This document shows, one piece after another, positions 1 through 64,000 of a DNA stretch of 64,000 nt; within the stretch, counting starts at the first letter, position 1; every line of letters begins with the position of its first letter. The DNA is from a candidate division WOR-1 bacterium RIFOXYB2_FULL_46_45. GTDB taxonomy: Bacteria > Margulisbacteria > WOR-1 > XYC2-FULL-46-14. Both the position numbers and the translations under genes were made by a program. The stretch lies in NCBI GenBank assembly GCA_001771585.1, contig MEUE01000001.1, positions 931,984-995,983 on the forward strand. The letters are read 5' to 3'. The notes below the pieces were generated by a model. That model saw nothing but the letters and a program-made list of their open reading frames with translations, ran no database searches and was not told where the DNA came from.

Positions 1-95
1 AGGCGGAAGAGGTTGAGGTGACGGCAGAAGATAAAATTTCCCCAACTCCGCTAGCCACGGCTGAAATCGCCGGAGCGACGATTAAGGTTCAATAA
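1..95 (+). CDS. C-terminal end of an unidentified protein (partial)
   Basis: An open frame entering from the left edge reads codons from base 3 and stops with TAA at 93-95. It gives about 30 residues ending ...AEIAGATIKVQ. The piece is acidic and then Ala/Thr rich, and no family can be named from it. It runs convergently into the metallophosphoesterase gene and overlaps its 3' end by 14 bases, a packing seen elsewhere in the window. It could also be a chance open frame, because only 95 bases are visible. Confidence 0.35.
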   Translation, partial: AEEVEVTAEDKISPTPLATAEIAGATIKVQ

Positions 96-870
96 CCCGA
101 TAAATCCTCTCAATCTTCTCTGTCTTCCCGCTCTTGTTGTCAATTGTCAGCACCACCGCATTGAAGAGGGCGGGACCCTTTTCTTCCGGGTCGTATTGGG
201 TGGGGAGCTGGGTCAAATAGCGCTCCAGGATCGGGTCTTTTTGTACTCCAATAATCGAATCATAAGCGCCGACCATCCCGACATCGGTTAAATAAGCGGT
301 TCCTCCGGGATAAATCCTCTCATCCGCGGTCTGGACATGGGTGTGGGTTCCTAAAACCGCCGAGACCTTCCCGCCCAGGAATACTGCCATGGCCATTTTT
401 TCCGAACTGGCCTCGGCGTGGATATCAACTAAAATAAGATTGGTCTCTTTGCGCATTTTGGCCACCATCAACTCTGCGGTCTTAAAGGGGCAGTCGAGCG
501 CTTTCATAAAGACCCGCCCGACCAGGCAGAAGAAGCCGATCTTCACTCCCCCTTTTTCAATGATTACATGGTCTTTCCCCGGAACCCCGGCCGGATAATT
601 GGCCGGCCGTACCAGATAGGGGCAGCAGCGGTCGATCTCTTTTAAAAATTCACGCTTTTCCCAGATATGATTGCCGGAGGTCAAGACCTCAATTCCGGCC
701 ATGGTCGCCTCATCATAAGTTTTCAAGGTTATCCCGGAGCCGTGCGCCAGGTTTTCACCGTTGGCGACAGTTAGGTCGATTGCAAATTCTTTTTTTAAGC
801 CGGGGAGGATCTGCCGGATCGTCTTTCTCCCCAGCTTGCCGATGATGTCGCCGATAAAAAGTAATTTCAT
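82..870 (-). CDS. ymdB: YmdB-family metallophosphoesterase
   Basis: 262 residues, the usual length of the TIGR00282 family. Metallophosphoesterase motifs appear in order: GDIIGKLGR at the N-terminus, NGENLAHGSG near residue 37, SGNHIWEKRE near 65 and GTHTHVQTADERI near 175, supplying the Asp/Asn/His metal ligands. Family members hydrolyse 2',3'-cyclic nucleotides and in Bacillus act together with RNase Y. Here the gene lies directly downstream of rny and overlaps its stop codon by one base, so the two are almost certainly co-transcribed. A role in RNA turnover or signalling is inferred from that linkage. Confidence 0.93.
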   Translation of the reverse strand: MKLLFIGDIIGKLGRKTIRQILPGLKKEFAIDLTVANGENLAHGSGITLKTYDEATMAGIEVLTSGNHIWEKREFLKEIDRCCPYLVRPANYPAGVPGKDHVIIEKGGVKIGFFCLVGRVFMKALDCPFKTAELMVAKMRKETNLILVDIHAEASSEKMAMAVFLGGKVSAVLGTHTHVQTADERIYPGGTAYLTDVGMVGAYDSIIGVQKDPILERYLTQLPTQYDPEEKGPALFNAVVLTIDNKSGKTEKIERIYRVIEP

Positions 871-2417
871 TATTTTGCTACGCCATGGGACCGGGTTTCA
901 CGGATCACCGTAACTTTTACCTCTCCCGGATATTCCAGCTCCGACTCGATCTTTTTGGCGATATCGTGCGCCAGCTTGGCGGCGGCATCGTCATTGATCT
1001 TGTCCGGCTGGACCACCACTCTCACTTCTCTTCCGGCCTGAATGGCAAAACATCTTTCAACCCCGTCAAAGGTTTTTACGACATTTTCGAGATTTTGCAG
1101 ACGCTTAACATAGGCCTCAAGAGTGTCGCGGCGCGCGCCGGGGCGTGAAGCGGAAATCGCGTCCGAAACTTCAACCAAAATCGCTTCAATCGTTGACGGC
1201 TCAATGTCGTGATGGTGGGACTCAATGCAGTGGACCACCTCCGGAGATTCTCCCGCCTTTTGGGCGAAGAGCGCTCCGAGCTTGGTGTGGGTCCCTTCGG
1301 CTTCCTGGTCAATCGCTTTTCCGATATCATGCAGCAGTCCGCCGCGTTTGGCCAGCTTTACATTCACTCCCAGTTCCGCCGCCAGCATGCCGGCGAGATA
1401 AGAAACTTCTTTGGAATGCTGAAGGACATTTTGTCCGTAGCTGGTCCTGAAATGAAGGCGTCCCAAGAGCTGAATCAAGACCGCGGGGAGCCCTTGCACA
1501 TCGGCGTCAAAAGCCGCTTGTTCACCGTGTTCCCACATTGCCGCCTTGGCCTCTTCTTTGGCTTTGTTGTACATCTCTTCAACCCGGGCAGGATGGATCC
1601 TGCCGTCGACGATCAATTTATTCAAGGTCCTCTTCGCGATCTCCCTGCGCAGCGGATCAAAGCTGGAGAGGATAACCGCTTCGGGGGTGTCATCCACCAC
1701 CAGGTCAACTCCGGTTAGGGTTTCAAAGGCGCGGATATTGCGCCCCTCTTTTCCGATGATCCTTCCCTTCATATCGTCTGATGGAAGTTCAACCAACGAA
1801 GTGGTTGTTTCAACCACGTGGTCAACCGCGCAGCGCTGGATCGCGGTCGCCAAAATTTCGCGGCTCTTTTTTTCCGCCTCTTTCTTGGTCTCTTCTTCCA
1901 CCTTTCTCAAAATCGCTCCGGCCTCCTGCCGGGAGCTCTTTTCAACATTGTCCAGCAAAAGTTTTTTGGCCTCTTCGCGGGAGAGCTGCGCCACTTTTTC
2001 CAACTTTTCCGTTTCCTGCGTCCGGAGCTTTTCCAGCTCCGCCTTCATCAAATCGAGAGAATCGGATTTTTCCTTTAGCTTGTTCTCCTGTGCTTCAATT
2101 TTTTTCTCCCGTTCGGTAACGGCGGAATCTTTCTTTTCAATATTCTCTTCCTTTTGTTCCAGTCGTCGCTCGGTGCGGCGGGCCTCCGTTTCGGCATCCT
2201 TCAACATTTTTACCTTTTCTTCTTTCGCCTCAATTATCAATTCTTTTCGCTTGGTCTCGGCCTCCCTTTTGGCGTCGTCTAAAATCCGCTTGGCCGATTC
2301 TTCGGCAATCTTTAAATTCTTTCCGGCCAGCTGTTTGCGGACGATAAGATAAACAACCGCCAGGCCGAAAACGACCGAGCTTAAAATTATGACCGACAGA
2401 AAAATCTCAATACTCAT
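870..2417 (-). CDS. rny: Ribonuclease Y
   Basis: 515 residues, full length for RNase Y. In order it has one N-terminal membrane segment (residues about 5-27), a long charged coiled coil (about 30-200), a KH RNA-binding domain with IIGKEGRNIRAFE, and an HD domain with LLHDIGKAID followed by HHHDIEPST. RNase Y is the membrane-anchored endonuclease that starts mRNA decay in bacteria lacking RNase E. The ATG is preceded by AAAGGAGCG, a clear Shine-Dalgarno. A palindrome lies between this start and the upstream recA stop. Confidence 0.97.
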   Translation of the reverse strand: MSIEIFLSVIILSSVVFGLAVVYLIVRKQLAGKNLKIAEESAKRILDDAKREAETKRKELIIEAKEEKVKMLKDAETEARRTERRLEQKEENIEKKDSAVTEREKKIEAQENKLKEKSDSLDLMKAELEKLRTQETEKLEKVAQLSREEAKKLLLDNVEKSSRQEAGAILRKVEEETKKEAEKKSREILATAIQRCAVDHVVETTTSLVELPSDDMKGRIIGKEGRNIRAFETLTGVDLVVDDTPEAVILSSFDPLRREIAKRTLNKLIVDGRIHPARVEEMYNKAKEEAKAAMWEHGEQAAFDADVQGLPAVLIQLLGRLHFRTSYGQNVLQHSKEVSYLAGMLAAELGVNVKLAKRGGLLHDIGKAIDQEAEGTHTKLGALFAQKAGESPEVVHCIESHHHDIEPSTIEAILVEVSDAISASRPGARRDTLEAYVKRLQNLENVVKTFDGVERCFAIQAGREVRVVVQPDKINDDAAAKLAHDIAKKIESELEYPGEVKVTVIRETRSHGVAK

Positions 2418-2433
2418 GTTACGCTCCTTTTGA

Positions 2434-2458
2434 GGGCCGATTAATAATCGGCCCCTAC
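2434..2458. repeat. Variable palindrome, copy 1 (rny-recA spacer)
   Basis: Ten-base arms GGGCCGATTA / TAATCGGCCC surround a single A and are followed by CTAC. It is one of six short palindromes in the window whose arm sequence differs but which all end in CCNTAC. It fills the gap between recA and rny. Confidence 0.75.
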
Positions 2459-2462
2459 AGAT

Positions 2463-3506
2463 TTATTTTTTCCCTTTTTTTTCCGTACGGGCAGAACCTT
2501 GTTCTGCCCTTTCTTCTTTCCCGATTCCCATTGCTTTTCTAATCTGGGTTTCCAGTTTGGCGGCGGAGGCGGGATGCTCTTTAAAATAAGTCAGAGTGGC
2601 CGCGTAGCCCTGGCCAAGTTTTTCTCCCCCCATCGTGAACCACGATCCCGATTTTTCAACCGCTTGGAATTGCAGACCTAAATCAACCAATTCCGCTTCT
2701 TTCGAAATCCCTTCCCCGTGGATCAGGACAAAACTGGCCTGTTTGAAAGGGGGGGCGACCTTGTTTTTTACAACCTTTACCATCACCCTGGTCCCGATGA
2801 TGTTTTCTCCCTCTTTGATCTTTTCTTTTGCGCGAACGTCAAGCCGCACCGAAGAATAAAACTTCAGCGCCCGTCCTCCCGGCGTGGTCTCCGGGTTGCC
2901 GAAGAAGACCCCGATCTTTTCTCTCAACTGGTTGATGAAGATGATGACCGTTTTTGATTTTGAGGCGATCGCGGTCAGCTTTCTTAGCGCCTGCGACATC
3001 AGCCGCGCCTGTAATCCCATCTGCGCGTCTCCCATATCTCCTTCAATTTCCGCTTTTGGGACCAGCGCCGCGACGGAGTCGATCACAATTATGTCCACCG
3101 CTCCGGAACGGACCAGGGTTTCGCAGATTTCCAGTGCCTGTTCGCCGTAGTCCGGCTGTGAAACCAAAAGATTATTGATGTCCACTCCCAACTTTTTGGC
3201 GTAAACCGGGTCCATCGAATGTTCGGCGTCAATAAAAGCGGCGGTCCCGCCGGCCTTTTGCGTCTCCGCCACCGCCTGCAGCGAAACAGTTGTCTTTCCT
3301 CCCGACTCGGGCCCGAAAATTTCAATTATTCTTCCCCTCGGCAATCCCCCGACCCCCAGCGCCGCGTCCAAACCGATCGATCCGGTCGGCACCGCTTCTA
3401 TATTCAGCCTCGAATTCTCACCCATTTTTATGATGGATCCTTTTCCAAAGTTTTTTTCAATCGTCGATATGGCCAAATCCAGGGCCTTGCTTTTTCCCTC
3501 GTTCAT
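2463..3506 (-). CDS. recA: Recombinase RecA
   Basis: 347 residues. The core is standard: Walker [10 protein letters not shown] (with Gly where most RecA have Ser), [21 protein letters not shown], and the L2-region [11 protein letters not shown]. RecA forms filaments on single-stranded DNA for homologous recombination and SOS induction. The ATG is preceded by a strong CAAAGGAGGAAAC. The acidic C-terminal tail is unusual: codons for AEQGSART come from an embedded palindrome (2489-2509 with flank GTAC) of the family found between genes here, so the tail appears to have been extended by a repeat insertion. Confidence 0.98.
2485..2509. repeat. Variable palindrome, copy 2, inside recA
   Basis: Arms GGGCAGAAC / GTTCTGCCC with a 3-base loop. 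Read on the minus strand the palindrome is followed by GTAC, the flank shared by the family. It lies in frame in the last 15 codons of recA. Confidence 0.75.
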
Positions 3507-3524
3507 ACGTTTCCTCCTTTGTTG

Positions 3525-3549
3525 GGACAGGACAATGTCCTGTCCTTAC
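3525..3549. repeat. Variable palindrome, copy 3 (recA-cinA junction)
   Basis: Arms GGACAGGACA / TGTCCTGTCC around one A, followed by TTAC. The TTA of the flank is the complement of the cinA-like stop codon, so the repeat forms the end of that gene. Confidence 0.75.
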
Positions 3550-4076
3550 GATTCCTCTCCACCCAGATGTTCCCATAAAAGTCCTATGGCAGCCTGGGCG
3601 GCCTTTTCCCGAATCTCTTTCCTGGTCCCCTGCAAATGCAGCTCTCTCGCCTCGGTCCCCTTGCTCGACGAAACCGCGACATAGGCCAGCCCCACCGGGG
3701 CGGGGGGCTGCGGATCGGGACCGGCGCAACCGGTTGACGAGATCCCGATCTCGGTCTTAAATCTTCCCCTGATCCCTTCCGCCATCGCGCGGGCAACTTC
3801 TTCCGAAACTACCCCATGCTTAGCAATTAAGCCGCCAGGGACCTTTAATTCCGCAACCTTTATGCGGGGATGGTAGGTTATCAGTCCTCCCATAAAGTAG
3901 GCGGAGCTTCCGGCGATATTGGTCAGCCGCTCCGAAATCAAACCTCCGGTCAGCGATTCCGCTACCGAGACGGTCAGTTTTTTTTCTCTCAAGATGTCGG
4001 CAATCTGGTCGTCGGTTATCTCGCCTAATGCCGACAGCATTTTGGAAGAAAAACTTTCCAAATTAAACTCTTGCAT
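3546..4076 (-). CDS. CinA C-terminal-domain protein (nicotinamide-nucleotide amidase type)
   Basis: 176 residues, only the C-terminal domain of CinA. The signature VAESLTGGLISERLTNIAGSSAYFMGG and the later SSTGCAGPDP loop are intact. The stand-alone domain (PncC type) deamidates nicotinamide mononucleotide in the pyridine nucleotide cycle. The N-terminal molybdopterin-like domain of full CinA is absent. It sits upstream of recA on the same strand, a common pairing, and overlaps the pgsA stop region by 14 bases. NAD salvage fits the presence of nadC, nadE and nadK elsewhere in the window. Confidence 0.88.
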   Translation of the reverse strand: MQEFNLESFSSKMLSALGEITDDQIADILREKKLTVSVAESLTGGLISERLTNIAGSSAYFMGGLITYHPRIKVAELKVPGGLIAKHGVVSEEVARAMAEGIRGRFKTEIGISSTGCAGPDPQPPAPVGLAYVAVSSSKGTEARELHLQGTRKEIREKAAQAAIGLLWEHLGGEES

Positions 4077-4533
4077 ATTCTATTCCCGAAACAATACCGG
4101 CAAAAACCGCCAGCCAGAGCATTTCGGTCCCGTAAGGAATGCCGGCGATCAGCATTCCCGCCGCCGCAATCTGCAAAACCGTTTTTATTTTTGCCGACCG
4201 GCTCGCCGGCAGGCTCTCTTTTCTCGCGATCCGGATTCCTGAAATCCAAAATTCCCTGGCGATTATTATCAAAACAGGAATTGAGGAAACCTTTCCCAAT
4301 TCTATCAGAACCACCAAAATGGATATCACCAGCAATTTGTCCGCCAGCGGATCCAAAAATTTTCCAACTTCACTGGTTTGCTTTAACCTCCGCGCCAGGT
4401 AACCGTCTATCGCGTCGGTTGCCGCCGATAACAAAAACAAAACCAGTGCCCATAAGGGTTTTCCACAGAGAAGAAGGGCAACGATGGGGGGAATGAGTAA
4501 AATTCTTAAGAGAGTGATTGCATTCGGGATCAA
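4063..4533 (-). CDS. pgsA: CDP-diacylglycerol--glycerol-3-phosphate 3-phosphatidyltransferase
   Basis: 156 residues with about four membrane helices. The CDP-alcohol phosphatidyltransferase motif is complete near residues 42-65: D-G-YL-A-R-(8)-G-KFL-D-PLA-D. The enzyme makes phosphatidylglycerophosphate, the precursor of phosphatidylglycerol, in the inner membrane. It is slightly shorter than typical PgsA (about 180 residues). It overlaps rimO by 4 bases upstream and the cinA-like gene downstream, the same rimO-pgsA-cinA-recA order seen in many Gram-positive and candidate-phylum genomes. Confidence 0.93.
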   Translation of the reverse strand: MIPNAITLLRILLIPPIVALLLCGKPLWALVLFLLSAATDAIDGYLARRLKQTSEVGKFLDPLADKLLVISILVVLIELGKVSSIPVLIIIAREFWISGIRIARKESLPASRSAKIKTVLQIAAAGMLIAGIPYGTEMLWLAVFAGIVSGIEYARV

Positions 4534-5726
4534 GTAATTACATTGGCAGTCAGGTCATAGGCACCGGCGGAAACCACCCTGGCATGTACGAATCTGCCGT
4601 AGCGGATATCCCCCGAACACTTCAAAACGACCTGGCCGTCAATTTCCGGGGCGGATGAATAAGCGCGTCCTACCAGGTAGGATCCCCGCTTCCCTTCGCA
4701 AAGGACCTCAAAATCCTTTCCAATCAGTCCTTTATTTTTCGCCCTTGATATTTTCTTTTGCAATGCCATAATCTTTTCAAACCTTATCTCTTTAATTTTC
4801 TCGGAAACCTGCCCCCTCATTCTTGATGCAGGTGTCCCATCTTCTCTGCTGTACCTAAAAACTCCCAACCGTTCAAATTTCATTCTTCCGACAAAATCAA
4901 GAAGAGCCTTGAAATTTGAAGCTGTTTCCCCCGGGAATCCGACGATCAAGCTCGTCCGGATTGCAATTTCCGGTATCGCCTCCCTAATCTTTAATATTAA
5001 GCTTTCAAGATTACTTCCGCGCCTAAAAGGGCGGTTCATTCCTTCTAATATATTATCACAACTGTGCTGTAATGGCAAGTCGAGGTACTTGCACACTTTT
5101 TTGGTCGCGGCCATTACTTTAAGTAGCTTATCGGTGATATGGTTGGGGTGAGCGTACATGACTCTGATCCATTTTACCCCTCGTATTTTTGCTGTCTTTT
5201 CAAGTAATTCCGGAAGGTTGGGGTGGGCAGTCGTATCCTGGGCGATGAAAATTATCTCTTTTACTCCCCTTTTAGCCAATCCGGCTGCTTCTTTTAAAAT
5301 ATCGGCAACCTTTCTTATCCTTAATCTTCCTCTTATCTTTGGGATCAGGCAGTAGGAGCAGCGATTATTGCACCCTTCGGCGATTTTGACATAAGCGGTC
5401 CATGGCGGGGTCGCTTTGATCCGCGGCGTGTTGCAATCGTAGAGCTTGATCGAGTCGATCGTTCCGGCGGTGCCGGGAATTTTTTCTTTTAGTTTTGGCA
5501 AACAACCGGCAAGATAGATCGGCTTTTTATATTTTTGAAGTTCTTTAACGGTCTGCTTGGCCTCATCCCGTGCCGATTTTAAAAAGGCGCAGGTGTTGAC
5601 GATAAAAAAGTCGGCTTCTTTTTCTTTAAGCGTTATGGTATGTCCAGAGGCAACCAGCCGGCCCATTATGACCTCCGTGTCGGTCAAATTTTTCGGACAG
5701 CCGAGCGAGACGATGAAGGCTTTCAT
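4530..5726 (-). CDS. rimO: Ribosomal protein S12 methylthiotransferase RimO
   Basis: 398 residues, a little shorter than the usual 430-440. The N-terminal MTTase domain begins FIVSLGCPKNLTDTEVIMG. The radical-SAM cluster is CNNRCSYC near residue 120, and the C-terminus carries a TRAM-like domain. RimO adds a methylthio group to an aspartate of S12 using two iron-sulfur clusters. The three MTTase-domain cysteines are present (SLGC, NTC, AGC). The segment between that domain and the radical-SAM cysteines is compressed, accounting for the short length. It overlaps its neighbours by 4 bases on both sides. Confidence 0.95.
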   Translation of the reverse strand: MKAFIVSLGCPKNLTDTEVIMGRLVASGHTITLKEKEADFFIVNTCAFLKSARDEAKQTVKELQKYKKPIYLAGCLPKLKEKIPGTAGTIDSIKLYDCNTPRIKATPPWTAYVKIAEGCNNRCSYCLIPKIRGRLRIRKVADILKEAAGLAKRGVKEIIFIAQDTTAHPNLPELLEKTAKIRGVKWIRVMYAHPNHITDKLLKVMAATKKVCKYLDLPLQHSCDNILEGMNRPFRRGSNLESLILKIREAIPEIAIRTSLIVGFPGETASNFKALLDFVGRMKFERLGVFRYSREDGTPASRMRGQVSEKIKEIRFEKIMALQKKISRAKNKGLIGKDFEVLCEGKRGSYLVGRAYSSAPEIDGQVVLKCSGDIRYGRFVHARVVSAGAYDLTANVIT

Positions 5727-7051
5727 TTTTTCCCCTTCACCAACAGCTCTTTTGAGAGCAGTCCAATAAATCTCAAGCCGGAGAGGTCGAAGAGGAATTC
5801 GCGGACCTGTGCTTTCTGCACATTTTTTACCTCATGGGTAAAATAGCGGATTAAAACCGCGCTCACCAAACGGACGACCGAAGAAATTAAAAACAGCGTC
5901 AAAAAGCGCGATCCCAAAAGCGGGGGGAGGATCCCATAAATTGTCCCGCCGATCAAAGAGCCGATCGCCAGGCCGGCGCCGGATAAGAAGTTAAAATAAG
6001 CGATACAGCGTTCCCGCTTGGTTGAAGTCGCCACATCATAAATAAAATTGGAAGAAGAGATGGTGAATCCGGCCCAAACAAACCCGGCCAGCAGTTGGAG
6101 TAGAAACAGGTAGTAGAGATTGGAGGAGACCAGCCAGCCCAGAGGGATCAGGGTAATTAAAAAAGCGCTCAGCTTTAAGATCTTTATGTTGCCGTATTTG
6201 TCGGCAAAAATCCCCCAGTAGCGCTGGGTGATAAGCGAAGTTACGACCGCGGCTGTGATAATAATAGTAAAGGCGGAATAACTTATTTTTAACTCCCGCA
6301 GAAGGTAAACAGAGAAGAACGGGGAAGCCATCGCTACTCCCAGCGTTAAAAGAGACGAAAAGATCGCGAAGCGGGCAAAATTGCTCCGGCGCCATTTGCC
6401 GATGAAATCCCAAAAAGTAAAATAATCGGTCTCTTTGACCTTCCAGCGCGGCTCGTACATTTTTGTCAAGAAAAACCAGGACATAAACCGGGTGATCGAC
6501 GCGGTCAGCATTAGAATTGCGAAGCCCCAAAATAAATTTATCCGATTAAAATAATTCAGCGCCAAGCCGGCCAGAAAAACGCTGATAGAATAGATAATCC
6601 CCAGAACCGTCCCCCTCCACCCAAAATACGCGCCCCGCTTTGCGGCGGGAATATATTGGGACATTAGCGATCCCCAGGCCGGTCCGGCAAAGAGATTTAG
6701 GGAGGATGTGACGCTAAAAAGGGCGATAAAAATCCAAATCCGCAAGCCTTCTTCAAAAACAAAAGGGAGAAAAAAAGTCGGCAGCCATAACGCCGCGGTA
6801 AGAAAGACACAGGCAGTCAAAAGCTTTTTGCGCGACTTTAGCCTTAAAGTCACATCTGCCGATTTGACTTGGACGATTGAGACCAAAGAGTTGCGGACAA
6901 AGTTTAAGATCCCGATCGCGAAAGTATTCGCGCCAAAAAAGAGAGCCAGGGGAGTCGAAAATTGGTCGATGATCCCAAACTGGATCGAGGCGAAGAAACC
7001 GTCCCAAAACGAAGCCGCCAAACTCTTTTTTATTTTTTTCGGCTTATCCAT
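5723..7051 (-). CDS. Major facilitator superfamily transporter
   Basis: 442 residues with about twelve hydrophobic segments. The cytoplasmic loop after helix 2 carries RLKSRKK, and the sequence shows the two-halves MFS pattern. No substrate-specific motif is recognisable, so the cargo is unknown. Its start overlaps nothing, but its stop overlaps the rimO start, so it lies in the yajQ-MFS-rimO run. The N-terminus is basic and cytoplasmic (MDKPKKIKKSLAASFWDGF). Confidence 0.88.
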   Translation of the reverse strand: MDKPKKIKKSLAASFWDGFFASIQFGIIDQFSTPLALFFGANTFAIGILNFVRNSLVSIVQVKSADVTLRLKSRKKLLTACVFLTAALWLPTFFLPFVFEEGLRIWIFIALFSVTSSLNLFAGPAWGSLMSQYIPAAKRGAYFGWRGTVLGIIYSISVFLAGLALNYFNRINLFWGFAILMLTASITRFMSWFFLTKMYEPRWKVKETDYFTFWDFIGKWRRSNFARFAIFSSLLTLGVAMASPFFSVYLLRELKISYSAFTIIITAAVVTSLITQRYWGIFADKYGNIKILKLSAFLITLIPLGWLVSSNLYYLFLLQLLAGFVWAGFTISSSNFIYDVATSTKRERCIAYFNFLSGAGLAIGSLIGGTIYGILPPLLGSRFLTLFLISSVVRLVSAVLIRYFTHEVKNVQKAQVREFLFDLSGLRFIGLLSKELLVKGKK

Positions 7052-7057
7052 GGCGGC

Positions 7058-7549
7058 CTAGCGGTAGTTGGCAAACTGCAGTTCAATCGGAAAGTTTTTG
7101 GACCTTAGTAAAGTAATAACTTCTTGCAGAAAATCTATTTTCGCGGAAGAGACACGGATCTGGTCTCCTTGGATCTGGGTTTGCACTTTTATTTTTGATT
7201 CCTTGATAATTTTGTTGATCTCTTTGGCCTGTTCCTGCGTGATGCCGTTTTTAATTTTTATATCCTGCTTCTTTAGCCCGCCCAAAGAATCCTCAACTTT
7301 CTGCGGATCGAGGAATTTTAACGAAATCCCGCGCTTGACCAGTTTTCCTTTCAAAACATCGATAACCTGTCCCAGCTTGTAATCGTCGTCGGAGACGATT
7401 TTTAGGGTCTCCGCTTCGCGGGTGATATCGCTTTTGCTCCCCTTGAAATCAAAACGGTTGACGATCTCTTTCATCGCCATGCTGACGGCGTTGTCGATTT
7501 CCGAAAGGTTCGCTTTTGACGTTATGTCAAATGAATGGTCGAGTGCCAT
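7058..7549 (-). CDS. yajQ: YajQ-family nucleotide-binding protein
   Basis: 163 residues, the exact family length, starting MALDHSFDITSKANLSEIDNA and containing RFDFKGSKSDI. YajQ-family proteins bind nucleotides, and in Xanthomonas a member is a cyclic-di-GMP receptor. Whether that applies here is open, although the window encodes a degenerate GGDEF protein. On the minus strand a TATACT box lies 6 bases before the ATG with no Shine-Dalgarno, so the transcript is probably leaderless. Confidence 0.93.
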   Translation of the reverse strand: MALDHSFDITSKANLSEIDNAVSMAMKEIVNRFDFKGSKSDITREAETLKIVSDDDYKLGQVIDVLKGKLVKRGISLKFLDPQKVEDSLGGLKKQDIKIKNGITQEQAKEINKIIKESKIKVQTQIQGDQIRVSSAKIDFLQEVITLLRSKNFPIELQFANYR

Positions 7550-7564
7550 GACTATAGTATAGCA

Positions 7565-8116
7565 TCATTTGCGCTTGACCGAAAAGCCGTAGAAGCCCAA
7601 GCACTTCCCGAGCTGGTAGTATTTTCCGTGGGAGTAGGCGACCGGTTGCGCGGCGGCGAGGTTGAAGTTGCCGCGGGGATCAATATATTTTTTGTCCCCA
7701 TGTATGCATAATACTTTCGCGATGAACATATCGTGCGAGCCGAGTTTTTTTATTTCGGTAACGGCGCACTCGATATTGACCGGACTCTCTTTTATCAGCG
7801 GACATTTGACTTGTTTCGCTTTTTCGGGAGTTAGCTTCATCGCTTCAAATTTGTTAATAGCCCGTCCGGATTTTACTCCGCAAAAGTCGGTGGCAAAGAC
7901 CAGTTTTTTGGTCGTTAGATTGATAACGAACTCTTTGGTTTTTGAAATAATTTCATGCGAATAGCGCGACGGGCGGATTGAGACATAGGTCATCGCCGGC
8001 TCCGAGCAGATTGTCCCGGTCCAGGCGATCGTTATAATATTATGATCCCCGCACGAAACCATCACCGCGGGGACCGGATATACCATCGTGCCGGGCTTCC
8101 AGAGCTCTTTGGTCAC
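7565..8116 (-). CDS. Flavin reductase-like FMN-binding protein
   Basis: 183 residues of the flavin reductase-like domain family (FMN-binding split barrel). It has the typical N-terminal YPVPAVMVSCGD..NIITIAWTGTI and the central FVINLTTKKLVFATDFCGVKSGR. Relatives bind FMN and either reduce flavins with NAD(P)H or act as flavoredoxins, and the redox partner cannot be told from sequence. A GTG start is likely, three bases after the ruvB stop. It is co-directional with slt and ruvB. Confidence 0.88.
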   Translation of the reverse strand: MTKELWKPGTMVYPVPAVMVSCGDHNIITIAWTGTICSEPAMTYVSIRPSRYSHEIISKTKEFVINLTTKKLVFATDFCGVKSGRAINKFEAMKLTPEKAKQVKCPLIKESPVNIECAVTEIKKLGSHDMFIAKVLCIHGDKKYIDPRGNFNLAAAQPVAYSHGKYYQLGKCLGFYGFSVKRK

Positions 8117-8119
8117 GAG

Positions 8120-9133
8120 TTAAAACAACCCCATTTGCGCTTTCGACGGCCTTCCAATTCCCAAATGCTCATAGGCCTTTAAGGTTGCCGAGCGGCCGCG
8201 CGGGGTCCTCTCAATAAAACCCAATTGCAAGAGATACGGTTCATAAACATCCTCGATTGTTTCGGTCTCTTCGGAGATAGAGGCGGCGATGGTTGAAAGT
8301 CCCACCGGACCGCCGGCAAATTTTTTTATAATAGTATTTAAAAGCCTTCGGTCAATCTCATCGAGCCCCAGCCGGTCGATCCCTAATTTATTAAGCGCTT
8401 CGTTGGTGACCGCCAGGTCAATTTTACCCTGTGATTTGATCTGTGCAAGATCGCGCACTCTCCGCAACATTCGATTTGCGATGCGGGGGGTTCCGCGCGC
8501 CCTGCGCGCGATCTCTTCCGCCCCGTTCGGATCGATTTTAATTTCCAAAACCTCCGCTGCCTGCGTGATGATTTGTTTCAATTCCGGCGGAGTATAAAAT
8601 TCAAGCCGGGAGATCATCCCGAAACGGTCGCGCAGGGGAGAGGTCAAAAGCCCGGCACGGGTAGTGGCGCCGATTAAAGTAAATTTGGGGAGATCGATCC
8701 TGATCGATCGGGCGGAGGGGCCCTTGCCGATGATAATATCCAACCCAAAATCTTCCATCGCCGGATAAAGGATCTCTTCCACCACATGGTTTAGGCGGTG
8801 GATCTCATCGATGAAGAGGAGATCGAATTCTTTGAGGTTGGTTAAGATCGCCGCCAGATCTCCCGGCCGCTCGATTGCCGGGCCGGAAGTTATTTTAATG
8901 CTGACTCCCATCTCGTTGGCGATGATATTCGCAAGGGTGGTTTTTCCGAGTCCGGGCGGACCGTAAAAAAGAAGATGTTCAACCGGCTCCTTCCTTTTGG
9001 CGGCGGCGCCGAGGGCGATCTTTAGGTTGTCTTTAATTTTTTCCTGTCCGATGAACGAATTGATCTTTTTGGGACGGAGACCGGAGAACTCTTCATCCCG
9101 CTTTTCAAGGTCAAGGATCGTTTCTTCAGTCAT
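8120..9133 (-). CDS. ruvB: Holliday junction branch migration helicase RuvB
   Basis: 337 residues, normal length. AAA+ motifs: Walker [18 protein letters not shown] near residue 54, Walker [11 protein letters not shown] near 103, and the sensor [10 protein letters not shown]. The C-terminal winged helix ends [17 protein letters not shown]. RuvB hexamers drive branch migration together with RuvA, which is not in this window. Its start overlaps the lytic transglycosylase stop by 8 bases, so the two are translationally coupled. Confidence 0.97.
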
Positions 9134-11129
9134 AAATCCTCTTGTACTGGTAGTAGCTTCCCATTACTTTTTCAACGTAATCGCGCGTCTCGCGGATCGG
9201 GATATTAATCACAAAATCATCAATGTCTATTCCCGCCATTTGGCCATTATACCACTCGCCGACCCACTTTTTAACTCTGGAGGGACCGCCGTTGTAGCCG
9301 GCCAGCGCCAGAGAAGGATTCCCTTCGAAACGGCTCATAAGAGAAGCAAAATAATAGGTTCCCATTTTTATGTTTGTCGGCGGATTATAGAGGGCGCTTT
9401 GCCGGTAGGAGAGGTCGAGCTGTTCGCAGATCTTGCGGGCGGTTGGCGCGATAATCTGCATCAGGCCGCGCGCTCTTGAACTTGAAACTGCCTTTGGATT
9501 AAAGCGGCTCTCTTCACGGATCAGCGCCAGAACCAGATAGGGATCAACCCCGAATGCGGACGCCTCTTTTTTTACGCTTGGCCAGAAGCCTTTCGGATAA
9601 GCCAGTTCCCAGACATTTTTGGGGAGCCCGGTCGCTTCGCCTTTTAAGATTGCCCCTTTAACTTTTTTTTCGGTAAACGAGATCGGGAGATAGTATTCTC
9701 CCCGGCGGTTTAAAAGCATTCCCAGTCTGATCTGGTAGCCATTCTCGTTTTTTTCACCCATCTCATAGCGGGCATAATCATTTAACCCCGCTTCGATCAG
9801 CAGGTTTATTCTTGGAGGAAGGTTCTCTCCGGCAACAAGCGAGTTTTTTCGCAAGGCGCTGTGGTTGAGCGGCGACCGGTAGCCAAGTGCCTTTAGGCGG
9901 TCATCTCCACGATAAGAATAGTAGGTGTAGTCAAGGTTGTTGATAATGTAGGCGTAGATTGAAGCCGCTTCGTCGCGGCTTTTTTCTTCCGTCAGCTTTC
10001 CCCACCAGTAAAAACATTTGGCACTGTCGTAGCCGAGCGGATAATTGAAGGCTTGTGCAAAGGCGCGCCGGGCAAATTCTTTGTTCCCCTGCCGGTAATA
10101 GATCCTTCCGATTTGATAGGCCGTGGAATCGGCGATGGCGCTTTTGGGATGGTTTTTTAACAAGTTCTGGTAAGCATTGATGGCGAGGACAAAATCTTCT
10201 TCTATTTCATAATAATACCCGGTGTAATAGTAGGCATTGTCGGCCAGAGGGCTTTTCGGATAGAGCGAAAGGAAATATTGCAGAGCATTGATCGCCTTAT
10301 CATATTTCCCCCGTCTCCCGTACGACCTCCCCAGGTAATAGTAGCTGTTCTGCCAGCCGGGACCTTTCTCGCGGATGTTTTTTTCAAGTGTGTTGATCGC
10401 TGCCTCAAAATCGGCGGTCTCAAATTCGGCCAGGCCGGTCATATAGAGCGCCGATTTAACCTGTTTGGCGTGCGGATATTCTTTTGCCAGGCGGTTAAAC
10501 CAGGCGGCCGCGGCTTTATAATCACCGGCGTCCCAAAAAGCTTTCCCTTTTTCGTAAAGCTTTTTCGCGGAGAGTTTGGCCGGCTTCAATTTATATTTTT
10601 TTCCGATTTCTTTGGCCTTTTGTTTTGCTTTGGCGGAATAAGGGGAGAGAGGATAATAATTGTCGACATAAGAATAAAGGTTGTAGGCCTCTTTATTTTT
10701 TCCCTGCCTAAGGTTCGCTTCCGCCAAAAGATAGTAGGCCAGCGAGATCAGGCGATTGTCCGGATGTTTTTTAATTAGATAACCGAAAGCGTCGGCCGCT
10801 TCTTTGTTCCGGTTGGTATCAAGCCGGCATTTTCCGATCAGGATATAGGCGTCGGGGACCAATATCTCATTTTTGCTTTGGATCACCAGATTGGACATTG
10901 CTTCGGCAGAGGAGAAAGCGAACGACTGGTAATAGCTTTTTGCCAGAAAAAATTCGGCGTACTCGGGGAGAAGGAAATCCGGGGCGGAAAGAGCCTTTGA
11001 AAAAGAGACAATCGCAAGCGGATATTTTTCTTCCGTAAAAGAGGCAACCCCGGCGGCAAAATTATTGTTGGCCCGGGCCGCGGCGCCGAGCAGAAAAAGG
11101 GTACAGAAAAGGAGAAAGAGTTTTTTCAT
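9126..11129 (-). CDS. Soluble lytic murein transglycosylase with TPR-type repeats
   Basis: About 667 residues. A signal peptide ([19 protein letters not shown]) is followed by roughly 450 residues of TPR-like helical repeats (YYLG...A, YYTG...A), then a Slt domain with [15 protein letters not shown] (catalytic Glu), RGLMQI and AGYNGG. The architecture matches periplasmic Slt70-like enzymes, which cleave glycan strands with 1,6-anhydro formation. The ATG at 11129 gives the better signal peptide; an upstream in-frame ATG lies at 11141. A TAGAAT box sits 10 bases before 11129, so the leader is at most a few bases. Confidence 0.92.
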
Positions 11130-11179
11130 CTGAAAAACCATTCTACCACAGCGGAAGGGAGTTGTGCTACAATTGCCCG

Positions 11180-11593
11180 GTGTCCGCCGAAAAACTGCTC
11201 AAGGAAAAAAACTTCAAGGTTCTAAAAAAAGGATTGCAGGCCCCTTTTTCTCTGCTGATCGACGGCAAAAAACACCTGGTGATTTCCCATTTTGATTTTT
11301 TGGTTGAAAAAGAGGGGAAGAAGTTTATCGTTTATGTGCACGAGGGGACCCTTTCCGCCGATCCGACCGATCCTCTGCTCCGCCGAAAACTTCTCGAAAT
11401 AAAAAATACTTTCAAGGACGAGGGTCTTCTTTTGCTTGACCGATCGGACGATTCTATTCAGGAGATCAATTTTGATTTTTCGCCCCCGCTTTGGGGCGGC
11501 GCCGACCGCTTCTTTCACACAATTGTCATCCTGTTTATAATCGGCGTGATTCTTGGTATAATTTGGCTGATGATTTACCTGAAACTATTCTAA
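11180..11593 (+). CDS. Small membrane-anchored protein of unknown function
   Basis: 137 residues from a GTG start. The soluble N-terminal part (about 105 residues, rich in Lys) contains HLVISHFDFLVEKEGKKFIVYVHEG, followed by one C-terminal membrane helix (about 112-135) with almost no tail, as in tail-anchored proteins. I do not recognise a family. The GTG was chosen because TACAAT at 11168-11173 lies 6 bases before it, the same spacing as other leaderless starts here. An upstream TTG in frame would lie inside the promoter. It is divergent from slt and upstream of nadK. Confidence 0.75.
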   Translation: MSAEKLLKEKNFKVLKKGLQAPFSLLIDGKKHLVISHFDFLVEKEGKKFIVYVHEGTLSADPTDPLLRRKLLEIKNTFKDEGLLLLDRSDDSIQEINFDFSPPLWGGADRFFHTIVILFIIGVILGIIWLMIYLKLF

Positions 11594-11635
11594 AAAGGCC
11601 CTTAAAGGCCCGTAAGGGCGATAAAGGCGGGAAAA

Positions 11636-12418
11636 ATGAAAAAGATCGGCATAATATATAAGAGAGAAGACGAGATAATCGCGAACACGGCGAAAAAGCT
11701 GGCCTCCGAGTTTGCCCCGGATTTTAAGGTGATCCTCGAAGAAAAAAAGATTGCTGACGTTGAATTTATAATCACGCTGGGCGGAGACGGCACGATCCTG
11801 CGCGCTTCCAAATTCGGATTCCCGCTTCTGTCGGTACACCTGGGCGGGCTGGGGATTATGTCGGAGATCAATCTTGATGCCATAACCGAAGCGGTCTCAA
11901 AAATAAAGGCCAAAAAATTTATTGTTGACGAGCGGATGATGCTGGAAGTTGGAATTGCAGGAAAAAAGAGCAAGACGATAAAAAAAGAACTGGCGCTGAA
12001 TGATGTTGTGATCGGAAAAAATGAGATCGCGCGGACAATTAAGCTTGATGCTTTTTTAGGCGATCGGCTGATGGCCAATTATGTGGGGGACGGCCTGATT
12101 ATTTCAACCCCCAGCGGTTCCACCGCCTACAACTTTGCGGTGATGGGTCCGATCCTTCCTCCCAATTCCAAATCATTTGTAATTTCTCCGATCTGTCCCC
12201 ACCGCGCCGCCAACCGGTCGGTCGTTTTAACTGACCCGGTATTAGTCAAGCTGGTTAAAGGGGACGAAATTTTATTGACTATTGACGGGCAGACCAAAAT
12301 TTCCCTGCATCCGGGCGATTTTGTTTCGGTTAAGCCGTCGAAGCTGACCACCAAATTTATCCGCTTTCAGGAATATGACCTTTGGAATTTACTGCGTGTC
12401 AAGATGGGGTGGGGTTAG
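11636..12418 (+). CDS. nadK: NAD kinase
   Basis: 260 residues. The family GGDG motif is present as LGGDGTILRASKFG near residue 45, and the second conserved block as STPSGSTAYNFAVMGPI. NAD kinase phosphorylates NAD to NADP. The 40 bases before the ATG consist of GGCCC/GGGCC-containing short repeats (11594-11632) instead of a clean Shine-Dalgarno. The stop overlaps the 3' end of the small convergent gene by 4 bases. Confidence 0.95.
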   Translation: MKKIGIIYKREDEIIANTAKKLASEFAPDFKVILEEKKIADVEFIITLGGDGTILRASKFGFPLLSVHLGGLGIMSEINLDAITEAVSKIKAKKFIVDERMMLEVGIAGKKSKTIKKELALNDVVIGKNEIARTIKLDAFLGDRLMANYVGDGLIISTPSGSTAYNFAVMGPILPPNSKSFVISPICPHRAANRSVVLTDPVLVKLVKGDEILLTIDGQTKISLHPGDFVSVKPSKLTTKFIRFQEYDLWNLLRVKMGWG

Positions 12419-12618
12419 TTTAAGGCCGACTCCAAAAGTTTGGCTAATGGAGCCGGGTTGACCATAACAAACTCGATTTTATTCGACCAGTTTGGTGCGG
12501 CGGTGATGGGAAAAACCGGATAAAGAGCGATCTTTTTTAGTTGCGTGTTAACTAGGCACTCAAGATAGTTGAGCATCCCGGTCTTGCTGATGACTTCGAT
12601 TGCTTTGGTGTTATTCAT
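12415..12618 (-). CDS. Small accessory protein, function unknown
   Basis: 67 residues, soluble and basic, starting MNNTKAIEVISKTGMLNYLE. No family is recognised. It is supported as real by a strong Shine-Dalgarno (AGGAAGGCGAG) and by a sigma-28-like promoter just upstream (GAAA at 12666-12663, 15-base spacer, GACGATAA). The same promoter pattern precedes nine other accessory genes in the window. It is wedged between nadK (convergent, 4-base overlap) and aspartokinase (divergent). Confidence 0.7.
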   Translation of the reverse strand: MNNTKAIEVISKTGMLNYLECLVNTQLKKIALYPVFPITAAPNWSNKIEFVMVNPAPLAKLLESALN

Positions 12619-12639
12619 TGTTCTCGCCTTCCTATATGA

Positions 12640-12666
12640 TTATCGTCAGATTCGCGGGAAAATTTC
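12640..12666 (-). promoter_or_regulatory. Sigma-28-like promoter of the 67-residue gene
   Basis: On the minus strand it reads GAAATTTTCCC..., then GACGATAA exactly 15 bases after GAAA. It lies back to back with the TATACT promoter of aspartokinase. The leader to the ATG is about 20 bases and contains the Shine-Dalgarno. Confidence 0.65.
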
Positions 12667-12692
12667 ACCCGTTTTTGGTATACTATAAATAT

Positions 12693-13910
12693 ATGCCAAC
12701 CATTGTCCACAAATACGGTGGGACCTCGGTCGGGACGCCGGAAAAAATAAAAAATGTCGCCGCGAAGGTAAAAGCGGTCAGGGATAAAGGGAACAATGTT
12801 GTTGTGATCGTCTCCGCGATGGGGCACACCACGGATGAGTTGATCGATCTGATGCACAAAATTACCACCGACCCCGATCCGCGCGAATACGACATGCTCG
12901 TTTCAACCGGCGAACAGGTTTCTGCCGCTCTTTTGGCGATGGCGCTCCAAAGCATCAATTGCCCGGCGGTCTCTCTAACCGGAGGCCAAGCCGGAGTCGA
13001 GACCGAAGATATCTACCGCAAAGCCAGAATTAAAAACATAAAGCTCGACCGCGTCAAAAAAGAATTGAAGGCCGGCAAAGTGGTTGTGATCACCGGCTTT
13101 CAGGGAATAGATTCAAAAGGGGATATTATTACGATTGGCAGAGGAGGGTCTGACACTTCCGCCGTTGCGATCGCTGCGGCGCTTAAGGCCGACGTCTGCG
13201 ATATTTACACCGATGTTGACGGGGTCTATACGACCGATCCGAGAATTGTCCCGGAAGCAAAAAAAATAAAATCAATTTCTTACGAAGAGATGCTGGAGCT
13301 GGCCAGCTTGGGGGCGCAGGTTCTGCATCCCAGATCGGTGGAATGCGCGATGGTGTATGGGATCAAGATTCATCTTCGCTCAAGTACCAAAGATATTGAA
13401 GGAACATATATTGAGGAGGGAAAAAAGATGGAACTAAAAAAAGCGGTGAGGGGGGTGGCGTTGGATTTAGAGGTTGCCAAAGTCGGAATTTTGCAGGTGC
13501 CCGACCATCCCGGAACGGCGGCCAAACTTTTCAAGGCGCTTGCCGATGCCAAGATCAATGTTGACATGATTATTCAAAGCGTCCATTCTGTCAGCGCCGC
13601 AGCCGACATGGCCTTTACGGTCAACAAGACCGACGCGAAGAAGGCGCTGGAAATTACTCAAGAAATTGCAAAAGAGCTGAAAGCCGAAGGGGCGGTCAGC
13701 GATACCAACGTTGCCAAGATTTCAATTGTCGGAACAGGGATGATCTCACAACCCGGGGTTGCCGCGCGGATGTTCTCTTCTCTTTCTGCCGCCGGTATAA
13801 ACATAGAGATGATCAGCACCTCGGAAATAAAAATTTCCTGCGTGGTCAAAGCGGCTGAAGGAAAAAAAGCGGTCGCGGTCCTGCACAAAGAATTCGAGCT
13901 CGATAAATGA
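12693..13910 (+). CDS. lysC: Aspartate kinase
   Basis: 405 residues from the ATG at 12693, starting MPTIVHKYGGTSVG, the diagnostic aspartokinase start. The kinase domain runs to about residue 250 (GRGGSDTSAVAIAAAL, DVDGVYTTDPR), followed by two ACT domains (about 260-400) that normally bind the Lys/Thr feedback inhibitor. The upstream in-frame start codons would put the promoter inside the gene and add 31 non-conserved residues. A TATACT box at 12679-12684 lies 8 bases before the ATG, so a leaderless mRNA is likely. The enzyme makes aspartyl phosphate for Lys, Thr and Met. Confidence 0.96.
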   Translation: MPTIVHKYGGTSVGTPEKIKNVAAKVKAVRDKGNNVVVIVSAMGHTTDELIDLMHKITTDPDPREYDMLVSTGEQVSAALLAMALQSINCPAVSLTGGQAGVETEDIYRKARIKNIKLDRVKKELKAGKVVVITGFQGIDSKGDIITIGRGGSDTSAVAIAAALKADVCDIYTDVDGVYTTDPRIVPEAKKIKSISYEEMLELASLGAQVLHPRSVECAMVYGIKIHLRSSTKDIEGTYIEEGKKMELKKAVRGVALDLEVAKVGILQVPDHPGTAAKLFKALADAKINVDMIIQSVHSVSAAADMAFTVNKTDAKKALEITQEIAKELKAEGAVSDTNVAKISIVGTGMISQPGVAARMFSSLSAAGINIEMISTSEIKISCVVKAAEGKKAVAVLHKEFELDK

Positions 13911-14467
13911 AGCTTTTTCTCCTGGTTGTTTTTTCCTACTTTTTGGGAGCGATCCCGTTCAGCTATTTAATTGCCAGAGCAAAAGGGGTGGCCCTTCATC
14001 AATCCGGCACAAAAAATATCGGCGCTTCAAATGTGATCTTAACCACCGGAGCAAAAGAGGGAGCTTTTGCGATGTTTCTTGACGGGCTCAAGGGATTGGT
14101 TCCGGTAATTTTGGGACGGTACTTTTTGGTTGGGGAGTGGGGGATTGTTCTACTGGTCTTGGCGGCGGTGATCGGACATGATTTTTCGGTTTATTTAAAG
14201 TTTAAAGGGGGGAAGGGGTTGGCCACCAGCGGCGGAGCGTTCTTGGCGATTGACCCGTATCTTACCCTTTTTTGTTTTTTCTTTTATTGGGCGGTTTATC
14301 TTTTTATAAAACAATTTATTTTAACCACTCTGATCCTTTTGACCCTCCTTCCTTTTTTCGTTTTTGTTTTTGGCCTTCATTCTTCATATGTCTTTCTGGC
14401 GGCGGGACTTGCCCTGTTATCTTACTGGACGCATCGGAAAGATATTCGTAGTATAATTAAGATATAA
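13907..14467 (+). CDS. plsY: Glycerol-3-phosphate acyltransferase PlsY
   Basis: 186 residues, about five membrane helices. Conserved PlsY blocks: SYLIARAKGVALHQSGTKNIGASNV near the N-terminus, DGLKGLVPV, and KFKGGKGLATSGG near residue 100. PlsY transfers an acyl group from acyl-phosphate to glycerol-3-phosphate in the inner membrane. The ATG overlaps the aspartokinase TGA as ATGA, so translation is coupled. It is followed directly by the tRNA-Pro pair. Confidence 0.95.
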   Translation: MKLFLLVVFSYFLGAIPFSYLIARAKGVALHQSGTKNIGASNVILTTGAKEGAFAMFLDGLKGLVPVILGRYFLVGEWGIVLLVLAAVIGHDFSVYLKFKGGKGLATSGGAFLAIDPYLTLFCFFFYWAVYLFIKQFILTTLILLTLLPFFVFVFGLHSSYVFLAAGLALLSYWTHRKDIRSIIKI

Positions 14468-14469
14468 AT

Positions 14470-14543
<74 letters not shown>

Positions 14544-14565
14544 TTTTTTTACCAAAAAGAAGAAT

Positions 14566-14641
14566 CGGGGTGTGGCCCAGCTTGGTCTAAGGCGCTACCT
14601 TGGGGTGGTAGAGATCGTGGGTTCGAATCCCGCCACCCCGA
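14566..14641 (+). tRNA. tRNA-Pro (anticodon GGG)
   Basis: Acceptor arms CGGGGTG / CACCCCG with discriminator A. The anticodon stem CTACC...GGTAG closes loop TTGGGGT, giving anticodon GGG, and the T-arm is TGGGTTCGAATCCC. CCA is not encoded. The flanks AAAAGAAGAAT and ATTCTTCTTTT are reverse complements, so the acceptor stem extends by about 12 base pairs into the precursor and ends in a T-run. Confidence 0.93.
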
Positions 14642-14669
14642 TTCTTCTTTTTTAAGGTATAATTATAGT

Positions 14670-15191
14670 ATGAGAATACTTCTGATCGGGCTTCTTTTGG
14701 TCTTTTTGTCCGGCATCGGCCACGCGGTTGATTTGCGGGCGGTCAAGCTTCTAAAATATCTGGAACGCTATCCCGGAACCCCGCTGGCAAGCCACGTTCA
14801 CGAAATTTTAAGCTGTGCCGATAAATTCAAGGTGGATTACCGCCTCTATGTCGCGATCTCCGGGGCAGAATCCGGGTTTGGCAGAAAGGTTTCCCTTGAC
14901 CGGAAAAACTTTACCGGCTATTTGAACGGAAGAGTCGGATTTATTTCTATTTACGACAACATCTACAAGACCCACGAATTGATCGGAACCGGGAAATGGT
15001 ATAAAAAATACCGCGCAACCAAAAACATCAAGGATTTTGTCTATACCTACAAAGGGGTCCCCCCCTATGCCCACTACCTCCGCAACATCCGTGCGGTGAT
15101 GGTCGGAATCGCCAATATGCCGGTCGACAGGGAGAAGACCGAACTGGAAGCGGCGGCAAATTGGGTCGCGACCCGCTACGATAAATACTAA
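14670..15191 (+). CDS. Secreted lysozyme-like (transglycosylase-fold) protein
   Basis: 173 residues. A signal peptide (RILLIGLLLVFLSGIGHA) is followed by a compact domain with YVAISGAESGFGRKV, which resembles the catalytic Glu region of lytic transglycosylases or glucosaminidases, then FTGYLNGRVGF. Murein cleavage is inferred; the substrate is not certain. The ATG at 14670 lies 6 bases after a TATAAT box (14658-14663), so the start and a leaderless mRNA are well supported. Upstream in-frame codons run through the tRNA and are not coding. Confidence 0.78.
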   Translation: MRILLIGLLLVFLSGIGHAVDLRAVKLLKYLERYPGTPLASHVHEILSCADKFKVDYRLYVAISGAESGFGRKVSLDRKNFTGYLNGRVGFISIYDNIYKTHELIGTGKWYKKYRATKNIKDFVYTYKGVPPYAHYLRNIRAVMVGIANMPVDREKTELEAAANWVATRYDKY

Positions 15192-16213
15192 TGAAAATTA
15201 CAATTCTTGGAACCGCCCAATCCGGCCAGCAGCAGCTCTTTAGCGTCCTAACCGGTCTCCCGCTTGACGGCATCCAGCAAAAAGCGATGGAGGTTCAGTT
15301 AGGAATCTGCCCGGTGAAAGATCCGAGAGTTGATCGCTTGGTTGAACTTTATAAACCGAAGAAAATTTCTTACGCCAGGATCGAATACGCTTTGCTCCCC
15401 GATTTTAACCTCCAAACCGGACCGTCAAAAGAGAAGATGATGACCGAGCTCAAAAACGCCGACGAGTTTTGCTGGGTCGCAAGAATTGAAAATGCCGAGA
15501 GCGACATCCGCTCTTTTTTGTCGGAACTGATCATTGCGGATATGATGCTGCTTGAAAAACGGCTGGAGACGATCGAAAAGAGCCAGAAGAAGAAATATTC
15601 CGAACAGATCGAAAAAGAAAAAACGCTTTTGCTCACCTGTAAAAAACAGATTGAAGAAGAAAAACTTTTGCAGAAGCTTCCGTTTTCCGAAGAAGAACAG
15701 AAAGCGCTCCGCACCTACCAGTTTTTGACCCTCAAGCCGATCATTCTGGTCATTAATTTGCCGGAAGATAAGATCAATACGGACATCGGCCGCTTTGAAA
15801 AAGAATTTAGGCTCCCTGTGATTGGACTAAGTGCCGAGCTGGAAGCGGAGATTAGCCGTTTAAAACCCGAGGAACAGGAAGATTTTATGAAAGAGATGGG
15901 GATTGCCGAATCGGCGCTTCACAAGATGACGTTAAAGGCCTACGAGGGGCTGGGGCTGATCTCCTTTTTTACGGTTGGGGAAGACGAGGTCAAGGCCTGG
16001 ACCGTTCGCCGCGGCTCTTCCGCCCCGCAGGCCGGTTCCGTGATCCATTCTGACATCGAACGCGGCTTTGTCCGTGCGGAGATGTTTAAATACGAAGAGC
16101 TCCTTGCCGCCGGATCGGAGGCCAAGCTGAAAGAGACCGGGAAGTTTCACCTAAAGGGCCGCGACTATATTGTAGAAGACGGCGACATTCTAAGCTTCCG
16201 CTTCAACGTTTAG
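15191..16213 (+). CDS. YchF/Obg-type protein with degenerate GTPase domain
   Basis: 340 residues, homologous along its length to the YchF ATPase/GTPase family; the canonical ychF is at 45626. The C-terminal TGS/DUF933 domain is well kept (LISFFTVGEDEVKAWTVRRG ... DIERGFVRAE ... GRDYIVEDGDILSFRFNV). The P-loop is broken: GTAQSGQQQLF replaces GxxxxGKST, so the Lys that contacts phosphate is missing, and no DxxG is visible. A coiled coil lies in the middle. Nucleotide hydrolysis is therefore doubtful. It overlaps the upstream gene by one base. Confidence 0.85.
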   Translation: MKITILGTAQSGQQQLFSVLTGLPLDGIQQKAMEVQLGICPVKDPRVDRLVELYKPKKISYARIEYALLPDFNLQTGPSKEKMMTELKNADEFCWVARIENAESDIRSFLSELIIADMMLLEKRLETIEKSQKKKYSEQIEKEKTLLLTCKKQIEEEKLLQKLPFSEEEQKALRTYQFLTLKPIILVINLPEDKINTDIGRFEKEFRLPVIGLSAELEAEISRLKPEEQEDFMKEMGIAESALHKMTLKAYEGLGLISFFTVGEDEVKAWTVRRGSSAPQAGSVIHSDIERGFVRAEMFKYEELLAAGSEAKLKETGKFHLKGRDYIVEDGDILSFRFNV

Positions 16214-16231
16214 TGGTATAATTATCTTAAT

Positions 16232-17131
16232 ATGGCCCATTATACATTTGTAATGATCCCGCACGATCCAAAGCGCAAGACCTTTTCCCTTAAATTACCC
16301 TCGAAACTGGTCCACAGCCTCCTTTTGATCGTCGTTTTTGCCGCCGGGCTTTTGGTCGGGACGATCGGCTACAATATTCTTTTGACCAACCAGGCGCGCA
16401 ACTACCAGTTTGCCCTTTCACTCACTTCAAACAAGGCGCAGAAGATCGACTATTTTGAAAAGGAGACCGGAAACCTCAAAGCTGCCGTTTTAGACCTCCA
16501 CCTGCGCAACAACCAACTGCGGGAGCTTTTGGGATTAAAGCTTGAAAAACCGAGTGCAAACGTTAAAAAGGTAGTCGATCAAAAACTTTTGAACAAAGTT
16601 GAGAATAAAGAAAAAAGCGTCTCCGAAATGTTGGAAGAGACCAAAAAAATTACCAAAAAAGACACCGAGGAATTAGTGAAGATAAAGGCACATGTCACCG
16701 ATGTCTTTAAGAAAACAGCGGCGATCCCTTCCAAGTGGCCGATTTACGGGAAGATCGTTTCCAAATTTGGATACCGGGTCTTTCCCTGGCCGGGAATGCA
16801 CACCGGAACCGATATCCAGGCAAAATTTGGAGATATTTTTCGTGCCACCGCGCCGGGAGTAGTGACCTATACCGGCTGGAGATCTGGTTACGGGCTGACG
16901 ATCGAACTCAAACACCAATACGGTTATTCAACCCTTTTTGCCCACTGTTCCCAGGTTCTTGTTTCACAGGGAGAAAAGATCAAATCGGGACAGGTGCTGG
17001 GGCGGGTGGGCATGACCGGCTATTCGACCGGGCCGCATCTGCACTATGAAATAAAAAAAGACGGGGTGGCGATCAACCCGTCGGTTTTTTTGGGGCTAAA
17101 TCCTCTTGCCGCTGCCCGAATTTTAAAATAA
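16232..17131 (+). CDS. M23-family zinc metallopeptidase, membrane anchored
   Basis: 299 residues. The N-terminal cytoplasmic segment MAHYTFVMIPHDPKRKTFSLKLP is followed by one membrane helix (about 30-50), a coiled-coil stalk (about 60-150) and a C-terminal LytM/M23 domain with HTGTDIQAKFGD and HLHYEI, the His/Asp/His zinc ligands. Such proteins cut peptide cross-links of murein or activate amidases. TATAAT lies 9 bases before the ATG, consistent with a leaderless start. The stop overlaps the rsmI start as TAATG. Confidence 0.93.
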   Translation: MAHYTFVMIPHDPKRKTFSLKLPSKLVHSLLLIVVFAAGLLVGTIGYNILLTNQARNYQFALSLTSNKAQKIDYFEKETGNLKAAVLDLHLRNNQLRELLGLKLEKPSANVKKVVDQKLLNKVENKEKSVSEMLEETKKITKKDTEELVKIKAHVTDVFKKTAAIPSKWPIYGKIVSKFGYRVFPWPGMHTGTDIQAKFGDIFRATAPGVVTYTGWRSGYGLTIELKHQYGYSTLFAHCSQVLVSQGEKIKSGQVLGRVGMTGYSTGPHLHYEIKKDGVAINPSVFLGLNPLAAARILK

Positions 17132-17802
17132 TGCTTTATATCGTTGCCACCCCGATCGGGAACCTGGAAGACCTGACTTTCCGCGCGAAAAGAATCTTAT
17201 CCGAAGTCGATTTAATCGCGGCGGAGGATACCCGCGTTACCGGCATTTTACTCAAACACTACGATATCAAAACGCCGATGACCAGCTATCACAAATTCAA
17301 CATCAGGGCCAAGACCGATTATCTGATCGGACTTTTGAAAGAAGGGAAAAAAATCGCGTTGGTCTCCGATGCGGGGACTCCGGGAATTTCCGATCCCGGG
17401 GAAGAGATTGTCAGAGAAGCGGTACATCAGAATATCAGAGTGATACCCATCCCCGGAGCTTCGGCTCCGATTGCCGCCCTTTCCGCTTCTGGTCTGCCGA
17501 CCAAAAATTTTTCTTTTTACGGTTTTGTTCCCAAGAAGCCGGGAGAGCGCCGGAGACTTTTAGAATCCCTGATAAAAAAAGACGAGACCAGCATTGTTTA
17601 TGAGTCGCCGTATCGGCTTATAAAATGCCTGGAAGATATTTTGCAAGTGCTGGGGGAGAGGGATTTGGTGGTGGGGCGGGAGCTGACCAAAAAGTTCGAA
17701 GAATTTGTGAGAGGAAAAACTTCGGAAGTTTTGAAACACTTTACGCTGAAAAAACCGAAGGGCGAAGTAGTGGTGTTGATTGACAATAAAATTCCGGAAT
17801 GA
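17131..17802 (+). CDS. rsmI: 16S rRNA (cytidine-1402 2'-O) methyltransferase RsmI
   Basis: 223 residues of the tetrapyrrole methylase fold. It starts LYIVATPIGNLEDLTFRAKRIL and contains AAEDTRVTG and SDAGTPGISDPG, all diagnostic for RsmI. The family 2'-O-methylates C1402 of 16S rRNA with SAM. rsmH, which methylates the same nucleotide base, is also in the window. It is translationally coupled to the M23 gene and followed by the riboswitch. Confidence 0.96.
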   Translation: MLYIVATPIGNLEDLTFRAKRILSEVDLIAAEDTRVTGILLKHYDIKTPMTSYHKFNIRAKTDYLIGLLKEGKKIALVSDAGTPGISDPGEEIVREAVHQNIRVIPIPGASAPIAALSASGLPTKNFSFYGFVPKKPGERRRLLESLIKKDETSIVYESPYRLIKCLEDILQVLGERDLVVGRELTKKFEEFVRGKTSEVLKHFTLKKPKGEVVVLIDNKIPE

Positions 17803-17805
17803 TAA

Positions 17806-17935
17806 GATAGTTTTGTAAATCCTAAAGGATTGGGAAATGATGGTGTAATTCCATCGCGGTACCGCCACTGTAAAAGCCAGAAAACCAATCGTTAGGAAAT
17901 TCCCGTAAGAAAGCCTCGGATCTGGGCTTGGGAAG
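17806..17935 (+). ncRNA. Cobalamin riboswitch (short type)
   Basis: The segment carries the conserved cobalamin core GGTGTAATTCCATCGCGG, then ACCGCCACTGTAA (B12-box region), GGAAATTCCCG and GCCTCGGATCTGGG. At about 130 bases it is shorter than the enteric btuB riboswitch, resembling the compact variant. It lies directly upstream of a BtuB-like receptor gene, the classic target. Ligand binding should switch off receptor synthesis through the hairpin at 17940-17969. Confidence 0.85.
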
Positions 17936-17939
17936 AGTT

Positions 17940-17969
17940 AAACCCAGAGCACGCGGCTTTGGGTTTTTT
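17940..17969 (+). terminator. Riboswitch expression-platform terminator
   Basis: AAACCCA and TGGGTTT pair across a 13-base loop and are followed by TTTTTT, an intrinsic terminator form. The upstream CTGGGCTTGGG of the riboswitch could compete for the AACCCA arm and serve as anti-terminator. Confidence 0.6.
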
Positions 17970-17990
17970 GTTTTTAAAGGAGGCAAAGAA

Positions 17991-19778
17991 ATGAAAAAGA
18001 TTCTTGGGTTGTTAGTGTTTCTTTTGGTTATCGGTTCGATGGCGATGGCGGAGCTTCCGATGTTTTACGGGGAGGAGATTGTGGTGACGGCGACCAGGCT
18101 GCCGCGGCGAATTTTTGACCAGCCGTGGAGCAGCCGCGTTTTTACGAATAAGGAGATCCGGGATTCCGGGAAGCTGAATGTTACCGAACTGCTCCAGCAT
18201 ACTTGCGGAGTGGAGATGACGACGCAGGGATTTTTCGGGAGCGTCGGCTCTGCCCATTTGCGCGGCGGTACCGCCCAGCAAACATTGATACTGCTTGACG
18301 GAAGAAGGATTAATTCCCCGACGCTTGGATCCTGCGATTTGTCGACGATCCCTCTTGATAACGTTGAAAGAGTAGAAGTTGTCAAAACGCCGCTTTCGGC
18401 GATTTACGGATCCGACGCGGTGGGGGGGGTCATCAACATCATTTCAAAAAAGAAAGACGAAAAAAGAAAAACGACCTTCTCTCTTGAGCAGGGCTCTTAT
18501 TCTTTAGGTAACTACACTTTGCAAACCTCCGGGCCCAATTATAATGTTTCACTAAACAGCATCTATTCCGCCGGCTACCGCGCCAACGGAGATTATAAGG
18601 GAGAAAATTATTCCGCCAGCGTTTCATCGGGAGATTTTTCCTTAAATCTTTTAAGAAATCAAAACCAAAGCGGGTCTCCCTACTATATTACCTATCCCTC
18701 TTTAACCTCAAGAAACGGAAACGAAAATAGTTATATTGATCTTTTATATTCCGGGAGCGCGGATGGGATAAGGGCCCGCCCGTACCTGAATATTTTGGAG
18801 AGCCTTTATCAGGACCCGTCTTTTTTTACCAACGACCGCCATTTGACCCGAACCTATGGGTTTGAGTTGAGCAAAAATATAAATGGAGCCAGCTTTGGCC
18901 TCGATTTAAGCCGCGATGTTTCGGAGAGCACCAAGAGCGAGAAGCACAATATCAATCGCGGGGCCGCTTATGTCGAATTCAACCAGGGGTCGGTTTATGT
19001 TGGAGCAAGACAAGACCTCTCTTCAAATTTTGCTTCACAGTTCAGTCCCCGGGTCGGCGCGGTTTTTCATCCGCGCGAAGATTTGGCGCTTAAGGCGTCG
19101 CTGGCGGGAGCGTACCGCACTCCAACCATTAATGACCTGTATTGGAAACAGGAGACCTTTACCTATGTATATCCAGATCTTTCCACATATACTTATACCA
19201 CGATCGGAAACCCGAATTTAAAACCGGAGCTTGGCCGCAGTCTCGATTTGAGCGTCGAGAAAAAGATGGCCGGCGCGGAGCTCAAGGCAAGTTATTATCT
19301 TAATGAAATAGAAAATATGATTCGCTGGGATAACGTTTTTGGGGCTACCAGCTCTACCTATACCCCGCAGAACGTGGCGAATGCCAGAATAAACGGCTTG
19401 GAACTTGAAGCGGTCGGCAACATTAACGAATACTGCCGGCTCTTTGCGAATTACAACTGGCAGGATTCCCAAAACGTCACTTCGGGAAAAGTTATGGATT
19501 ACAGCCCCAAAAATAAGTATAATTTGGGAGTGGCTTTTGATAATCGGGCCATGCTTCTTTCGGCGTTGCAAAGGTTTGTCGGAGAGCGTTATGCCGACTT
19601 GGCGAATACTCAAAAGCTGGACGGGTACTCTGTTACCGATTTATTGGCGATCCGCCGTTTGAATAATTTTAATTTAAAATTCAAGCTGGACAATCTGTTC
19701 GATCTGGTCTATTACGAACAGTTTGGCTATCCTTCCGCCGGGCGGACCTTTTCGGTGGGGGTTGAATTTAACGGATAA
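17991..19778 (+). CDS. btuB: TonB-dependent vitamin B12 receptor (BtuB-like)
   Basis: 595 residues from the ATG at 17991, which has AAAGGAGG at ideal distance and begins a signal peptide (KKILGLLVFLLVIGSMAMA). Next come a TonB box (EEIVVTATRLP), a plug domain (VEMTTQGF..RGGTAQQTLILLDGRR, DAVGGVINIIS) and a 22-strand-type barrel rich in Tyr/Asn/Ser ending GRTFSVGVEFNG. The cobalamin riboswitch upstream identifies the likely substrate as a corrinoid. An outer-membrane receptor implies a diderm envelope. No B12 ABC transporter is in the window. Confidence 0.92.
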   Translation: MKKILGLLVFLLVIGSMAMAELPMFYGEEIVVTATRLPRRIFDQPWSSRVFTNKEIRDSGKLNVTELLQHTCGVEMTTQGFFGSVGSAHLRGGTAQQTLILLDGRRINSPTLGSCDLSTIPLDNVERVEVVKTPLSAIYGSDAVGGVINIISKKKDEKRKTTFSLEQGSYSLGNYTLQTSGPNYNVSLNSIYSAGYRANGDYKGENYSASVSSGDFSLNLLRNQNQSGSPYYITYPSLTSRNGNENSYIDLLYSGSADGIRARPYLNILESLYQDPSFFTNDRHLTRTYGFELSKNINGASFGLDLSRDVSESTKSEKHNINRGAAYVEFNQGSVYVGARQDLSSNFASQFSPRVGAVFHPREDLALKASLAGAYRTPTINDLYWKQETFTYVYPDLSTYTYTTIGNPNLKPELGRSLDLSVEKKMAGAELKASYYLNEIENMIRWDNVFGATSSTYTPQNVANARINGLELEAVGNINEYCRLFANYNWQDSQNVTSGKVMDYSPKNKYNLGVAFDNRAMLLSALQRFVGERYADLANTQKLDGYSVTDLLAIRRLNNFNLKFKLDNLFDLVYYEQFGYPSAGRTFSVGVEFNG

Positions 19779-19794
19779 GTGATATAATAAGTAA

Positions 19795-19818
19795 GGCAGA
19801 ACAATGTTCTGCCCGTAC
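19795..19818. repeat. Variable palindrome, copy 4 (btuB-tonB spacer)
   Basis: Arms GGCAGAACA / TGTTCTGCC around one A, followed by CGTAC. It is preceded by GTAA and sits just after a TATAAT (19783-19788), so it would form a hairpin at the start of the tonB-like transcript. Confidence 0.75.
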
Positions 19819-19843
19819 CAAGGAAGGTCAAAGGAGGAATCTA

Positions 19844-20299
19844 ATGCAAAAGACCAATGTTTTTTTTCGGATCGATGTCGCTTTGTTTATGGTTGTGATC
19901 CTTTCCCTTTTCGCGTGGCAGGTAAAAATGGCCCCGGTTAAGAGCGCTTCCAATGTTTATATCGGCGAGAGTGTTTTGGTCACCCCGCAAGTTAAAACGA
20001 TGGTCCCTGCCGCTCCGGTTGCGATGACGCCGGTTTTGCCGATTATGCCCCCCAAGGTTTTATCGGCGGTCTATCCCGATTATCCGTCAAACACTGAGGC
20101 CGGAAACTTGATTCTTCAGGCCCTGGTCAATGCCAGCGGCGCGGTTGAGCAGGTAAAAATCAAAACCGGTTCGGGAGTTGAGACCCTCGACCAATCGGCA
20201 ATTACAGCTCTTTACAAATGGAAATTTTCTCCCGCCATGCAGGGATCGGCCTCTTTGGCTTCGTGGTATGAAGTGCCGGTTAAGTTCGCGTTAAAGTAG
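19844..20299 (+). CDS. TonB-family energy transducer (C-terminal domain protein)
   Basis: 151 residues. One N-terminal signal-anchor helix (RIDVALFMVVILSLFAWQV) is followed by a Pro/Val-rich linker and a TonB C-terminal domain (AVYPDYPSNTEAGNLILQALVNASGAVEQVKIKTGSGVETLDQSAITALYKWKF). TonB couples inner-membrane proton motive force to outer-membrane receptors. Its place right after the BtuB-like gene suggests a dedicated partner. The linker is short for a periplasm-spanning TonB. AAAGGAGGAATCTA precedes the ATG. No exbB/exbD lie nearby. Confidence 0.85.
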   Translation: MQKTNVFFRIDVALFMVVILSLFAWQVKMAPVKSASNVYIGESVLVTPQVKTMVPAAPVAMTPVLPIMPPKVLSAVYPDYPSNTEAGNLILQALVNASGAVEQVKIKTGSGVETLDQSAITALYKWKFSPAMQGSASLASWYEVPVKFALK

Positions 20300-20330
20300 T
20301 TTTTTTTAAAGCACCCAAAGTAAACGTCAG

Positions 20331-20563
20331 GGAGCAAGGGGTTCCGCCCCTAGCTGGTTAAGTATAAGCACTTAGATCTTTTTTCCCCTTCTACCCCGGT
20401 TCATTTTCTTTTTGGTTGCGCGCAAAAAGAAAATGAACCAAAAGAAAAACGCGCTATTTCGCAAACAAACACCACCACCCAGCCCCTTCTCCTCCGCCTC
20501 CTCCCCTGCTTCGGCTGCGCCTCATCAATGCCCCTTCCCCTCCCTCGGTGTTTGCGGAGCTGC
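20331..20563 (+). repeat. Dispersed repeat A, copy 1
   Basis: It begins GGGGTTCCGCCCCTAGCTGG and contains a long hairpin GTTCATTTTCTTTTTG ... CAAAAAGAAAATGAAC (20400-20437). A pyrimidine-rich stretch then ends in GGTGTTTGCGGAGC. A second copy is at 55163-55423 and a partial inverted copy at 21477-21563. The hairpin outer pair is T-A here and C-G in copy 2, a compensatory change. The 324 bases between tonB-like and the next gene hold this element and a promoter. Confidence 0.75.
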
Positions 20564-20574
20564 TTTTTTTGAGT

Positions 20575-20601
20575 GAAATTTTTGCAGTAGAGTGCAGATA
20601 T
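20575..20601 (+). promoter_or_regulatory. Sigma-28-like promoter of the DHp-like gene
   Basis: GAAATTTTTG at 20575, then GCAGATAT exactly 15 bases after GAAA. A Shine-Dalgarno (TTAGGAGCG) follows before the ATG at 20624. Confidence 0.6.
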
Positions 20602-20623
20602 TAGTTAGGAGCGATTAAAACAA

Positions 20624-21292
20624 ATGACAATACGAACAACCATAAGACAATCCACTTGGATATATAATTCTCCAGGATCTTTAACAAACTACAACAAAAA
20701 AATGCCAATAAGACGAGCTGTTGCCGGAGTGTTGAAAATAGCCGACTATTGTTTGACTGCTTTCCCTTGTATCGCTAATGGGAGGATTCTGCTGGACTTG
20801 AGAATTGGAATGGTTGGACACGAACAAATTTTTAATAGTAAAGGAGAAACTTTTGAAAAAGTTTGGGAAAGAAGAAAACGGGCATATCCTTTAGGAAAAA
20901 CCAGTGATCCACGATTTTGGCCGGTTGATCTGGAAGAGATTGATTTTGTAAAAGCATTCCATAGAATGGGGACTCAAGAATTAGAATTGGTATTAAGAGA
21001 TTTAATCAGAGGGAAAAATGCTGTTATAGAGTCATCCGAGCATTTTTTAAAAGAAAAAAATGCGCTTGTGGCCTTTCTTGATAATTTAAGCAGTTCAAAT
21101 TCGGAGCTTGATCACCACTTTCGTTCGCCGTTGGGAAGAGTTGTTCAGGTTCTTTCGTTAGTAAACTTAGAAAAACAAGATGGAGGATTATCTGAGGATG
21201 TATCAGAAAAATATGCCGATTTGCTTGAAAGAGCTTACAAATATAAGGCTTTCATGAGAGAACTTGTGAAAAGATGGAGTGAGACAAAATAA
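20624..21292 (+). CDS. Unknown protein with a histidine-kinase DHp-like helix
   Basis: 222 residues, clearly more AT-rich than its neighbours. The first 140 residues match nothing I know. Near residue 165 ELDHHFRSPLGRVVQVLSLV closely resembles the H-box of sensor kinases (H-E-x-R-[ST]-P-L), followed by a second helix, as in a four-helix DHp dimer. No ATP-binding domain follows, so it could be a phosphotransfer or dimerisation module, or a remnant. The gene is flanked by repeat A on the left and by repeats B and inverted A on the right, suggesting insertion. Confidence 0.7.
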   Translation: MTIRTTIRQSTWIYNSPGSLTNYNKKMPIRRAVAGVLKIADYCLTAFPCIANGRILLDLRIGMVGHEQIFNSKGETFEKVWERRKRAYPLGKTSDPRFWPVDLEEIDFVKAFHRMGTQELELVLRDLIRGKNAVIESSEHFLKEKNALVAFLDNLSSSNSELDHHFRSPLGRVVQVLSLVNLEKQDGGLSEDVSEKYADLLERAYKYKAFMRELVKRWSETK

Positions 21293-21328
21293 TTCTGCGA
21301 CCAGGGCACCCAATAAAGAAGCTTCCTC

Positions 21329-21441
21329 TGGCTCTCCGCCTACGGCGGAGGACAAAAAGATTTAGTCTAATTTACCCCCAAAAGATAATCAGATAGTAAA
21401 TCTTTTTGTGTCCCGACGTAAAGTCGGGACGCCAGAGGAGT
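21329..21441 (+). repeat. Dispersed structured repeat B, copy 1
   Basis: Terminal inverted repeats CCTCTGGC / GCCAGAGG enclose a hairpin CTCCGCC/GGCGGAG, a long-range pair AAAAAGATTTA / TAAATCTTTTT and a hairpin GTCCCGAC/GTCGGGAC, ending with a T-run. The whole 113 bases can fold as a branched structure. Copy 2 is at 55433-55552. The last hairpin differs by a paired change (C-G here, T-A there). Confidence 0.75.
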
Positions 21442-21476
21442 TTTTCTGTTTGGTGCGGATCAATTAACATTCATAG

Positions 21477-21563
21477 CAGCTCCGCAAGCACTAAGGGAGG
21501 GGCAGGGGCATAGCGAAGGCGCACACCGCCTAGCCGAGCTAGTCGAGGCTGGCCGCCTGAGCT
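21477..21563 (-). repeat. Dispersed repeat A, copy 3 (partial, inverted)
   Basis: It reads as the reverse complement of the last 85 or so bases of repeat A copy 2, with the shared core GCCGAGCTAGTCGAGGCTGG. With copy 1 it brackets the DHp-like gene in inverted orientation. The 287 bases between that gene and the pilin gene hold only this and repeat B. Confidence 0.75.
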
Positions 21564-21579
21564 GGTTGATGTCGAGCCG

Positions 21580-22005
21580 CTACAATAGTTTCCACAATGT
21601 CTGCTTAAACGGCACCGGCTCAAACTCGATCTTTATGATCCGGACCGCCTTTTTTGAGACGCCAACCGCGTAGGCGCGGTTCTTGTTGTACTCCCTGACG
21701 ATCGTTTTTCCTTTGAGCCAATTAATATCATCGGGGGGTGAATGGGGAAGGTCGGTGTACCAGTTCGGATTTTTAGACAACTCGGTTTTGATTTTCTCAA
21801 TCCCGTCTTCCGCCAGATAAAAAGCGGCAAGCGTTGCCTGCTTATTTTCCGCCAAATGCCGGCTTCCGACCGCGAGGCGGGTTAGGGCGGAGCCCAATAC
21901 CAGTAAAACGGTTATCAGAAAGATAACCAAAATCAGACTTATCCCGCCTCTGGCGGGACTTATTCCGCTAGTTGCGGCAAAACGCTTTGGTTTCATAATC
22001 ATCAA
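21580..22005 (-). CDS. PilX/GspK-like pilin-associated protein
   Basis: 141 residues. After a short N-terminus there is one hydrophobic helix (SLILVIFLITVLLVLGSALTRLAVGS), then AENKQATLAAFYLAEDGIEKIKTEL, the typical PilX N-terminal pattern in which transmembrane segment and AFYLAE... form the pilin helix. A small palindrome (21942-21958) encodes SPARGG right before the helix and looks like an in-frame repeat insertion. It is the last gene of a four-gene minor pilin cluster. Confidence 0.78.
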   Translation of the reverse strand: MMIMKPKRFAATSGISPARGGISLILVIFLITVLLVLGSALTRLAVGSRHLAENKQATLAAFYLAEDGIEKIKTELSKNPNWYTDLPHSPPDDINWLKGKTIVREYNKNRAYAVGVSKKAVRIIKIEFEPVPFKQTLWKLL

Positions 22006-22360
22006 TCTTTATTCCGACCAGTTTCCCTTTATAAGTAAAACTTAAACCGGCAACGTCCTCGCTGTCGGTCAAATAAGCATTATTCCTTTTGACCTTCCCG
22101 TTTTTATATTCGTAGACAACGGTTTCTTTTGGAAATACCAGGGTTAGAACAGAAGCGTTTCCGGAAACGCTCTGCGCGTTCCAGATATCCTCGGTTATCC
22201 GGTCCAAGACCCGTGAGCAAATTTTCCCATGTTCCGTCTGGCGGCTGACCTTTGCGAACAGCCGGGTGTGGCTTGAGAGCAAATAGCCAACCGAAAGAGA
22301 AAGAAGCGCCGCGATGGCGATTGAGATCAAAAGTTCAATTAAGGTAAATCCCTTTTTCAT
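21968..22360 (-). CDS. Minor pseudopilin, PulJ/GspJ-like
   Basis: 130 residues. A type IV prepilin leader is cut at G|F in MKKGFTLIELLISIAIAAL, followed by the long hydrophobic helix and a globular domain typical of PilW/GspJ (YLLSSHTRLFAKVSRQTEHGKICSRVLDRITEDI). It overlaps its neighbours on both sides. Minor pseudopilins prime pilus or type II secretion pseudopilus assembly, but no secretin or ATPase genes are in the window. Confidence 0.85.
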   Translation of the reverse strand: MKKGFTLIELLISIAIAALLSLSVGYLLSSHTRLFAKVSRQTEHGKICSRVLDRITEDIWNAQSVSGNASVLTLVFPKETVVYEYKNGKVKRNNAYLTDSEDVAGLSFTYKGKLVGIKIDDYETKAFCRN

Positions 22361-22536
22361 TTGCTTTTTGCCTCTTCCATCTTTGCCTGATAGGCGTAAG
22401 CGGCTTTGAGCTTTGCTTTCGCTTCCTTTTCAAGCCGTGCCCCGATTTTAGAGAGATAAAAAAACGACACCGCGACGGTTAAAAGCAGGGATAGCGAGAT
22501 CAAGGTTTCAATTAGGGTAAATCCTTTCCTATTCAA
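22357..22536 (-). CDS. Minor pseudopilin, PulI/GspI-like, very short
   Basis: 59 residues from a TTG start at 22536 in the context GGGAGGATCCGGG-TTG. It begins NRKGFTLIETLISLSL, a complete prepilin cleavage motif, followed by the helix and a short charged tail ending KMEEAKSK. There is essentially no globular domain. Longer in-frame starts upstream would read through the overlapping GspH-like gene and are rejected. It overlaps that gene by 8 bases and the downstream gene by 4. Confidence 0.75.
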   Translation of the reverse strand: MNRKGFTLIETLISLSLLLTVAVSFFYLSKIGARLEKEAKAKLKAAYAYQAKMEEAKSK

Positions 22537-22930
22537 CCCGGATCCTCCCTTCGGAAGAAACAATAATCTTTCGGCTGTGCTTTTTGCCCGATAAGACCAG
22601 GGTTCCGGAACCGCCGGGGGGAGGGGCGCCGGAGGGAGAAAAAATAAAAGTATATGGAGCGGCCGTAATCCCCTGCGGAAGCTTGACGGTCTTTTGTGAA
22701 TTGATGGTATAAGATCCGCCGTCAAAGGCGACGACATAGCTTTGGCGTTCGCTTGAGGCGTTGTTTTGCGCCAGGCGCAGGTCCGCGACGATCAGTTTTG
22801 ACGCGGCGTTTAAGCGCGCCGAATCGGTGTAGCCGGAAAAGGAGAGATAGGAGAAGCCAAAAAGAGCGGCAATCAGTGAGAGTACAATCAGGATTTCAAG
22901 GAGAGTGAAGCCGCGACTTCTATTTCGCAT
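22529..22930 (-). CDS. Pseudopilin, GspH/FimT-like
   Basis: 133 residues. Prepilin leader MRNRSRGFTLLEILIVLSLIA, then the GspH-type domain with ARLNAASKLIVADLRLAQNNASSERQSYVVAFDGGSYTIN, characteristic of FimT/GspH. It is the first of four pilin-like genes and overlaps the 3' end of panC by 11 bases, so the pilin cluster appears to be transcribed with panC and topA. Confidence 0.87.
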   Translation of the reverse strand: MRNRSRGFTLLEILIVLSLIAALFGFSYLSFSGYTDSARLNAASKLIVADLRLAQNNASSERQSYVVAFDGGSYTINSQKTVKLPQGITAAPYTFIFSPSGAPPPGGSGTLVLSGKKHSRKIIVSSEGRIRVE

Positions 22931-23768
22931 TCACGATGAGATTGTCGATTAGGCGGGTTTGGCCTATGTTTGCTGCGATCGCGATAAGAATTTTTCCTTT
23001 TATCTCTTTCGTTTCCTCAAGCGTTTCGGGGTCGACAACCCCGACATATTCGATCTTCACCAGCGGTTCGCGTCCCAGCAATTGGGCAATGATCAAATTG
23101 ATCCGGCGGGCGTCTTTTTCTCCTTTTTCAATAATATCTTTGGCGTGGTTAAGTGCCTTATAAAGAATTGGCGCGGCGCTTCGCTCCCTTTCATTCAAAT
23201 AGATATTGCGGGAACTCATCGCCAGGCCGTCATATTCACGGACCGTTGGCAGAGAAAAAACCTCAATGTTATAGCTTAGGTCCTTTGTCATTTTTTTGAT
23301 GATCAACTGCTGCTGGTAATCCTTTTCACCAAAAAAGGCATAGTTCGGTTGTGTTATGTTAAAGAGCTTGGCGACAATGGTTGCCACCCCGCGGAAATGT
23401 CCGGGGCGCGCTTTGCCGCAGAGCGGTTTTGAAAGGATTTCAACTTCAATCCCCGCGGCAAGAGCAGCCGGAGTAAAATCTTTTTCGCCGGGGGTGAAGA
23501 TTGTGATCGGATCAAAGGGCTTTAATTTATTTTGGTCATCCTTTAAGCGCCGGGGATATTTTTTTAAGTCCTCGTTCTGGCCAAACTGGAGCGGATTGAC
23601 AAAGATGGAGACGATCACAATGTCCGCTTTTTTCTTGGCGGCGGTAATCAGCGAAAGATGCCCTTCGTGCAGGGCCCCCATGGTTGGGACAAGGGCAATG
23701 GTTTGCCCGCGGTCTTTGACCTTGCGCGAAAACTCAAACATTTCCTTTAGTGAGCTTACGGTCTTCAT
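22920..23768 (-). CDS. panC: Pantothenate synthetase
   Basis: 282 residues from the ATG at 23768. Family motifs: VPTMGALHEGHLSLI (HIGH-like nucleotide-binding), VSIFVNPLQFG, FGEKDYQQQLII and MSSRNIYL. It joins pantoate and beta-alanine with ATP hydrolysis. The ATG overlaps the stop of the 28-residue ORF as TAATG, fixing this start; a longer in-frame start would overlap that ORF completely. Confidence 0.95.
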   Translation of the reverse strand: MKTVSSLKEMFEFSRKVKDRGQTIALVPTMGALHEGHLSLITAAKKKADIVIVSIFVNPLQFGQNEDLKKYPRRLKDDQNKLKPFDPITIFTPGEKDFTPAALAAGIEVEILSKPLCGKARPGHFRGVATIVAKLFNITQPNYAFFGEKDYQQQLIIKKMTKDLSYNIEVFSLPTVREYDGLAMSSRNIYLNERERSAAPILYKALNHAKDIIEKGEKDARRINLIIAQLLGREPLVKIEYVGVVDPETLEETKEIKGKILIAIAANIGQTRLIDNLIVNAK

Positions 23769-23854
23769 TATTTTATAAACCAGCCCCTTGCCAGAACCCA
23801 AAGCATAATGGCCAGCAGAACAGATAAGATTTTTAAAACCAGATTATTCGTCAT
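23768..23854 (-). CDS. 28-residue membrane peptide resembling the YbbR/CdaR N-terminus
   Basis: A short frame starts MTNNLVLKILSV and contains LKILSVLLAIMLWVLARG, a single membrane helix ending in FIK. The helix closely matches the N-terminal transmembrane segment of YbbR/CdaR proteins (NNxxLKIxSLLLAxxLW), but no YbbR domain follows. The ATG overlaps the topA stop as ATGA, and its TAA overlaps the panC start as TAATG, so it is translationally locked between them. It is too short for standard gene callers. Function unknown. Confidence 0.65.
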   Translation of the reverse strand: MTNNLVLKILSVLLAIMLWVLARGWFIK

Positions 23855-25926
23855 TCTTTTTTCTCGTGGTTGGTTGGGCAATCCTTATTGCCGCAGAAAG
23901 TAACTTCTCCGCTCTTTAAGGTTTTTACCAACAGCATATTACCACAAGTCGGGCAGGTCTTTCCAGTCGGCTTATACCAGTAGGCCTCGGTACATTTTGG
24001 ATAGTTGCCGCAGCCGTAGAAAACCTTTCCTCTCCGGCTGCGCCTGACCACGATCTCCCCTCCGCATTTTGGGCATTTAATTCCGATTGATTTTAAAAGC
24101 GCTTTGGTGAAACGGCATTCCGGAAAACCGGAACAGGCGTAAAACTCGCCGAAGCGTCCCGATCTTATCACTAAATTTTTACCGCAAGTCGGACAAATCT
24201 CGTCGGTCATGACCTCTTTTTTGACCTTTTCCATGTTTTTGTAGGCCAAATCAAGATCTTCGGCAAAAGGATCGTAGAATTCTTTTAAGACGTCCGGATA
24301 TTTCATCTTTCCGGCGACAATCTCGTCCAGCTCGTCTTCCATATGGGCGGTGAATTGAATATCCATGATCCTTGGAAAATGCTTGACCAGAAGTCCGTTG
24401 GTTACAATCCCAAGTTCGGTCGGGAAAAAGACCCGTCCTTCGCGGCGGACATAGCCGCGGTCTTCGATTGTATGCATGATCGGGGCGTAGGTGGAGGGGC
24501 GGCCGATCCCTTTTGCCTCCAACTCTTTGATCAGGCTGGCTTCGTTGTAGCGCGGCAAAGGTTCGGTAAAATGTTGTTTCGGCAGAAGCTCTTTTAATCC
24601 GACTTCTTCGCCCTCAACCAGGACCGGGAGGGTCTCTTCCTTGTCCCCTGCCTCGCCGGCAGGCGGGTCCGCTTCGCTGTAGAGTTCCATAAAGCCGTTA
24701 AATTTTACGACCGATCCGTTGGCTTTGAAAAGATGATGCGCGGAGTCGATATCAACTGCGGTCTTGTCGAGGACGGCGTGCGCCATCTGCGAAGCGACAA
24801 AGCGTTTCCAGATTAATGTATAAAGTTTCAGCTGTTCGGCATCGAGCGAATCGGCGACCGCCTCCGGATTTTTTGCGACATAAGTGGGACGGATCGCTTC
24901 ATGCGCGTCCTGTGCCGATTTTTTGGTCTTGAAAGTCCGCGCTTTTTCGGGGAGAAAATCGGCCCCAAAAGTTTTTGAGATATAGCCCCGAACCTCTTCC
25001 AGGGCCGAAGCGGCGATCCTGACCGAATCGGTACGCATATAGGTTATCAAACCGACCGACCCCTCTCCTTTTATCTCAATTCCTTCGTACAATTGTTGTG
25101 CGAGCGTCATCGTCTTCCTCGCGGAGAAGCCGAGCTTGCGCGAGGCATCTTGCTGAAGGGTGGAAGTTATAAACGGAGGCGATGGATTCCTCTTCTGTTC
25201 CTTTTGTACGATTTTTTTGACGATGAATTTAGCATCTTTACAATCATTGAAAGCTTTATCCACCAGCCCTTTCGGCGGGAGATCTTCTTTGGTAACCAGC
25301 CGGGCGGAGAAAGGATGTCCTTGTTTGTTAAGCAGGGCGGTAAGCGACCAGTATTCTTGCGCTTTGAAATCCTGAATTTCTTTTTCCCGTTCGCAGATGA
25401 TCCGAACCGCGATCGACTGCACCCTTCCGGCGGACAATCCTTTGCGGACCTTTTGCCAGAGGAGCGGTGAAAGTTTATAGCCGACCAGCCGGTCCAAAAT
25501 CCTTCGTCCCTGTTGCGCGTCGACGCGGGGCTGGTCGATCTTGCGCGGATGCGCCACCGCGTACTGGACCGCCTCTTTGGTTATTTCGTGGAATTCGATC
25601 CGTTTGATCTTTGCTTCATTCTCCAGAAGATATTTCAGGTGCCAGGCGATCGCTTCCCCTTCGCGGTCGGGATCGGGAGCGAGGAAGATTGTGGTCGCTT
25701 TGTCGGCCTGTTCCTTCAGACCCTTGATTATTTTGGTCTTACCTTTGATGGTGATATAGGTCGGCTGAAAGTTTTTTTCGACATCAACCCCGAGGCGGGA
25801 GGCGGGGAGGTCTCTGACGTGTCCTCCGCAGGCCAGTACTTTGTAGCCCTCTCCCAAAAACTTTTCCAGAGTCTTCGCTTTTGCCGGCGACTCAACGATT
25901 ACCAGGTTTTTTTTGCTTTTTGCCAT
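23851..25926 (-). CDS. topA: DNA topoisomerase I
   Basis: 691 residues. Toprim domain (NLVIVESPAKAKTLEKFL; DPDREGEAIAWHL), active-site Tyr region GLITYMRTDSVRI, and three C-terminal zinc-ribbon segments (CPTC...CSGFPEC; CPKC...CGNYPKC; CPTC...CGNKDC). It relaxes negative supercoils. GTGGAGGTAAA precedes the ATG. A palindrome-derived insert (24646-24667) encodes PPAGEAGD around residue 420, not conserved in TopA. The operon appears to continue into the 28-residue peptide, panC and the pilins. Confidence 0.97.
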   Translation of the reverse strand: MAKSKKNLVIVESPAKAKTLEKFLGEGYKVLACGGHVRDLPASRLGVDVEKNFQPTYITIKGKTKIIKGLKEQADKATTIFLAPDPDREGEAIAWHLKYLLENEAKIKRIEFHEITKEAVQYAVAHPRKIDQPRVDAQQGRRILDRLVGYKLSPLLWQKVRKGLSAGRVQSIAVRIICEREKEIQDFKAQEYWSLTALLNKQGHPFSARLVTKEDLPPKGLVDKAFNDCKDAKFIVKKIVQKEQKRNPSPPFITSTLQQDASRKLGFSARKTMTLAQQLYEGIEIKGEGSVGLITYMRTDSVRIAASALEEVRGYISKTFGADFLPEKARTFKTKKSAQDAHEAIRPTYVAKNPEAVADSLDAEQLKLYTLIWKRFVASQMAHAVLDKTAVDIDSAHHLFKANGSVVKFNGFMELYSEADPPAGEAGDKEETLPVLVEGEEVGLKELLPKQHFTEPLPRYNEASLIKELEAKGIGRPSTYAPIMHTIEDRGYVRREGRVFFPTELGIVTNGLLVKHFPRIMDIQFTAHMEDELDEIVAGKMKYPDVLKEFYDPFAEDLDLAYKNMEKVKKEVMTDEICPTCGKNLVIRSGRFGEFYACSGFPECRFTKALLKSIGIKCPKCGGEIVVRRSRRGKVFYGCGNYPKCTEAYWYKPTGKTCPTCGNMLLVKTLKSGEVTFCGNKDCPTNHEKKE

Positions 25927-26003
25927 TTTACCTCCACAATTAAGACAGGGTATCAGAAGCTACCATTATATGTCAAATCCCTCGACAAGCTCGGGATTAT
26001 ATA

Positions 26004-26030
26004 TTATCCGCACTTTAGTTGAAAAATTTC
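26004..26030 (-). promoter_or_regulatory. Sigma-28-like promoter facing topA
   Basis: GAAATTTTTC on the minus strand, then GCGGATAA exactly 15 bases after GAAA. It lies back to back with the nadE promoter, and topA starts 78 bases downstream. A second candidate -10 (TATAAT, minus strand, about 25960) lies closer to topA, so the operon may have two promoters. Confidence 0.55.
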
Positions 26031-26054
26031 AGTATAAAGAGTATTATTTTAGAT

Positions 26055-26780
26055 ATGCGGCTAGCCGACAAAATCAGTTCCTGGATCAAAGACCAAACCG
26101 AAAAGGCGGGATGTAGGGGGTGCGTCATCGGATTGTCGGGGGGGATCGATTCGGCGGTGGTGGCGGTCTTATGCAAAACGGCTTTCCCAAAAAGTACCCT
26201 TGGACTATTGATGCCCTGCCACTCCCACAAAGACGACCTGAAACATGCGATGGATTTGGCAACCGCTTTCAATGTAGAGACCCAGTTTGTCGACCTTTCA
26301 CTCCTCTTTGAATCGGCCTATGTCACTTTTGAGGGGCGGACCTTTGAAGAAAAAAACAAAAACCTGGCGACCGCCAACCTCAAGCCGCGTTTACGGATGC
26401 TCACATTATATTATTTTGCCAATAAAATGAATTATCTGGTGGTGGGGACCGGTAACAGGTCCGAACTGATGATGGGTTATTTTACAAAGTACGGGGATGG
26501 GGGAGTGGACCTTTTACCGATTGCCGATTTGTTAAAAACCGAAGTGCGTGCTTTGGCCAAAGAGCTAAAAATCCCCGAAGCAATTATCAAACGCGCTCCT
26601 TCTGCCGGGTTGTGGGAAGGTCAAACCGACGAAGAGGAGATGGGGATCACCTATGACGAGCTGGACAATATACTTTTGGGAAAAACTGCCGGGATCGCTC
26701 CGCAAAAAGTGGTCATGGTCCAAGATAGAATGAAGGCATCCGAACACAAACGCAATTTGGCGGGGATTTTTAAAAAATGA
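26055..26780 (+). CDS. nadE: NAD synthetase (ammonia-dependent type)
   Basis: 241 residues from the ATG at 26055. ATP pyrophosphatase P-loop GLSGGIDSAVVAVLC, then NLKPRLRMLTLYYFAN and VGTGNRSELMMGYFTKYGDGGVDLLPI, all diagnostic. There is no glutaminase domain, so ammonia is the expected donor. TATTAT at 26042-26047 lies 7 bases before the ATG with no Shine-Dalgarno, indicating a leaderless message. An upstream in-frame ATG would lie inside the promoter. The stop overlaps the next gene as ATGA. Confidence 0.95.
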   Translation: MRLADKISSWIKDQTEKAGCRGCVIGLSGGIDSAVVAVLCKTAFPKSTLGLLMPCHSHKDDLKHAMDLATAFNVETQFVDLSLLFESAYVTFEGRTFEEKNKNLATANLKPRLRMLTLYYFANKMNYLVVGTGNRSELMMGYFTKYGDGGVDLLPIADLLKTEVRALAKELKIPEAIIKRAPSAGLWEGQTDEEEMGITYDELDNILLGKTAGIAPQKVVMVQDRMKASEHKRNLAGIFKK

Positions 26781-27007
26781 GCGATTGTTCCGGTTGCAAA
26801 GGATGCGGTAAACCGCTAAGAGGGGAATTTCCAAAAGGTGAGGTTAAACCTCAAGCGGTTCTCTTTGCCAACTTCCTGGTTTTTATCCTGCCGATCATCG
26901 GATTATTCTGCGGATATTTTATCTTCGGCATTCCCGGCGCGGCGTTAGGAGTCATCCTGGCTTTGGCGATCGTGAAGATTTATGATATGAACAAGGGGCG
27001 GCGTTGA
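26777..27007 (+). CDS. Small Cys-rich double-membrane-span protein
   Basis: 76 residues. The N-terminus DCSGCKGCGKPL carries CxxCxxC, followed by two membrane helices (about 28-45 and 50-66) and a basic tail (DMNKGRR). The layout recalls RseC/SoxR-reducing-type proteins, though no close family is recognised. It is translationally coupled to nadE (ATGA) and to the CcdA-like gene (TTGA overlap), so a redox role next to CcdA is a reasonable inference. Confidence 0.75.
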   Translation: MSDCSGCKGCGKPLRGEFPKGEVKPQAVLFANFLVFILPIIGLFCGYFIFGIPGAALGVILALAIVKIYDMNKGRR

Positions 27008-27636
27008 GTTTCTTGGCGGTCTTTTTTGCCGGCATCGCGGCCTCTCTTTCCCCCTGTGTCCTAACAACTTATCCTCTTATCATAAGCTATGTCGGCGGCT
27101 ATTCGGAGGGAGATTCAAAGCGCGCTTTCTCAATGTCGCTCTTTTTTGTGATCGGCCTTTCGATCACTTATTCAATCCTTGGGACGGTCGCGGCCCTTTC
27201 GGGAAAATTGATCGGAGACATTGGGCCGTTCTGGAAATATTTTCTCTCCGCGATTCTGATTGTGATGGGATTGGATCTGCTTCAGATAATCCATCTGAAG
27301 CTTCCCGGATTTAGAGGATTGCCGATCAAACAAAAAGGGATTCCCGGAGCCCTTTTTCTGGGGATGATCTTTGGTTTGACCGCTTCCGCCTGTTCCACCC
27401 CGATTCTGGGTGTGGTTTTGACCTACGTCGCCTCGCGGCAGAATGTTGCTTACGGCAGTCTGCTTTTGTTTGTTTACGCGCTCGGTTCCAGTTTGATTGT
27501 GCTTGCGGTCGGCGCGTCGACCGGGTTCGCGCAGGCGAATCTAAAGATCAAGCGCTTCGAAAAAATCTCCGTGCTCCTCCCAAAAATCGCGGGAATCGCT
27601 TTTATTCTTCTTGGCATCTGGTATGCGGTGGTATAG
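27004..27636 (+). CDS. ccdA: CcdA-family thiol-disulfide transmembrane protein
   Basis: 210 residues, six membrane helices. Two conserved cysteine sites, SPCVLTTYP in helix 1 and ASACSTPILGVV in helix 4, match the CcdA/DsbD-beta redox pair that carries electrons across the inner membrane. It starts with TTG overlapping the TGA of the upstream gene. The periplasmic acceptor and cytochrome c maturation genes are not in the window. It is followed by repeat C. Confidence 0.87.
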   Translation: MSFLAVFFAGIAASLSPCVLTTYPLIISYVGGYSEGDSKRAFSMSLFFVIGLSITYSILGTVAALSGKLIGDIGPFWKYFLSAILIVMGLDLLQIIHLKLPGFRGLPIKQKGIPGALFLGMIFGLTASACSTPILGVVLTYVASRQNVAYGSLLLFVYALGSSLIVLAVGASTGFAQANLKIKRFEKISVLLPKIAGIAFILLGIWYAVV

Positions 27637-27640
27637 GGAT

Positions 27641-27764
27641 AGTCCCGAATTTTTATCACAAATCAACCTCTCAAATAAATACGAATAGGGCAGGACCCGA
27701 ATTTTGAGGCCCTCTCATTCGAATTTATTCGGGATTATTGATTCGAGATAAAAATTCGAGTCTT
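27641..27764. repeat. Repeat C, copy 1, with inverted second half
   Basis: The block at 27641-27687 (CCCGAATTTTTATCACAAAT and onward to CTCTCAAAT) recurs at 63062-63109. An inverted version follows at about 27718-27764 (ATTGATTCGAGATAAAAATTCG), so the spacer between ccdA and the com-like gene can fold into a long hairpin. It may end the nadE-ccdA transcript. Confidence 0.65.
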
Positions 27765-27793
27765 CTCTTTCCATGTGTTATAATATAACCGCC

Positions 27794-27985
27794 ATGTTAC
27801 AAGAATTCCGCTGCCGCTGCTGTAACCGGATGCTGGCCAAGATCGAAGAGTGCCGCATCATCGAGATCAAATGCCCCAAATGCAAAACGATCAACCTCTA
27901 CCGCGACAATGAGATCGTCTTAGTTCAGGTCGGAGAGAGTTATAAGCCAATTGAAACAACAACACATACCGGTCCTATCCAATAA
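27794..27985 (+). CDS. Com-family zinc-finger-like protein
   Basis: 63 residues from the ATG at 27794. Paired cysteines CRCC and CPKC, with ...ECRIIEIKCPKCKTINLYR, match the Com family named after the phage Mu translational activator. Such small zinc-binding proteins are common in bacterial genomes. TATAAT (27779-27784) lies 9 bases before the ATG, a leaderless configuration. It overlaps rsmH by 35 bases and heads the rsmH-ftsL-gltX run, where mraZ would often be. Confidence 0.8.
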   Translation: MLQEFRCRCCNRMLAKIEECRIIEIKCPKCKTINLYRDNEIVLVQVGESYKPIETTTHTGPIQ

Positions 27986-28775
27986 GGTCGTCGAATTCTT
28001 AAATCCGCAGACGGGAAAGACCTATCTTGATTGCACTTATGGATTTGGCGGGCATGCGACAAAGCTCAAAGTGCAAAGTGCAAAGTGCAAAGTTATTGGG
28101 ATTGATAGGGATCGGGATATCGGAACATCGGAAGATCAGATTATCAGAGGGAATTTTGGGGATCTGAAAGATTTAGTGAAAGAGAAGGTGGACGGAATAC
28201 TTTTTGACCTGGGGGTCTCGTCCTATCAGATCGACGAGCCGTCGCGGGGGTTTTCGATCCGCTTTGATGCTCCTCTTGATATGAGAATGGATAAGTCCCA
28301 AAAGTTAACCGCTTATGATTTGATTGTAAAATCGGACGAAGAGGAGCTGGGCAGAATATTTAAGGAGTATGGAGAAGAACGGTTTTCAAAAAGAATCGCC
28401 AGAAAAGTAAAAGAGAAATTGCCCAAGACTACCTTCGAACTCAAAGAAATTGTCGAAAAAGCAATCCCCGGCTGGAAAAAGAGGGAATCGGTCGCCCGCA
28501 TCTTCCAGGCTCTGCGCATCGCGGTAAATGACGAACTGGAAAACCTAAAAAAAGGATTGGCGGCCGCGGTTCCTCTCCTAAATCCGGGCGGGCGGATTGT
28601 CGTCATCTCCTACCATTCGCTTGAAGACCGGATCGTAAAGTGGTTTTTTAAGGAACAGGAGAAAGATGGTATACTTAAGATATTGACCAAGAAACCGGTC
28701 CGGGCGGAAGAAGAAGAACAAAAGGAAAACCCGCGCAGCCGTCCCGCCAAGCTGCGGGCGGCGGAAAAGCTATGA
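27951..28775 (+). CDS. rsmH: 16S rRNA (cytosine-1402 N4) methyltransferase RsmH
   Basis: 274 residues, short of the usual 300-310. It starts with TTG, preceded by GGAGAGAG, giving KQQHIPVLSNKVVEFL. SAM-binding motif DCTYGFGGHAT, then ILFDLGVSSYQIDEPSRGFSIR and the C-terminal SYHSLEDRIVKWFF. Two low-complexity inserts replace conserved sequence: 28061-28092 (CAAAGTG repeats, KVQSAKCK) and 28113-28149 (ATCGGAACATCGGAAG repeats, DIGTSEDQ). It methylates N4 of C1402, the same nucleotide that RsmI modifies. Confidence 0.95.
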   Translation: MKQQHIPVLSNKVVEFLNPQTGKTYLDCTYGFGGHATKLKVQSAKCKVIGIDRDRDIGTSEDQIIRGNFGDLKDLVKEKVDGILFDLGVSSYQIDEPSRGFSIRFDAPLDMRMDKSQKLTAYDLIVKSDEEELGRIFKEYGEERFSKRIARKVKEKLPKTTFELKEIVEKAIPGWKKRESVARIFQALRIAVNDELENLKKGLAAAVPLLNPGGRIVVISYHSLEDRIVKWFFKEQEKDGILKILTKKPVRAEEEEQKENPRSRPAKLRAAEKL

Positions 28776-29026
28776 AAAAATACCGAAAAGTTGTTTGGTG
28801 CGGCGCGGCTATCGTCATTCTGGCGATCGCGCACTTATATTTGCAGAATAAGGGGATCACCCTAAAATACGAATACGCCAAATTGAAAGTCGAGTTCCAA
28901 AAGCTTTATGACCAGAACCGGTATTATATTTCACAGGTTTCCAAAAAGATGGCGCTTGACCGGATAGAAAAGGAAGCAAAAAACATGGAGATGGAGTTTC
29001 CGAAAGAAGTGGTTTATGTCCGTTAA
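28772..29026 (+). CDS. ftsL: FtsL-like cell division protein
   Basis: 84 residues. One N-terminal membrane helix (VVWCGAAIVILAIAHLYLQ) is followed by a periplasmic coiled coil (LKYEYAKLKVEFQKLYDQN) and MALDRIEKEAKNMEMEFP, the FtsL/DivIC pattern. Its position right after rsmH, overlapping by 4 bases, is the classic place for ftsL. The following gene is gltX; ftsI and the mur genes are absent, so the dcw cluster is broken here. Confidence 0.8.
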   Translation: MKKYRKVVWCGAAIVILAIAHLYLQNKGITLKYEYAKLKVEFQKLYDQNRYYISQVSKKMALDRIEKEAKNMEMEFPKEVVYVR

Positions 29027-30290
29027 AGTTCGCTTTGCCCCGTCCCCTACCGGCGCGCTGCATCTGGGCGGAGCGCGCACCGCTCTTTTTAACTGGCTTT
29101 ACGCGCGCGGACAGAACGGGCTTTTTATCTTGAGGATTGAGGATACGGACAAAGAACGCTCCACCAAAGAGGCAGTTAACGCGATCTATGACGGGATGAG
29201 ATGGCTGGGGCTTGATTGGGATGAAGAGCCGTACCATCAGACCGACCGGCTTGAAATTTATCGGAAATACGCGGATGAACTGTTGGCTGCGGGGAAAGCG
29301 TTTCGGGACGAAGGGGCGATCCGCTTCAAACTGCCGCAAGGGGTGCAGGCGGTTGTTTTTGATCTTTTGCGGGACAAAGTCGAGTTTGAATCGGATGTCC
29401 TGGATAATTTTGTCATTTTAAAATCGGACGGATTTCCAACCTATAATTTTGCCTGCGTTATCGACGACCATTTGATGGAAATTACCCATGTCATCCGCGG
29501 GGACGACCATCTTTCAAATACTCCCCGCCAGCTTTTGGTTTACGAGGCCTTGGGTTTTAAGCCCCCCAAGTTCGCGCACATTCCGATGATCTTGGGGGCG
29601 GACGGGACGCGCCTCTCCAAACGCCACGGGGCGACTTCCGTCATCGAATATGAAAAGCTCGGCTATCTTCCCGACGCGATGTTCAATTACCTGGCGCGGC
29701 TGGGGTGGGGATACAAGGACCAGGAGATTTTTTCGCGCGACGAGCTTGTGAAAAAATTCACAATCAAGGCGATCTCAAAAAATCCGGCCAAGTTTGATTT
29801 TGACAAACTGAAATGGCTAAACGGGCAGTATATCCGCAAGGCGCTGCCGGAGCGGATTATTGACCTTTGTCTTCCCTATCTTACGGAGGCCTACGGGACG
29901 CACGATTTTGAGTATGTTTCAAAGGTGGTCCGGCTCTTTTTGGACCGGCTGGTCTTAACCGCGGAAATTGTTCCGCTCGCAAAATATTTTTTCACCGACG
30001 ATTATGAAGTTGATCCCGCCGCGGTTGAAAAGTATTCTGCCCCAAAAGTTTTGGCCGAGCTGAAAGCGCGGCTTGAAAAGGTTGATCCGTTTACAAAAGA
30101 GAATATCGAGCCGGTTTTCAAATCTTTAGCAACGGACTTGGGCTTAAAGCTTGGCGACATAATTCACCCCTGCCGAGTTGCTTTGACCGGAACCGCATCC
30201 TCCCCGCCGATGTATGATGTTATCGAAGTGTTAGGGAAAGAAAGGGTTTTAAATAGGTTAGGGGCAGGTTTCAAACCTGCCCGTACTTAG
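29016..30290 (+). CDS. gltX: Glutamyl-tRNA synthetase
   Basis: 424 residues, shorter than the common 460-490. HIGH motif as PSPTGALHLGGARTALFNW, KMSKS region as DGTRLSKRHG, and LRIEDTDKERS. It charges tRNA-Glu (and possibly tRNA-Gln, since no GlnRS is seen). The last residues, GAGFKPART, are encoded by an embedded palindrome (30262-30282 with flank GTAC), so the native C-terminus has been replaced or extended by a repeat. It overlaps the convergent speB by 33 bases and ftsL by 11. Confidence 0.95.
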   Translation: MSVKVRFAPSPTGALHLGGARTALFNWLYARGQNGLFILRIEDTDKERSTKEAVNAIYDGMRWLGLDWDEEPYHQTDRLEIYRKYADELLAAGKAFRDEGAIRFKLPQGVQAVVFDLLRDKVEFESDVLDNFVILKSDGFPTYNFACVIDDHLMEITHVIRGDDHLSNTPRQLLVYEALGFKPPKFAHIPMILGADGTRLSKRHGATSVIEYEKLGYLPDAMFNYLARLGWGYKDQEIFSRDELVKKFTIKAISKNPAKFDFDKLKWLNGQYIRKALPERIIDLCLPYLTEAYGTHDFEYVSKVVRLFLDRLVLTAEIVPLAKYFFTDDYEVDPAAVEKYSAPKVLAELKARLEKVDPFTKENIEPVFKSLATDLGLKLGDIIHPCRVALTGTASSPPMYDVIEVLGKERVLNRLGAGFKPART

Positions 30291-30980
30291 ATATCCCATC
30301 AGCTTATAGATCAGTTTTGCAATCATAAAATCCGGCGCGTGCAGTCCTTTGATCGGAGCCAGTTCGACGAAATCGGCGCCGACGACAGCTTTGGTTTTGC
30401 AGACTTTTTTGAATATATTTAATACTTGTTGCCAACTCAATCCCCCCGGCTCCGGCGTTCCGGTTGATGGCATGATTCCCGGATCAAAGACATCAACATC
30501 AAAGCTGATGTAAACGTGTTTTGACAATCGCTTCGGAAGGCGGGAGTAGATGGGATATTCTTCCTTTGACATACTCCGTACACCAAGGGAGACCACCGGA
30601 CAAATTTCGAGCATCCTTCGCGCGGCGCAGGCGTGGGAATCTTTTCTCCCTTGGTAACTGTCACGCAGGTCGGCATGGGCATCCAGGTGCAAGACCGACA
30701 GATCGGGATAGATTTCTTTGACAGCTCTCACCGCTTCGGGAGAGATCGAATGTTCGCCGCCGAGAATTATAGGAATACTGTTGTTTTTTAATGCCTTCAG
30801 GCAGGCGGAATACAATTTGGTTTTTGTGACCGGTTTCGCGGCGGTCCGCAAAACTTCCTCATCAAAATTCTCAACGTATTTTAACGCTTCAAGGATTGCT
30901 TTCGGCCCGTTTTTGGTCCCCTTACCCCAGCTGACAGTCTCTTCGTGGGGGCAGGGGATGAGGGTAAATTTAACAGACAT
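30258..30980 (-). CDS. speB: Agmatinase/arginase-family ureohydrolase
   Basis: 240 residues from the ATG at 30980. Binuclear manganese motifs: LGGEHSISP near residue 65, [10 protein letters not shown] near 90, and [22 protein letters not shown] near 165. Substrate (agmatine, arginine or another guanidino compound) cannot be fixed from motifs, but agmatinase is the commonest in short members. The start is defined by the shared promoter: TATAAT on the minus strand lies 6 bases before the ATG. It is shorter than SpeB (about 300). Confidence 0.87.
30262..30286. repeat. Variable palindrome, copy 5, in the gltX 3' end
   Basis: Arms GGGCAGGTTT / AAACCTGCCC around one C, followed by GTAC. It encodes the gltX C-terminus on one strand and the last residues of speB on the other. 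Confidence 0.75.
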
Positions 30981-30994
30981 GTTATAATTATAAC
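30981..30994. promoter_or_regulatory. Palindromic bidirectional leaderless promoter (speB/trpB)
   Basis: The whole spacer between the two divergent start codons is GTTATAATTATAAC, a perfect palindrome. It supplies a TATAAT box to each strand, each ending 6 bases before an ATG. The -35 regions must lie within the opposite genes. Confidence 0.7.
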
Positions 30995-32140
30995 ATGTAC
31001 AAAGACCTTCCCGATTCAAGCGGCCATTTTGGCAAGTTTGGGGGGCGGTTTGTCCCGGAGACCCTCGTCCCCGCTCTGGAAGAATTGGCCTCCGCCTATG
31101 AAAAGGCAAAGAATGATCCCGAATTTAAACGACAGGTCGAATATTATTTCGATACATATGTTGGAAGACCGACACCCCTTTATTTTGCCGAAAGATTGAC
31201 AGAACATTACAAAGGAGCCAAGATTTATCTAAAGAGAGAAGACCTGGCTCACACCGGCGCCCACAAAATCAATAACACAATTGGCCAGTGCCTGCTTGCC
31301 CAAAGGATGGGGAAGAAAAGGATCATTGCCGAGACCGGAGCGGGACAGCATGGAGTGGCAACCGCTACAGCTTGCGCCCTTTTAGGACTGGATTGCGTCG
31401 TTTATATGGGAGAAGAAGATACCCATCGCCAGGCGTTGAATGTCTATCGGATGAAATTAATGGGAGCAAAGGTTGTTCCCGTTAATTCCGGAACAAAAAC
31501 ATTAAAAGACGCGACTAACGAAGCGCTCCGCGACTGGATGGCTTCGTCCCAACACACTTTTTATTGTCTTGGATCCTGCGTCGGGCCGCACCCGTATCCG
31601 ACGATGGTTCGTGATTTTCAGTCCGTTATCGGGAGAGAAGTCAGAGGCCAGATGGAAAAACTTCCCGACTATCTGGTGGCCTGTGTCGGCGGGGGATCGA
31701 ATTCAATCGGCTTGTTTTTTGAGTTTTTAGACGACCCGGAAGTTAAAATGGTGGGAGTTGAAGCCGGCGGAGCGGCGAGCCTGCTCAAAGGGGATCCCGG
31801 AGTTTTGCACGGAGCTTTTTCGTATCTTCTGCAGTCAAAGTTCGGCCAGATTTTACCGACCCATTCGATTTCGGCCGGACTCGATTATCCGGGGGTGGGA
31901 CCGGAACATAGTAATTTGAAAGAGGCGGGGAGAGTCGAATATGTGAATGTTTCCGATAAAGAGGCAATTGCCGCTTTTAAGCAATTATCGGAACTGGAAG
32001 GGATTATTCCCGCGTTGGAATCCGCCCATGCCATGGCTCATCTAAAAAAATTGGCGCCAAAACTTGATTCGTCGCAAACGATTGTGGTCTGTTTGTCGGG
32101 AAGAGGAGACAAGGATGTCGAGGGAATAAAAGGCTTATAA
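30995..32140 (+). CDS. trpB: Tryptophan synthase beta subunit
   Basis: 381 residues, standard length. It starts [20 protein letters not shown]. The PLP lysine lies in [13 protein letters not shown], and the phosphate loop is [10 protein letters not shown]. It condenses indole with serine. The start follows the 14-base palindromic promoter directly, so the mRNA is predicted to begin at or next to the ATG. trpA lies 0.9 kb downstream, separated by an oppositely oriented accessory gene. Confidence 0.97.
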
Positions 32141-32953
32141 GGGAAGCAACCCCGCACAAGTATAGGTTGGAAGATCCTCTATTTCTTCTCCGAAAAATTC
32201 CAGTATTTTTTCTGCAGAGGGGGGGCTGCTCTCTCCCCAATACGCTGGCCTGCCCCGGCCGTATTTAAAATCTCCAAAATCTAAGGAATGTGTTTCTAAG
32301 CTGCCGTGTACTTTCATGGAGTGTACTCCCTGAACTCTCCAGAAAACCATGCTGTCGGAAGTGTTTTCTTTTCTTTCAAATGTCCACACTTCTTCCGCTT
32401 CTCTCTCGCTGGTAAAATAACTGCATTTTTGGCAGCCATAGCCAATAACTGAAAATCGAGGGTTCTGATATGCTCTGTAAAAACTCACCAAAGGGTTTTC
32501 TCCTTGAGTTGTGATAATTATACTTGACCAGACGTGCCGCCATATGACAGATAATTCTTCAACCCAAGCATCTGCTTTTAAATCGACCCGGCATCTTCCC
32601 AGATAATCTGCTTCAGGAGGGGCTTGATCGGCAGTATCCGGCTCTTTTGCGAGTTCTTTTTTTCTGAATGAATAAGCACCATTTATGATTTGGGTTATTC
32701 TGGTCGCTATGATACAGGCTTCTTTGTTTTCAATATATAAGTCAGGGTGATAAAATCCAATTAATTCCTTATATTGCTTTAATAAGCTCTTTAACCGGAC
32801 TGCCAGAGAGCCCCTGGTGGGGAGAAATATTTCTCGGGGAGCCATTTTGGAGAACAAGGTAAGCTTGTTTTCCAAAAAATCTATTTGTTCTCTGCTGGGC
32901 AGTTTTGCTCCGCTCCCAAAACCTCGCCCTGTAAATATTGTCATAACCAGCAT
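32135..32953 (-). CDS. Accessory protein of unknown function between trpB and trpA
   Basis: 272 residues, soluble, no recognised family. The C-terminal half is rich in Trp/Tyr/Cys ([38 protein letters not shown]), with a CxxC that might bind metal. TTGAGGTAAATAAT precedes the ATG, and a sigma-28-like promoter lies upstream. The gene opposes both trp genes and overlaps the trpB end by 6 bases, so it seems to have been inserted into a former trpBA operon. Confidence 0.72.
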
Positions 32954-32997
32954 ATTATTTACCTCAACACGAATTATTTAGAAAGCCTGTTACATGT

Positions 32998-33024
32998 TTA
33001 TCTTTAATTTTTAGGGAAAATTTC
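32998..33024 (-). promoter_or_regulatory. Sigma-28-like promoter of the accessory gene between trpB and trpA
   Basis: Minus strand GAAATTTTCCC, then AAAGATAA exactly 15 bases after GAAA. It is back to back with the TATACT promoter of trpA, with the same 13-base geometry as at aspartokinase. Confidence 0.65.
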
Positions 33025-33049
33025 ACTTAATTTTGGTATACTTGGCATT

Positions 33050-33784
33050 ATGTCTAAATTATCCGAAGCTTTTAAAAACAAAAAAGCCTTAATTACCTAT
33101 ATCACCGCCGGGGATCCGAATTTGGGGACGACCGAGAAATTGGTCTATGCCCTCGAAAAAGCCGGAGCGGACATTGTCGAATTAGGGATCCCTTTTTCCG
33201 ATTCGCTGGCCGACGGGCCGGTGATCCAGGCCTCTCATCTTCGGGCGTTAAAGACCTCGTTGAATGATGTTTTCAAACTGGTCAAAAAGCTTCGCAAAAG
33301 AACCCGGATTCCGATTGTCCTGATGCTGGCGGATAACCTCGTAGTTAAATACGGATCAGAAAAATTTTATCTCGATGCGGAAAAGGTTGGCGTTGATGGG
33401 GTGATTATTCCGGACCTGCCACCGGACCAAGGCGTAGGCGCAGGCATAGGCGTAGATAAAATCCTATTGATTGCTCCAACGACTACCGAGGAACGGATCA
33501 AAATGATTGCCGAGCAATCGAGCGGATTTATTTATCTGGTTTCTTTGGCCGGGATAACGGGGAAACGCAAAAATTTGTCGGCCGGGCTTCCGGAGCTGGT
33601 CCAAAAAATAAGAAAATATACGGACAAGCCGATCGCGATCGGGTTTGGGATCTCGAATCCGAAACAGGCAGCGGCCGCGGCAAAGATTGCCGACGGCGTG
33701 ATCGTCGGCTCCGCGATAGTTGGACAACCCTTACCTAAAGTTGAAAAGTTCGTCAAATCACTCCGTCATGCAATTGATAGATAG
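33050..33784 (+). CDS. trpA: Tryptophan synthase alpha subunit
   Basis: 244 residues (usual about 265). TIM barrel with catalytic Glu in VELGIPFSDSLADGPVIQ and Asp in DGVIIPDLP. It cleaves indoleglycerol phosphate. An in-frame repeat insert (33430-33455, GGCGTAGGCGCAGG type) encodes GVGAGIGV in a loop after the catalytic Asp. TATACT at 33037-33042 lies 7 bases before the ATG, a leaderless start independent of trpB. trpC, trpD, trpE and trpF are not in the window. Confidence 0.96.
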   Translation: MSKLSEAFKNKKALITYITAGDPNLGTTEKLVYALEKAGADIVELGIPFSDSLADGPVIQASHLRALKTSLNDVFKLVKKLRKRTRIPIVLMLADNLVVKYGSEKFYLDAEKVGVDGVIIPDLPPDQGVGAGIGVDKILLIAPTTTEERIKMIAEQSSGFIYLVSLAGITGKRKNLSAGLPELVQKIRKYTDKPIAIGFGISNPKQAAAAAKIADGVIVGSAIVGQPLPKVEKFVKSLRHAIDR

Positions 33785-34310
33785 ATTTTTTTATCGCTTC
33801 CGGCAATTTCTCTTCGCGATGTCGGCAACAATGAACGAGACCGACTGGCATTTTGTTAAACGCTATCTGAATATCGAAGAGCTGGCCCTTTTTCAAAAGC
33901 TCCCCGATTTTGAGCAGAAACATTCGGTAACGGTCGCCCATAAAATCGAAGAACTGATCCACGGGCGGCACGATGTCGACGAGCGGAAGGCAATTAAACT
34001 CGGCCTGCTCCACGATATCGGAAAAATTGACGGGCACCTTTTGCTTTTCCAGAAAAGCTTTTTGACGATTATCCGTTTTTTTCTTCATCCTCTCTATGAT
34101 CTTCTGGCTTATCTGGGGGAGGATAAAAAAGCGCGCCGGATTTTCCGCAAATTTTATATCCACAAGCACCATGGGGCGATTGGGGCGGAACTGTTGGAAA
34201 AACTAGGGGAAGACAGAGAGATCGTAATTTGCACCCGGCTCCACGATTTTCCCGAAAAATGTGATAATATATATATGGAGCTTTTAGGAAAGGCGGACTC
34301 AACCTACTGA
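33768..34310 (+). CDS. HD-domain hydrolase
   Basis: 180 residues from an ATG overlapping the trpA end by 17 bases; a later in-frame ATG at 33822 is an alternative. HD motif LGLLHDIGKIDG with an upstream His (KHSVTVAHKI) and downstream HKHHGAIGAELL and RLHDFPEK give the metal-ligand series. HD proteins hydrolyse phosphate esters of nucleotides; the substrate is unknown. A hydrophobic stretch (LTIIRFFLHPLYDLLAYL) sits mid-protein. It is likely co-transcribed with trpA and queF. Confidence 0.82.
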   Translation: MQLIDRFFYRFRQFLFAMSATMNETDWHFVKRYLNIEELALFQKLPDFEQKHSVTVAHKIEELIHGRHDVDERKAIKLGLLHDIGKIDGHLLLFQKSFLTIIRFFLHPLYDLLAYLGEDKKARRIFRKFYIHKHHGAIGAELLEKLGEDREIVICTRLHDFPEKCDNIYMELLGKADSTY

Positions 34311-34684
34311 TGAAAGAATACACCGATCAACACGCGAAAGCGGGACTTAAGGAAAAACTTCCGGAAATTGACGTTTTTGAAAACAGTTTTAAGGATTACG
34401 AGATAACAATTGTCTTCCCGGAATTCACCTCGATCTGCCCCCGGACCGGGCTCCCCGATTTTGCCAAAATTACCATAAAATATGTTCCCCAAAAATACTG
34501 CTTAGAATTAAAATCGCTAAAAATGTACTTTCTTGCCTACCGCAACCTCGGGATTTTCAACGAAAACGTCGTCAACCGCATCTTGAAAGATATTGTCGCC
34601 GCCTGCAAGCCCAAGCGAGCGGAGGTTCTCGGCGAGTTTACCTCCCGCGGCGGGCTTTCTACTGAAATTTCCTCCCGATTCTAA
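34310..34684 (+). CDS. queF: NADPH-dependent preQ0 reductase QueF
   Basis: 124 residues, the short unimodular type. SICPRTGLPDFAKI supplies the nucleophilic Cys, ELKSLKMYFLAYRN is the QueF motif, and the following GIFNE has Asn where many members have His, while the Glu is kept. It ends FTSRGGLSTEIS. It reduces 7-cyano-7-deazaguanine to preQ1 in queuosine synthesis. It overlaps the HD gene by one base. Its stop codon lies inside the next gene's sigma-28-like promoter. Confidence 0.9.
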   Translation: MKEYTDQHAKAGLKEKLPEIDVFENSFKDYEITIVFPEFTSICPRTGLPDFAKITIKYVPQKYCLELKSLKMYFLAYRNLGIFNENVVNRILKDIVAACKPKRAEVLGEFTSRGGLSTEISSRF

Positions 34685-34690
34685 CGATAT
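34664..34690 (+). promoter_or_regulatory. Sigma-28-like promoter of the GGDEF-like gene
   Basis: GAAATTTCCT, then AACGATAT exactly 15 bases after GAAA. It is followed by ATATATAGAAA, also seen after the promoter at 63171. Confidence 0.65.
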
Positions 34691-34731
34691 ATATATAGAA
34701 AGGGACATTCCCCAAGAGGAGGATTTTATCT

Positions 34732-36432
34732 GTGTCAGCAATAGTTCAAAAACTAGGAGCGCGTCTGGCCGTTCCGGCTACCCGGACATTGGGTCGTGCC
34801 GCCAGGGCTATAACTACGATTAGGGGCTCTTATCCCGGGATAACCGGCCAGTTTTTAAGGCTGGCCGTTGGCAACACGGTTCTTCCTCATCCGGATTCTA
34901 TTGCCAAAAGTGGAGCTATTTTATTTTCCGAATTGACCAGGGATATTACCGGGGCGGCCAACCAAACCGCCTGGTATATGGATACCAGGGCAAAACTCGA
35001 AAGAAAAGAAACCATTACAAGGGTAATTGTTAACTTTCCCCTGTGTGCAACAAATTCAAAATACGGCCATCCAGGAGGAGATGCTTTTCTTGCCGCTTTG
35101 TTTTCCGCGGTCGCTTCTTTTTTATCGTCCGAATATCCCGGACAACAAATAGGCGTTTACCGCCGGGGACCGAATTTTGAGATCGATATCCCTTCTTTTG
35201 TTGATGTGCGATCTTTTATGGCAAGACTCTACAAAAACCTTGACGGGCGCAGGATTGGTTTTGAATTCTCGAAAAAAGAAAACACCCCAAAAAAGAAAGG
35301 GTCGTCGGTTGTTTTTCCGAATATAGGGGCATGGCATTACGATCCAAAAGAACATTCCGGCCCCGCTTCGGTGGGAGAGCTTCGGACCGCCAGCGCGATT
35401 TGTTCCAGCCGCTTAAATCGACAGCCGGCAGAGCAAAGAGGTTCTTTTTCAGTTGATGCCTATAATGAAGTCCTGGTCAAGAATTATTCCGCGGAATCGA
35501 GGGCTCCCGCCGAAAAGAAGGTCCGTTCACGCAGAATTATTGATACTCCGGAATGGAAGCCGTACCTGGATATTTTAAGAAAAAAGATAAGGGAGGCGCT
35601 TAGCTGGGCGGGGGTTAAAGGGGTATCTCAAGAATTGGTCAATGAGATTATCAGGTTAAAATATGTCGAACCGGACTCGGGTCTTCCAAATATCAACGCT
35701 TTTGATTTGATTGGTCCAGCGCTGGGAACAAGTTCCATCGGCTTTTTTGACGGGAACAAGATCGGGGCGTTTGTCCGGTCTTTCGGCTTTTTGGGAGATT
35801 CGATGGTGGATATTATAATTTCACGAAGGATCTCTTCCGCGGCCGCCACCGTTTTGGCAAAAAGAGGGATTATTTTATTTCGGACCGGTCCGGGATCGGA
35901 AGAGTTTTGGGTGCTTGGAAAGGTGAAAAAAGAAGAGATGCTTGACGCGCTCGAAGAATTTACGGAGCAGGTTAACCGGCCCCTGCGTTTTAATATAAAG
36001 GTTTCCGAATTGAAGGCGGCCAAAGAGGGACAGGATTATCTTCGAAATAATTTTCCGGCCGACCTTACCGACGAAGATGAGGTAATAATCGACCTTTGCA
36101 AGATCAAAAGGCAGGAACGGTTTTCACAAATAACTTTCACGGGAGCGGCGCGTGAGATGAATCCGCTTGCCGCGGAAGATGCCCGGCGCCATTTTTATTT
36201 TCACAAAAAGAGGGTAGAAGAGGCGGGGGAAAGAGCCAAAGAGGTCAATTTTGATAGAGTGGGATTTATTATGACGGTTGATCCGTACGGAGGATATAAT
36301 TATCCTGGACACGAGGACTCTTTTTTGGTAAAAGCGGCCGAGGCACTCTCTTTTCTTTATACCTTTATTCCTCTTTCGGATATTTTGGGGCCGTTGTATC
36401 TTTGGTCCCTGAAACAGGCATCGCTAAAATAA
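34732..36432 (+). CDS. Tandem degenerate GGDEF-like protein
   Basis: 566 residues from GTG, with AGAGGAGG 9 bases upstream. Two GGDEF-like units are visible. The first (about 95-180) has SKYGHPGGDAFLAALFSAV and RRGPNFEID in place of RxGGDEF. The second (about 310-415) has EPDSGLPNINAF, FDGNKIGAFVRSFGFLGDSM and GPGSEEFW, where GSEEF stands for GGEEF. A third, weaker echo (YNYPGHEDSFLVKAAEAL) is near the end. Diguanylate cyclase activity is doubtful for the first and possible but unlikely for the second; binding or scaffolding is more probable. I see no membrane anchor. Confidence 0.72.
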   Translation: MSAIVQKLGARLAVPATRTLGRAARAITTIRGSYPGITGQFLRLAVGNTVLPHPDSIAKSGAILFSELTRDITGAANQTAWYMDTRAKLERKETITRVIVNFPLCATNSKYGHPGGDAFLAALFSAVASFLSSEYPGQQIGVYRRGPNFEIDIPSFVDVRSFMARLYKNLDGRRIGFEFSKKENTPKKKGSSVVFPNIGAWHYDPKEHSGPASVGELRTASAICSSRLNRQPAEQRGSFSVDAYNEVLVKNYSAESRAPAEKKVRSRRIIDTPEWKPYLDILRKKIREALSWAGVKGVSQELVNEIIRLKYVEPDSGLPNINAFDLIGPALGTSSIGFFDGNKIGAFVRSFGFLGDSMVDIIISRRISSAAATVLAKRGIILFRTGPGSEEFWVLGKVKKEEMLDALEEFTEQVNRPLRFNIKVSELKAAKEGQDYLRNNFPADLTDEDEVIIDLCKIKRQERFSQITFTGAAREMNPLAAEDARRHFYFHKKRVEEAGERAKEVNFDRVGFIMTVDPYGGYNYPGHEDSFLVKAAEALSFLYTFIPLSDILGPLYLWSLKQASLK

Positions 36433-36435
36433 CCT

Positions 36436-36462
36436 GAAATTTTATTATTGCTTTACCGAAAT
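36436..36462 (+). promoter_or_regulatory. Sigma-28-like promoter of the GAF-like gene
   Basis: GAAATTTTAT, then ACCGAAAT exactly 15 bases after GAAA; the octamer is the most divergent of the family. The ATG follows 6 bases later, so this is the one member that would give a leaderless mRNA. Confidence 0.5.
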
Positions 36463-36468
36463 AAACTC

Positions 36469-37218
36469 ATGACAAAGATATGGACTAATCACAGGGGAAA
36501 ACCTGTGGATTTGGCGGCGGTCTTTTCCAGCTTTTCGGGGTTTTCTCCCGGGAAAAAGGTCTTATCTGTTCCTTCAAGCGAACGGTTTTTCACTTTATTT
36601 AGAACTGGCGGAGAGGCGGGTTTTTTTGCCGGCGCGGCAAGAGAAGCGGCTTCCTGTTTTAGCGATGCCGCGGGGGTCTTTGTTTATGCCGCAAAGGAAG
36701 GATATTACCGGCTTGAGGCAAATTTCGGGAGCTTGCTCCCGGCGCGAATTAGCGCGGCTATGCTGCAGTCACCCGACAGTATCCTTTATGCCGCAGCGGA
36801 AATAGACGAAAGGAAAGCGCAGTATCCCATTTTTTTAGGAACGATTTATATTCCCAACATAAGTACGGAGAAGATTTTTTTGGTTTTCGACAGAAATCGA
36901 ACAAGTTTTCCTCCCGGGCTTTTAAGTTCCGATAACGATGTTTTAATAAAAAAATTTAATAATGCCAGGGAGTTTTCCGTGGTTGCTACGTTAGATTGTG
37001 GAAAAATGCGGCAAGCCCGGTTTATCCCTTCAATTGTTGTTGCTCCTCTTTTGGATGGAGAGAGGAGAAAGGGAATTGGTTCAATTGTGATGGTCGGGAA
37101 AAGGGCCGGTTTTTTGGGAAGACATTCCGAAGAGGGACTCCATCTTAAAAGAGGGGTTGATTTTGCGCAAAATCTGTCCGAGGCATACCAAAGAATATTA
37201 AGGCAAAGCAGGTATTAA
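36469..37218 (+). CDS. GAF-like domain accessory protein
   Basis: 249 residues from the ATG at 36469. The middle and end resemble a GAF sensor domain: [19 protein letters not shown]..., then [52 protein letters not shown], the usual final strands and helix. No ligand residues can be named. It follows the GGDEF-like gene by 37 bases, and GAF plus GGDEF is a common pairing, so the two may work together. It overlaps the convergent mnmG by 4 bases. Start choice is moderate; a TTG at 36448 lies within the promoter. Confidence 0.68.
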
Positions 37219-38984
37219 TCCCTTCCCGCCCTTGCGATCCAAACCGATAAGACCGCGATATCCGCAGGAGAAACCCCCGCGATCCTTCCCGCCTGACCAA
37301 TCGTTAACGGCCGATGATAATCCAATTTATGTAGCGCTTCATTTGAAAGTTTTCCCCTAAGCTTTTTATAATCAAGCTTTGCCGGGATTTTTTTGTGTTC
37401 CATTCCGCGGAAGCGCTCAACCTGCTCCAATTGCCGGATAATATATCCGGCATATTTTTTTTGTACCTCAAGCTGTTCTTTGACCTCCGGAGAAATCGCT
37501 TTTTTTGCTTCAATCGCCGCCCGTTTTTTCTTGAACGCCCGGTATCTTTCCTTTGAAACCAGGCCGATCTGGTAGCCCTTTTCGGTCAATCTTAAGTCCG
37601 CATTGTCCTGGCGCAGGATCAGGCGGTATTCCGAGCGCGAAGTGAGCATCCGGTACGGTTCGTTAATTTCTTTGGTAATCAAATCGTCAATTAATGTTCC
37701 TATGTACGATTCGTCCCTTCCCAAAATTAGCGGTTCTTTCTTTTTAACTTTCAGTGCGGCGTTTATCCCCGCGATAATTCCCTGCGCCGCCGCCTCTTCA
37801 TATCCGGAAGTTCCATTAATCTGTCCGGCGCAGAAGAGTCCTTCAATCTTTTTAGTTTCAAGCGAATATTTTAGCTGCGAAGAGGGGACATAATCATATT
37901 CAACCGCGTAACCGGGGCGTAGGATCTCCACTTTTTCCAGCCCCGCCATGGTGCGCAAAAATTTTAATTGGACGTCTTCCGGAAGCGAAGTATTCAATCC
38001 CTGTGCGTAAATTTCTTCGGTCTCCCGTCCGCACGGCTCGATAAAACATTGGTGGCTATCTTTATCGGGAAAGCGGACGACCTTGTCTTCAATCGACGGA
38101 CAGTATCTTGGCCCGATCCCTTTTATTTTTCCGGCATATAATGGGGAGCGGTCCAGGTTGGCCTTGATGATGCGATGGGTTTTTTTGTTGGTCCTGGTGA
38201 GATAGCAGGGAACTTGGGGGGAAGTATTAAGGATTAAGTGGTAAGTATTAAGTAGAGAATTATACTGCTTATATTCCCAAAGGAACGAGAAAAGCTTCGC
38301 GGGTTCGTCGCCCGGTTGAATCGTCATCTTTGAAAAATCGATTGAGCGGCGGTTTAGGCGTGGCGGTGTTCCGGTTTTCAGACGCCCAAGTTTCAAGCCG
38401 ATTTTTTTCAAACTTTTCGAAAGCCCTTTTGACGGCGGCTCGCCCGCCCGTCCCGCTTCCTGGTGTTTCATTCCGGTGTGGATCACGCCGTTTAGGAATG
38501 TACCGGCGGTAATTACGATCGTTTTGGCTAAATAAGCCGTGTCAAGTATGGTCCTTACTCCTTTTACCTTACCTGCGCCTATGCCTGTGCCTACGCCTTT
38601 CTCCACGAGAATTTCTTCAACGATGTCTTGCTTTAGATCTAAATTTTCCTGCTGTTCCAAGATTTGCTTCATCCTAATATGATATTGATCTCGGTCGGAT
38701 TGGGCGCGGAGAGCGTGGACGGCGGGGCCTTTGGTCGTATTCAACGTTTTCATCTGGAGATAAGTGAGATCGGTTGTTATTCCCATCTGTCCGCCGAGGG
38801 CATCGACTTCGCGGACTAATTGACTTTTTGCCGGACCGCCGACAGAAGGGTTGCACGACATTATACCAATCGTATCCAAGTTAATTGTTAGCAGTAAAGT
38901 TTTACATCCCAGCCGGGCGGAAGCAAGCGCCGCCTCAATTCCGGCATGCCCCGCGCCGATGACGATTACGTCGTATTTTTTCAT
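37215..38984 (-). CDS. mnmG: tRNA uridine-34 5-carboxymethylaminomethyl synthesis enzyme MnmG
   Basis: 589 residues from the ATG at 38984 ([20 protein letters not shown]). FAD-binding motif, [23 protein letters not shown], and C-terminal [20 protein letters not shown]. With MnmE it modifies wobble U34. Two repeat-derived inserts are in frame: 38570-38600 (GGCGTAGGCACAGG type, [11 protein letters not shown]) and 38221-38255 (TTAATACTTACC type, [10 protein letters not shown]). TAAAAT on the minus strand lies 5 bases before the ATG, consistent with a leaderless mRNA divergent from pyrH. Confidence 0.96.
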
Positions 38985-39021
38985 ACTATATTTTAGCATT
39001 ATTTGCTATAATATAATAAGC

Positions 39022-39747
39022 ATGCCCAAGGCAAAATATAAACGCATCCTCTTGAAGCTCTCCGGTGAAATCTTTGGCGGTAAACATAAATTCGGCATTG
39101 ATCCGGAAATCATGAATTTGATCGCCGACGAAATTAAAAAAGTCCGCCGCCACAATACACAAATGGCAATCGTCATCGGTGGAGGGAATATCTTCCGCGG
39201 ATTGAAAGGTTCGGAAAAAGGGATGGACCGCGCCACCGGCGATTATATGGGAATGCTTGCCACCGTCATCAACGCTCTTGCCCTGCAGGACGCGCTGGAA
39301 CGCGAAGGGATACATTCCCGCGTCCAGACCGCCATCAACATGCAGTCGATTGCCGAACCGTTTATCCGGAGAAGGGCGCTCCGCCATATGGAAAAGGGGA
39401 GGGTCGTCATTTTGGCCGCCGGGACCGGCAACCCTTATTTTTCAACCGATACCACCGCCGCGCTTCGCGCCGCGGAGCTTGACGCCGAGATCCTGATCAA
39501 AGCGACTAAAGTCGACGGGGTTTACGACAAAGATCCGGAACTGCACAAAGACGCCCGCAAATTCAAACGGCTTGGCTACATGCGGATTTTGAGGGGCTTG
39601 AAAGTTATGGATTCCACCGCCGCGTCGCTCTGCCGCGACAACAACATTCCGATCATTGTCCTCAATCTTTTGAAACCGGGAAACGTCGAAAAGGCGGTGC
39701 TCGGTAAAAATGTCGGGACGCTGGTTACCGACGGAGGGAGGAAATAA
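39022..39747 (+). CDS. pyrH: Uridylate kinase
   Basis: 241 residues from the ATG at 39022 ([20 protein letters not shown]). Conserved [30 protein letters not shown] and [11 protein letters not shown] identify bacterial UMP kinase. It makes UDP. TATAAT boxes at 39007-39012 and 39012-39017 lie 9 and 4 bases before the ATG, so the leader is absent or a few bases. Upstream in-frame codons belong to the divergent mnmG region. It heads pyrH-frr-uppS-cdsA-nadC. Confidence 0.96.
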
Positions 39748-39748
39748 A

Positions 39749-40291
39749 ATGGACGAATTCCAAAAGTCGGTTGAAGAGAGGATGCAAAAAGCGGTGGAGG
39801 CCTTAAAAAAGAAATTTTCCGGCATCCGCACCGGACGCGCTTCTCCCGCTCTTGTCGAACACTTGCAGGTGGAATATTACGGAACGGTCTGTCCTTTGCA
39901 ACAGCTGGCCGGCATCTCCATTCCCGAAGCAAGAACGATTGCCATTCAGCCGTACGACAAATCGGCGATAAAAGATATCGAAAAAGCGCTGCAGGCCTCA
40001 AATCTCGGGGTTACCCCCAAGAGTGAAGGGGGGAGGATTATTTTGAACCTCCCGTCTTTGACCGAAGAGCGAAGAAAAGAGCTGACCAAGGTCATCAAAT
40101 CGGCCGCGGAAGAAGACCGCGTCTCGCTCCGCAATATCCGCCGCGACGCGATGGATGAGCTGAAGGCAAAAAAGCTTCCGGAAGACGCTCAAAAGCTTCA
40201 GGAGGAAGAGATCCAAAAGCTGGTCGGAAAATACACAGCGCTAATTGACGCGGCGGCGGCGGCCAAGGAAAAAGAGATACTAGAAGTCTAA
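39749..40291 (+). CDS. frr: Ribosome recycling factor
   Basis: 180 residues from the ATG at 39749, with GGAGGGAGGAAAT upstream overlapping the pyrH end. Typical RRF blocks: GIRTGRASPALVEHLQVEYYG, NLPSLTEERRKELTKVIKSAAEEDRVSLRNIRRDA and a C-terminal KEKEIL. It splits post-termination ribosomes with EF-G. It sits one base after the pyrH stop, the standard pyrH-frr arrangement. Confidence 0.97.
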   Translation: MDEFQKSVEERMQKAVEALKKKFSGIRTGRASPALVEHLQVEYYGTVCPLQQLAGISIPEARTIAIQPYDKSAIKDIEKALQASNLGVTPKSEGGRIILNLPSLTEERRKELTKVIKSAAEEDRVSLRNIRRDAMDELKAKKLPEDAQKLQEEEIQKLVGKYTALIDAAAAAKEKEILEV

Positions 40292-40990
40292 ATGCCAAAA
40301 CAAATCCCTGCGCATATCGCGGTCATCATGGACGGCAACGGCCGTTGGGCGAAAAAAAGGGGACTCCCTCCGATTGCCGGCCACAAAAAAGGGGCCGACG
40401 CGCTCAAAGAAACGGTTAAGGCCTGCGCCGAAATCGGCGTTAAACACCTGACCGTCTACGCTTTTTCAACCGAAAACTGGGGAAGGCCCAAAGAAGAAGT
40501 CGGTTTTTTGATGGACCTTTTTATGCAGACGATGGAAAAAGAAGTCGAAGAGTTGAACCGCAACAATGTCCGCCTCCGCTTTTTGGGACGGCTTGGGCAA
40601 TTTTCAGAAAAACTCCAGGCAAAAATGAAAGAGAGCATGGAAAAACTTCAAAATAACACCGGATTGAATTTAAATGTGATGGTGAATTACGGGGGGAGAG
40701 CCGAGATTGTGGACGCCTTACAGGAGTTACTGAATTCCCCACATTTAAATGTGGGGAATATATCCGAATCCGATATTTCAAATCATTTGTACACGGCGGG
40801 GATTCCCGATCCGGACTTGTTGATTAGAACCGCGAATGAAATGAGGATTTCCAACTTTCTCCTCTGGCAGCTGGCTTACGCCGAGATTTATGTGACGCCG
40901 GTTTTTTGGCCCGACTTTGGCAAGCCCCAGCTTTTGGAGGCAATTACCGATTTTAACAAAAGGGAAAGAAGGTTTGGGTTAAGAAAATGA
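40292..40990 (+). CDS. uppS: Isoprenyl (undecaprenyl) diphosphate synthase
   Basis: 232 residues. IAVIMDGNGRWAKKRGLPPIAGHKKG carries the catalytic Asp and substrate-binding residues; TVYAFSTENWGRP follows, and LLIRTANEMRISNFLLWQLAYAEIY is near the end, where common enzymes have RTSGE. It makes the C55 lipid carrier for murein. A 26-base perfect palindrome (40734-40759) lies in frame and encodes NSPHLNVGN in a variable loop. uppP at 62242 would recycle the same carrier. It overlaps cdsA by 4 bases. Confidence 0.95.
   Translation: MPKQIPAHIAVIMDGNGRWAKKRGLPPIAGHKKGADALKETVKACAEIGVKHLTVYAFSTENWGRPKEEVGFLMDLFMQTMEKEVEELNRNNVRLRFLGRLGQFSEKLQAKMKESMEKLQNNTGLNLNVMVNYGGRAEIVDALQELLNSPHLNVGNISESDISNHLYTAGIPDPDLLIRTANEMRISNFLLWQLAYAEIYVTPVFWPDFGKPQLLEAITDFNKRERRFGLRK
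40734..40759. repeat. Perfect palindrome inside uppS
   Basis: Arms ATTCCCCACATTT / AAATGTGGGGAAT with no loop. It is in frame, adds about 9 residues, and the flanking CCNTAC signature is absent, so it is a different type from the CCNTAC palindromes. Confidence 0.75.
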
Positions 40991-41787
40991 AAAACAGGGT
41001 ACTAACCGCTTTGATCGGGGTTCCGGTTGTCTGGGCCTGCACCTATTACGGCGGGTTGCCGTTTTTGTTTCTGGTGTTGGGAATGGCACTTACCTCCATC
41101 AACGAGTTTTATTCCTTGATGATGAAAAAAAATTATTTTCCGGCTTTTTGGGTCGGCAACGTCATTACCGTCTTTTTTATTATTTTCGCCTATTACGCCC
41201 TCAAACAAAACTGGGAGCCTGCGCACTCCGCCATTTTTACCATCGCGGCGATCATCGCCCTGGTTTCGGGAATTTTTCTGAAGCGCGAAAAAGACACTAT
41301 TGTCGATGTTTCGGTAACTTTGCTTGGCATGATTTATATCGGCTGGTTTTTTTCCTACTTCCTTTTTATCCGCAACATGACCGAACATGGCGGCTATCTT
41401 TTCTTTTTGATGCTTACCATTTGGGCCAATGACGTGGTGGCTTATTTTATCGGGACAAAATTCGGGAGAACCAAGCTGGCTCCCTCAATCTCTCCCCGCA
41501 AGACGGTTGAAGGGGCGGTAGCCGGTTTTATTGTTTGTCTGGTTGCTTCAGCGTTATTCAGCTGGATCGCGGAGCTCAATTTGACCCACGCGCTTATTCT
41601 GGGAGGTTTGATCGGAGTGGTGGCGGTCTTTTCCGACCTGGTTGAATCGCTGATCAAACGCGACGCGGGAGTTAAAGATTCTTCCAATCTGGTCCCGGGG
41701 CATGGCGGGGTTTTGGATCGTATGGATTCTTTTATCCTGGCCGCGCCGGTGATGTACTATTACTTGGTCTGGGTGGTATTGAGATAA
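40987..41787 (+). CDS. cdsA: Phosphatidate cytidylyltransferase
   Basis: 266 residues, about eight membrane helices. The CdsA signature is near the C-terminus: GVKDSSNLVPGHGGVLDRMDSFILAAPV, preceded by KFGRTKLAPSISPRKTVEGAVAG. It makes CDP-diacylglycerol, the substrate of PgsA at the other end of the window. It is translationally coupled to uppS (ATGA). Confidence 0.95.
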   Translation: MKNRVLTALIGVPVVWACTYYGGLPFLFLVLGMALTSINEFYSLMMKKNYFPAFWVGNVITVFFIIFAYYALKQNWEPAHSAIFTIAAIIALVSGIFLKREKDTIVDVSVTLLGMIYIGWFFSYFLFIRNMTEHGGYLFFLMLTIWANDVVAYFIGTKFGRTKLAPSISPRKTVEGAVAGFIVCLVASALFSWIAELNLTHALILGGLIGVVAVFSDLVESLIKRDAGVKDSSNLVPGHGGVLDRMDSFILAAPVMYYYLVWVVLR

Positions 41788-41788
41788 A

Positions 41789-42649
41789 ATGACCAATGAC
41801 AAATGTCAAATGACAAATAAATCGTTAAATCATTTAATAAAAAAAGCATTGGAAGAGGATGTTGGCAGTGGGGATATAACAACCAATGCGATTGTCCCGG
41901 AGAATAAAATTGCAAAAGCAAAAATAATTGCCAAAGAAGAGGGGATAATAGCCGGGCTTCCTTTGGCCAAATTGACTTATGAGGTCCTGGACAAAAAAGT
42001 TAGGTTTATTTCCAAGGTAAAAGACGGGTGCAGGGTGAAATCCGGCACAGTGATCGCGGAAATATCCGGTCCGGCGCGGGCGATTTTAACCGGAGAACGA
42101 TTAGCCTTGAATTTTTTGCAGCATTTGTCCGGAATTGCGACGCTAACCAATAAGTTCAAAGCGCAAAGCTCAAAGTGCAAAAATAAGGTAGAAATATTAG
42201 ACACCAGAAAGACGATGCCGTTGTGGAGAGGGGCGGAAAAGTACGCGGTGGCGTGCGGGGGAGGGACCAATCATCGGATGGGGTTGTATGATGCGATTTT
42301 AATTAAAGATAATCATATTGCGATCGCCGGCGGCATCGAAAAGGCAATATGCAAGGCGCAGGCACAGGCGCAGGCGAAGGTAAGGATAGAGGTTGAGGCA
42401 AAGAGAATCTCAGAAGTCAAAGAAGCAATTAAAATTGGGGTGGATCGGATTCTTTTGGACAATATGAATATTAAAACATTGAAGCAGGCGGTTGCCCTCT
42501 GCAAGAAGTCCAAGATTAAAACCGAAGCCTCGGGCGGGGTAAACTTAAAAAATGTCGCCGCGATCGCAAAGACCGGCGTCGATTATATTTCAATCGGGGC
42601 CCTGACCCATTCCGCGAAAGCGCTGGATATTAGTTTGATTATGTTATAA
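41789..42649 (+). CDS. nadC: Nicotinate-nucleotide pyrophosphorylase (quinolinate phosphoribosyltransferase)
   Basis: 286 residues. Conserved LEEDVGSGDITTNAI, LNFLQHLSGIATLT, DTRKTMPLWRGAEKYAVACGGGTNHRMGLYDAILIKDNH and EASGGVNLKNV. It converts quinolinate and PRPP to NaMN. Three repeat-derived segments are present: the N-terminus (41789-41820, ATGACAAATG-type; a start at ATG 41810 is possible), 42154-42184 (CAAAGCG/CAAAGTG, KAQSSKCKN) and 42352-42385 (GGCGCA hexamers, AQAQAQAK). Its stop codon overlaps the TATAAT of the next transcription unit. Confidence 0.94.
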   Translation: MTNDKCQMTNKSLNHLIKKALEEDVGSGDITTNAIVPENKIAKAKIIAKEEGIIAGLPLAKLTYEVLDKKVRFISKVKDGCRVKSGTVIAEISGPARAILTGERLALNFLQHLSGIATLTNKFKAQSSKCKNKVEILDTRKTMPLWRGAEKYAVACGGGTNHRMGLYDAILIKDNHIAIAGGIEKAICKAQAQAQAKVRIEVEAKRISEVKEAIKIGVDRILLDNMNIKTLKQAVALCKKSKIKTEASGGVNLKNVAAIAKTGVDYISIGALTHSAKALDISLIML

Positions 42650-42709
42650 TACAGAAAACGTCAACAGCTAACGATACGTCCTATCGTAAACGAAAACGAG
42701 GATAAACAA

Positions 42710-44734
42710 ATGCCCCAAGTATATAAAATAGAGCCCTCTTTTTCCCGTGAAGCGAAAAATTTCGCGATTGATTACGAAACGGAGCTAAATTCCGAACAGC
42801 TTCCGATCGTAAAAGCGGGGAAGGGGCCGATTTTAATTATTGCCGGAGCCGGTTCCGGCAAAACCCGCACCGCCACCTATCGCGTTGCTCATCTGGTTGA
42901 ATCGGGGATCCCGTTGCAGAATATTCTGCTGGTCACCTTTACCAACAAAGCCAGCCGGGAGATGATTTATCGGGTGGAGGGACTGCTTAAACGTTCGCTT
43001 AACGGCCTTTGGGCCGGAACCTTCCACCATATCGGCAATTTGATCTTGAGAAAACATGCCGACAAGCTTGGTTACTCAAAGAATTTTACGATCATGGACC
43101 GTGCCGATGCATCCGACCTGATCAGCCGCGCAATCAAAGAGGCCGGAATTAATCTTAAGGAGAAAAAATTTCCCAAAGCGGACGTGGTCCAGGATGTTTT
43201 TAGCTACATGGTCAACTCCCAGAAAGAACTGCACAAGGTGATAGAAGAAAAACATCCGCATCTTTTTGAAATGCAGGGGGAGATCAAGCGTGTCATCGAT
43301 CTTTATGAGGAAACAAAGAAACAGCAAAGTTTAATGGACTTTGACGACCTCCTTTCAAAATGGCTGCAGCTTCTAACCGAACATCCGGAAGTGTTGGAAG
43401 AGTACTCCTCCCGCTTCCACTATATTTTAGTCGACGAATATCAAGACACCAATCTGGTCCAGGCGCAAGTTATCGATCTTTTGGCATCGAAGCATAGAAA
43501 TCTGATGGTGGTCGGAGATGACTCACAGAGCATCTATTCCTTCCGCGCCGCCGAATTCAAAAACATCATCGATTTTCCCAAAAAGTATACCGACTGCCGG
43601 ATTTTTAAGATAGAGACCAATCATCGATCGACCCCGGAAATTCTGGCGTTAGCCAATGACAGCATCCAAAACGCGGAGGAAAAATTTGACAAGACGCTCC
43701 GCCCGGTCAGAAATAAAGGGGTCAGTCCGGTCGTCGTCTCTTTCCGCGATGTCCACCAGCAGGCCGCCTTTGTCGCCCAGCGGATTTTAGAGCAATATAA
43801 TGAAGGGGCGAAGTTAAACGAAATCGCGATCATCTACCGTTCGCACTACCACTGTTTGGAATTGCAGATGGAATTAACCCGCCGCGGGGTTCCCTACGAG
43901 GTCCGCTCCGGCCTGCGCCTCTTTGAAGAAGCGCATATCAAAGATGTGATGAGTTATCTGAAAGTTTTCCATAATCCTTTTGACGGCCTCTCCTGGTTCA
44001 GGATTTTGAAACTTTTGCAGAACGTGGGGCAGAAGACCGCCGAAAAGATTTGGCACAAAATCCAAAAGACTAAAGAGCCGGTTGCCGAAATTATCAAACC
44101 GGAGATGGCCAACGAGGTCCCCAAATCGGGACAGGAAGGGTTTAAACAGCTTCAGCTCCTCTTAAAAGTTTTGGAGCGACAGCAAAGTTCTCCCTCCTCC
44201 ATGATGGAGACAATTTTGGAGCACGGCTATCAAGAATATCTGCGGATGACCTATGCCAACCACTCCATGCGCCTGGAAGAACTGCAGGAGCTGGGAAATT
44301 ATGCTTCGGAATACGAATCGCTCGAAAAATTTTTATCGGCGATGGCCTTGGTCGGCGGGACCAAGGCGGAAGAAATTTCAGCCGGCGGCTCATCCGAAAA
44401 GGAGGCGGTCGTTTTAACAACAGTCCATCAGGCGAAAGGGCTGGAGTGGAAGATTGTCTTTATTATCTGGCTGGCGGAGGGGCGTTTTCCGTCTTATCTT
44501 TCGTTCAACAACAAAAAGGATATTGAAGAAGAGCGCCGCCTCTTTTACGTCGCGGTGACCCGCTCAAAAGACCAGCTTTACCTGGCCTATCCGATCACTT
44601 ACCAATCCCGTGAGGGGAATATTGTAATGAAGGCCTCGCGTTTTATCAAAGAAGTTTCGGAACACCGCTACCAAAAGTGGCTGATAGAAGACGAGCTGGG
44701 GCTGAATGAGGATGATGTGGAGGTTTGGGATTGA
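42710..44734 (+). CDS. UvrD/PcrA-type superfamily 1 DNA helicase
   Basis: 674 residues. All SF1A motifs are seen: Q-motif LNSEQLPIVKAGKGP, Walker A IAGAGSGKTRTATYR, motif II ILVDEYQDTN, motif III VGDDSQSIYSFRAAE, motif IV-VI TNHRSTPEIL, TVHQAKGLEWKIVFII and EEERRLFYVAVTRSKDQLY. The class unwinds DNA 3' to 5' in repair. It has its own TATAAT (42645-42650) and a leader of about 55 bases containing a small ACGATA/TATCGT hairpin. Confidence 0.94.
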   Translation: MPQVYKIEPSFSREAKNFAIDYETELNSEQLPIVKAGKGPILIIAGAGSGKTRTATYRVAHLVESGIPLQNILLVTFTNKASREMIYRVEGLLKRSLNGLWAGTFHHIGNLILRKHADKLGYSKNFTIMDRADASDLISRAIKEAGINLKEKKFPKADVVQDVFSYMVNSQKELHKVIEEKHPHLFEMQGEIKRVIDLYEETKKQQSLMDFDDLLSKWLQLLTEHPEVLEEYSSRFHYILVDEYQDTNLVQAQVIDLLASKHRNLMVVGDDSQSIYSFRAAEFKNIIDFPKKYTDCRIFKIETNHRSTPEILALANDSIQNAEEKFDKTLRPVRNKGVSPVVVSFRDVHQQAAFVAQRILEQYNEGAKLNEIAIIYRSHYHCLELQMELTRRGVPYEVRSGLRLFEEAHIKDVMSYLKVFHNPFDGLSWFRILKLLQNVGQKTAEKIWHKIQKTKEPVAEIIKPEMANEVPKSGQEGFKQLQLLLKVLERQQSSPSSMMETILEHGYQEYLRMTYANHSMRLEELQELGNYASEYESLEKFLSAMALVGGTKAEEISAGGSSEKEAVVLTTVHQAKGLEWKIVFIIWLAEGRFPSYLSFNNKKDIEEERRLFYVAVTRSKDQLYLAYPITYQSREGNIVMKASRFIKEVSEHRYQKWLIEDELGLNEDDVEVWD

Positions 44735-44763
44735 AAACAGATCACGTCTTTGCTGTTCCGCAA

Positions 44764-45498
44764 CTACTGACCAAGTTCATATCCCGTTCTTATCATACTT
44801 TCCAAAAAGGTTGTTGCATCTTCTTCGGGCAATTTAAACATTACTCCGCTTAAGCGGTCGTGGAGCATTAATTGCCTAATATTTGAACAATTTATTTGCA
44901 TTGCCCTATTATTGCGGACCATGTCCGGAGCATCATAATAAACAAACGGAGTATCAGGATGATCTTCTTGATTTAATGGGTTAATCCAATCTAACCTGCT
45001 TCCCTGATCACACACTAAAATCACTTGCCTATGCCAATCTCTTGGCAAATCTCGATTCTGATTACCACGAAATAAATTGCTCCACATATATATCACAGAG
45101 AGTCCCGCCGAAATTATTCTTTCTGTCGCATTCAATACACTACGACTATCGGCTTTTTCAAGCGCACAATCACCAACGAGAAAATATCTGCAGCCGGATG
45201 AAATGACCGTGTCAAGGGGGTCCATTTGGCCAAACAGTGTGTTGGTTGGGAGAATGTTATAAGTTCCAATAGAGACAAAATCGCTCCCTTCCGCCATTCT
45301 TGCCATCCTATCAGCTAACACAGGGGGAGAAAAAATCACAAGGTGAGCGTTCTCTCTTTTTATTTTTTTTATATTTTTTTCGTCTAAAGCGAGAGACGAG
45401 GCCGATCGAACAATCGATTCGGCCGCAGGTTTCCCGATATTCCCGGGCATAACCGCGACCATTAACTTTATTCGTCCAATGTTTCCCACGGCTGACAT
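44764..45498 (-). CDS. Triosephosphate-isomerase-like protein lacking catalytic residues
   Basis: 244 residues, TIM length. Parallels to TIM in order: MPGNIGK (for GNWKMN), NAHLVIFSPPVLADRMARM, DFVSIGTYNI (for IGAQN), ISSGCRYFLVGDCALEK (for GxxYVIVGHSERR, with the catalytic His replaced by Asp), ERIISAGLSVIYMWSN, and FVYYDAPDMVRNN where YEPVWAIGTG would be, so the catalytic Glu is not evident. I infer a divergent, non-isomerase paralog. Strong Shine-Dalgarno AAAGGAGG and a sigma-28-like promoter precede it. Divergent from ychF. Confidence 0.65.
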   Translation of the reverse strand: MSAVGNIGRIKLMVAVMPGNIGKPAAESIVRSASSLALDEKNIKKIKRENAHLVIFSPPVLADRMARMAEGSDFVSIGTYNILPTNTLFGQMDPLDTVISSGCRYFLVGDCALEKADSRSVLNATERIISAGLSVIYMWSNLFRGNQNRDLPRDWHRQVILVCDQGSRLDWINPLNQEDHPDTPFVYYDAPDMVRNNRAMQINCSNIRQLMLHDRLSGVMFKLPEEDATTFLESMIRTGYELGQ

Positions 45499-45573
45499 AA
45501 TTTGCGAACCTCCTTTTATGCTCGGTCTAACGTACTCGTGCTTTCCCAGCCTAACCTATGCCCTCCCGATAAG

Positions 45574-45600
45574 TTATCTTCATTGTTTTTGGGAAATTTC
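45574..45600 (-). promoter_or_regulatory. Sigma-28-like promoter of the TIM-like gene
   Basis: Minus strand GAAATTTCCC, then GAAGATAA exactly 15 bases after GAAA, back to back with the ychF promoter. The leader to the ATG is about 75 bases and carries the Shine-Dalgarno. Confidence 0.65.
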
Positions 45601-45625
45601 AGGTTGTTTTGGGTTATAATAAATC

Positions 45626-46627
45626 ATGAGCTTCTCATTCGGTATAATCGGCCTTCCCAATGTAGGCAAGTCGACTTTATTTAATGCTTTGTCTTCTGCC
45701 CATGCAGAAGCCTCCAATTATCCTTTTTGCACAATTGATCCAAATGTCGGAGTTGTCGAAGTCCCGGATGAACGTTTAGAAAAAATCCAAAAAGAGGCCG
45801 GTTCTGCAAAAGCGGTCCCTACTATTATAGAATTCCACGATATTGCCGGGCTGGTCAAGGGAGCGAGCAAGGGGGAGGGGTTGGGCAACCAGTTTTTGGG
45901 GCATATTAGGAATGTTGACGCCATAATCCATGTTGTCCGCTGTTTCCCCGATCCAAATGTCATTCATGTTTCCGGCAAAGTTGATCCAAAAGCAGATATT
46001 GAAATAATTCAGGCCGAATTGGCATTGGCAGACCTTGCTACGGTTGAAAAACAGCTGGAAAGAGCCAAAACCGCCGCCAAGGGTGGAGATAAGAAGATTT
46101 TAAGAGAAGTCGAGGAGTTGGAAAAACTAAAAGATGGGTTGGAAAAGGGTATAGGGTATGGGGGTTGGGGGTTAGATTTATTAACGAGTAAGCCGGTTTT
46201 ATATTTAGCCAATGTTGACGAATCGGGAAACAAGGATCAAGTTGCAATAATCGAAGAGATTGCCAAAAAAGAAAACACCAAGGTTGTTGCCGTTTGTGCA
46301 AAGCTGGAGGCGGAAGTTAAGGAGCTTTCTTCCGATGAAGCGAAAGAATTCCTAAAGGAAATAGGGAGTGCGGAATCCGGAGTGCGTAAGTTTATTAAAG
46401 CAAGTTATAAATTATTGGATTTAATCACATTCTTTACCGCGAATAAGAAAGAATGCCGCGCCTGGACGCTCAAAAGAGGATTGACCGCCTACGATGCCGC
46501 CGGCAAAGTGCACACCGACATGCAAAGGGGCTTCATTTCTGCCGAAGTAGCCGGAAACCCGAAAACGGTCGGCCGGGACTATATTGTTCAGGATGGCGAT
46601 TTACTTCTATTCAGATTTAATGTATAA
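45626..46627 (+). CDS. ychF: Ribosome-binding ATPase YchF (OLA1 family)
   Basis: 333 residues (usual about 363). P-loop GLPNVGKSTLFNALSS, G3 DIAGLVKGASKGEGLGNQFL, and the TGS domain ending GRDYIVQDGDLLLFRFNV. It is the intact counterpart of the degenerate paralog at 15191. An in-frame insert (46146-46176, GGGTATA/GGGGTTG repeats) encodes GIGYGGWG near the G4 region. TATAAT at 45615-45620 lies 5 bases before the ATG, with no Shine-Dalgarno. Confidence 0.95.
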   Translation: MSFSFGIIGLPNVGKSTLFNALSSAHAEASNYPFCTIDPNVGVVEVPDERLEKIQKEAGSAKAVPTIIEFHDIAGLVKGASKGEGLGNQFLGHIRNVDAIIHVVRCFPDPNVIHVSGKVDPKADIEIIQAELALADLATVEKQLERAKTAAKGGDKKILREVEELEKLKDGLEKGIGYGGWGLDLLTSKPVLYLANVDESGNKDQVAIIEEIAKKENTKVVAVCAKLEAEVKELSSDEAKEFLKEIGSAESGVRKFIKASYKLLDLITFFTANKKECRAWTLKRGLTAYDAAGKVHTDMQRGFISAEVAGNPKTVGRDYIVQDGDLLLFRFNV

Positions 46628-46655
46628 TTAAGGATAAGAATAGGAGGAAATTGCA

Positions 46656-47006
46656 TTGAAAGATTATGAAGCGCTCTGTATTTTGAACCCGACCCTGTCC
46701 GAAGAAAAAATTGACACTATCATCTCCCGCCTGGAGAAGCGGATCACCGACCACCAGGGAGAGATCGTAAAAGTTACCAAGCAAGGGGTAAAAAAACTTG
46801 CTTTCACTTTTTCCAGGTACAAAAAATTAAAAGACGGCTTTTTCCTGTTGGTTGAATTTAAAGGCATCGGTACGACTCCTGAGGCGTTGATTTCCCTTTT
46901 GAGGATCCAGGAAGAAGTTTTGCGCCATATTGTGGTCGCGAAAGAAGCGGGAACGGAGCTTGAGGCCCAGATCGTTCCCGAGGAACCTGCCGGTGGCCAG
47001 CTTTAA
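46656..47006 (+). CDS. rpsF: Ribosomal protein bS6
   Basis: 116 residues from a TTG start preceded by AGGAGGAAA. MKDYEALCILNPTLSEEKIDTIISRLEKRI and VKKLAFTFSRYKKLKDGFFLLVEF are typical S6. It is the first gene of the rpsF-ssb-ssb-rpsR-rplI operon. It overlaps the first ssb by 14 bases. Confidence 0.95.
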   Translation: MKDYEALCILNPTLSEEKIDTIISRLEKRITDHQGEIVKVTKQGVKKLAFTFSRYKKLKDGFFLLVEFKGIGTTPEALISLLRIQEEVLRHIVVAKEAGTELEAQIVPEEPAGGQL

Positions 47007-47376
47007 CCGTATTATATTGATAGGAGAGCTGGTCGGCAACCCCGAATCGCGTTCTTCAATGGAAGGTTCGGCTTTAACCAAATTTAAACTCTCGGTCACG
47101 CGGCCGGGAGGGGTCGGGAACGACTTGATCGACGTAGTAGCCTGGCGAGACCAGGCCGAAGCGGCCAGTCAGAACTTTAAGCAGGGGGACCTGGTCCTGG
47201 TTGAGGGAAAAATCCAGGTCCGCAGTTTTCAAAATCAGGCGGGGGAGAGGAACTGGGCGACCGAAGTGGTGGCCAATAAGGTCCAGTTGTTTGGAGGGAA
47301 AAAGGTTTCCGCTCCGGCCGCGGTAAGTTCCGGAACCGAAGTGGAAGAGCTCCCGGAGGACGACCTTCCGTTTTAA
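46993..47376 (+). CDS. ssb: Single-stranded DNA-binding protein, copy 1
   Basis: 127 residues from GTG at 46993 (VASFNRIILIGELVGNPESR), with GAGGAACC upstream; earlier in-frame starts lie inside rpsF. OB-fold blocks FKLSVTRPGG and LIDVVAWRDQAE, and an acidic tip ending EDDLPF that recruits partner proteins. Its N-terminal strand and spacing differ clearly from copy 2 directly downstream. Confidence 0.9.
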   Translation: MASFNRIILIGELVGNPESRSSMEGSALTKFKLSVTRPGGVGNDLIDVVAWRDQAEAASQNFKQGDLVLVEGKIQVRSFQNQAGERNWATEVVANKVQLFGGKKVSAPAAVSSGTEVEELPEDDLPF

Positions 47377-47380
47377 TTTT

Positions 47381-47761
47381 ATGTACAACAAAGTCTTTTT
47401 AATCGGCAATTTGGTTCGTGATCCCGAACTGCGTTACACCCCTTCGGGACTGCCGGTCTGCAAATTTGTTCTCGCGGTCAACCGCCAGAAGAAAAAAGAC
47501 GGAGGGGAACAGGAGTGCGACTTTATCAATGTCGTTACCTGGAGGCGTTTGGCGGAGATCTGCGGAGAATATCTGAAGAAGGGGCGTCCGGCGGCGATTG
47601 AAGGATATTTACAAATAAGGCCGTATAAAGACAAGGCCGGCAAAGAGCGCACTTTTACCGAAGTGGTTGCCGACAACATGCAAATGCTCGGAACCAGGCC
47701 AAAAGAAGGGACCGCTTCTTCCGGGACAGAAAAGAAGGCGGAAGAAGAGACCCCGTTTTAA
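47381..47761 (+). CDS. ssb: Single-stranded DNA-binding protein, copy 2
   Basis: 126 residues, the more canonical SSB: MYNKVFLIGNLVRDPELRYTPSG, CDFINVVTWRRLAEICGEYLKKG, FTEVVADNMQMLG, and a C-terminal tip EEETPF. It starts 5 bases after the copy 1 stop. Two adjacent ssb genes in the rpsF-rpsR slot are unusual; most genomes have one there. Confidence 0.94.
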   Translation: MYNKVFLIGNLVRDPELRYTPSGLPVCKFVLAVNRQKKKDGGEQECDFINVVTWRRLAEICGEYLKKGRPAAIEGYLQIRPYKDKAGKERTFTEVVADNMQMLGTRPKEGTASSGTEKKAEEETPF

Positions 47762-47779
47762 CAAGGAGGAAACTAAGGG

Positions 47780-48064
47780 ATGGAGAGAAGAAAAAGAGAC
47801 CGGGACAATAAACGGGACAATAAACGGGACAACAATCGGGAGAAAAAGCCGTTTGCCAAAAAGAGGAGAAAGAAACCTTGCTTGCTTTGCGAAGGGAAGA
47901 CGGTTGAATACCGCGATCTTCCGGTGGTCCGGCGCTTTATTTCCGACCGCGGAAAGATTTTGCCCCCCCGCAACACCGGCTGCTGCGCCAAGCACCAGCG
48001 GACAGTGACCAAAGTGATCAAAATGGCGCGCCAGGCGGGCTTGATCCCCTATACTGTCGACTAG
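47780..48064 (+). CDS. rpsR: Ribosomal protein bS18
   Basis: 94 residues. The S18 core is complete (CLLCEG...YRDLPVVRRFISDRGKILPPRNTGCCAKHQRTVTKVIKMARQAGLIPY), including a CxxC/CC set that suggests the zinc-binding form. The N-terminal extension RDRDNKRDNKRDNNREKK is coded by a 12-base tandem repeat (GGGACAATAAAC, three copies, 47804-47840). AAGGAGGAAAC precedes the ATG. Confidence 0.95.
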   Translation: MERRKRDRDNKRDNKRDNNREKKPFAKKRRKKPCLLCEGKTVEYRDLPVVRRFISDRGKILPPRNTGCCAKHQRTVTKVIKMARQAGLIPYTVD

Positions 48065-48078
48065 AGAGGAGAATTTTG

Positions 48079-48504
48079 ATGAAAGTTATAATGTTTGAAG
48101 ACGATACGGTAAAAGAAGTTAAAGACGGCTACGCCAGGAATTATTTACTGCCGCAGAAGCTGGCGGTTTTGGCAACGGAGCAGGCGATCAAGCGGATGGA
48201 AAAAAAGAAGATCGAAAAGGCGTCCCAAATAGCCGAAAACGAAGCCAAAGCGAAAGAACAGGCCGCGGTAATTTCGGCCTTGACCGTGACGCTCAAAGCC
48301 GATGCCGGTGAAAAAGACAAGCTCTTTGGCGCGATCGGGAGCAAGGAAATTGCCGAGGCGCTTAAAGGCCAGCACGGGATTGAAGTGGACAAGAGGAAAA
48401 TCGTTCTAACTCAGCCGATAAAACTGTTGGGCGAATCCAAAGTTCAAATCAAGCTTTTTCCCAAAGTTTCCGCGCAACTCACGGTTGTGGTAAACCGCAA
48501 ATAG
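48079..48504 (+). CDS. rplI: Ribosomal protein bL9
   Basis: 141 residues from the ATG at 48079, preceded by AGAGGAGAA. MKVIMFEDDTVKEVKDGYARNYLLPQKLAVLAT is the N-terminal domain; a long central helix and a C-terminal domain with LFGAIGSKEIAEALK follow. It closes the ribosomal/ssb operon. Confidence 0.95.
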   Translation: MKVIMFEDDTVKEVKDGYARNYLLPQKLAVLATEQAIKRMEKKKIEKASQIAENEAKAKEQAAVISALTVTLKADAGEKDKLFGAIGSKEIAEALKGQHGIEVDKRKIVLTQPIKLLGESKVQIKLFPKVSAQLTVVVNRK

Positions 48505-48512
48505 CCCTTAGC

Positions 48513-49745
48513 ATGCGCTTTCCGGACGCCCCCGGAGTTTACCTTTTCAAAGACAAAGCCGGAACGGTTATCTATGTCGGCAAGGCCAAATCGCTAAAGA
48601 AAAGGGTTGCTTCTTATTTTTCTAAACCGGCAATTGATCCCAAAGTCGCCCGCCTTTTGGAACAATATAAAACTATCGAATATCGGACGGCAAAAAACGA
48701 ACTGGCCGCTTTTCTCTTGGAACGAGAATTGATCAAAAAACACGCTCCCCGCTTCAACATTCAATATTCCGACGACAAGCAGTATCCCTACATCAAACTG
48801 ACAATCAATGAAGAATGGCCGCGGCTTACGGTGGTCAGGAAAAAAGAGGACGACGGGGCGGAATATTTTGGGCCGTTTGAAGCACGGGCGGTTAAAGAGA
48901 CCCTGCGGCAGGTAAAAAGGATCTTCCCGATCCGCTGGTGCAAAAAATTCAGGAAGAGGAAGCAGCCGTGTTTGTATTATCATCTGAAACAATGCCTCTC
49001 TCCGTGCACCGGAAAAATTAATCGCAGGGCCTATTTAAATTTATGCAAAGCGGTCTCCTCCTATCTGGGCGGAGACATCAATCGAACAATCTTGCGGCTT
49101 GAAGCGGAAATGCGGCGCGCCTCCGCCGAAAAAAACTTTGAATATGCGGCCAAAATCAGGGACCGGATCAAAAACTTGAACCGTTTTATGCAGGGAGTAA
49201 AAAGGAACGAACTTACCGATCCGTATTTGGCGGTGACGGCACTTCAAGAAGCTTTATCACTTGCTGTTCCTCCCGATCGGATTGAGGCCTTTGACATCTC
49301 AAATATCATGGGGGAAGCAATCGTCGCTTCGATGGTGGCTTTTGAACGCGGGATGCCCAAAAAATCGGACTATCGGCGCTTTAAAATACGAAGATTAAAG
49401 GGAAAGGCCAATGATGTTTTAGCCATTAACGAGGTCGTTTCACGCCGCTACACCGGAACACTAAAAGATAAGCTACCTAAACCGAATTTGGTTTTGATTG
49501 ATGGCGGGATCGCGCAGGTCAACTCTGCCAAGTCGGCCTTGAATGCCGCCGGGCTTTCCGGCCTCCCCGTCATCGGGCTGGCAAAGAGGGAAGAAGAGCT
49601 CTTTTGGCCCGGTAAAAATGTCCCGTTGAAACTGAGAAAAGACTCTTCCGCGCTTCAGCTGCTCCAGCGCCTCCGCGACGAGGCGCACCGCTTCGCGGTG
49701 GGGTATCATCGAATTGTCAGAGGGAAAAAAGAAATTATTTTTTAA
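48513..49745 (+). CDS. uvrC: UvrABC excinuclease subunit C lacking the HhH domain
   Basis: 410 residues against about 600 in normal UvrC. GIY-YIG nuclease ([26 protein letters not shown]), Cys cluster ([26 protein letters not shown]), UVR helix ([18 protein letters not shown]) and the RNase H-like 5' nuclease ([47 protein letters not shown]) are all present. The protein stops at [12 protein letters not shown], just where the C-terminal helix-hairpin-helix pair should follow. The stop lies in an 11-base overlap with convergent ilvC. Loss of the HhH domain may weaken the 5' incision. Confidence 0.93.
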
Positions 49746-50727
49746 GCCAATGCATCATTCCGCGAAGTTCCGCTCCAACTGTTTCAATCGCATGATTCTT
49801 GTCTTTTTCGCGCAGGGCGTTAAAATTGGCACAGCCGTTTTTATTCTCTTTCAGCCATTCCCTGGCAAAAGCGCCGGACTGGATTCTCTTTAACGCTTTT
49901 TGCATGCTCTTTTTAACTTTCACGTCGATAATTTTTGGTCCAACCGTCAAATCGCCGTATTCCGCGGTGTTGCTGATCGCTTTTCTCATCCCCTGCAGGC
50001 CGTGTTTGTACATTAGATCGACAATCAGCTTTAATTCATGCATGCATTCAAAATAGGCCATCTCCGGCTGGTAGCCCGCTTCAACCAAAGTTTCAAAGCC
50101 GGCTTTGACCAAGGAGGTACAACCGCCGCAAAGGACCGTTTGCTCTCCAAAAAGGTCGGTCTCTACTTCTTCTTTGAAAGTGGTTTCAAAAACTCCGGCG
50201 CGTGTTCCGCCGATCCCTTTGGCGTAGGCCAAAGCGATCTCTTTGGCGTTTCCGGTCGCATCCTGGTAAACGGCGATCAGGGAGGGGACGCCGGCTCCTT
50301 CCGTATAGGTCTGCCTGACCATATGTCCCGGACCTTTTGGAGCGACCATGATGACATTGACATCTTTGGCCGGTTTGATCGCCTTGAAGTGGATGTTAAA
50401 CCCGTGGGAGAACATTAAGGTCTTCCCTTTTTTGGCGTATTTCTTAATTGACTCCTTGTAAACTTTCCCCTGCAGTTCATCCGGGATCAGGATTTGGATA
50501 ATGTCTCCTTTTTTGGCCGCATCGGCGGCGGACATAACTTCAAATCCGGCCTCTTGGGCGTTTTTCCAATTGGGGGTTCCTTCGACTTCGGCAATGATTA
50601 CGTTTAAACCGCTGTCTTTTAAATTTTGTCCCTGCGCCGCCCCCTGGTTCCCAAATCCGATAATCGCGATCGTCTTATCCTTCAACAAATTGATATCCGC
50701 GTCTCCGTCGTAGTATACTTTTGCCAT
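49735..50727 (-). CDS. ilvC: Ketol-acid reductoisomerase
   Basis: 330 residues, class I. NADPH fold [39 protein letters not shown] and [16 protein letters not shown]. It rearranges and reduces acetolactate in Val/Ile synthesis. Its ATG overlaps the ilvN stop as TAATG, with GGGGGAAC upstream within ilvN. Confidence 0.97.
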
Positions 50728-51209
50728 TATTTTGTTCCCCCTTTTTGTAATGCGATTTTTCCTGTTCTAACCAGCTCCATTATACCAAATTTCTGGAGCA
50801 TCTTTTCGAGGTTATTGACCTTCTCTTCCTCATCCGAGATCTCAATCACCATGCTCTTTTCGGAGAGGTCGGCGATTTTGGCCTTGAAGAGTTCGGCAAT
50901 TTCAGTGATCTCTTTCCTGGTCTGATCGGTCATGCTTACTTTTATTAAAACCAGTTCTCTCTGGATCTCCCGGTCTTTTGGAATATCAAAGACCCGCAGG
51001 GTATCGATTAGCTTGTAAAGCTGTTTGATGATCTGTTCCAGGTCCTGCTCGTCCCCGTTGGCGACGATCGTCATGCGCGAAATATTCGGATCTTCGGTGG
51101 TGCCGACCGCCAAAGACTCGATATTAAACCCGCGGCGGGAGAAGAGCCCGGCGACTCGGGCTAAAACCCCCGGCTTATTTTCGACGATAACAGAAATGGT
51201 ATGACGCAT
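50727..51209 (-). CDS. ilvN: Acetolactate synthase small subunit
   Basis: 160 residues. The ACT domain starts [35 protein letters not shown], and the second domain is as in bacterial IlvH/IlvN. It regulates the large subunit by valine. It has a leader of about 40 bases with TTTCAGGAG before the ATG and TATAAT farther up, unlike most housekeeping starts here. ilvB lies 1.1 kb away beyond an accessory gene. Confidence 0.95.
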
Positions 51210-51224
51210 TTAATAAAATCTCCT

Positions 51225-51251
51225 GAAATTTCTTTAATTTCTTCCAGATAC
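51225..51251 (+). promoter_or_regulatory. Sigma-28-like promoter of the isomerase-like gene
   Basis: GAAATTTCTT, then CCAGATAC exactly 15 bases after GAAA. It overlaps the leader of ilvN on the other strand. The match is weaker in the octamer. Confidence 0.5.
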
Positions 51252-51301
51252 TATTATAGCTTAAATTAACAGGGCCCGTAAAGGCCCGTAATGGGGCAAT
51301 T

Positions 51302-52315
51302 ATGAAAAAAGCAGAAGGATTATATAGGCCGGTGAAGCCCAAATTATATGGCTTTCCGGCAGTTGCTCCGATCAGATTGGGGATGCACTGTCGCGGACAG
51401 CACGACTTTAATTTTATCCGTGCGTCAAGAGCGCCGCTCTCTCTTGTGGAAATAAAGCCGGAAAAATTCCAGGGAAAACAAAAACTATTTTTCTTTCAAA
51501 ATGGAGAATTTCGGCCGCATGTAGAAAACTTGGGGACATTAGTCGCACAGACAAGAGAGATGGCATTGGATGTGCAGTTTCATTTTCCGATTCAAGAGTT
51601 GGAAGGAATAGGGTTGAACCCGGGATTACGGGACGATCATTTGGCGATTGTATCCTTGTTTTTGGCGATCGCGGAAGCGAACGAACAATTTAACTTTCTT
51701 CCCAACGTAACAATCCATCCGCCGACGCTGATGTGGAGAGACAAACGGTTTATTCATCCCCTGGATGCCGGCCGCGCGCTGGAAAACAATAGGCGGCTCC
51801 TGGAAAAATTGGGGAATACAGCCGGTGGAAGAAAAAAATGGCCAATTAGAATAGGGATTGAAAACCAGGCCGACCCTACAATTGATTCCCATGGACTGGG
51901 CTATTTGCCGTTGCATATCAGGGGCTTACTTGTGGGAACCCCAAATTGGGTCCAGGCGACAGTTGATTCCGGGCACCGGAATTTATCCGGCCGGTTATCG
52001 GTGACGCAAATCGTAGAAATGCTGGCGGATATGGGCAAATGGATAATAAATTTTCATTTTCATGAAAATGAAGGGCAGGTAACCCATACCGCCGATGACG
52101 ATCTTCACAGGTTGCCATTGGGAGAACACATCCACGGATATTTAAACTACTTAAACCGGGCAGTACAGGAGGGGATCCCGATTATTCTGGAGGTTAACAC
52201 CAGAGATTATAATCCGGTTCAATTCATGGTTGTTTCGTGCGGGATCCGCTATCTGATGGAGAAGATCAAGGAAGAGAATCTTGCGGCAATAAAAGCAGGA
52301 AAAAGTTATACCTAA
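51302..52315 (+). CDS. Xylose-isomerase/AP-endonuclease-2-like TIM barrel protein
   Basis: 337 residues. The spacing of acidic/His sites matches the sugar isomerase/endonuclease IV superfamily: [63 protein letters not shown] and [12 protein letters not shown], which would bind a metal at the barrel mouth. Substrate unknown. It lies opposite and between ilvN and ilvB, overlapping the ilvB end by 4 bases. GC-rich short repeats (51270-51295) fill the last part of its leader, and no strong Shine-Dalgarno is visible. Confidence 0.72.
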
Positions 52316-53991
52316 TCCACCAACATTTCGTTTAGCGGCTTCCCTGCCAGCACAAACGGAAAAACGTTCTCTTCTTTTTCAACGACAAAATCGACCAGGA
52401 CCGGCCGGTCTTTTACCTTAAGCGCGTCTTTAATCGCCCGGTCAACCTCGGTTGGTTTTGTAACCCTAAAGGCCTCTGCCCCAAAAGCTTTGGCAATCTT
52501 TACCAGATCGGGATTGGCGCAAAGGTTGGTCGAAGAATATCTCCGATCATAAATGATCTCCTGCCACTGCCGGACCATCCCCAAAAATGAATTGTTCAGC
52601 ACAAAGATCTTGACCGGCAGTCGGTTGCAGACCGCAGTGGTCAATTCCTGGATGTTCATCTGGATTGAGCCGTCGCCGGCGATATCAATTACAATCGCGT
52701 CCGGACAGCCGACCTGCGCTCCGATCGCGGCCGGAAAGCCGTAGCCCATCGTCCCCAGCCCGCCGGAGGTGACCAGCGTCCGCGGTTTTTTGAAAGTAAA
52801 AAACTGCGCCGTCCACATCTGGTGCTGGCCGACTTCGGTCGCGATAATCACTTTTTTATCTTTGGTCAGCTCATAGGTCCTCTCAATAACATATTGCGGC
52901 TTGATCTTTTTCCCTTCTTTGTAAGAGAGTGGATACTTCTTTTTCCACTCCGCGATCTGGGCCAGCCAGGCCTCGTGCCGGTCTTTGCAGGAGACTTTGG
53001 CAAGAAACTCTTTTAGAATATTTTTGGCGTCGCCGACGATCGGGACATCGATCCGGATATTTTTTCCGATCTCGGCCGGGTCGACATCGATATGGATATG
53101 TTTGGCGTTTGGCGCGAAGCTGGGAAGATGGCCGGTGACCCGGTCGTCAAAGCGGGCGCCGACGGCGATTAAAAGATCGGCATCCTGCACCGCGTAATTG
53201 GCGTAGGCGGTCCCGTGCATCCCGAGCATTCCAAGATATAATTTTGAATCCCCCGGGAAGGCCCCTTTTCCCATCAGGGTAACGGTAACCGGAATATTAT
53301 TCTTCTCCGCAAATTCTTTTAATTCTTTATATGCCGAAGCGGCAATTACCCCGCCGCCGACGTAGAGGAGCGGTTTTTGTGCCGCTTCGATCAGCTTTAC
53401 CGCGGCGTTAATCTGTTTCGGGTGTCCGACCAGGGTCGGTTTATAACTCGGGATGTCAACCGTCTCCGGATATTTAAAATTCTTAAGCGTTTTCATCTGC
53501 GCGTCTTTGGCGATGTCGACAACGACCGGTCCGGGGCGTCCGGTCCGGGCGATGTGGAACGCTTCTTTGATGACCCTGGGGATCTCTTCCGGATCTTTTA
53601 TCAAATAATTATGTTTGGTGATCGGCATGGTGATCCCGGTGATATCCGCTTCCTGAAAAGAATCTTTTCCCAGAAGCGGGGTGCCGACCTGTCCGGTGAT
53701 CGCGACCATCGGGATTGAATCCATGTTGGCGTTGGCGATTCCGGTGATCAAATTGGTCGCTCCGGGACCCGAAGTTGCCAGGCAGACCCCGACTTTGCCG
53801 GTTGCGCGGGCATAGCCGTCGGCGGCGTGTGCTGCCCCTTGTTCATGGCGGGTTAAGATATGCCGCAGTTTCTTTTCATTATATAAAACATCGTAAATCG
53901 GCAAAACCGTTCCGCCCGGGTAGCCAAAAACTACATCTACCCCTTCTTTTTTTAGGCATTCGATTAACGCCTGCGCGCCGGTGAGTTCCAT
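52312..53991 (-). CDS. ilvB: Acetolactate synthase large subunit
   Basis: 559 residues. Catalytic Glu in [23 protein letters not shown], ThDP-binding [17 protein letters not shown]...LNN, and FAD-binding region as in AHAS. It makes acetolactate and acetohydroxybutyrate. TATAAT on the minus strand lies 7 bases before the ATG, so the message should be leaderless. It is divided from ilvN/ilvC by the isomerase-like accessory gene. Confidence 0.97.
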
Positions 53992-54019
53992 AATAAGAAT
54001 TATAACAAATTTTAGGAAG

Positions 54020-54844
54020 TTAGGACAGCTCCGAGATCCTATCCAACTTCATATCGGACAAATCAATTGTTACATAAGTAAATTCGTCAAGCTGGCCGGG
54101 CTGAACGCAGATCGTCTCCCCAAGTTTTACCTGCCACTGTCCGGAAACTTTTGGGGACTCGTGGATATGGCCGTGGAGAGAGAGCTTCGGCTGATTTTTT
54201 AGCAAAAAGTTATAAATCGCCTTTGAGCCTACTTCCGCGCCGTGGCCGCATTTGTCCAGGCCGATCCCATAGGGTGGCATATGGATTACATACACGCTTT
54301 TTTCCATATCCCTGGGACGGACCAATCGATTCAGTTCGTCCTCTATTGTAGGAAGTGTCCTGGCGTAGGCGGGCCAGTCGGAGATCTCTTTGAAGCCGTT
54401 TGGCGTAGATAATAATCCGGTCCCAAATTGCGCCTGGAAGACATAATTCTTGGTATCCATCCTGCACCGGTCCTTGAGACGAAAAGGATAATCAACTACC
54501 CAATTCATGCCGATAAATTCGAAGCCGCCAATTTCAACTTTTCGTTGGGCAAGGGGGATAATGAAGGGGTACTTTTTACAAACTTCAAGAAACAATTCAT
54601 CAAAAGTCATAAGATCGTCGTTTCCCGGAGAGCAGAGATAATAAATGCCGGCGGAATTGAACCGCGCGAAATATTTGTCCAGGTAGTTTTTGATGAATTT
54701 TTCTTGCGCAAAGAGGTCTTCGCTCTTTGGGAACAGATCGCCGCCGTTGATGACAATTTCCGCTCCCAATTCTTTTGCCGCTTCAAATAACCGCTCGTAT
54801 TTCCACTCGCAACCGTGCAGATCGGTGACGAATAACGCTTTCAT
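54020..54844 (-). CDS. Calcineurin-like metallophosphoesterase
   Basis: 274 residues from the ATG at 54844. Metal motifs: [32 protein letters not shown], and VIHMPPYG ... [14 protein letters not shown] near the end, the full metallophosphoesterase set. Substrate unknown; the family includes phosphodiesterases and protein phosphatases. TATAAT lies 7 bases before this ATG on the minus strand, supporting the start and a leaderless mRNA; a longer frame would pass through the promoter. Confidence 0.87.
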
Positions 54845-54955
54845 ATTATGTATTATACGATGGAAGAGTGCGTTCTGTCGTCCCGCTATTTGCAGAAGCG
54901 GCCAATTTGGCATTAATAATAACCATATTTACGATTAAAATGGTGGTATGATTTA

Positions 54956-55036
54956 CAAGAGAAGATTGGCAATATCCACGTCGTTCCCGCGCCGCAGTTT
55001 ACTAAACTATTAGCTCAGGGCGAAATAATTTATTAA
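54956..55036 (+). pseudogene. Decayed open frame of unknown origin
   Basis: An unstarted frame ends ...GNIHVVPAPQFTKLLAQGEIIY and TAA near 55036. It has protein-like composition but no start codon context or promoter, and I cannot name the parent gene. It is next to an ilvD remnant, so the spacer appears to hold wreckage of earlier genes. Confidence 0.3.
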
Positions 55037-55100
55037 TTAAGCCCCGTTCCTGTATTCGCAGAGGTGACAAATCTAGCATAATATACTATTACCTCCCACA
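55033..55100 (-). pseudogene. Remnant of the ilvD 3' end
   Basis: On the minus strand YYARFVTSANTGTGLN followed by a stop closely matches the end of the intact IlvD at 56866 ([17 protein letters not shown]). Nothing upstream of it continues the dehydratase, so it is a short duplicated or left-behind fragment. The 860 bases between the phosphoesterase and the lipoprotein gene hold this, repeats A and B, and a promoter. Confidence 0.6.
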
Positions 55101-55162
55101 TTAAACTACCCTGCAAAACCGTCATTTGTCCCAAAATAAAATACCCAAAGAAACGATAAGAA

Positions 55163-55423
55163 GCATGGGGTTCCGCCCCTAGCTGGTTAAGCGACAGGAA
55201 CTGGAAGCATTGGTTCTCTTTACCCCGGTCCATTTTCTTTTTGTTTGCGTGCAAAAAGAAAATGGACGAAAAGAAAAACACGCTTTTTCGCAAGCAAACA
55301 CCACAACCCTTCCCCTTCTCCACCACAACCCCTGCCAGCTCCGGCGGCCAGCCTCGACTAGCTCGGCTAGGCGGTGTGCGCCGTCGCTATGCCCCTTCCC
55401 CTCCCTTGGTGCTTGCGGAGTTA
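55163..55423 (+). repeat. Dispersed repeat A, copy 2
   Basis: The same element as at 20331: GGGGTTCCGCCCCTAGCTGG, hairpin GTCCATTTTCTTTTTG ... CAAAAAGAAAATGGAC, then a pyrimidine-rich tract, GCCTCGACTAGCTCGGC and GGTGCTTGCGGAG. The hairpin has C-G where copy 1 has T-A. Repeat B follows directly. Confidence 0.75.
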
Positions 55424-55432
55424 CCAGAAAAA

Positions 55433-55552
55433 AACTCCTCTGGCCCCGATTTTATCGGGATAAAAAGATTTGGTTTAATTGTTCTTCATAAGAAATCCGG
55501 CACTAAATCTTTTTATGTTCCGACATAAAGTCGGAACGCCAGAGGAGCTTTT
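55433..55552 (+). repeat. Dispersed structured repeat B, copy 2
   Basis: Terminal arms CTCCTCTGGC / GCCAGAGGAG enclose the hairpin CCCGAT/ATCGGG, the pair AAAAAGATTT / AAATCTTTTT and the hairpin GTTCCGAC/GTCGGAAC, followed by TTTTTT. Relative to copy 1 the internal hairpins differ but remain paired. Confidence 0.75.
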
Positions 55553-55738
55553 TTGATCTCTTCCCTTTCTTGACTACACCTTCCAAAAAATTGTTTTTTC
55601 TTGTTTTGCGGGGCAGGTTAATTTAGGAAATTTAGGGTAAAATAATGTGGGAGGCGACAATATACTTATTAAAGAACTCAGTCAAAGTGGCGAAGAGTTC
55701 TACTTTTGTACGGCATAGAAAAAACCAATTGTCTGCCA

Positions 55739-55765
55739 CAAGTTTTAATCAAAATATTACGATAA
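55739..55765 (+). promoter_or_regulatory. Sigma-28-like promoter of the lipoprotein gene (weaker)
   Basis: CAAGTTTTAA in place of GAAATTTT, then TACGATAA at the family spacing, followed by TATATATG. The -10 part is strong, the -35 part weak. Confidence 0.45.
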
Positions 55766-55798
55766 TATATATGAAAACAAGATCAGGAGGATAAAACA

Positions 55799-56815
55799 AT
55801 TAATAAAATAAGAAACGGACTCTTTATCTTTTTAATTTTTCTTCTAATGCTATTATCATTTGGCTGTGGAAAAACACAAAATATAGAAAATGCCACAGAC
55901 GACAATGAAGAAACAAAAAGCGTATCAATCTCTCCAGAGATAATAATTCCAACTGCGGAATACATCAAAGCAAAACTCACAAACACGGTTTCCCGTGACG
56001 CAAGAGTAGAACTGGAGGTTTATACAACAGCCTTTAATGCTGTTAGTCCGGAAACCTTTGCAGCAGACCTTATCACTAAGTATGGAGAAACCAAAGCATT
56101 TTTACTGGTATCCTATATTGACAAGACTATAACCGACCTAAAAGACATAGAAAACAAACTAAAGAACACCTATGGTGTAAATATTTTCTTTCCAAAAGTA
56201 GTCTTTATGGTCGATAAAACCTTTAATGGGATTGCAACTTATGACCGTCTAAAAATCATACTATCTGCTCCGTCGGCAGAAGAAGAAAATGAACTACTAA
56301 AACCGATCCTGGCACATGAATACGGACATTTTCTGTCCTTCCATAATCCGGATGGAACGGTAGCAATTACCAGTGCACAAAACGCTTTTAATATTGATAT
56401 GAACGAAATGTCAACAAAAGGAGTTGTAGACAGATATCACCTTAAAAATATCTATTTTAAGCCATATTTATCTAAACCGTTGACAGAACTAGAATATTGG
56501 GGAATGGTAGAAATAATGGCTCAAAAAGTTATGGCGGAGCTTTCCGATTATAAAGATGAGAGAGCCCTATTGAAGTGGATTGTAAATAGTTACAGCATTA
56601 AAAGCAAGAACCTTCCTCCCGGATCCCCACCAATAGAATCAGCATATCTATACGCCTTGTTTTTTTCAGAAAAATACAATTTACCTAAATATCAAACAAT
56701 ATTTAATAATAGACTACTGAACAGTAAAACTATCAGTGGGCAGGCGCAGATAGACGCAAGCATAAAAAAACTAAAATATTTCTATAATAATATAACCATT
56801 AGCTCAACCCCATAA
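55799..56815 (+). CDS. Lipoprotein with HExxH metallopeptidase motif, ATT start
   Basis: 338 residues if started at ATT 55799, 8 bases after CAGGAGG. That start gives a complete lipoprotein signal (NKIRNGLFIFLIFLLMLLSFGC, lipobox LSFG-C). The first in-frame ATG (55847) would leave only six residues before the Cys and no basic N-region, so it is unlikely. AHEYGHFLSFH is a zinc metallopeptidase HExxH site, and a downstream EIMAQKV could give the third ligand. The gene is AT-rich compared with its neighbours, suggesting transfer. Substrate unknown. Confidence 0.75.
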   Translation: MNKIRNGLFIFLIFLLMLLSFGCGKTQNIENATDDNEETKSVSISPEIIIPTAEYIKAKLTNTVSRDARVELEVYTTAFNAVSPETFAADLITKYGETKAFLLVSYIDKTITDLKDIENKLKNTYGVNIFFPKVVFMVDKTFNGIATYDRLKIILSAPSAEEENELLKPILAHEYGHFLSFHNPDGTVAITSAQNAFNIDMNEMSTKGVVDRYHLKNIYFKPYLSKPLTELEYWGMVEIMAQKVMAELSDYKDERALLKWIVNSYSIKSKNLPPGSPPIESAYLYALFFSEKYNLPKYQTIFNNRLLNSKTISGQAQIDASIKKLKYFYNNITISSTP

Positions 56816-56865
56816 ACTTAAGACGTATTCAAATGCAATGTATGCGTCGGGATAGGCAAACTTGA

Positions 56866-58521
56866 TTAGGCATTAAGCACCGCTCCCGTGTTTGCCGAGG
56901 TGACCAACTTAGCATAACGCGCCAGCCAGCCGTGGCTGATCTTTGGTTTAGGGGCGCGCCAGCCGCGCAGCCGCTTTTTTATTTCATTCTTGGATACTTT
57001 TAAATCAATGGTTCGGTTCGGAATGTCAATCGCGATCTCGTCCCCCTCTTTTACCGCCGCGATCGATCCCCCCTCCGCCGCTTCGGGAGAGATGTGGCCG
57101 ATGCATGGTCCTTTGGTCCCGCCGGAAAATCTTCCGTCGGTAATTAAGGCGACCGATTCGGACAAACCCATCCCCGCGATCGCCGCGGTGGGGGAGAGCA
57201 TCTCTCTCATTCCCGGGCCGCCCTTCGGTCCTTCGTAGCGGATAACGACCACGTCACCCGATTTTATCTTTTTATCCATGATTGCTTTCATCGCCGCTTC
57301 TTCGGAGTCAAAAACCCTGGCGCGGCCGGTAAACTTCATCATGTTTTTTGATACCGCCGCCTGTTTGACGACCGATCCGTTGGGAGCGAGCGATCCCTTC
57401 AACACGGCAATGCCCCCTTCTTGACTGAAGGGATTGTCAAGCGGACGAATAATGTTGGAATTTGATACTTTTCCATTTTCCGCCAGTTTTTTAATATCAA
57501 TTCCGGCGACCGTCTCCGAACTTTCGATTTTGCTTCTTATAACATTTAACGCGGCCATCACGCCTCCCGCGGCGTCAAAATCTTCCATAAAATCTTCCCC
57601 GCCGGGGAGAAGATTGGTGATGCGCGGGATCTCGCGGCTGATCTTGTCAAAAAGTTCGAGCGGAATTTCAATCCCGACCTCGTGCGCGATCGCCGGGATA
57701 TGCAAAGCGGTGTTGGTCGATCCGCCCAGAGCCATATCCAATCGGATAGCATTTCTAAAGGCCGCTTTGGTCATGATTTTTCGCGGCGTTATGTTCTCTT
57801 TGATCAAAGTCAAAATGGTTTTTCCGCTCCGGTAGGCGATCTCTTTGGTCTCCTCGGACAGTGCCAGAGTCGAGGCGCAGCCGGGAAGCGACATCCCCAG
57901 GGTTTCGGTTATGCAGTTCATCGTATTGGCGGTATAAAGCCCCTGGCATGATCCCGCTCCGGGGCAGGCCAGGCACTCGAGCGAATCCAATTCCGCCCTT
58001 GTTATTTTTCCGGCGCGGTGGGAGGCCAGCGCTTCAAAAGTGTCTTTTACCAGCGAAAGCCGCCGCCCTTTGTGTTCTCCCGATTTCATCGGACCGACCG
58101 TTACAACTATGCACGGGATATTTAATCTTCCCGCCGCCATCAGCATGCCGGGGGTGATTTTGTCGCAGGCGGTCAAAAGGACCAATCCGTCCAGAGCGTG
58201 CGCTTCGGCGATCGATTCAATCTCATCGGCGATCAATTCGCGGGAGGGGAGGGAGTAGTGCATGCCGATGTGTCCCATGGCGATCCCGTCGCAGATGGCG
58301 GGGACGCCAAAGATAAAAGGATAGCCGCCGGCTTCGGTAATCCCTTTTGAAATTAACGGTTCAAGATCGCGCATGGAGATATGGCCGGGGACTAAATTGG
58401 TGAAAGAAGATGCGATGCCGATAAACGGCTTTTCAAAATCTCCCTTTTTTAATCCGGTGGCATAGAGCAGTGCTCTTGCTCCGACTCTCTCCAATCCTTT
58501 TTTAATTCGATCAGACCGCAT
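56866..58521 (-). CDS. ilvD: Dihydroxy-acid dehydratase
   Basis: 551 residues from the ATG at 58521 ([19 protein letters not shown]). Cluster-binding cysteines in [14 protein letters not shown] and [16 protein letters not shown], with [23 protein letters not shown] near the C-terminus. It carries out the third common step of Ile/Val synthesis. TATAAT lies 6 bases before the ATG on the minus strand, so the mRNA should be leaderless; an in-frame upstream extension would run across this box. Confidence 0.97.
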
Positions 58522-58571
58522 GGACACATTATAACACAATTTGCAAAGCCCGATCCCCAAAAAAAACCGGT

Positions 58572-58598
58572 GAAATTTTATCCAAAAGCGAACGATAA
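58572..58598 (+). promoter_or_regulatory. Sigma-28-like promoter of the FHA gene
   Basis: GAAATTTTAT, then AACGATAA exactly 15 bases after GAAA, with a short leader carrying AATAAGGAGAAAT before the ATG. Confidence 0.65.
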
Positions 58599-58625
58599 AC
58601 AGATAAGGAATAAGGAGAAATTAAA

Positions 58626-59954
58626 ATGGCATGGTATCACGTGTCCTGGAATCCGTTCAGACCCATAATCGGCTATCGATGCAGGGCGGCTTCTTTGGCG
58701 GGATCCTTGGGAAGCAAGCTTAGGGCGGTCCCCAAAAAGGGTTTTGACCAAAAACAGCCGGACTCACTGGCCTTTCTGCGAGTGGGAGACACCAGTTTTT
58801 TTCTTAATGAAAACGCTTGCGCGTTTATCGGGAACAAGAGCGGCTGCGCGTTGAGGATTTTTGACGAGAGCATTGCCGGGGAGCATGCTTTGGTTGAGCA
58901 CGAAGCGGGGGAGGTTGCCACGGAAACAGCCGGCCTGGAGGAAAAGGCGATTAGTTTTACAATTCAAGCCCGGTCTTTTGGCCGGCGCGTTATTATTAAA
59001 TCTTTATCCGAAAAAAAACCGATAGTTTTAGATACCGAAACGGAGCCTTACGGGTTAAGGAATGGAGACCGTATTTTTCTGGAAACGACAAAACACGATC
59101 CGCGAACGGGAGAGATAGAGTTGGTTGAACTGGAATATATAACGATTCAAAGGAGAATTAACGGGGATCAGCCGCAAGCTTTATCGCCATTGCGGTCATT
59201 GGAAACAAGTAAATTGGTCGAATTATCCAAAAGATCTTTTCCCGAGCCGTGTGATAATGAAGCCGTGGTCAGAGAGCTTGTTTTTCGCGCCCAAAAAGGA
59301 GACAAAACTGCTCTTGATTGCTTATCTAAAAAATGGAAAATAGGACGGGATTATCCTTGCAATGAGATTAATCGTTTATATGCTTTTAATCTTTTGCCGG
59401 ATTTGCTTACAGTCGTGCCTTTGGACAATCCGTGCTGGAAACGTTTCGCGGCTTGGGGAACCCCGGAGATTAAGCAATGGATCACCCGGAATTGTACGCT
59501 TAGGTTAAAAGAAATAATTGAAAGCGCTTTCGGCGGCGAGTTGCGAGATCAAACCTGGTTGCGGCAGCATTTTTTGTCCCAGAATATCAGGGACCTCGAT
59601 AAAGAGACGATGAAAAAAATGGCTTCATTTTTTAGCGCTTATAATTTAGTGCGTCTGGAGAAGGACTTTCCCAAGTTTCTTGATGTTGCGCGAGAAAGGT
59701 TGTTGTCGCTGGCCGTGGAAGGAGATATTGAGGCGGAAAAAGCGATCGCGAAACGGCTTGCGGCTTGGGAGGCCGGAGAGGTGCTGGCTTTGTTTGAAAG
59801 AGGCATTTTGGAAAAAATCCTTGATCGAGCGGAGCTTCATGTTTGTATTAAGTGCAAGACAAAGCTTTTTAACGCCCGACAACTTGACGAGAACGCGCGG
59901 CTAGACGGTCCATTGGATGTGATTGTTGAAGAAATAGCTAAAAAAACGGAGTGA
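58626..59954 (+). CDS. FHA-domain accessory protein
   Basis: 442 residues. An FHA phosphothreonine-binding fold spans about 50-175: CAFIGNKSGCALRIFDESIAGEHALVEHE (Gly-Asn/Ser/His pattern of FHA) and LRNGDRIFLET. The middle is helical, with repeats such as ALDCLSKKWKIGRDY. The end has CIKCKTKLF, a CxxC. No kinase or phosphatase is nearby, so the phospho-partner is unknown. Good Shine-Dalgarno. It is divergent from ilvD. A weak terminator hairpin (TTGTGGG/CCCACAA) follows the stop. Confidence 0.75.
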   Translation: MAWYHVSWNPFRPIIGYRCRAASLAGSLGSKLRAVPKKGFDQKQPDSLAFLRVGDTSFFLNENACAFIGNKSGCALRIFDESIAGEHALVEHEAGEVATETAGLEEKAISFTIQARSFGRRVIIKSLSEKKPIVLDTETEPYGLRNGDRIFLETTKHDPRTGEIELVELEYITIQRRINGDQPQALSPLRSLETSKLVELSKRSFPEPCDNEAVVRELVFRAQKGDKTALDCLSKKWKIGRDYPCNEINRLYAFNLLPDLLTVVPLDNPCWKRFAAWGTPEIKQWITRNCTLRLKEIIESAFGGELRDQTWLRQHFLSQNIRDLDKETMKKMASFFSAYNLVRLEKDFPKFLDVARERLLSLAVEGDIEAEKAIAKRLAAWEAGEVLALFERGILEKILDRAELHVCIKCKTKLFNARQLDENARLDGPLDVIVEEIAKKTE

Positions 59955-60010
59955 AGGGATTGGGACCCATTGTGGGATTGAAAACCCCACAAATTTTGCT
60001 ATAATCATTG

Positions 60011-60046
60011 ATAGGTAAGGAACGAAACTTTTCGTTCCTTACCTAT
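60011..60046 (+). repeat. Variable palindrome, copy 6, in the secD leader
   Basis: Perfect 17-base arms ATAGGTAAGGAACGAAA / TTTCGTTCCTTACCTAT with a CT loop. TATAAT at 60000-60005 places the transcript start at about 60012, so the RNA would begin with this hairpin and reach the secD ATG 4 bases after it. Confidence 0.75.
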
Positions 60047-60050
60047 ACCA

Positions 60051-61379
60051 ATGAAAAATATTAATCAATTGCGGCTTTTGCTTTTTATCGCGATTATTGC
60101 CGTTTCAATTTTTGTTCTGATACAGTTTCCTCTCACCCTCGGGTTGGACCTGCAGGGCGGGGCGCGGCTGGTTTTTCAGGGGAAAGAGACCGGGAAAATT
60201 AAAATTTCAGACGACGCGATGGCCGGTGTTGTCGCCGTTATCCGCAACCGGATCGACCAGCTGGGAGTGACCGAACCGAACATCCAGCGCAAAGGGCGCA
60301 ACCAGGTGATTGTGGAACTGCCGGGAGAAAAAGATCCCAACCGCGCCATTAAACTTATCGGCGATACCGCCCAGCTCGAATTTATCGAAGCGGAGTGGGC
60401 GCCGGTCGGAGCGGAAAACCTAACTTCCGCCAAAGTGGAAGAATTCTACGGCAAGGGATCCCGCCTGATAACTTTTTCAACCGAACGGGGAGAGGCCAAA
60501 TCGAGCCAGTCCATTATATTGAAAGGGTCGGGGCTGACCGGAGCGGACCTTAAAGCGGTTTATCCGCAGATCGACGAATACGGCAACCCGTGCATCGGCT
60601 TTGAGCTTTCGCCGCAAGGCTCCAAGGTTTTTGCGGAGATGACTTCCCGCCATATCGAAAAACCGATCGCGATTATTCTGGACGGAAAGGTCCTTTCCGC
60701 CCCCAATGTCAAGACCCCGATTACCGAAGGGAAAGGGGTTATCACCGGCAATTTTTCGGCGGAAGAGGTTCGGGACATGGTCATAAAATTGAAGGCGGGA
60801 GCGCTGCCGATTCCGGTGGAGCTGATTGAGACCCGCATTGTCGGCCCGACTTTAGGAAAAGACTCGGTTGACCGGAGCCTGGTTGCGGGAATGATCGGCT
60901 TTTTCATTATTATAGCGTTTATGATTTTCTATTATCGCCTCCCCGGCTTTATGGCCGACATCGCGCTTACAATCTATGTATTGATGACCTTGGCCTGCCT
61001 GGCGCTTCTCCATGCGACGCTCACGCTTCCCGGCATTGCCGGATTTCTTCTTTCAATCGGAATGGCGGTTGACGCCAACATTATTATATTCGAGCGGCTG
61101 AAAGAAGAATTGAGGGCGGGGAAAGCCATCCGCGCGGCGGTGACGGCCGCTTTTGAGCGGGCCTTAACTTCAATTTTGGATTCGAATGTCACCACGATCA
61201 TCGCGGCGGCGACGATCTTTTTTGTCGGGACCGGGACGATCAAAGGATTCGCGATAACTTTGACGGTTGGTATTTTGGTGTCGATGTTTACGGCGATAAT
61301 CTTGACCCGGATGCTGATCGATATGCTTTTGGACGGGAAGGTTTTAACTTCCGCGGACTCGAAAATGGTGTATAAATGA
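60051..61379 (+). CDS. secD: Protein translocase subunit SecD
   Basis: 442 residues. Membrane helix 1 (LLLFIAIIAVSIFVLIQFPL), LGLDLQGGARLVF, then the P1 head region and a five-helix C-terminal bundle with GFLLSIGMAVDANIIIFERLKEELRAG, the SecD signature. It uses proton motive force to assist Sec export. The start is preceded by a strong hairpin and not by a Shine-Dalgarno. It overlaps secF by 4 bases. Confidence 0.96.
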   Translation: MKNINQLRLLLFIAIIAVSIFVLIQFPLTLGLDLQGGARLVFQGKETGKIKISDDAMAGVVAVIRNRIDQLGVTEPNIQRKGRNQVIVELPGEKDPNRAIKLIGDTAQLEFIEAEWAPVGAENLTSAKVEEFYGKGSRLITFSTERGEAKSSQSIILKGSGLTGADLKAVYPQIDEYGNPCIGFELSPQGSKVFAEMTSRHIEKPIAIILDGKVLSAPNVKTPITEGKGVITGNFSAEEVRDMVIKLKAGALPIPVELIETRIVGPTLGKDSVDRSLVAGMIGFFIIIAFMIFYYRLPGFMADIALTIYVLMTLACLALLHATLTLPGIAGFLLSIGMAVDANIIIFERLKEELRAGKAIRAAVTAAFERALTSILDSNVTTIIAAATIFFVGTGTIKGFAITLTVGILVSMFTAIILTRMLIDMLLDGKVLTSADSKMVYK

Positions 61380-62245
61380 AAATAATTGAAAAGACCAAAT
61401 TATGGTTTTTAATCTCCCTGATTATGATCGCGGTTTCAATCTTTACTTTGGCCTCAAACGGCTTTACCCGCGGATCGGTCTTAAATTTCGGGATCGATTT
61501 TACCGGCGGGACGCTGATCAACCTCCGTTTCCCGGAGCCGGTCTCAACTTCGCAGGTCAGGGATATTTTGGGTAAATTTAAGCTTGAGAAAAGCATCATC
61601 CAAAATTCGGCGGAGAACAAAAACGATATTTTTATCCGTACCAGTCCGGTTGATACCGAAACCAGGGTAAAGTTGGTTGACGCCTTTTCCGAAAAATACG
61701 GCAATGTGGAGCTTTTGGAAGTTGATACGGTTGGTCCCGTGATTGGGAACGAACTTAGGTGGCAGGCTCTTTGGGCCCTGCTTTTGGCATCGGCGGGGAT
61801 TATAATTTATGTTAGCTTCCGTTTTGAATTTGTCTACGCGATGGCGGCTCTTTTTGCTTTGTTTCATGACGTGATTATCGCTACCGGCGTCATGGCCTTG
61901 TTGTGGAGAGATATTGAGCTCCCCTTTGTCGCAGCGATTTTAACAATTATGGGCTATTCGATCAACGATACGATCATCATCTTTGACCGGATCAGGGAGA
62001 ATTTGCACAAGCCGGGAAAGCATAATTTTACGGAATTGGTCAACCGCAGTATCGCGGAGACCTTTCCCCGTTCGATCAATACGGTCTTAACCGTTATTAC
62101 CGTAGTTCTTTGCCTGCTTTTCTTCGGCGGCAAGACGCTTAAGGATTTCAGTTTGGTTCTTTTGGTCGGTTTCTCGATCGGGATGTACTCTTCAATCTAC
62201 ATCGCGAGCCCGCTGGTTGTAATGTGGAAGAAGAATAAGAAATGA
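61376..62245 (+). CDS. secF: Protein translocase subunit SecF
   Basis: 289 residues, six membrane helices. LNFGIDFTGGTLINLRF near the N-terminus and ALFHDVIIATGVMALLW ... ILTIMGYSINDTIIIFDRIREN near the C-terminus identify SecF. It is coupled to secD (ATGA) and overlaps uppP by 4 bases. Confidence 0.96.
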   Translation: MKIIEKTKLWFLISLIMIAVSIFTLASNGFTRGSVLNFGIDFTGGTLINLRFPEPVSTSQVRDILGKFKLEKSIIQNSAENKNDIFIRTSPVDTETRVKLVDAFSEKYGNVELLEVDTVGPVIGNELRWQALWALLLASAGIIIYVSFRFEFVYAMAALFALFHDVIIATGVMALLWRDIELPFVAAILTIMGYSINDTIIIFDRIRENLHKPGKHNFTELVNRSIAETFPRSINTVLTVITVVLCLLFFGGKTLKDFSLVLLVGFSIGMYSSIYIASPLVVMWKKNKK

Positions 62246-63063
62246 AACATCTGATACTTGGAATAATACAAGGCCTAACCGAGTTTTTACCGGTTTCTTC
62301 GTCGGGACATCTGGTAATATTTACAAAACTATTTGGTTTGGAGACCGACCTCTTTTTTGACGCGCTGGTTCACGTCGCGACGCTTTTGGCGGTCGTCATC
62401 TATTTTTGGAAAGATATTTTCGCCATGGCAGCCGGTTTCATCTCCGGTTCCTGGCAGGTTTTAATAACGCGCAATTTCAGGAAGGTTTACAACGAATCGA
62501 TCCAATTCAAGCTGGCCTGTCTGATTATGGTTGCCACTTTCGCGACCGGAGTGATCGGTGTTTCTTTTCAGGATTATTTTGAAGGGTGGTTTGATTCAAT
62601 TTCGGCGGTCGGCTGGTTTTTGCTTCTAACCGGAGCGCTGTTGTTTTTGGCCGACCGGTTTGGGCAGGGGAATAGAAAAGAAAATGATTTTACCCGGATG
62701 GATGCTTTGGTGATCGGAGCGGCGCAGGGGGCGGCGATCGCGCCCGGCTTTTCCCGTTCCGGCGCGACGATTTCGATGGCGCTGTTGCGGGACTTGGACA
62801 AGAATCTGGCGGCCCGTTTCTCCTTTATCCTTTCGATCCCCGCTATTTTAGGGGCGGTGATTTTGCAGGGAAAAGATTTGGCGGGAGGGACGGCTTTTTC
62901 CTTTTCCTACCTGCTCGGCTTTATCGCCGCTTTTATAACCGGCTACCTGGCAATTAAAATTTTTATCGACCTTCTCCAAAAGGCGAAACTTCGCTATTTT
63001 GCCTACTATTGTTTTGTAGTGGGTTTGCTGGTTTTGGGCTGGGCGTTTTTTGCTGTTGGGTAG
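62242..63063 (+). CDS. uppP: Undecaprenyl-diphosphatase UppP (BacA)
   Basis: 273 residues, about eight membrane helices. Active-site regions GLTEFLPVSSSGHLVI and APGFSRSGATISMALLRDLDK are intact. It dephosphorylates undecaprenyl diphosphate to recycle the murein lipid carrier made by UppS. It is translationally coupled to secF. Confidence 0.96.
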   Translation: MKHLILGIIQGLTEFLPVSSSGHLVIFTKLFGLETDLFFDALVHVATLLAVVIYFWKDIFAMAAGFISGSWQVLITRNFRKVYNESIQFKLACLIMVATFATGVIGVSFQDYFEGWFDSISAVGWFLLLTGALLFLADRFGQGNRKENDFTRMDALVIGAAQGAAIAPGFSRSGATISMALLRDLDKNLAARFSFILSIPAILGAVILQGKDLAGGTAFSFSYLLGFIAAFITGYLAIKIFIDLLQKAKLRYFAYYCFVVGLLVLGWAFFAVG

Positions 63064-63109
63064 TCTCAAATTTTTATCACGAATCAACAGTCTCAAATGC
63101 AAACCGAAT
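63062..63109. repeat. Repeat C, copy 2
   Basis: Shares CAAATTTTTATCACGAATCA and the following CTCAAAT...CGAAT with 27641-27687. Like that copy it follows the stop codon of a membrane-protein gene directly. Confidence 0.65.
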
Positions 63110-63170
63110 AAACGGGTCTCGAAACTACTTCTCATATCCTCGAATTTACTCTCGAATTTATAAATCGCCT

Positions 63171-63197
63171 GCAATTTTCTTCCGATTTTAACGATAA
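63171..63197 (+). promoter_or_regulatory. Sigma-28-like promoter of the right-edge gene
   Basis: GCAATTTTCT, then AACGATAA at the family spacing, followed by ATATATAGAAG as at 34691. Confidence 0.55.
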
Positions 63198-63257
63198 ATA
63201 TATAGAAGACGTAAGTTTGGTCGAGATTGGTGCGATTATTCCCATATAGGAGGGAGA

Positions 63258-64000
63258 ATGACGGCTTATTTAGGAAGAATCTATCGTTTACCTGCCAGGA
63301 TATTGAGTCGAGTGGTTATGTCTGCTGCAAATATTGCCCTATTATCACCACCGATCATCCATCATCAACCGCCGGCCACCCAGGTTGGCGCGAAGGGATG
63401 GAATCCGGCTAAAGAGGATTACTTGGTTTTAGGATCGGCAAAGATAATGGCAAGAGTTGATCGAGCCGGAAGTCTTTCTCTTGAAATCGCCGAGAGCATT
63501 GTGAGAGCAAATAGACAAAAGTCTGAGCCGGTTTTGTATACAGGAGCAGGCACCTATGAGAGCAAAGATTTTTTGGCGACAGGAGCAAAGAGGGCTGTTT
63601 TTGTTGATAAGGGTGATTACATACCAGAAATCAGAGAACGAATAGTTAGAGGTCTTTGGGAAAGCCTACAGGAATTTGGGGCCGCAGATTTTACTCTGGT
63701 TCATAACGGCAAAGAAAGGTTTGTCTTTCGGTTTAAATTCTACGGAGAAGAAAAAGAAATAGCTTGTTATTCGGGAGATCTTGATAGCTTATTTTACTCT
63801 TTTTCCCCGATAGAACTTGAAGGTGGAATTTCTCATTTAATCTCATTACATCGTCCTTGTAATCCATCTCATATTTCTCCAAACTTGCTTGCCAAAGTAG
63901 TGATTGGCGGTCATGTTGAAGGGATGTTGGGATTAGATTCTCATCTTTTGGAAAACCTGCTTGGGCTCCAGTTACTACATGGCAAACCGAGCACCGCAGG
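63258..64000 (+). CDS. Accessory protein, methyltransferase-like (cut by window edge)
   Basis: At least 247 residues from the ATG at 63258, preceded by ATAGGAGGGAG; no stop occurs before the edge. The N-terminal hydrophobic patch (VVMSAANIALLSPPIIHH) could be a weak signal or anchor. Near residue 95, PVLYTGAGTYESKDFLATGAKRAVFVDKGDY resembles motif I and the acidic loop of SAM-dependent methyltransferases. This is an inference from one motif. The sigma-28-like promoter links it to the accessory gene set. Confidence 0.65.
   Translation, partial: MTAYLGRIYRLPARILSRVVMSAANIALLSPPIIHHQPPATQVGAKGWNPAKEDYLVLGSAKIMARVDRAGSLSLEIAESIVRANRQKSEPVLYTGAGTYESKDFLATGAKRAVFVDKGDYIPEIRERIVRGLWESLQEFGAADFTLVHNGKERFVFRFKFYGEEKEIACYSGDLDSLFYSFSPIELEGGISHLISLHRPCNPSHISPNLLAKVVIGGHVEGMLGLDSHLLENLLGLQLLHGKPSTA

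Follow-up and report, generated by a model that had tools for sequence, protein, structure and literature searches.

A 14-bp palindromic spacer between speB and trpB as a candidate pair of overlapping leaderless extended -10 promoters

Bidirectional promoters are defined by divergent transcription starts lying 7-25 bp apart (PMC10268837), with 18, 10 and 23 bp as common spacings in E. coli (PMC12825309). As far as the work of Warman et al. 2021 is relayed in PMC12825309 and PMC10268837, the bidirectional promoters of bacteria and archaea contain overlapping -10 elements on opposite strands and are used by one polymerase at a time. Leaderless genes have their TATAAT about 6 nt ahead of the ATG and lack a Shine-Dalgarno sequence, the -35 element being absent or dispensable (PMC3160421; for Deinococcus-Thermus PMC12340547), and a TG peak has been described for some low-GC genomes (PMC3160421). 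The EcoRV R-M system is a further known case in which the polymerase sites of two divergent promoters overlap (PMC5333194).

Within the window, i.e. the whole stretch of 64,000 nucleotides analyzed here, the divergent genes speB and trpB are separated by a palindrome of 14 bp, which on the evidence of its sequence very probably consists of two overlapping leaderless extended -10 promoters, one per strand. It shares the overlapping opposite-strand -10 elements with the bidirectional promoters described above, and its predicted start spacing of 15 bp falls inside the range of 7-25 bp but matches none of the spacings common in E. coli. In contrast to the known examples, both boxes are perfect extended -10 elements, the mRNAs are predicted to be leaderless and no intergenic sequence is left beside the promoter core. 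The -10 signature is that of the leaderless genes, here in its extended form, whereas divergent or bidirectional use is unmentioned for the leaderless genes of PMC3160421 and PMC12340547, and Saganbacteria-type and Saccharibacteria lineages are absent from those listed in PMC3160421. The EcoRV R-M promoters, with which speB/trpB shares the overlap of polymerase sites, have a dedicated C-protein regulator and an intergenic space, whereas no regulator is evident at speB/trpB. Bidirectional promoters and leaderless genes are thus each known, and speB/trpB is a new compact form of the bidirectional promoter; no paper joining both in a palindromic 14-bp spacer that is used to the full was found in the literature searched.

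Table 1 Features of the speB/trpB locus in window coordinates
Feature	Position	Strand	Remarks
trpB, tryptophan synthase beta subunit	30995-32140	+	passes TIGR00263; without Shine-Dalgarno sequence
speB, agmatinase family	30258-30980	-	passes TIGR01230 agmatinase; start MSVKF backed by relatives
speB-trpB gap GTTATAATTATAAC	30981-30994		14 bp; between speB CAT (30978-30980, minus) and trpB ATG (30995-30997)
Perfect palindrome ACATGTTATAATTATAACATGT	30977-30998		22 bp; both start codons within
trpB extended -10 box TGTTATAAT	30980-30988	+	ends 6 nt 5' of ATG; class consensus
speB extended -10 box TGTTATAAT	30987-30995	-	mirror image; pattern TGNTATAATN6ATG
Overlap of both -10 boxes	30987-30988		2 bp; core TATAATTATA
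Predicted trpB transcription start	30995	+	A of ATG, 7th base after TATAAT; from spacer-6 peak
Predicted speB transcription start	30980	-	A of ATG; from spacer-6 peak

As outlined in Table 1, the palindromic gap of 14 bases, the TATAAT on each strand, which ends exactly 6 nt ahead of the ATG, and the gene identities, all proposed in an earlier note on this DNA, were found as described, except that the perfect palindrome measures 22 bp instead of 14, because both start codons form part of it. On both strands the sequence reads TGTTATAAT-TATAAC-ATG, with a TGn in front of TATAAT, resulting in two extended -10 boxes. Each TG takes its T from the middle of the opposite start codon and its G from the first base of the spacer, and the N of TGn is symmetric as well at this locus. 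In place of a Shine-Dalgarno sequence TTATAATTATAAC stands before both ATGs. The same note had located the -35 element of each gene inside the other gene. This finds no support in our analysis, since no -35-like hexamer was detected at the speB/trpB site and the promoter class described below has no -35 signal either, presumably because the extended -10 element takes its place. Both start codons agree with those of relatives (MYKDLP/MFKNLP for TrpB; MASKF/MNKF/MSVKF for SpeB). A comparison with relatives (loci L028, L014, L007 and L026, considered also for the speD-like gene described below) shows a longer SpeB N-terminus in several of them. When present in a read-through transcript, the 22-bp palindrome would form a 9-bp hairpin burying the trpB AUG, so that leaderless translation would be favoured over leadered.

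The pattern TGNTATAATN6ATG occurs four times in the window (0.02 expected). In order to describe how closely two such elements can be packed, the conflicting bases of two TGnTATAAT-N6-ATG copies were counted for all gaps from 4 to 29 bp. Of all gaps in this range, 14 bp alone lets two perfect copies overlap with no base in conflict, since the T of each TG comes from the opposite start codon. If both genes need this element, the palindrome is consequently close to forced; the N of TGn is the only base left free. This packing rule would allow start sites to be predicted from sequence in uncultured phyla.

For the genome as a whole, a sample of 796 kb was analyzed (stretches L031-L050 and L055-L074) with a simple home-made gene caller, whose choice of starts is approximate. 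An exact TATAAT with a 6-nt spacer before an in-frame ATG was found 28 times compared to a background of about 1.8 per position, 18 of the 28 cases carrying the TG. A -10 box at a distance of about 6 nt from the start codon is therefore a genome-wide feature, and the aligned spacer-6 sites yielded the consensus ATGnTATAATtawanYATG and no -35 signal. A second peak appeared at a 9-nt spacer (16 cases, 13 with TG), suggesting another class whose leaders are about 3 nt long. One-way promoters of this genome keep the TGnTATAAT half and lack the mirror half, and one-way promoters with TATAATTATA occur too. The principal sigma factor carries RTIRIPVHMVETIN (stretch RIPVHMVETIN), including the H and E by which TG is contacted in E. 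coli. In genome G074 no RpoD was found with TIGR02393. A 340-kb sample of a Saccharibacteria genome displayed the same spacer-6 peak (28 cases, 22 with TG). Wide use of leaderless extended -10 transcription in Saccharibacteria and Saganbacteria-type genomes is suggested by these data, and we found no paper on it in the literature searched.

With respect to these features, a sigma-70-type polymerase would recognise TGnTATAAT in either orientation and melt the AT-rich core common to both promoters. Depending on the orientation, RNA synthesis would then start at the A of the trpB ATG or at that of the speB ATG, the two being 15 bp apart, so that both mRNAs would begin with AUG and be translated as leaderless messages. 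Since one polymerase at a time would occupy the palindrome, a short-lived competition is expected rather than a lasting either/or choice. We infer these start sites, the leaderless translation and the competition from sequence. The earlier note had gone further and regarded the two genes as mutually exclusive. Its premise stands, as simultaneous binding of two polymerases would be excluded; its conclusion is not supported, because in E. coli competition was negligible at basal activity at all five bidirectional promoters tested (PMC12825309), so that one cell can express both genes. A genuine switch, in which strong competition renders speB and trpB expression anticorrelated, is therefore an improbable outcome, though the least improbable of the alternatives: the polymerase footprints overlap in full, high occupancy is predicted from the two consensus boxes and strong activation of one direction does bring about competition (PMC12825309), but there is no evident functional reason to oppose tryptophan and polyamine synthesis.

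A comparison of the spacer in relatives, as the earlier note had advised, gave a divided result: the exact palindrome at speB/trpB was found in the window genome only, whereas the divergent order and the short-leader -10 boxes recur. Within the order, speB is divergent from trpB, as seen in G000 (the window genome) to G005, G007 and G008. In the nearest relative, G001, the gap amounts to 38 bp and contains two separate extended -10 boxes and no speD. A speD-like gene is located between trpB and speB in G003, where its product matches TIGR03330 (adenosylmethionine decarboxylase) with a score below the cut-off, and, judged by similarity of sequence, also in G002, G004 and G008; the window genome has no such gene in the gap. 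The trpB promoter of G003 is already TGCTATAATTATAGCA, its -10 element being 18 nt away from where the divergent speD starts. As the relatives keep the order and the -10 boxes and differ in their gaps, gene order and short-leader promoters are old, and the exact palindrome at this pair seems to be the product of a recent collapse.

The same comparison bears on the view that only the trpB direction is a real promoter, with the mirror half as a by-product of the symmetry of the -10 element and speB weak or expressed from elsewhere. A TATAAT is positioned just 5' of the trpB start in most relatives of the class (exactly at N6 in L014, L023 and L024), an arrangement that counts for the two-promoter reading as well, most speB genes of the class have no such box beside their start, -10 boxes are inherently near-symmetric and one-way promoters with the same core exist in this genome, as mentioned above. 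However, speB also possesses a perfect TGnTATAAT-N6-ATG, the speB of G001 has its own box TGGTATAAT, any other speB promoter would have to sit inside trpB and, at the ung/tdk pairs discussed below, selection holds both halves. We consider this view unlikely, even more so than the switch, and the reading as two overlapping promoters is retained.

Among 74 genomes of the phylum, the geometry CATNNTATAATTATANNATG occurs at four sites, all of them exactly between two divergent start codons, compared to none for the reversed pattern and one for a core displaced by 1 bp. Two of the four are the only exact-geometry sites of the window genome, speB/trpB and uvrA/mnmA; the others, in two genomes of a sister genus, belong to a trpG/femX-like pair. 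At uvrA/mnmA (G000:C4:54162-54181, locus L078), the second gap-14 case of this genome, TATATAATTATAAC alone parts the start codons. A search for CATGNTATAATTATANCATG over 84,980 species returned 101 stretches, 80 of which were listed. Open reading frames run both ways from 57 of these 80, compared to 3 of 162 other CAT-N14-ATG sites in the same loci; among the matches listed, the fraction was 45/52 for Saccharibacteria and 2/13 for Firmicutes-type sequences. In 147 genomes of the Saccharibacteria class the exact geometry was found at 19 sites in 11 genomes and the control displaced by one base at a single site. The geometry recurs at about a dozen Ca. Saccharibacteria gene pairs, including ung/tdk, glyS/ABC transporter, dnaG/unknown, galE/sugar transferase-like and tmk/ung, where family checks covered ung, tdk, glyS and dnaG and the other members were named from their N-termini. 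In several Saccharibacteria (L109, L122, L124, L128, L133 and L150) a release-factor gene (prfA in L109) bears the same palindrome, the opposite ATG opening a conserved ORF of 5 codons (MFLDL, MLLDL, MDLGI).

For the analysis of selection, ung/tdk loci of one Saccharibacteria genus were picked by protein similarity and not by the palindrome; the query came from a palindromic locus, and the 30 loci nearest to it were retained. Across the whole Saccharibacteria family, tdk was too divergent and gave one palindrome. Among 25 divergent ung/tdk pairs the gap was 14 bp in eight, 18 bp in four and 17 bp in two. Between the eight 14-bp spacers there are 0-2 differences in 14 positions, all of them confined to the N of TGn, at loci whose fourfold-degenerate sites are 42-80% diverged (12-13% for one close pair). 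To judge from this pattern, both TGnTATAAT halves are held by selection at ung/tdk, which is evidence from another phylum and another gene pair than speB/trpB. Three of the four pairs with an 18-bp gap keep the core TATAATTATA, each side being 2 bp longer. At the gap-18 ung/tdk loci L288, L293 and L295 the palindromic core is kept and lengthened symmetrically to CATATGCTATAATTATAGCATATG or a close variant, giving 8-nt spacers on both sides.

Alternatively, the palindrome might be the operator of a dimeric transcription factor co-regulating speB and trpB, the resemblance to -10 elements being secondary. A perfect 22-bp palindrome at a divergent pair occupies the classic operator position, and the 20-mer of the sister-genus trpG/femX site, likewise at a tryptophan/folate gene, is identical to that of speB/trpB. 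On the other hand, the same geometry is found at the unrelated pairs uvrA/mnmA, ung/tdk and glyS/ABC transporter and at dnaG in different phyla, the one-way promoters of the same genome have the TGnTATAAT half without its mirror, and conservation at ung/tdk covers exactly the two TGnTATAAT boxes and leaves their N variable. Furthermore, the 16-mer has no regulon of copies in the window genome: a single other copy was found (≤1 mismatch), and it also occupies a -10 position. An operator is thus very unlikely. That the motif, short and AT-rich as it is and mostly not between two gene starts among the Firmicutes-type 20-mer matches listed, arose by chance was rejected, since CATNNTATAATTATANNATG matches once in the window and never in 100 dinucleotide shuffles, and the reversed and shifted patterns and the two of two window-genome sites at divergent starts speak against it as well.

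For the interpretation as a bidirectional leaderless promoter, put forward in the earlier note, the genome-wide signature, the recurrence, the shifted-pattern controls and the conservation in Saccharibacteria provide good support at the level of sequence. More tentatively, and with rather less than even confidence, the gap-14 pairs may represent a selected and recurrent class of zero-leader divergons in lineages relying on leaderless extended -10 promoters: head-to-head genes would converge on a 14-bp palindromic spacer as the entire regulatory region of both, and its symmetry would tie their outputs via the orientation choice of the polymerase. The speB/trpB spacer, fully used at 14 bp and lacking leader, -35 element and operator, would rank with the most compact regulatory regions of two genes. 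The gap-14 pairs offer natural, conserved and symmetric test cases for polymerase orientation choice.

Two further observations were made elsewhere in the window. Right after two tandem tRNA-Pro genes (14469-14642), AGGTATAATTATAGTATG at 14655-14672 displays the same -10 core without the TG. An AdoCbl-II (cobalamin) riboswitch was identified at 17822-17895 with 54.4 bits.
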